Virus record (IMG/VR): IMGVR_UViG_3300031957_000140
Span: 1 to 20,063 of that record
Direction: 5' to 3' (one strand)
DNA from: a virus
Length of the DNA stretch: 20,063 nucleotides
This document shows, one piece after another, positions 1-20,063 of the stretch (position 1 is the first letter of the stretch; the number at the start of each line of letters is the position of its first letter). Position numbers and translations under genes: made by a program. Under the pieces are notes generated by a model. That model did no database searches, was not told where the DNA came from, and saw only the letters and a list, made by a program, of their open reading frames with translations.

Positions 1-261
1 GCTAAGTCTAAGAAACACTCGGATCTCTACACTGATGAGAATCCAAAAGGCACGATTACAGGTTTAAAGTTTGCTACTGAGAAAGATGCGATGGCATCTG
101 TATCTAAGATTAAACGGTCAGGGAGATCACACGCACATAAGATCCAAGCTGCTATTGCTATGGAACAACGAGCCAGAGTTGCTAAAAAAGCTGGCGCTGC
201 AAAGGTGTATAGGGGATACATCAACGCAATGAAGAAAAAAACGGAGGCTCGTAAAAAATGA
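1..261 (+). CDS. Partial small basic phage protein (5' end missing)
   Basis: The reading frame is open from the first base to a TGA at 259-261, giving 86 residues of a protein whose start lies outside the window. It is rich in lysine, arginine and alanine and contains TDENPKGTI, the patch SGRSHAHKIQAAIAMEQRAR and a C-terminal run KKKTEARKK. From memory this resembles a short uncharacterised protein type seen in marine phages and some algal viruses, but I cannot name a family with certainty. The basic character would fit nucleic-acid binding or an internal virion role; that is inference. Its stop overlaps the start of the next gene in an ATGA arrangement, suggesting coupled translation. Confidence 0.7.
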   Translation, partial: AKSKKHSDLYTDENPKGTITGLKFATEKDAMASVSKIKRSGRSHAHKIQAAIAMEQRARVAKKAGAAKVYRGYINAMKKKTEARKK

Positions 262-578
262 ACTTCGATAATAAAATTCCAATTGCAGTTATTATTACCG
301 TGGTCCTTCAGGCTGCTGGTATTATCTGGTGGGTTAGCCAACAGGCTCATACAGTTAAGAGTCTAAAAGAAGATGTGGGTGGCCTGTCGTCTAAGATGGC
401 GATTGAGCAGAACGTAAATCTTCGTCGTGATGTAGCCGAGCATCAGCGTAAAATTGAAAATCTTATGGAAGAAGTTCGCGCTAATAATATGGTGGGTGAT
501 CGTCTAGCAGAAGTTTTACGTCGCGTATCTGTTATCGAAACAGAAATGAAATACCTTCGTGATGAACGAGGACGTTAA
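258..578 (+). CDS. Small membrane-anchored coiled-coil protein; holin or spanin-like candidate
   Basis: This 106-residue protein has one hydrophobic segment at about residues 7-27 (ending IIWWVS), followed by a charged, heptad-like helical region to the C-terminus (for example RKIENLMEEVRANN). That layout, a short N-terminal membrane anchor with a coiled-coil tail, is shared by several phage lysis proteins (class III-type holins, inner-membrane spanins) and by structural membrane proteins. Sequence alone does not choose between them, and no endolysin lies beside it. The start overlaps the upstream stop (ATGA) and the stop overlaps the next start (TAATG), so it is translated within a tight chain. 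A similarly built protein is encoded at 19355-19588. Function is not assigned. Confidence 0.75.
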   Translation: MNFDNKIPIAVIITVVLQAAGIIWWVSQQAHTVKSLKEDVGGLSSKMAIEQNVNLRRDVAEHQRKIENLMEEVRANNMVGDRLAEVLRRVSVIETEMKYLRDERGR

Positions 579-817
579 TGGCTCTTAAAAAATCACAGCA
601 GAGTCTGAAGGATTGGACTAAACAAAAATGGCGTACTAAGTCTGGCAAGAAATCGTCAAAGACTGGTGAGCGTTATTTACCTGAGAAAGCTATCAAAGCC
701 CTTAGTCCAGCAGAGTATGCAGCTACGAGTCGTGCTAAACGCAAAGGCACTAAGGCTGGTAAGCAGTTCGTAAAGCAACCTAAGCGAATTGCAGCAAAGA
801 CTAGAAAGTATAGATAA
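578..817 (+). CDS. Small highly basic protein, conserved type in marine viruses
   Basis: This 79-residue protein is dominated by lysine and arginine, with the core WRTKSGKKSSKTGERYLPEK followed by AIKALSPAEYAATSRAKRKG and a C-terminal patch ending KRIAAKTRKYR. I recall near-identical short proteins in marine phages and algal viruses, where they are annotated only as hypothetical. No enzyme motif is visible. The charge suggests DNA or RNA binding, possibly in the virion, but that is inference. It starts inside the previous stop (TAATG) and is followed after 12 bases by a gene with its own AAGGA ribosome binding site. Confidence 0.75.
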   Translation: MALKKSQQSLKDWTKQKWRTKSGKKSSKTGERYLPEKAIKALSPAEYAATSRAKRKGTKAGKQFVKQPKRIAAKTRKYR

Positions 818-829
818 AGGAAAATTAAT

Positions 830-1753
830 ATGGCCCTGCAATTCGCTATAGCAATCCCGATGGCAATGAATGTTGCTAGAGTGATTAGTCAACAAGGTAT
901 AAAAGCAGCGATCAAACGATATGGTCCTGAGACTGCCAAGATGGTCAATAAAAATATGAATGCCCTTCGTAAAAAATTTCCAGATATTCTTGGTCCTCAG
1001 AAAAAAACTAGAATGGACCCATCCAGATCTAAAATGGTCAAAGAAAAATATATGGATAGTAAAGGTAAATTTTACTCTGATGAGGCTGCAAAAAAATTAA
1101 AAGATCAAGCGGCAACAAACAGAAGAGCTATCGGGGCAGGGGCTGCTGTAGTTGGTGGAGGTGCTGTTCTTCTTACAGGTAATGAAGATAAAGATAGTAG
1201 CATCGTGCAATCAGCAGCGGCAAAGGGTGCTCCTAAAAAACCTGCTGGATTAACTCCTAGTCAACTGAAAACTAAAATGGAAAAAAGACGCCAAGATATT
1301 AAAGAATCTAAATCAGATAAGGGGTCCAGAGCTTCCCTAAGACGTTTTGAGGCTAAAACAGAGCTGGCTCGACAGAAAGAATTAGATGCTGTTGGCCCTG
1401 GCCCTGACATGAAAAAACGATCTATGCCAAAGAGAAAAGAACCAAGTAGTCCTACAAGAAATATTAGAACTCGTCCAGAACCTAAAGGTCCAAGAGATCA
1501 AAATTTAAGACCTCTTACTGCTGAAAAAGAAAAGCCACCTAGAGTTCCTAATACTAGCTCTCGTAAAAAATCTGAGTTTGGTTTAGACACTCTTGCAGAT
1601 CGTGATAAGATGAAAAGATTTATGAAAGATCGTTTTAATATCACCGTGACCTATGATGACGACGAAGATCCTGGTGATACGGCAAGCAGAGCCAAAGGCG
1701 GTTTGTTTACCCGTCGTGGTGCGCTTTACAATAAACCAGCGAGGAAAAAATAA
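830..1753 (+). CDS. Hypothetical basic protein with C-terminal GGLFTRRG tag
   Basis: This 307-residue protein is not recognised as a known family. The N-terminal 20 residues are hydrophobic (MALQFAIAIPMAMN), and a second glycine/alanine-rich hydrophobic stretch lies near residues 100-116 (AIGAGAAVVGGGAVLLTG), so one or two membrane contacts are possible. The rest is lysine-, arginine- and proline-rich and probably disordered, with an acidic patch (YDDDEDPGD) before the C-terminus. Residues 289-300 read KGGLFTRRGALY, a peptide echoed at the ends of the next two proteins. The start is supported by AAGGA about 10 bases upstream. The stop overlaps the next start (TAATG). An internal virion or membrane-interacting protein is possible but unproven. 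Confidence 0.75.
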   Translation: MALQFAIAIPMAMNVARVISQQGIKAAIKRYGPETAKMVNKNMNALRKKFPDILGPQKKTRMDPSRSKMVKEKYMDSKGKFYSDEAAKKLKDQAATNRRAIGAGAAVVGGGAVLLTGNEDKDSSIVQSAAAKGAPKKPAGLTPSQLKTKMEKRRQDIKESKSDKGSRASLRRFEAKTELARQKELDAVGPGPDMKKRSMPKRKEPSSPTRNIRTRPEPKGPRDQNLRPLTAEKEKPPRVPNTSSRKKSEFGLDTLADRDKMKRFMKDRFNITVTYDDDEDPGDTASRAKGGLFTRRGALYNKPARKK

Positions 1754-1923
1754 TGAGCGTCAACAAAATTAAAAAGGTTGTGGGTCAATTAAAAAAAGCT
1801 TCTGCTCTTCACGGTAAGCAAGCTGGTATTATCATGAAACATGCAGACTCTATGGCTAAGATGAAGAACGGTGGATTTACTCGTAAGGGTCCGTTGAAGT
1901 CTAGTAAAACTGCAAAGTATTAA
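1753..1923 (+). CDS. Very small basic protein with C-terminal GGFTRKG tag
   Basis: This 56-residue frame starts at ATG 1753-1755, overlapping the upstream stop, and ends at TAA 1921-1923. It begins MSVNKIKKVVGQ and has a helical, lysine-rich body with histidines (KHADSMAKMK), then NGGFTRKGPL and a basic end. It fills the space between two supported genes with no other coding alternative, and its C-terminal motif matches its two neighbours, which strongly supports it as real. Function is unknown. Small size and charge fit a minor virion or nucleic-acid-associated protein; this is inference. Confidence 0.75.
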   Translation: MSVNKIKKVVGQLKKASALHGKQAGIIMKHADSMAKMKNGGFTRKGPLKSSKTAKY

Positions 1924-1924
1924 T

Positions 1925-2266
1925 ATGACAGAAAAAGTTGGTGTTAGAGTTCCAAAACTTAAAACTAAGTATGGTCGTCCTGTATATAAAACAAAATCAG
2001 GTAGGCTTGTATCTGAAAAATCTATTACTTTAAAAGATAATAATAAATTTATAAATATTCCAAGTATACATAACGGTGTTCAATATAGTGAAGATAAAAT
2101 ATTTGATATGTATAAAAAAGGAAAAATAAAAGCAACTAGCTCTCATAAAGATATAAAATCCGCAGAGGAGGCTGCTCAAAAAAGAAGCGATAAAGCCTTT
2201 GAAGGTATAGACCTTAATAAGTATAAAGCTGGTGGGTTTGTTACGAGACGAGGACCAATTAGGTGA
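1925..2266 (+). CDS. Small protein with PSIHNG/TSxH-type domain and C-terminal GGFVTRRG tag
   Basis: This 113-residue protein has a recognisable core at about residues 18-90: a GRPVYKTKSGRLVSEKSIT strand region, INIPSIHNG at 43-51, YSEDKIFDMYKKGKI, then TSSH at 71-74 and a helix EEAAQKRSD. I recall similar short modules, standing alone or within larger virion proteins of marine podoviruses, built as strand, PS/T-hydrophobic-x-G, helix and helix. They lack a firm function. The last residues, AGGFVTRRGPIR, repeat the tag on the two upstream proteins. No strong ribosome binding site precedes the ATG, so it probably depends on translation of the previous gene, one base upstream. Its TGA overlaps the GTG start of the terminase small subunit. 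Confidence 0.75.
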   Translation: MTEKVGVRVPKLKTKYGRPVYKTKSGRLVSEKSITLKDNNKFINIPSIHNGVQYSEDKIFDMYKKGKIKATSSHKDIKSAEEAAQKRSDKAFEGIDLNKYKAGGFVTRRGPIR

Positions 2267-2634
2267 CAGAGCAACAGGAAAAGTTTTTGAATGCCTTGTT
2301 TGGTGAGGCGCAGGGTAACTTTAGGGAAGCCATGAATATTGCTGGCTATGCCTCTACAGAATATCCTGCCCGACTAATCCGTAGTCTAAAGTCAGAGATT
2401 ATGGAACGGGCTGAATATATGTTGGCGGCTAATGCTCCTAAAGCTGTGCTGTCCATGTCAGGTATCTTAGATGATCCTAGTGCTCTAGGCAACAAAGATA
2501 GACTAGCAGCGGCCAAAGAGATTCTTGATCGCGCTGGTATTGTGAAGACTGAAAAAGTAGAACATAAAACAAATGGGGCGGCTATCGTATTTTTACCGCC
2601 GCTAGAGGAAGAGGATGGCACATCCGAAGATTAA
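2263..2634 (+). CDS. terS: Terminase small subunit
   Basis: The 123-residue product would recognise phage DNA and hand it to the large subunit for packaging. The N-terminal half (TEQQEKFLNALFGEAQGN, then MNIAGYASTEYPARLIRSL) reads as a helix-turn-helix of the kind found in phage TerS proteins. The section DRLAAAKEILDRAGIVKTEKV is a common TerS feature ahead of an acidic tail (LEEEDGTSED). I chose the GTG at 2263 because it overlaps the upstream TGA (GTGA) and gives the full N-terminal helix; the first in-frame ATG would cut into it. The gene overlaps the large subunit gene by 20 bases, the usual TerS-TerL coupling. The call rests on position and motifs. Confidence 0.8.
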   Translation: MTEQQEKFLNALFGEAQGNFREAMNIAGYASTEYPARLIRSLKSEIMERAEYMLAANAPKAVLSMSGILDDPSALGNKDRLAAAKEILDRAGIVKTEKVEHKTNGAAIVFLPPLEEEDGTSED

Positions 2635-4438
2635 TCATCTAAGATCTGAAAAGTACAGAGCTAGAGGTAAGTTACCTTTTGGTTTTGACAGAGAAGTAGA
2701 TGAAGACGGAGTAGGTTGGCATGTTCCCGATCCAAAGGCGTTAGAACTTTTGGGTGAGGCTATTGAGCATGTTAGATCAGGGCGTTCAGTTAGATCTGTT
2801 GCAGCTTGGCTGGAAGCAGAAACGAACCGTAAACTATCTGGAACTAGACTACACAAACTTGCCTGGACTAAGGAAGAGCTTGATGACAGACGCAAGAAAC
2901 GTCGTAAGAAACTTACTCCTGAACAACGCAAGCTTGAAGATCTTAAAAATACTGAGAAGCAAACTCGGATTAAAGCAGAGCAAGCTAAACGCCGACTAGA
3001 TAAAGCTAAATCTAAAAAAGAACAGTCCATCGTAGAGGGTCTTGATTTTGCAGATGAGCCTATTGAAGATACTAGAGAAGTTGCATTCCGCCCTAATCCT
3101 GGTCCCCAGACAGACTTTTTGTCGGCTAATGAGCGGGAGGTATTTTACGGCGGGGCTAGAGGAGGGGGTAAGACTTACAGTCTTCTTATTGCTCCTCTAC
3201 GTTTTGTTGACAAGCCTACGTCTCGTGCATTACTAATTCGTAGGTCAATGCCTGAATTGCGTGATGTTATCTTTCAAACGCAACAGATTTATCCAAAGGT
3301 GGTCCCTGGTGCAAAGTTCAAAACTCAGGAGAATACTTGGCACTTCCCATCCGGTGCTCGTATTGAGTTCGGATATTGCGAAAATTTACAAGACGTTTTG
3401 CGTTATCAAGGTCAATCGTATTCTTGGATCGGCGTAGACGAATTACCACAGTACGGTTCTCCTGATGTGTGGCACTTCCTAAGATCCTCTTTACGGTCAG
3501 CGGATACTAGCATACCGCTTCACATGAGGGCTACAGGAAACCCAGGTAACATTGGATCTCGTTGGGTAAAAGAATTATTTATTGAGCCAGCAAAACCTAA
3601 TACACGGTTTGCAGAAAAAGTAGAATATGAATTAGAGGGTAAGACACTTTCTACTGAGATTACCAGAAAGTTTATTCCTGCCTCAGTTTGGGATAATCCT
3701 TATCTAACTCAAGACGGCAGCTACATTGCTATGTTGGCATCGCTGCCAGAAGTTAAACGTAAGCAGTTTCTTTATGGAGACTGGGATGTTGTTGAAGAAG
3801 GCGCGTTCCCTGACTTTAACAGAGCAACTCATGTAGTAGAGCCTTTTGAGGTTCCTCATGGTTGGACTAGGATCAGGGCTGCTGACTTTGGGTTCTCTTC
3901 TCACTCTGCTATTTTGTGGGGTGCTATAGATTACGATAATAACATTTGGATTTATAGAGAGCTTTATGTCAACCGACTAACGGCAGATCAACTAGGTCGC
4001 ATGATTAGAGAAGTTGAAGAGGGCGACGGACGAATCCATGACGCAGTGTTGGATAGTAGTTGCTGGGCTAGACGAGGGGACAGAGGACCATCCATTGCAG
4101 AAACTCTAAATGCAGAGGGTTGTAGATTTAGACCGTCTGATAGATCACCAGGATCTCGCGTCAGTGGTAAGATTGAGATTCACAAAAGACTAATGGTTGA
4201 TGAAGATACTGACGAACCGGGGATTAGATTTTTTGAAACGTGTCCTAATGTAATTAGACAGTTAGCATCTATCCCACTAGATAAAAGAAACCCAGAAGAT
4301 GTCGATACTCATGCGGAAGATCACGCTTATGATGCACTGAGGTATATGGTTTCTTCTAGGCCAACTAACTTACGAACTGCGTATGAAAACACACCCAAAA
4401 CAAATTGGCGTCCCTCTGACAACCGATTTGGATATTAA
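2615..4438 (+). CDS. terL: Terminase large subunit with extra N-terminal DNA-binding-like domain
   Basis: This 607-residue protein is the packaging motor: an ATPase that drives DNA into the head and a nuclease that cuts it. Walker A is GGARGGGKT at 179-187, Walker B is WIGVDEL with D275/E276, and the coupling motif is ATGNPG at 306-311. The RNase H-like nuclease has candidate metal-binding aspartates D424 (AADFGF), D480 (AVLDSS) and D573 (HAYDALRY). Unusually, about 150 residues precede the ATPase. Residues 17-85 (RGKLPFGFDREVDEDG, then VPDPKALELL and SVRSVAAWL) look like the helical recombinase domain that follows the catalytic part of serine recombinases. A long charged, probably helical linker (88-138) comes next. 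The ATG lies inside the small subunit gene, as is typical. Confidence 0.95.
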   Translation: MAHPKINHLRSEKYRARGKLPFGFDREVDEDGVGWHVPDPKALELLGEAIEHVRSGRSVRSVAAWLEAETNRKLSGTRLHKLAWTKEELDDRRKKRRKKLTPEQRKLEDLKNTEKQTRIKAEQAKRRLDKAKSKKEQSIVEGLDFADEPIEDTREVAFRPNPGPQTDFLSANEREVFYGGARGGGKTYSLLIAPLRFVDKPTSRALLIRRSMPELRDVIFQTQQIYPKVVPGAKFKTQENTWHFPSGARIEFGYCENLQDVLRYQGQSYSWIGVDELPQYGSPDVWHFLRSSLRSADTSIPLHMRATGNPGNIGSRWVKELFIEPAKPNTRFAEKVEYELEGKTLSTEITRKFIPASVWDNPYLTQDGSYIAMLASLPEVKRKQFLYGDWDVVEEGAFPDFNRATHVVEPFEVPHGWTRIRAADFGFSSHSAILWGAIDYDNNIWIYRELYVNRLTADQLGRMIREVEEGDGRIHDAVLDSSCWARRGDRGPSIAETLNAEGCRFRPSDRSPGSRVSGKIEIHKRLMVDEDTDEPGIRFFETCPNVIRQLASIPLDKRNPEDVDTHAEDHAYDALRYMVSSRPTNLRTAYENTPKTNWRPSDNRFGY

Positions 4439-4449
4439 CAGGAGTTACT

Positions 4450-6594
4450 ATGTCCGATACCTACGAAAATGATACTATTAATGTTCTTGACGACGGTGAT
4501 GAAGATAGAGGTTCGTATAGTAACATTGTGAGTTACGTTGAGGATAGATTTGAAAGAGCAAAGGATGCAAGGTATCATGATGAATCAAGATGGCTACAAT
4601 CGTATAGAAACTATCGGGGTATCTATGGCCCGGACGTTCAGTTTACTGAAACGGAAAAGTCGCGTGTGTTTATTAAGGTTACGAAAACGAAAGTGTTGGC
4701 GGCGTATGGTCAGCTAATTGATGTACTGTTTAGTCAGAACAAATTTCCGATTAGTGTAGATCCCACTACACTTCCTGAAGGGGTAGTTGAATCTGCCAAT
4801 GTAGATGTTGCTGCTCAACAAGCTGAAGAACAATTTGCTAATCTATATGGCTTTCCAGGTGATGGTAAAGATTTACAACCCGGAGATACAGCACAAACAC
4901 TACAAGAAAAGCTTGGGCCATTAGAAGATAAACTAAAAGACATTGAAGGTTTGGAAGAAGGTCCAGGTCTTACTCCTACTTCGCTTACGTTTGAACCAGC
5001 CCAAGTTGCTGCTAAAAAGATGGAAAAGAAGATTAAGGATCAGCTAGAAGAATCTGCTGCTACCCGACATCTACGACATAGTTGTTTTGAATGTGTGACG
5101 TTTGGCACTGGGATCATGAAAGGTCCGTTTGCTTTTGATAAAGAATATTCTAATTGGGATGATGACGGTGAATATGATCCAATTATGAAAACAGTACCAC
5201 AGGTAGAACATACATCAATTTGGAACTTCTATCCTGACCCTGATGCTTACAGTATGTACGATTGTGACTATGTTATAGAGCGTCATCGTATGACTAGATC
5301 ACAGGTAAGATATCTAAAAAAGCGTCCCTACTTTAGATCTAGTTCAATTGAAAAAGCAATTAAGTATGGGCCAGACTATGTTCGTGAGTGGTGGGAAAAC
5401 GATCTTGACGATAATCAAACCGCTGAAGGAAACGCAGCTTATTCTGGCACTGGTATTGAAAGATTTGAAGTTTTAGAGTTTTGGGGTACTGTTGATGCTC
5501 AGATCGCTCGTGATAATAACTTGGAGATTCCTGATGATTACAAAGATGAAGATGAAGTTCAAATCAATTGTTGGGTATGTAACGGCGAAGTCCTGCGCCT
5601 TGTTATCAACCCTTTCACGCCTAAGCGTATCCCTTATTTCGCAACTCCGTATGAAGTTAACCCATACTCTTTCTTCGGCGTGGGACTCGCTGAGAACATG
5701 GATGATACGCAAACTCTCATGAATGGTTTCATGCGATTAGCAGTTGACAACGCTGTTCTCTCTGGGAACCTGTTAATCGAAGTAGATGAATCTAACCTGA
5801 CTCCTGGTCAGGACTTAACTGTTTATCCTGGTAAAGTTTTCCGCAGACAAGGCGGTGCGCCAGGACAAGCAATCTTTGGTACAAAGTTTCCTAATGTGTC
5901 CGGTGAGAATATGATGCTCTTTGATAAGGCGCGTGTTCTTGCTGATGAGTCCTCTGGTCTACCGTCGTACTCTTATGGACAAACAGGTGTTCAAGGCACT
6001 GGTCGAACTGCATCTGGTATCTCTATGCTGATGGGTGCTGCTAGTGGTTCTATTCGCACTGTAATTAAAAATATTGATGACTATTTGTTACGTCCTCTAG
6101 GCGAAGCTATGTTTGCATTTAATATGCAGTTTGACTTTGACCCAGAGATTAAAGGTGACCTAGAAGTAAAAGCTCGTGGCACTGAAAGCTTCATGCGTAA
6201 TGAGGTTAGATCACAAAGATTAATTAGTTTCTTACAGATTGTAAGCAATCCTACACTAGCACCGTTTGCAAAATTTCCATATATCATGCGTGAGATTGCA
6301 CAGACTATGGACTTAGATGCAGACAAAATTACAAATAACCCAGAAGAAGCAATGCGTCAAGCACTTCTTTTACAACAAATGCAAAAAGAAATACAAGAAC
6401 AACAACCTAATGCAACTTCTGTTGGACAAGATCCGATGGGTACTGGAGGTGGTACAATCGGCACAGGACAAGCCCCAGTTCCAGGTGAACAAGGCGCACC
6501 AACAGGCGGTGGCCCTCAACCACAACAACAGCAACAACCTCAACAGAGTTTACCTCCTGAAATTGTTCAAGCATTACAACAAGTAGGTGGATAA
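4450..6594 (+). CDS. Portal (head-tail connector) protein
   Basis: This 714-residue protein would form the ring through which DNA enters and leaves the head. Evidence is its position right after TerL, its size (close to podovirus portals of the P22 class) and portal-like features. These are an N-terminal helical region with a YHDESRWLQSYRNYRG motif, aromatic-rich WNFYPDPDAYSMYDCDYVIE around residue 260, FEVLEFWGTVDA near 338, and the helical stretch DDTQTLMNGFMRLAVDNAV. A low-complexity acidic insertion lies near residues 110-190. The last 50 residues are glycine-, proline- and glutamine-rich, with a CAA/CAG-coded poly-Q stretch around 6518-6546. AGGAG about 6 bases upstream of the ATG supports the start. 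The stop overlaps the next gene (TAATG). Confidence 0.9.
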   Translation: MSDTYENDTINVLDDGDEDRGSYSNIVSYVEDRFERAKDARYHDESRWLQSYRNYRGIYGPDVQFTETEKSRVFIKVTKTKVLAAYGQLIDVLFSQNKFPISVDPTTLPEGVVESANVDVAAQQAEEQFANLYGFPGDGKDLQPGDTAQTLQEKLGPLEDKLKDIEGLEEGPGLTPTSLTFEPAQVAAKKMEKKIKDQLEESAATRHLRHSCFECVTFGTGIMKGPFAFDKEYSNWDDDGEYDPIMKTVPQVEHTSIWNFYPDPDAYSMYDCDYVIERHRMTRSQVRYLKKRPYFRSSSIEKAIKYGPDYVREWWENDLDDNQTAEGNAAYSGTGIERFEVLEFWGTVDAQIARDNNLEIPDDYKDEDEVQINCWVCNGEVLRLVINPFTPKRIPYFATPYEVNPYSFFGVGLAENMDDTQTLMNGFMRLAVDNAVLSGNLLIEVDESNLTPGQDLTVYPGKVFRRQGGAPGQAIFGTKFPNVSGENMMLFDKARVLADESSGLPSYSYGQTGVQGTGRTASGISMLMGAASGSIRTVIKNIDDYLLRPLGEAMFAFNMQFDFDPEIKGDLEVKARGTESFMRNEVRSQRLISFLQIVSNPTLAPFAKFPYIMREIAQTMDLDADKITNNPEEAMRQALLLQQMQKEIQEQQPNATSVGQDPMGTGGGTIGTGQAPVPGEQGAPTGGGPQPQQQQQPQQSLPPEIVQALQQVGG

Positions 6595-6815
6595 TGGATA
6601 CTAAACTTGCTAAACAAGTTTTACCCTTAGTTAATACGGCACGTTTTACAGAGTTATTAGAATTGTACTTGAATGAAAAAATTAATGAGCATCATCGTGT
6701 ATTAGAACAGTCTGATGATGTAGCAACTCTGCATAGGGCGCAGGGTGCAGTTACTGCGCTAAAAAAACTATTGCACATGAAAGATGAAGTGCAGGGATCA
6801 GCAAGAAGGGATTAA
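6594..6815 (+). CDS. Small helical protein following the portal, function unknown
   Basis: This 73-residue protein appears wholly helical: LVNTARFTELLELYLNEKIN, a histidine-containing segment (EHHRVLEQSDDVATLHRAQG) and a basic helix ending KDEVQGSARRD. Comparable short helical proteins sit directly after the portal gene in many podovirus-like genomes, without a settled role; assembly chaperone or head component are both possible. Its start overlaps the portal stop, giving stoichiometry-linked translation. No cysteine, membrane segment or enzyme motif is visible. Confidence 0.75.
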   Translation: MDTKLAKQVLPLVNTARFTELLELYLNEKINEHHRVLEQSDDVATLHRAQGAVTALKKLLHMKDEVQGSARRD

Positions 6816-6817
6816 TT

Positions 6818-8266
6818 ATGGCAGAGATGACTGAAGAGCAAATGGAGAGGCTTCTCAAAAGTGATGCAGATCGTACCAAAGGTTTCACTCAAGAAGAGAT
6901 GGACGAGATGCAACAGGAGCTTGACAGACAAAATTTAGAAGAGAAGCAACGTCAAGACGAGGAGATGAAAGAAGAGTTTTCTCCTGGCTTAGAAGAAGAT
7001 AGAACTGCACCTCTTGAAGAAGAGCCAGAGAGAAAAGTTGAGCCTTCTCAGATTGCTTCTGCTGATACTACTATTAAAGAGTTTATGGAAACTTTGTTTA
7101 CAGAGTCACCAGACGCTGAAAGACTTGATGATGACGACGATGAGCCAGCCCCTGTTGAAGCTGAAAAAGTTGTAACTGCAAAAGCGGGAGGTTCAATTGA
7201 AAAAGAAGCTGACTTTGTTAAAGACGACGATGAAGAACCTGCTGATCCTCCTCCAGGTGCAACACCAGAGGAAGTGGCCGACGATATCCCAGCGTACCTG
7301 TCTACCGGAGAGTATGTGTTACCTGCCAATGTTGTAAGGTATATTGGCCTACAACAAATCGTAGCTATGCATAAAGGTGCTTTATCTGAACTGCAACAAA
7401 TGGAAGACCTCGACATCATCGAAAACGTAGATGAAAATGGTATGGTTGAGGAAGACGATGATGAGATGGATTATCTAAAAGAACCTAAAGGTGTCGTCAA
7501 GACTACTCTTGTTGTTGCCAAGCCACACCCTAGCGGTATGATGGCTATGCCTTTTCAAGAAGGAGGCACTCCTGATCCAGATTTTGATATGGACCCTGGC
7601 GGCACACCAACCGATCCAGGACAAGATGATACTTTAGGTGAAGAAGATGAAGACACACCAACCAATACTGGATCGCCAGGGGCGGAACCTGCTCCTGGTA
7701 GTGATACCTATCGAGAAGCAGAAAAACAACTTGAGCAAGTTATGGAGGACAGAGGGTTTAAGGAAAGAGTGGGAGATTTTTTATACGATTTAGCATATAA
7801 CATTCCTACCCCTACCCCCTCTTTAGATATTACACCTGCATATAGAAATAAACAAATTCAGCAAGCAATGAGAGATGCAAAAGCCAACAATCTGAATTTA
7901 ACCCGCGAGCAAATTGAAGAACAGATTGATAGACTTAACTTAGGTCTGCAAATGAGTCCAGAAGATGTAGCTAAAGCTAATCCAGCTACTGGAAAACTTG
8001 GTGCGCTAGGTCAAGCAGCTATGAGAGGCTTAGTAGAAAAAGACGTTACGCTGTCTCCTAATTTTGATATGGAAATACAAGATCAGCTAGAGCCGGATCG
8101 TGGAGGCGGGGAAGATATTGAACCTATCAAACCCTTAGAGCTTGCGGATGAAAAAGATACTGATGAAGGCCCGTTCCCTGGATTTAAATTATTTCCTGGT
8201 ATCGGCTATAGAAAAGTAAATGAAGATGTTAAGACCGTCAAACGTGGTGGCTTAATGGGTTACTAA
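6818..8266 (+). CDS. Long acidic, largely disordered phage protein with an 'AYLSTGEYVLPANVVRYIG' module
   Basis: This 482-residue protein is rich in Asp, Glu and Pro with long acidic runs (for example RLDDDDDEPAP) and appears mostly disordered. One conserved-looking module lies at about residues 150-195: DDIPAYLSTGEYVLPANVV followed by RYIGLQQIVAMHKGAL and an acidic helix. I recall this module in many marine phage proteins, always without a known function. A second helical region lies around 300-410 (REQIEEQIDRLNLGLQM). The C-terminus ends KRGGLMGY, a loose echo of the GG tags upstream. AAGGG upstream supports the ATG. Sitting between portal and scaffold, it may be a head-assembly or internal protein; this is inference. 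Confidence 0.8.
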   Translation: MAEMTEEQMERLLKSDADRTKGFTQEEMDEMQQELDRQNLEEKQRQDEEMKEEFSPGLEEDRTAPLEEEPERKVEPSQIASADTTIKEFMETLFTESPDAERLDDDDDEPAPVEAEKVVTAKAGGSIEKEADFVKDDDEEPADPPPGATPEEVADDIPAYLSTGEYVLPANVVRYIGLQQIVAMHKGALSELQQMEDLDIIENVDENGMVEEDDDEMDYLKEPKGVVKTTLVVAKPHPSGMMAMPFQEGGTPDPDFDMDPGGTPTDPGQDDTLGEEDEDTPTNTGSPGAEPAPGSDTYREAEKQLEQVMEDRGFKERVGDFLYDLAYNIPTPTPSLDITPAYRNKQIQQAMRDAKANNLNLTREQIEEQIDRLNLGLQMSPEDVAKANPATGKLGALGQAAMRGLVEKDVTLSPNFDMEIQDQLEPDRGGGEDIEPIKPLELADEKDTDEGPFPGFKLFPGIGYRKVNEDVKTVKRGGLMGY

Positions 8267-8289
8267 TTTTTCGAGGGCTACTTTTTACC

Positions 8290-8306
8290 CCTAACATGGT
8301 GTTAGG
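8290..8306 (+). promoter_or_regulatory. Perfect intergenic hairpin between acidic protein and scaffold genes
   Basis: CCTAACA and TGTTAGG form a perfect 7-base-pair stem around a TGG loop. There is no T tract after it, so it is not a typical intrinsic terminator. It is flanked by two copies of GGCTACT (about 8274-8280 and 8305-8311). It could protect or process the mRNA end or tune scaffold expression; only the structure itself is seen. Confidence 0.55.
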
Positions 8307-8336
8307 CTACTAAAGACCCCCAATAAGGAGAAGACC

Positions 8337-9170
8337 ATGACTATGGCTGAAGTACAAGAAGATCGCGTTGCTACTATTAAGTATAAGAGAGATAGAGTTT
8401 CTGAAGATGAGCAAGAGATTGCAGAGTTGGAAGCAGAGCGAAACAAAGATGTAGAAGCTCGACGCGAAGAAGAAGCAGAGCAAGAACTAGGTGCAGAGGA
8501 ACAGACATACAAAAAAAGATATGGTGATCTACGTCGCCACACGCAAAAAATCCAAGATGAAAATAAACGCCAGCTACAAAAGCTTCAAGATCAAGTAGAG
8601 GCTTTAACTAAGAAACAAGTTAAGCTACCTAAATCTGATGAAGAGCTTGAAAAGTGGACTGAGCAATATCCTGATGTTGCAAAGATTGTAGAAACAATCG
8701 CCTCTAAAAAAGCTATGGAGGCTAGTAACGACGTAGAAGAAAAGCTTCGCCGAGTCGAAGAATTAGAACTTAGGATTGAGCGAGAGAAAGCTGAGACTGA
8801 ATTATCTAGGCTTCATCCAGATTACGATGACTTACGACAAGATAAAGACTTTCACGACTGGGTTAGTGAGCAACCTAAATGGATTCAAAGTGCTTTGTAT
8901 GAAAACGACACTGACTTCTTAGGTGCAGCTAAAGCTATTGACTTGTATAAATCAGAAACTGGTAAGAAAGCAAAGAACAAAGACACGGGCGCAGCTAAGT
9001 CTGTAAGGACCAGTAAGCGTTCAGAAGAATTAACAGAGGGTAAAAACTCTTGGTCAGAGTCCAGAGTAAGACAATTATCTGGTGCTGACTTTGAGAGATT
9101 CCAAGAAGATATCGAAAAAGCTATCCGTAGTGGTAACTTTGATTATGATATTTCTGGAGGTGCTCGTTAA
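8337..9170 (+). CDS. Putative capsid scaffolding protein
   Basis: This 277-residue protein is very rich in Glu, Lys, Arg and Gln, with long predicted coiled coils (roughly residues 15-95 and 130-165). These flank a short conserved-looking region (HPDYDDLRQDKDFHDWVSEQ, then PKWIQSALYEND) and a basic C-terminal part ending GNFDYDISGGAR. Its place directly before the major capsid gene, coiled-coil composition and C-terminal charged segment are the classic marks of a scaffold that drives prohead assembly and then leaves. AAGGAG at 8325-8330, 6 bases before the ATG, supports the start; an in-frame ATG two codons on (8343) is possible. The gene ends just ahead of a strong promoter. Confidence 0.8.
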   Translation: MTMAEVQEDRVATIKYKRDRVSEDEQEIAELEAERNKDVEARREEEAEQELGAEEQTYKKRYGDLRRHTQKIQDENKRQLQKLQDQVEALTKKQVKLPKSDEELEKWTEQYPDVAKIVETIASKKAMEASNDVEEKLRRVEELELRIEREKAETELSRLHPDYDDLRQDKDFHDWVSEQPKWIQSALYENDTDFLGAAKAIDLYKSETGKKAKNKDTGAAKSVRTSKRSEELTEGKNSWSESRVRQLSGADFERFQEDIEKAIRSGNFDYDISGGAR

Positions 9171-9178
9171 TTTTTTAC

Positions 9179-9207
9179 TTGACAAATAAATATCACTATG
9201 ATATAAT
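9179..9207 (+). promoter_or_regulatory. Perfect sigma70-type promoter ahead of the capsid gene
   Basis: TTGACA at 9179-9184 and TATAAT at 9202-9207 are exact consensus hexamers separated by exactly 17 bases. The spacer is AT-rich and so is the upstream flank (TTTTTTAC). Transcription would begin near 9213-9216. It lies in the only large intergenic gap and points at the capsid gene, so host RNA polymerase is the likely user. Confidence 0.88.
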
Positions 9208-9212
9208 AGCTA

Positions 9213-9294
9213 CAAACTACTAAAAGATGCCTTCCATTCGGAACCACCATCTAAACTATTTAGTGAGGGGAGTAATGAAACTCCCCCACTTTTT
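9213..9294 (+). ncRNA. Putative short structured leader RNA (attenuator-like)
   Basis: From the predicted start of the consensus promoter to the T run at 9294 is about 80 bases with no credible gene. It can fold into a weak hairpin TTCC/GGAA (9232-9243), a hairpin CTAAA/TTTAG (9251-9263) and a terminator hairpin (9262-9290). The second hairpin shares bases 9262-9265 with the lower stem of the terminator, so the two compete slightly. It may be an attenuator, a free small RNA or simply a stable leader; this is inferred from structure only. Confidence 0.45.
9262..9294 (+). terminator. Intrinsic terminator downstream of the capsid promoter
   Basis: AGTG plus GGGGAG (one bulged A) pairs with CTCCCC plus CACT around the loop TAATGAAA, giving ten pairs with a GC-rich core, followed by TTTTT at 9290-9294. 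This is a good rho-independent terminator shape. It sits about 55 bases after the -10 box but before the capsid gene, so either readthrough or antitermination is expected. Confidence 0.65.
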
Positions 9295-9296
9295 CA

Positions 9297-9314
9297 AAGG
9301 CTAACCCTAGCCTT
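9297..9314 (+). promoter_or_regulatory. Leader hairpin AAGGCTA/TAGCCTT
   Basis: A perfect 7-base-pair stem encloses an ACCC loop directly after the terminator T run. A second AGCCTT at 9364-9369 could replace the 3' arm, giving an alternative fold of the capsid mRNA leader. Rest of the gap up to 9405: pyrimidine-rich, no gene seen. Confidence 0.45.
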
Positions 9315-9406
9315 CAACTACCTGATAATCTAGGCCGGATCTTCTTCCCACCCTATCCTTGTCAGCCTTGAAGTGTCCCTCGTTAGCTCTTTTATGCACT
9401 TTCTTA

Positions 9407-9412
9407 AAGGAG
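9407..9412 (+). promoter_or_regulatory. Strong ribosome binding site of capsid gene
   Basis: AAGGAG lies 7 bases before the ATG at 9420, near-ideal spacing, and fixes the capsid protein start. Confidence 0.8.
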
Positions 9413-9419
9413 AAAACTC

Positions 9420-10490
9420 ATGGCATTTAGAAGTGCGGCAGGATACGCGAACCTTCCTAACGGCAATTTTTCGCCGATTATCTATTCCAAGAAGGTCCAA
9501 ACTGCCTTTAGAAAAGTATCTGTTGTTGAGGATATTACTAACAACGATTACTTCGGCGAAATCGCCAACTTTGGTGACACTGTACGTATCATCAAAGAAC
9601 CAGAAATCTCGGTTCAAGAATATTCTCGTGGGACGCAGATTGTTCCACAAGAGCTAGACGATGAGGATTTCACCCTCGTTGTTGACCAGGCTAACTACTT
9701 TGCGTTCAAGATTGACGACATTGAAGAAGCACACAGCCACATTAACTTTGAATCTTTGGCAACTGACCGCGCTGGCTATCGCTTGCGTGACCAGTATGAC
9801 CAAGAGATCTTTGGTTACATGGCTGGCTTCAAGCAGTCTGCTTTGCATGGCAACGCTGATACAGCCCGTGTTGCTGCCGATAAGTCCGGTACTGACCCAA
9901 TCAGCACTGTTGATGCAGACGGTATCTTGGCCAGCATGAAGCTGACATCCACTGACATGGGTATTGGTTCTACCACTGCTAACTCTATTCCGATTACTGC
10001 TACTCCGACGAGCACTAACTCTTCGGCTCTGGCTGTCCTGAATAGAATGGCTCGTAGACTTGACCAACAGAATGTTGACCGCGATGGTCGCTGGCTTGTT
10101 GTCGATCCCGTGTTTGCTGAAGTCCTTAACGATGAAAACTCGAAACTGTTGAACAACGACTTTGCTGGTCGCCAGGATGCTGGTGATATCCTTCGCAATG
10201 GTCGCGTCATGGACGGTTTGATTCGTGGCTTCCGTATCTACATGTCGAATAACCTGCCAACTCTTGGCACAGGCCCAGGCACGACTGCCGCTGCTGGTTC
10301 ATCCTCGAACTTCGGTGTCATTCTTGCCGGTCATGATTCGGCTGTTGCTACAGCTTCACAAATCGAAAAAGTTGAGACTTATCGTGACAACGATAGCTTT
10401 GCAGACGTTGTGCGTGGTTTGCACATGTACGGTCGTAAACTGCTTCGTCCAGAAGCAATTGTGACTGCTGCTTATAATCTGCATTCATAA
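9420..10490 (+). CDS. Major capsid protein
   Basis: This 356-residue protein matches the major head protein type I recall from marine podoviruses. The N-terminus (YSKKVQTAFRKVSVVEDITN) leads to NDYFGEIANFGDTVRIIKEP, an acidic extended-loop-like region, then DQANYFAFKIDDIEEAHSHI. Later come RDGRWLVVDPVFAEVLND, RGFRIYMSNNLP and a conserved-looking C-terminal part (DSFADVVRGLHMYGRKLLRP), consistent with an HK97-type fold. Position after the scaffold candidate agrees. Codon choice favours C-ending codons and CGN arginine, unlike flanking genes that use AGA and T-ending codons, which fits very high expression. It has its own promoter and a strong ribosome binding site. The gene is followed at once by a decoration candidate. 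Confidence 0.9.
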   Translation: MAFRSAAGYANLPNGNFSPIIYSKKVQTAFRKVSVVEDITNNDYFGEIANFGDTVRIIKEPEISVQEYSRGTQIVPQELDDEDFTLVVDQANYFAFKIDDIEEAHSHINFESLATDRAGYRLRDQYDQEIFGYMAGFKQSALHGNADTARVAADKSGTDPISTVDADGILASMKLTSTDMGIGSTTANSIPITATPTSTNSSALAVLNRMARRLDQQNVDRDGRWLVVDPVFAEVLNDENSKLLNNDFAGRQDAGDILRNGRVMDGLIRGFRIYMSNNLPTLGTGPGTTAAAGSSSNFGVILAGHDSAVATASQIEKVETYRDNDSFADVVRGLHMYGRKLLRPEAIVTAAYNLHS

Positions 10491-10495
10491 GGAGG
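10489..10495 (+). promoter_or_regulatory. Full Shine-Dalgarno overlapping the capsid stop codon
   Basis: AAGGAGG begins within the TAA of the capsid gene and sits 7 bases before the ATG at 10503. It fixes the start and couples the two genes. Confidence 0.8.
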
Positions 10496-10502
10496 ATAGA
10501 AC

Positions 10503-11021
10503 ATGGCTACAGTAGATATGACTGTTGGTGGTGTTGCTAATGGCGCAGCCACCTCCATTAACCACAAGTCCCGCATGGGCGCTCAGATGCCTTACACCGT
10601 TGAGTTTACGCTTGACTTTGCTGAGGCAACTACTGCTAAAGGCTCCGCATTAGCCGCTGGTGACATTTTCCAAGTTATTGATGTCCCTGCAAATACGCTA
10701 CTGCATGGTGCGATTGCCGAGTGCGTCGTTGCCGTAAACAGTACGCTTGCTACCGTTGATATTGATGTTGCGGCTGGCGATGACTTCATTGATGGCGGTG
10801 ATGCTGCCTCCACTGGTTTCATGGCAATCGGGTCTAACGGCCTTGCTCCTTTTGGTGCAAACACTGTTAACCCAGCTTCTGCTGCTGACACTATCGACGT
10901 TAAACTCGCTACTGTTGGTGACACTGCGGTTGCCACTGGTAAGATTCGTGTTATCGCATTCATGACTGATTGCACCACGAAACTGGGTCCGAATGAAGTG
11001 GACCGAGATACTCTTGCCTAA
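10503..11021 (+). CDS. Putative head decoration (cement) or minor capsid protein
   Basis: This 172-residue protein is rich in Ala, Thr, Val and Asp and looks all-beta, with short alternating hydrophobic strands (for example TVEFTLDFAEATTAKGSA, GKIRVIAFMTDCT) and no membrane segment. Its place directly after the capsid gene, full Shine-Dalgarno and C-ending codon preference like the capsid gene indicate a high-copy virion protein. Head decoration or cement is the most likely role; a head-fibre or spike protein is possible. It is the last gene before a clear terminator, so capsid and decoration genes form one transcription unit from the promoter at 9179. The assignment comes from position and composition. 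Confidence 0.65.
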   Translation: MATVDMTVGGVANGAATSINHKSRMGAQMPYTVEFTLDFAEATTAKGSALAAGDIFQVIDVPANTLLHGAIAECVVAVNSTLATVDIDVAAGDDFIDGGDAASTGFMAIGSNGLAPFGANTVNPASAADTIDVKLATVGDTAVATGKIRVIAFMTDCTTKLGPNEVDRDTLA

Positions 11022-11029
11022 CTAAGATA

Positions 11030-11059
11030 GGGGAGGTCTTAACGGGCCTCCCCGACTTT
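11030..11059 (+). terminator. Intrinsic terminator after the capsid-decoration unit
   Basis: GGGGAGG (11030-11036) pairs with CCTCCCC (11047-11053), extendable by three pairs including G-U wobbles to a TAAC loop, then a short T stretch (11057-11059). The stem is strong but the T run is weak, so termination may be partial, allowing some readthrough into the tail genes, for which no promoter is seen. Confidence 0.65.
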
Positions 11060-11071
11060 ATAGGAGCACTC

Positions 11072-11890
11072 ATGGGAATTACACTTAAATGTTCTATTGA
11101 TGATGAAACATTAAAAAAACATTATGAAATAAATAAAGATCAAAAAGTTCCCTGGATCTATAAACTAAAAAATAGTGCTAGAAAAAGAAAAGACAAAGTT
11201 TTAATTTGTGCTGGCGGTCCTTCTATCAGGGAGTTCCATCCTCTTATCCAAAATTGGAAAGGGGATATTTTCGCATCTAAGACTGTAGAGTATTTAGAGA
11301 ACATAGGCGTTACACCACATTACTGTATTCATGTTGATGCAGGTGATAACGAACCTAACAGAGTTTGGAAAAATAAAAAAACAAATTACTTGTTCTCAAC
11401 TCAAATTAAACCTGAAGTATTTGATGTAGCTAAAGGCTGCAAAGTTTTTAAGTTTAATACTATTTCTTCAAATGAGTGGATGCCCCCTAATTTAATTGCA
11501 GGTGGTTCTAATTGCACCGCACAAGCTTTATTTTTATGTGCATGGTTAGGCTACAAAGAAATACACATTACAGGATTTGATTGTGGTTTTAAAGAAGATC
11601 CTGACGGTACTATGATTTTAAATGTAAATCGTAACAACATCAATAAAACAGACAACCCTAAAGTTATTGTTAATGATCACGAGCGGGGTCTTAAATATCA
11701 TACTGATTACGAATATATGGGTATGGCAGAAGAAGCTGCTAAGATTATTCAGATTTTATCCCGTGATAAAAAAATTAAATTTAATGCATATGGTAACTCT
11801 GTATTTACATCGACGGTAGATAAAGATATTAAAAAAGGATCTTACTCATTAGGTCCAAATGTACCACTTAAATGGTTGAAAGCGGCGTAA
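11072..11890 (+). CDS. DUF115 / MptE-like Rossmann-type protein (cargo gene)
   Basis: This 272-residue protein shows marks of the MAF_flag10/DUF115 family (6-hydroxymethylpterin pyrophosphokinase MptE-like). These are a Rossmann-type start KVLICAGGPSI at 42-52, HVDAGD at 87-92, and GGSNCTAQALFLCAWLGYKE at 144-163 leading to ITGFDCGF. Known members are archaeal pterin diphosphokinases and bacterial flagellin-glycosylation (Maf) proteins that handle nucleotide sugars; the substrate here is unknown. The gene is AT-rich (AAA, AAT, ATT, TTA codons) compared with the capsid genes before it, and sits between a terminator and the tail genes, so it looks like an inserted accessory gene. GGAG upstream supports the start. 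Virion or host-surface glycosylation or pterin metabolism are both conceivable. Confidence 0.8.
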   Translation: MGITLKCSIDDETLKKHYEINKDQKVPWIYKLKNSARKRKDKVLICAGGPSIREFHPLIQNWKGDIFASKTVEYLENIGVTPHYCIHVDAGDNEPNRVWKNKKTNYLFSTQIKPEVFDVAKGCKVFKFNTISSNEWMPPNLIAGGSNCTAQALFLCAWLGYKEIHITGFDCGFKEDPDGTMILNVNRNNINKTDNPKVIVNDHERGLKYHTDYEYMGMAEEAAKIIQILSRDKKIKFNAYGNSVFTSTVDKDIKKGSYSLGPNVPLKWLKAA

Positions 11891-12607
11891 ATGGCAACAA
11901 CTTTTATCACACTTGTTAATGATGTAGCGAAGCGCCTCAACGAAGTTCAGGTGACTACTGCTGATTTTTTAACAGTGGTTGGCTTTCATTCTCAAATTAA
12001 AGACTCTGTAAATGTTTCTCTTCAAGAGGTAGGGCAAGAGCAGTTTGAGTTTCCATTTAATCATGCTACAGCTAATATTACAACATCTACAGGTACTGCT
12101 GTATACGCCCTCGAAAGTGATATGAAGTCAGCAGATCTGGATACATTTAGAATCCGTAAAAGCACTGCCGATGGTATCGACGCTCAACGGCTCAGAGAAA
12201 TTAACTTTGATACGTTTATCCAAAGATTCTATGAGCGTGATGAAAACGCAAATGTAGGCGACTTTGATACTCCTAACTACGTTTATAGGACTTTGGACAA
12301 TAGAGTTGGCTTTAGTCCCGTCCCCGATAAAGCATACACAATTTCCTATGATTATTTTAAATTTCAAACTGACTTGGTAAATCACTCTGATACGATGTCT
12401 GTTCCTGATAGTTTTAAAAACGTCGTAGTAGATGGTGCTATGTTCCAAGCATATATGTTTCGAGATAACTCTCAACAAGCTGCTATTGCTAGACAACGAT
12501 TTGAAAAAGGCGTAGAAAATATGCGGAAGTTGTTAGTTAACAGATTTACTGATGTAAGAGATACGAGAGTAAGCAGGTTAATTAATTACCCGCACGGTGA
12601 AAAGTAA
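11891..12607 (+). CDS. Head-tail adaptor (tail tubular protein A-like)
   Basis: This 238-residue protein resembles the adaptor ring of podoviruses (T7 gp11-like), which joins portal to nozzle. Recognisable features are the N-terminal helical start (TLVNDVAKRLNEVQVTTADF), QEQFEFPFNHATANIT followed by a YALESDMKSADLDTFRIRK stretch, YTISYDYFKFQTDL, and a C-terminal helical part (VDGAMFQAYMFRD, then RVSRLINYPHGEK). It starts directly after the preceding stop (TAAATG) with no strong ribosome binding site, suggesting reinitiation, and overlaps the next gene (TAATG). Its position just before the nozzle gene supports the call. Confidence 0.8.
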   Translation: MATTFITLVNDVAKRLNEVQVTTADFLTVVGFHSQIKDSVNVSLQEVGQEQFEFPFNHATANITTSTGTAVYALESDMKSADLDTFRIRKSTADGIDAQRLREINFDTFIQRFYERDENANVGDFDTPNYVYRTLDNRVGFSPVPDKAYTISYDYFKFQTDLVNHSDTMSVPDSFKNVVVDGAMFQAYMFRDNSQQAAIARQRFEKGVENMRKLLVNRFTDVRDTRVSRLINYPHGEK

Positions 12608-14742
12608 TGACTGACAATCTCCGCGATGCCACCATCATAGCGCGGGGCGGTCTTTACACTAACGAAGATGCGCTCACACTTGCTGCTACTCAACCAGGAT
12701 CAGCTATCCGACTAACTAACTTTGAGATTTCTCAGTTTGGTGGTTATAGACGAATAAATGGTTTTAGTGCTTTTGACTCGTCTAATCCTACAGTTCCTGG
12801 TACTGGCGCAGTCTTAGGTCTTTGGATTCATCAAGATAGAGTTTACGCTGCTAGACGAAACGCTGTTGATTCTACATCTGCAACTCTTCCTGCTGGAGCC
12901 GTATCAGTATCATCAGGAAGCACTACAGTAACTGTTGTATCTACAGCACATGGTTTATCAACCGGCCAGTTGATTTCTTTTGTTAATGTTAGCACTCTAG
13001 GAAGTTTAACTTTTACAGGTAAAGAGTTTCCAGTTGCTACAGTTAGTAGTGCAAATGGTTTTACCTTTCTATCATCTAGCGCAGCAGCATCTACGGAAGT
13101 TAGTTCTGCCGCTAATATTAGTTATACAGTAAGTAAATTCTATTCGATCTTTGAACATACCTCAACATCTGGCTGGACTAATATTTCTACTGCGTCTAGT
13201 ATACACACCAGATCAGCTATTGGGGTTAGTAGAATCAGAACGACTGAGCATAGCTTTACAGGTAAGGAAGTTGTGTTTGGTGTAGACGGTGTAAATAAAC
13301 CCTTTAGACAATCGACCGCAACAATTATAGAGGTGTTTAGTAACCAAGGTACTAGCAGCACTGATACAAATAGTCAACTAACAAATCCATTTACAACAAC
13401 TAGCGGGTCAGCAGTTGTAGCAGTTGTATCAACAGGTCATGGACTTACTGTAGGTGATACAGCAAGGTTTAGCAACATTAATGTGGACCTTGGTAATCAG
13501 ACGGCTAACAGCATAGACTTTACTGTGGCTACGGTTACATCTGCAAACGGGTTTACGTTTAATCTTTCAGCCCCATCATCTGTTGCTAATCAAACTGCTG
13601 TAGGTGGCTCTGCTGTAAACTTCTTTTATAGCTATGCCTCAGATAGTGATCTAAGTGGTGTGGCTCTTGTATCGGATTTTAGAAATCATGTTTTTGTAGC
13701 AGGTAATCCCGATAACCCTAACAATGTTATTTTTAGTGAGCCTAATACAGATTTAAAATTTACTACTGGTGGCGGTGGTGGTGTAGTCAATGTAGGCTTT
13801 CCTGTAACAGCCCTCGCTAAATTTAGAGACTCTTTGTTTGTATTTGGTAAAAATAAAATTAAAAGAATTACAGGGAATAATGCCACTGACTTTGTTTTAT
13901 CTGAGGTTGCAAATAACACCGGCTGTATTGCAACCGATAGCGTAATTGAGATTGGTGGTGACGTTCTATTCTTAGCATCAGATGGTATCCGACCTATCCA
14001 GGGTACAGCAAGAATCGGTGACGTTGAACTGCAAACCATCTCTAAACCAATTCAACAGATTCTAAGACGATTGCCAGAAACTTTTGACTTATCACTATTA
14101 AACGGTGTTGTCATTAGAAATAAGTCTCAGTTTAGATATTTTTTCCCCACATCTACCGTAGCTCAAGCAGATGCTCAAGGAATTATCGGAGGCTTACGTT
14201 TTGCAGATAACAGAGTTGGTTGGGAATTTGGAGAACTCTTAGGTATCAGATCTTTTATTGCTACCTCTGGTCTAATTAATAATGTTGAAAGAGTGTTGCA
14301 CGGCGATATTAATGGTAATGTTTTTGAACAAGAAATAGGCAGCGACTTTGCTGGAGAAGATATTCTAGCTGTTTACGCAACACCTTTTTTCTACTTCGAT
14401 AGCACAGAGAAAAGAAAAACATTTCAAAAGGTTTCTCTTTTTACTAGGCCAGAAGGAAGCGCAGATTTTAATATGGCCGTATACTTTGACTGGGATGATC
14501 CCGCTAAATTAAACCCAGGAAGTTACAGCTTATCAACCCAGGGCGCTTTATTAAGATACTTTACTACTGGCGGCACATATGGATCTACGTTTACTTTTGG
14601 TGGATCTTCGAGTCCAGTTTTAGAGAAACAAATTCAGGGATCGGGCCGTGCGATGGGCCTCGTTATTACATCGTTTGGAACTCAAGCTCCTTATAGTATT
14701 CAGGGGTGGGGCTTGACTTGGCAACCAGCAGGATACAGATAA
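12607..14742 (+). CDS. Tail nozzle (tail tubular protein B-like) with two inserted beta domains
   Basis: At 711 residues this is similar in size to T7 gp12, the nozzle of the short tail. The N-terminus has IIARGGLYTNEDALTLA and FEISQFGGYRRINGF, typical of this family in environmental podoviruses. Later segments include RDSLFVFGKNKIKRITG, VLFLASDGIRPIQG and WGLTWQPAGYR at the end, giving a beta-propeller-like body. Two related inserts of about 80 residues occur near residues 96-175 and 258-340. Each has a VVSTAHGL or VVSTGHGL motif and ends with SANGFTF, so a small beta domain appears duplicated. The start overlaps the adaptor stop; the next gene begins right after its stop. Confidence 0.82.
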   Translation: MTDNLRDATIIARGGLYTNEDALTLAATQPGSAIRLTNFEISQFGGYRRINGFSAFDSSNPTVPGTGAVLGLWIHQDRVYAARRNAVDSTSATLPAGAVSVSSGSTTVTVVSTAHGLSTGQLISFVNVSTLGSLTFTGKEFPVATVSSANGFTFLSSSAAASTEVSSAANISYTVSKFYSIFEHTSTSGWTNISTASSIHTRSAIGVSRIRTTEHSFTGKEVVFGVDGVNKPFRQSTATIIEVFSNQGTSSTDTNSQLTNPFTTTSGSAVVAVVSTGHGLTVGDTARFSNINVDLGNQTANSIDFTVATVTSANGFTFNLSAPSSVANQTAVGGSAVNFFYSYASDSDLSGVALVSDFRNHVFVAGNPDNPNNVIFSEPNTDLKFTTGGGGGVVNVGFPVTALAKFRDSLFVFGKNKIKRITGNNATDFVLSEVANNTGCIATDSVIEIGGDVLFLASDGIRPIQGTARIGDVELQTISKPIQQILRRLPETFDLSLLNGVVIRNKSQFRYFFPTSTVAQADAQGIIGGLRFADNRVGWEFGELLGIRSFIATSGLINNVERVLHGDINGNVFEQEIGSDFAGEDILAVYATPFFYFDSTEKRKTFQKVSLFTRPEGSADFNMAVYFDWDDPAKLNPGSYSLSTQGALLRYFTTGGTYGSTFTFGGSSSPVLEKQIQGSGRAMGLVITSFGTQAPYSIQGWGLTWQPAGYR

Positions 14743-17505
14743 ATGGCAGGTTATAGTAGACAATCAGCAGCTCAGATAGTAAACGGTGAGATTGTTTCTG
14801 CACCACCGTTGAACGCGGAGTTTAACCAAGTTCTTGCAGCTTTTAATGTAAGCACTGGTCATAGACATGATGGAACCGCAAACGAAGGTCCACTTATTGC
14901 ACTGATTGCTGATCCTAATAGACATAACGAAGTTCTTATTAATACCTCTCTCAATCAAATTGATTTTAAGATTAATGTTAGCTCTGCTGCTGTTACACAA
15001 TTTTCTTTAGTTGATGGTGCTATTCTTCCTACTACAGACGATGATATTAGCTTAGGTTCTACTACAGCAGAGTTTAAAGACCTATTCTTAGATGGAACTG
15101 CTAACATTGACTCTCTCGTTGCAGATACTGCCGATATTAACGCAGGTACAATTGATGGTGTTACAATCGGTGGCAACTCGGCAGGTGCAGGTACATTCAC
15201 TGTAGTAAATGCTTCATCCGCAGACATCGACTCAGGTACTATTGATAATGCAGTAATTGGTGGGACAACACCTGCTGCTGGTACATTTACCGCACTAGGT
15301 GCAACTAATGTTACTGTCACTGGTAGCGCATCTAGCATTGGTTCTGTAGCATTCACTTCAACAGGGGCTACTGTAACGGGTACGCTAGATGTAACTGGCG
15401 CTTTTTCTGCTTCTAATGTAACAGTAACAGGCAGCGCATCTAGTATTGGTTCGGTTGCTTTCACATCTACATCAGCGACTGTTACTGGTAACTTAACAGT
15501 ATCTGGATCTGTAACAGCCTCTACAATTTCCGCTGTTAATGTTTCTGTGACTGGCAGCGCATCATCAATCGGTGCTGTAGCATTTACGACTACCTCTGCT
15601 ACCATTACTGGGAATCTAGTAGTCTCTGGATCTGTCACAGCCTCGACTATCTCAGCAGTTAATGTAACTGTTACTGGTAGCGCATCTAGCATTGGTGCGG
15701 TTGCCTTTACATCTACCTCGGCTACTGTTACAGGTAATCTGTCTGTCTCTGGTTCTATTACAGCCTCTACCTTATCTATAGCAGGAAACATTAGTGCATC
15801 TACTATTAGTGTAAGTAACATTACTGCTACAGGCAGCGCATCATCAATTGGTGCTGCTACCTTTACCTCTACAGCAGTTACAGTCACTAAACTCATCTCT
15901 GGTAACGTAGATATCACCGGCGGATCAATCACTGGCGTCACGAATATCTTTGATCCTGGTTCTGCTATGTCCTACACATTTAGTGGGGCAACCGCTGATG
16001 CAGACCCAGGTAATGGTAATATTAGACTTAACAATGCTTCATCAACAGCAGCAACAACAATCTTTATTGATAATGTAGACGCTCTCAGCAGTGCTGATAT
16101 GACTGCGTTTATTTCTTTGCTGTCAGGCGGTAACAATCCTTCTGGTGTCCTCGGTACTGTTACTCTTCGTAAAGCCACCTTCCCAGAAGTATTTGCTCAG
16201 TATAGTGTGACAGCAGTTACAAATGCTTCTGGTTATCAAAAGTTAACTGTTGCTAATAAGGGGGCAAGTGGTGCTGCACCATTTACAAGCGGCGACTCTC
16301 TGTTAGTAGACATCGCTTTAACTGGTGATAAGGGTGATGCGGGTGATGGTGATGTATCTGGTCCAGGTACTGCAACAGATAATGCTGTAGCACGATTTAA
16401 TGGCACTGGAGGTTCAAACTTAAATAACTCTGGTGTTATCATTGACGACTCCAATAATGTCACTGGTGTTAATGCACTTACTGTAACCACTAATATTACA
16501 GCATCTAACATTACTATTGTAGGCAGTGCTTCTACAATTGGATCGGTAGCTTTTACTAGCACATCTGCTACAGTAACTGGTAATCTTACTGTATCAGGTT
16601 CAATTACAGCGAGTAGTCTAACTGTTAATGGTAACATTAGTGCATCCAGCTTATCTGTAAGTAACGTCACTGTTGTCGGCAGTGCATCGACTATTGGCGC
16701 TGTAGCTTTTACATCCACTGCTGCTACAGTTACAGGTAACCTCACCGTCACTGGCTCCGTAACTGCGAGCAGTCTTACTGTCAATGGCAATATTAGTGCC
16801 AGCACAATCACCGTTGCTAATATTACAGCCACCGGCTCTGCCTCAACTATTGGCGCTGTAACAATTACCTCCACGAATGTGGGCATTGGTACGAGCAGCC
16901 CAGATGTAGAATTTCATGTTCAAACTAGCACCGATACAAATATAGCGATTGTCTCTGGTAGTGCAGGAACGTCTGCAATCGACTTTGGCGACGGAGATGA
17001 TCGCAACGCCGGTCTCATACAATATATAAACGCCGACGACGCAATGACTTTTCGGACAAGTGGTTCCGGCGAAGATATGCGCATCGACAGCAGTGGCAAC
17101 GTGGGCATTAATACGTCAACTCCAGATAGTGCGTTACATATCTATAAGCAAACTAACGACCGGTCAGCTAGATTCCAGCGTATTTCCACGCAATACGTTG
17201 ACATCATTCAAACGGCTAGCAGAAACGAAATCGCATCGAATGGTAAGGATTTTTTTATATCAACATCAGGCGCCAACCCAATATTGTTCCGTACCGCAGG
17301 TACTGAGCGTCTTCGTATCGACAGCGCAGGCGGTGTCGGCATTAACACCACCTCTATTACGTCAGGCACTGCTTTAGAAGTGACCGGCAATATGCGTATT
17401 ACAACTACGGGTAACGGCTTAATCTTCCCAGACGGTTCTAAACAAGAGACAGCCGCTTCGGGGGGTACAGGTATCGCAATTGCAATGGCAATAATTTTTG
17501 GATAA
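14743..17505 (+). CDS. Repeat-built tail fibre protein
   Basis: This 920-residue protein starts with a virion-attachment-like region (MAGYSRQSAAQIVNGEIVSA and TGHRHDGTANEGP) and ISLGSTTAEFKDLFLDG. Its shaft has eight repeats beginning N(V/I)(T/S)xxGSAS(S/T)IG: five from residue 189 and three from residue 589. They are separated by a region containing a short collagen-like GDKGDAGDGD and GPGTATDNAVARFNGTGG. The C-terminal part has NVGIGTSSP and NVGINTSTP turns and ends near LIFPDGSKQETAA. Such repeats and turns are known from trimeric beta-structured fibres. No intramolecular chaperone domain (S74-type) follows; the protein stops about 13 residues later. It probably recognises the host. AGGA about 10 bases upstream supports the start. 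Confidence 0.85.
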   Translation: MAGYSRQSAAQIVNGEIVSAPPLNAEFNQVLAAFNVSTGHRHDGTANEGPLIALIADPNRHNEVLINTSLNQIDFKINVSSAAVTQFSLVDGAILPTTDDDISLGSTTAEFKDLFLDGTANIDSLVADTADINAGTIDGVTIGGNSAGAGTFTVVNASSADIDSGTIDNAVIGGTTPAAGTFTALGATNVTVTGSASSIGSVAFTSTGATVTGTLDVTGAFSASNVTVTGSASSIGSVAFTSTSATVTGNLTVSGSVTASTISAVNVSVTGSASSIGAVAFTTTSATITGNLVVSGSVTASTISAVNVTVTGSASSIGAVAFTSTSATVTGNLSVSGSITASTLSIAGNISASTISVSNITATGSASSIGAATFTSTAVTVTKLISGNVDITGGSITGVTNIFDPGSAMSYTFSGATADADPGNGNIRLNNASSTAATTIFIDNVDALSSADMTAFISLLSGGNNPSGVLGTVTLRKATFPEVFAQYSVTAVTNASGYQKLTVANKGASGAAPFTSGDSLLVDIALTGDKGDAGDGDVSGPGTATDNAVARFNGTGGSNLNNSGVIIDDSNNVTGVNALTVTTNITASNITIVGSASTIGSVAFTSTSATVTGNLTVSGSITASSLTVNGNISASSLSVSNVTVVGSASTIGAVAFTSTAATVTGNLTVTGSVTASSLTVNGNISASTITVANITATGSASTIGAVTITSTNVGIGTSSPDVEFHVQTSTDTNIAIVSGSAGTSAIDFGDGDDRNAGLIQYINADDAMTFRTSGSGEDMRIDSSGNVGINTSTPDSALHIYKQTNDRSARFQRISTQYVDIIQTASRNEIASNGKDFFISTSGANPILFRTAGTERLRIDSAGGVGINTTSITSGTALEVTGNMRITTTGNGLIFPDGSKQETAASGGTGIAIAMAIIFG
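15307..15927 (+). repeat. Tail fibre repeat array A (five units)
   Basis: Units begin at 15307, 15415, 15538, 15661 and 15817, with lengths 108, 123, 123 and 156 bases and a last degenerate unit. Each encodes N(V/I)(T/S)xTGSASSIG, then a strand of the type VAFTSTSATVTGNL. Unit lengths are multiples of three. Protein identity is high while synonymous positions differ widely between units. The 156-base unit has an added SIAGNISASTIS-like piece. Confidence 0.85.
16507..16890 (+). repeat. Tail fibre repeat array B (three units)
   Basis: Units begin at 16507, 16663 and 16819. The first two are both 156 bases and carry the longer form, with a TVNGNISAS segment; the third runs into the NVGIGTSSP turn. 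The array uses GSASTIG rather than GSASSIG, so it forms its own subfamily distinct from array A. Confidence 0.85.
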
Positions 17506-17515
17506 GGATTAAAAA

Positions 17516-17887
17516 ATGGCAAACCCCAATATTGTTAATGTAAGTACAATTAACGGTCAAACGGCAACAGCTACATTAACTACAAGTGCTGCAAGCATTG
17601 TAAGTAATGCGGCTTCGTCTGGAAAAGTATTTAAGATTAATACAGTGATATGTTCTAATATTGATGGGACCAACACCGTGGATGTTTCAATAGCTATTAA
17701 CTCTGCTGCTGCTGGTGGAGGCTCTGACAAATTTTTTGCTAAGACTGTTGTGGTTCCAGCAGATAGCTCACTTGTCATTATTGATAAAAATTCATCTCTT
17801 TATTTGTTAGAGAATAAATCAATTACTGCTTTAGCGTCAGCAAATAGCGATTGCGACATTACTATCTCTTATGAGGAAATTAGTTAA
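17516..17887 (+). CDS. Small beta-rich phage structural protein, probably tail-associated
   Basis: This 123-residue protein begins MANPNIVNVSTINGQTATAT and looks all-beta (TTSAASIVSNAASSGKVFKI, VVVPADSSLVIID, ITISYEEIS at the end). I recall very similar small proteins near tail genes in marine phages and cyanophages, annotated as hypothetical or structural. No signal peptide, membrane segment or catalytic motif is visible. AAGGA upstream of the ATG supports the start, 10 bases after the fibre stop. It lies between the fibre and a glycine-rich protein, so it may link them or be a separate tail component; this is inference. Confidence 0.75.
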   Translation: MANPNIVNVSTINGQTATATLTTSAASIVSNAASSGKVFKINTVICSNIDGTNTVDVSIAINSAAAGGGSDKFFAKTVVVPADSSLVIIDKNSSLYLLENKSITALASANSDCDITISYEEIS

Positions 17888-18877
17888 ATGGCTCGAATTA
17901 TTGGAGGTGTTGATCCTGCGACAGATCACAAATTTTCGTCTGTGTGGAATTTGAACAGCGACGTTGTTTCTCAATCTTTCAATGACAATGTTTGGCCGAC
18001 ACTTCCCAACATGACGATCAAAGCTTGGGGTGCTGGAGGTGGAGGCGGATATTTTTCCGACGGGGGAAACTCCGGTCAGGGCGGTGCAGGAGGATTTACA
18101 AAAGGCAGCATATTTTTAGCCACGGGTACGTCACTTTATATCGTCGTTGGTTCTGGCGGTCTAGCTTCCTCGGCAGCTTCAGTAGCACCTTCAGCCGGAG
18201 GTAATGGAGGGGGCGAAGGCGAAGGCTCTAAGATTGGGGGCCAAGGAGGCGGCTTTTCCGGTGTGTTTTTAGGAAGTTCATCCTCAGATGTATCCCAGGC
18301 AAACGCCGTGTTAATTGCAGGTGGTGGCGGTGGCGGCTCATCATTTGACCGCACCGGCGAAGATGAATCTGGCGGCGGCGGCGGGGGTTTGCAGGGCGCA
18401 GACGGCGTGAATCCGCCAAACGCTGGTGGGGGCGGTACTCAGACCGCAGGTGGCACAGCAGCTTCCGGCGTCGATGAGAATGGTATTGCTTTTAATCCAG
18501 GTACTGCGCTGCAAGGCGGCGCGGGTCAGTCGGGTAACGGAATGAGATCCGGCGGCGGTGGCGGTGGATATTTTGGAGGCGGCGGCGGCGGGTCGAAGGG
18601 CGGCGCGGACGCGGAAGAAACAGGCGGTGGCGGAGGTGGGTCAGGCTTCGTCAAAAGCACGATGACTGCAACAACTAGTCTGGTTGGAAATTCTGGAACC
18701 GCAGGAACCCCAACAGGTCTCCAAGCAACCATCAATGCCGGTGCCGATAGCCCGAATAACGCCAGTGTTGGCAAAGGGGGCGGTGCTCAGACTGATGGTT
18801 TTCGAGGCGAAGTAGTCATTATAGACGCAGTTGGCACTCGTATATTTACAAGTTCGCAAGCTATCACAACTCGTTAA
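17888..18877 (+). CDS. Glycine-rich protein, candidate receptor-binding tip
   Basis: This 329-residue protein has a short N-terminal region (IIGGVDPATDHKF, SSVWNLNSDVVSQSF) and then repeated glycine runs: residues 50-54, 145-150, 162-167, 180-183, 222-227, 230-235 and 246-251. The opening TIKAWGAGGGGGYF, then GGAGGFTKGSIFLATGTSLY with IVVGSGG and AVLIAGGGGGG, matches the glycine-rich domain style of ALK-type receptors (PF12810-like). It also recalls poly-glycine II sandwiches in phage tip adhesins such as S16 gp38. The C-terminus ends RGEVVIIDAVGTRIFTSS. The gene is GC-richer than most of the window. It follows the small beta protein directly (TAAATG, with GAGGAA upstream). A separate adhesin at the fibre tip is the leading idea. 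Confidence 0.75.
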   Translation: MARIIGGVDPATDHKFSSVWNLNSDVVSQSFNDNVWPTLPNMTIKAWGAGGGGGYFSDGGNSGQGGAGGFTKGSIFLATGTSLYIVVGSGGLASSAASVAPSAGGNGGGEGEGSKIGGQGGGFSGVFLGSSSSDVSQANAVLIAGGGGGGSSFDRTGEDESGGGGGGLQGADGVNPPNAGGGGTQTAGGTAASGVDENGIAFNPGTALQGGAGQSGNGMRSGGGGGGYFGGGGGGSKGGADAEETGGGGGGSGFVKSTMTATTSLVGNSGTAGTPTGLQATINAGADSPNNASVGKGGGAQTDGFRGEVVIIDAVGTRIFTSSQAITTR

Positions 18878-18975
18878 AGGTCAAAGAGCTGGCGGTGCTG
18901 ATAGCAAAGTGTTTGATCACACAGTTAGCTAAGAGCTGATGATTATCTACGATTTAATTCAAAAGGATTTTTAAA

Positions 18976-19326
18976 ATGGTTATGTATAGCACAGAAGGGA
19001 AATACCCCGTAATAAGTATGCCGCGTCGGGTGCGCAGAACAAATGGCCTCACCTACACTGCCGAAGCGGTGCTTGAAAATTTGAGTGACCCAACGCATCC
19101 ATACATTGAGGTTGTTGATCCTCCTTCATATGATAAGGAGACTCATAATTTAGAATGGACTGGCACTGACTGGTTAATTACTGAAAAACCTCCTGCTCCT
19201 ATAGTCGTTGAATCTACAGAAGCAACAACTGAGATTGAATCTACAGAAGCAACAACTGAGATTGAATCTACAGCTCCTGCAGTCGTTGAACCTACAGAAG
19301 CAACAACTGAGACAGAAGGTAGCTAA
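18976..19326 (+). CDS. Small protein with (ES/EP)TEATTE repeats at the C-terminus
   Basis: This 116-residue protein has a compact N-terminal domain (YPVISMPRRVRRTNGLTYTA, then VVDPPSYDKETHNLEWTGTD and WLITEKP). It resembles small proteins beside fibre genes in marine podoviruses, possibly fibre-assembly-like or minor tail proteins. The last 45 residues are Thr/Glu/Ala/Pro/Val-rich repeats, likely disordered and acidic. The 98 bases before it (18878-18975) hold no gene I can support, only a TTAGCTAA palindrome and AAAAGGA at 18961-18967, 8 bases before the ATG. An internal ATG at residue 3 is an alternative start. Function is unknown. Confidence 0.7.
   Translation: MVMYSTEGKYPVISMPRRVRRTNGLTYTAEAVLENLSDPTHPYIEVVDPPSYDKETHNLEWTGTDWLITEKPPAPIVVESTEATTEIESTEATTEIESTAPAVVEPTEATTETEGS
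19195..19314 (+). repeat. Short in-frame tandem repeats (27-base units)
   Basis: Two identical 27-base copies lie at 19210-19236 and 19237-19263, a partial copy at 19264-19287 and a slightly changed copy at 19288-19314. The 42 bases at 19195-19236 reappear almost unchanged at 19273-19314. Near-identity at DNA level indicates recent expansion, and length can change without frameshift. Confidence 0.85.
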
Positions 19327-19354
19327 TCCGCTACGGTTAAGCTAGGAATATTTA

Positions 19355-19588
19355 ATGGATATCTCACCTGTAATCTTTTGGAATATTGTACTGACTTTAA
19401 TTATCGCTCCAGCATTTTGGGGGTTTCGTAGTTTGGTTGCTGAGATGAAACGTATTGATATATTATTAAACAAAACTCGTGAGGAGTATGCTACCCGTAC
19501 AGAACTTAGAGACGATATGCGACAGGTTATGGATGCGCTTCATCGTGTAGAAGATAAATTAGATAAAGCATTAGAGAGGACAACTTAA
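19355..19588 (+). CDS. Small membrane-anchored coiled-coil protein; holin-like candidate
   Basis: This 77-residue protein has one hydrophobic segment at about residues 5-24 (PVIFWNIVLTLIIAPAFWGF) and then an amphipathic charged helix to the end (AEMKRIDILLNKTREEY, DALHRVEDKLDKALERTT). Small single-span proteins with charged tails beside tail genes are often holins or other membrane lysis proteins, and the layout repeats that of the protein at 258-578. No endolysin is seen next to it in the window. AGGA about 9 bases upstream supports the ATG, and the stop overlaps the next start (TAATG). The function is a suggestion only. Confidence 0.75.
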   Translation: MDISPVIFWNIVLTLIIAPAFWGFRSLVAEMKRIDILLNKTREEYATRTELRDDMRQVMDALHRVEDKLDKALERTT

Positions 19589-20040
19589 TGTATCAAGACA
19601 TTGGTGATATGATTGCTGATCAAGAAAGAGTAGCAATGCAACAAGGTGGTATGGTTCAGATGCCTGGATCTATGACTGCTGCACAAGCTAACCCAGCTAA
19701 CCCTGGTATGAGTGGTATCATGGCTCCGGTTACGATTGATCCTGTTGTACCACAAGCACAAGTTCAAAACAATCCAGAACAACCACAACAAATGATGCAG
19801 ATGCCTCAGATGCAACAGTCTGGTCAAATGGAATTAGACTTAGGTGAAGCTCCTGTTGGTATGATGTTACCTCAACAGCAACCTGCTGTAAACGTAGCAG
19901 AGTTGCAAGCTGGTGGTATGGTAATGGACAGTCCAGAAGAAGATTTCCAAAGAATGGGTGATCCTATGCAAGTCCAGCCGATGAGAAATCCTCTGGCTGT
20001 TATGAACCCGTTAATGAATCCAGACTTGCGGACGGCTTAA
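19588..20040 (+). CDS. Methionine/glutamine/proline-rich low-complexity protein
   Basis: This 150-residue protein has a striking composition: Met, Gln and Pro recur throughout (for example QQMMQMPQMQQSGQMELDLG and MNPLMNPDLRTA), with two QxGGMV motifs (residues 18-23 and near 110) and no hydrophobic span. It is probably disordered. I do not recognise a family, though marine phage genomes often carry comparable low-complexity proteins. It overlaps the stop of the small membrane protein (TAATG), so the two are translated together. The GGMV motifs faintly echo the GG tags of the early genes. Internal virion protein or assembly factor are possible roles without direct evidence. Confidence 0.7.
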   Translation: MYQDIGDMIADQERVAMQQGGMVQMPGSMTAAQANPANPGMSGIMAPVTIDPVVPQAQVQNNPEQPQQMMQMPQMQQSGQMELDLGEAPVGMMLPQQQPAVNVAELQAGGMVMDSPEEDFQRMGDPMQVQPMRNPLAVMNPLMNPDLRTA

Positions 20041-20054
20041 TTTAGGATAGTAGA

Positions 20055-20063
20055 ATGGCTTTT
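20055..20063 (+). CDS. Start of a further gene (only three codons in window)
   Basis: ATG at 20055 begins MAF and is preceded by TAGGA (20043-20047) at suitable spacing, 14 bases after the last stop. Its product is cut off, so identity cannot be judged; in podoviruses a large internal virion protein is often found here. Confidence 0.5.

Follow-up and report, generated by a model that had tools for sequence, protein, structure and literature searches.

Three neighbouring late genes of a podovirus encode proteins of 307, 56 and 113 residues that carry nearly the same short peptide close to their C-termini, raising the question of what such a peptide does on proteins that otherwise differ. We addressed it in the DNA of a 20,063-base virus record, read 5' to 3' and hereafter called the window, and in its relatives.

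A shared peptide near the end of three late proteins

The late module of the window runs in a single direction and encodes a spanin-like small membrane protein, a conserved 79-aa protein (phrog_14910; 578..817, + strand), the three tagged proteins, the terminase small subunit (TerS; 2263..2634, +; phrog_2538, 2.8e-6) and the terminase large subunit (TerL; 2615..4438, +), the gene that defines the lineage. An SU10-like portal, an acidic protein, a 277-aa protein in scaffold position and the major head protein, whose HMO-2011 homologue is annotated as a P22-type coat, lie beyond TerL. The 79-aa gene and TerS form the left and right edges of a variable slot, which houses the tagged genes. Further along are a 272-aa protein between the head and tail genes (11072-11890), with no PHROG match and DUF115-like by eye, and a 920-aa late protein with many near-identical TVTGSASSIGSVAFTSTSATVTGNLTVSGS repeats (14743-17505), presumably a fibre.

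TerL is closest to that of Pelagibacter phage HTVC033P (57%), then to those of HMO-2011 and the Roseobacter CRP phages; the relative G001 is 97% identical to the window in the major head protein and 85% in TerL. HMO-2011-type phages are marked by a DNA polymerase with a partial DnaJ domain containing two CXXCXGXG motifs (PMC9038755). This polymerase, with both motifs, is present in G001, G002, G006, HMO-2011, CRP-1 and HTVC033P; the window itself has no polymerase. Judged from these sequences, the window is a member of one lineage within the HMO-2011-type marine podoviruses. HMO-2011-type podoviruses are abundant and among the commonest marine podovirus groups. A search of bacterial genomes for relatives of TerL found none.

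The first tagged gene (830..1753, +) encodes a 307-aa basic protein, in which an exchangeable body (830-1693) is followed by the tag GGLFTRRG (1697..1720, +), ten more residues (ALYNKPARKK) and the stop. The second, an open reading frame for a 56-aa basic protein (1753..1923, +), has the tag GGFTRKG (1870..1890, +) followed by PLKSSKTAKY, again ten residues. The third (1925..2266, +) encodes a 113-aa protein with a predicted alpha/beta body and a disordered tagged end, where GGFVTRRG (2231..2254, +) is followed by PIR only. An earlier note on this DNA had described the peptide as C-terminal on these three neighbours; it is present where placed, but near-terminal, with 10, 10 and 3 residues after it. 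The same note held that the three bodies are unrelated and that the tags differ in coding DNA; indeed, the bodies fall into separate similarity clusters, and comparison of the codons confirmed the difference. Recent paralogy is ruled out, as searches with the 56- and 113-aa proteins matched only their own families and the tags, with no likeness beyond the tag. A homologue of the 56-aa protein in another lineage locus (L013, 79%) is tagged; that of HTVC033P has 42 aa and is untagged, indicating that body and tag are separable.

The motif was then sought with three degenerate patterns (GGFTKRG; GG-hydrophobic-FTRRG) in 2.9 million viral contigs, with duplicate sites removed. In contigs of the lineage, an in-frame stop followed all 46 distinct matches within 15 residues; the same held for 11 of 45 matches in other contigs (Fisher p = 9e-16), and those 11 were chance stops in frames without an open reading frame. 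Among open reading frames of at least 25 aa outside the lineage, no match fell within 15 residues of the end, and the matches there were internal. We conclude from this contrast that the tag is specific to the lineage and to C-termini, so that the C-terminal enrichment expected earlier is borne out. A random 25-residue C-terminus of the window's composition would contain the motif with a probability of 1.25e-5 per gene, which excludes three adjacent matches by chance and, together with the contig scans, rules out a chance match as the origin of the tag. Isolated phages searched with the tag peptide yielded no relatives, and a literature search did not find the tag sequence.

Two weaker echoes reported earlier did not hold up. 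The KRGGLMGY end of the acidic protein is a separate, family-specific GG[LI]M ending and not the tag, and the GGMV of a Met/Gln-rich protein is internal, that protein having no homologue among the loci compared. The acidic protein (6818-8266), encoded between portal and scaffold, ends in GG[LI]M in close relatives and in SGIMG...GVGY in others (endings compared in the window, L006, L009, L023, L132, L138 and L142). Similar GGL[ML] ends occur on unrelated late proteins (G001 7999-8502, CRP-1 gp33, HTVC115P gp40 and gp72); perhaps these endings constitute a second C-terminal docking motif. A general GG-hydrophobic code at C-termini is weak at best, with 49 of 662 genes against 3.8% expected, a mild excess due in part to the tags themselves.

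Exchange of bodies at the tag boundary

We fetched 80 loci of the TerL lineage, and counted the slot in the 54, window included, that have at least 400 nt ahead of TerS, accepting the variant AGFTRRG of three loci (L016, L019 and L021). At least one tagged gene precedes TerS in 53 of the 54; in the exception, L060, the slot is empty and the 79-aa gene is directly followed by TerS. The tag is missing from the outgroup phages HMO-2011 and HTVC033P; since these two have similar heads, and since L060 has an empty slot, it is not essential to the head type. Lineage genomes encode one to three tagged proteins in the slot, and four loci (L036-L038 and L061) have a tagged gene outside it. Second tagged genes were located at L061:76-210 and L036:718-825 (44 or 35 aa), at least roughly 1 kb upstream of the main slot, showing that tagged genes are not limited to the site beside TerS.

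The aligned tails read x-GG-(L/M)-F-(V)-T-[KRQS]-[RKG]-G-[GPAV], roughly Gly-Gly-Phe-Thr-Lys-Arg-Gly, with 3-13 residues from tag to C-terminus, and are often preceded by KYGM[KR]x and a second KGG unit. The 58 distinct tagged open reading frames collected fall into twelve similarity clusters of bodies; some singletons are fragments, so we count about ten unrelated kinds of body.

Beside these, a 52-aa EF-hand-like protein (KLDANKDGKIS; L027:103-261 and L127:3461-3619) has a tag-like KRKYGMRDGGFT at its N-terminus, not its C-terminus. Small basic proteins composed of repeated K-x-GG-[AMP]-x-K units (L031:1570-1695, L044:4013-4150, HMO-2011 at L082:112-264, and HTVC115P gp73) recur in the tag neighbourhood across HMO-2011-type phages.

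Alignment of close relatives located where bodies change. Over 1-813 and 1694-4499, L001 matches the window at 97% identity, and the DNA for the whole body of the 307-aa protein between these stretches (814-1693) is unrelated. Similarity restarts at base 1694, one codon ahead of GG, which places the break at the tag. In L004, the tagged end (1694-1749) is retained and the genes for the 56- and 113-aa proteins are then cleanly absent. We also compared long tagged genes in 62 pairs, not independent of one another, whose downstream DNA is at least 80% identical; in 44 of these pairs similarity stopped no more than 70 nt upstream of GG. Read from these alignments, the bodies are cassettes that can be exchanged, and what stays constant is the tag. 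A constant tag on freely swapped, unrelated bodies suggests a loading label, the simplest reading being one partner and changeable cargo. The targeting or docking role proposed earlier would fit the anatomy of the cassette.

The partner could belong to the packaging machinery, the tag docking proteins to TerS, TerL or portal during DNA packaging with no entry into the head. In nearly all lineage genomes the tagged genes stand immediately before TerS, often overlapping it, and a slot at this site would reflect such a partnership. However, HMO-2011, HTVC033P and L060 have homologous TerS, TerL and portal proteins but no tagged genes, wholesale exchange of bodies is unusual among motor accessories, and the four loci with a tagged gene outside the slot speak against a tie to that position. 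We consider this reading unlikely.

Bodies of the tagged proteins and selection on the peptide

All tagged proteins are basic (pI at least 9.0, median 10.2). A hydrophobic segment close to the N-terminus is present in about half of the long ones and absent from the rest; this argues against a holin-like role. Searches of the tagged proteins for domains (Pfam, PHROGs, PADLOC, NCBIfam) returned nothing credible and no recognisable effector domain; one protein has a weak HC2 histone-like Pfam match. The 307- and 113-aa proteins found no relatives by sequence among isolated phages, and the 113-aa protein none in the PDB, by sequence or by fold. A structure model of the latter, built from two sequences only, is weak overall (pLDDT 65), with moderate confidence in an alpha/beta body (mean pLDDT 73-85 at residues 11-70) and a disordered tagged end (below 50 at residues 101-113). 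Foldseek matched it, among viral structures, to parts of 736-950-aa proteins with E-values of 1.9e-6 and 8.2e-6 but low TM-scores, and more weakly to large polyvalent, transglycosylase SLT and tape measure proteins. None of the sequence searches with the 113-aa protein backed a relation to large phage proteins, and with the low TM-scores this makes the likeness a lead only: the modelled body is weakly similar to portions of large polyvalent or transglycosylase proteins of phages, a type thought to be packaged and injected (PMC5512222).

The high pI would also suit a basic, Gly-rich nucleic-acid-binding tail of RGG or histone type, condensing DNA or binding RNA and selected for its charge, as would the repeated Lys/Gly-Gly units of several tails and the HC2 match. 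Yet charge would demand far less constancy than is seen at GG, the F/L/M position, T and the final G, and the tag keeps a fixed place close to the stop. We regard such a tail as a little less likely again than docking to the motor.

The conserved end might instead act as DNA, the peptide having no role: a recombination anchor, a 3' end hitch-hiking beside TerS, or a ribosome-binding site. The breaks of the body swaps at the tag agree with this, and the neighbouring tags of L034 and L041 share 87-89% of their DNA over 44-45 nt, so some tags may descend from one copy. However, in genomes with two or three tags, codons are identical at 36 of 88 matched residues, where independent choice predicts 33.7; the tags of one genome thus use independent codons, which points to selection of the peptide and not to copying of DNA, and rules out a DNA-level copy or gene conversion for most pairs. 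Likewise, L053 and L054 both keep GGFTKRG with five of the seven codons changed, all synonymously, in nearly identical surroundings; the tails after the tag differ (GGMYKKGY and PCK). Of 58 tags, 49 end at least 20 nt ahead of the next start, a spacing too wide for a Shine-Dalgarno sequence, which rules out a ribosome-binding site, and tagged genes also occur away from TerS. A role as DNA is therefore distinctly improbable, and the earlier view that selection acts on the peptide is upheld. A protease site was also suggested earlier. As a processing or degradation signal read by a protease of host or phage, it would suit a short, near-terminal, flexible peptide, but is very improbable, as searches of eight relatives found no Peptidase_S78 or ClpP-type prohead protease (that for S77, the gp21 type, had no working control) and the stretch after the tag varies freely over 3-13 residues, unlike a C-degron.

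Taken together, the comparisons identify the tag, at the level of sequence, as a near-terminal peptide kept by selection, common to unrelated late proteins and preserved when their bodies are exchanged.

A candidate loading label and its known counterparts

We propose that proteins with interchangeable bodies are loaded as cargo, most probably into the head, by way of this C-terminal tag acting as a docking peptide, and give this reading, in which head loading is itself inferred, a probability of about 0.4. The tag would be a linear docking signal, short and placed at the C-terminus or close to it, that only one lineage of HMO-2011-type podoviruses possesses. Its carriers would be late and basic proteins, one to three in number, either mostly disordered or built of a single domain. 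The tag would bind one late-made phage partner, which may be the scaffold, the portal, the coat or a protein of the internal core, and through it the cargo would be built into the prohead; the cargo may then travel with the DNA into the next host, much as the capsid targeting sequence allows for T4 internal proteins. The tagged genes share the direction of TerS, TerL and portal and adjoin them. We counted in favour of head loading the basic character of the tagged proteins, like that of the T4 internal proteins (PMC9026906), and the Foldseek matches of the 113-aa protein to classes thought to be packaged and injected; the want of a recognisable effector domain and the weak model of the 113-aa protein were counted against it. 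Somewhat more doubtful is the complete system, in which a constant peptide would carry changing small proteins into the head and on to the next host, with cassettes swapped at the edge of the tag.

If the tag loads heads, any gene of these phages ending in it could be called virion cargo from its sequence alone, and the fast-changing bodies would be candidate anti-defence or take-over factors of an abundant marine virus group. Even without head loading, the locus clearly exemplifies a short peptide that persists on unrelated proteins while their surroundings are exchanged.

Three known systems invite comparison. Phage polyvalent or ejection proteins share the late-gene neighbourhood (PMC5512222), and the 113-aa protein weakly resembles one of their modules; they are, however, multidomain giants, whereas the marine tagged proteins are single and small, with only the tag in common. 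Encapsulin cargo is loaded by a short C-terminal peptide, common to unrelated proteins, into a shell of the HK97 fold (PMC8346489), a precedent showing that a C-terminal peptide can load a shell of the same fold. The marine tag is likewise short, near-terminal and carried by unrelated proteins; the consensus differs, and encapsulins are cellular compartments, not phages. In T4, a shared short peptide brings IPI, IPII and IPIII, which are small, basic and variable between relatives, into the head, and their bodies are thought to change in an arms race with the host (PMC9026906). The marine tag is similar in being a short peptide on small basic proteins with divergent bodies at a variable locus. 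By contrast, the T4 sequence is N-terminal, about 10 residues long and cut off by gp21, whereas the marine tag lies 3-13 residues from the C-terminus, in a lineage whose head is P22-like, where head loading is only inferred and where the searches above found no prohead protease. We claim membership in neither the T4 capsid targeting nor the encapsulin family; if the proposal is true, the tag would correspond to the T4 capsid targeting sequence, but at the C-terminus and apparently with no protease involved.
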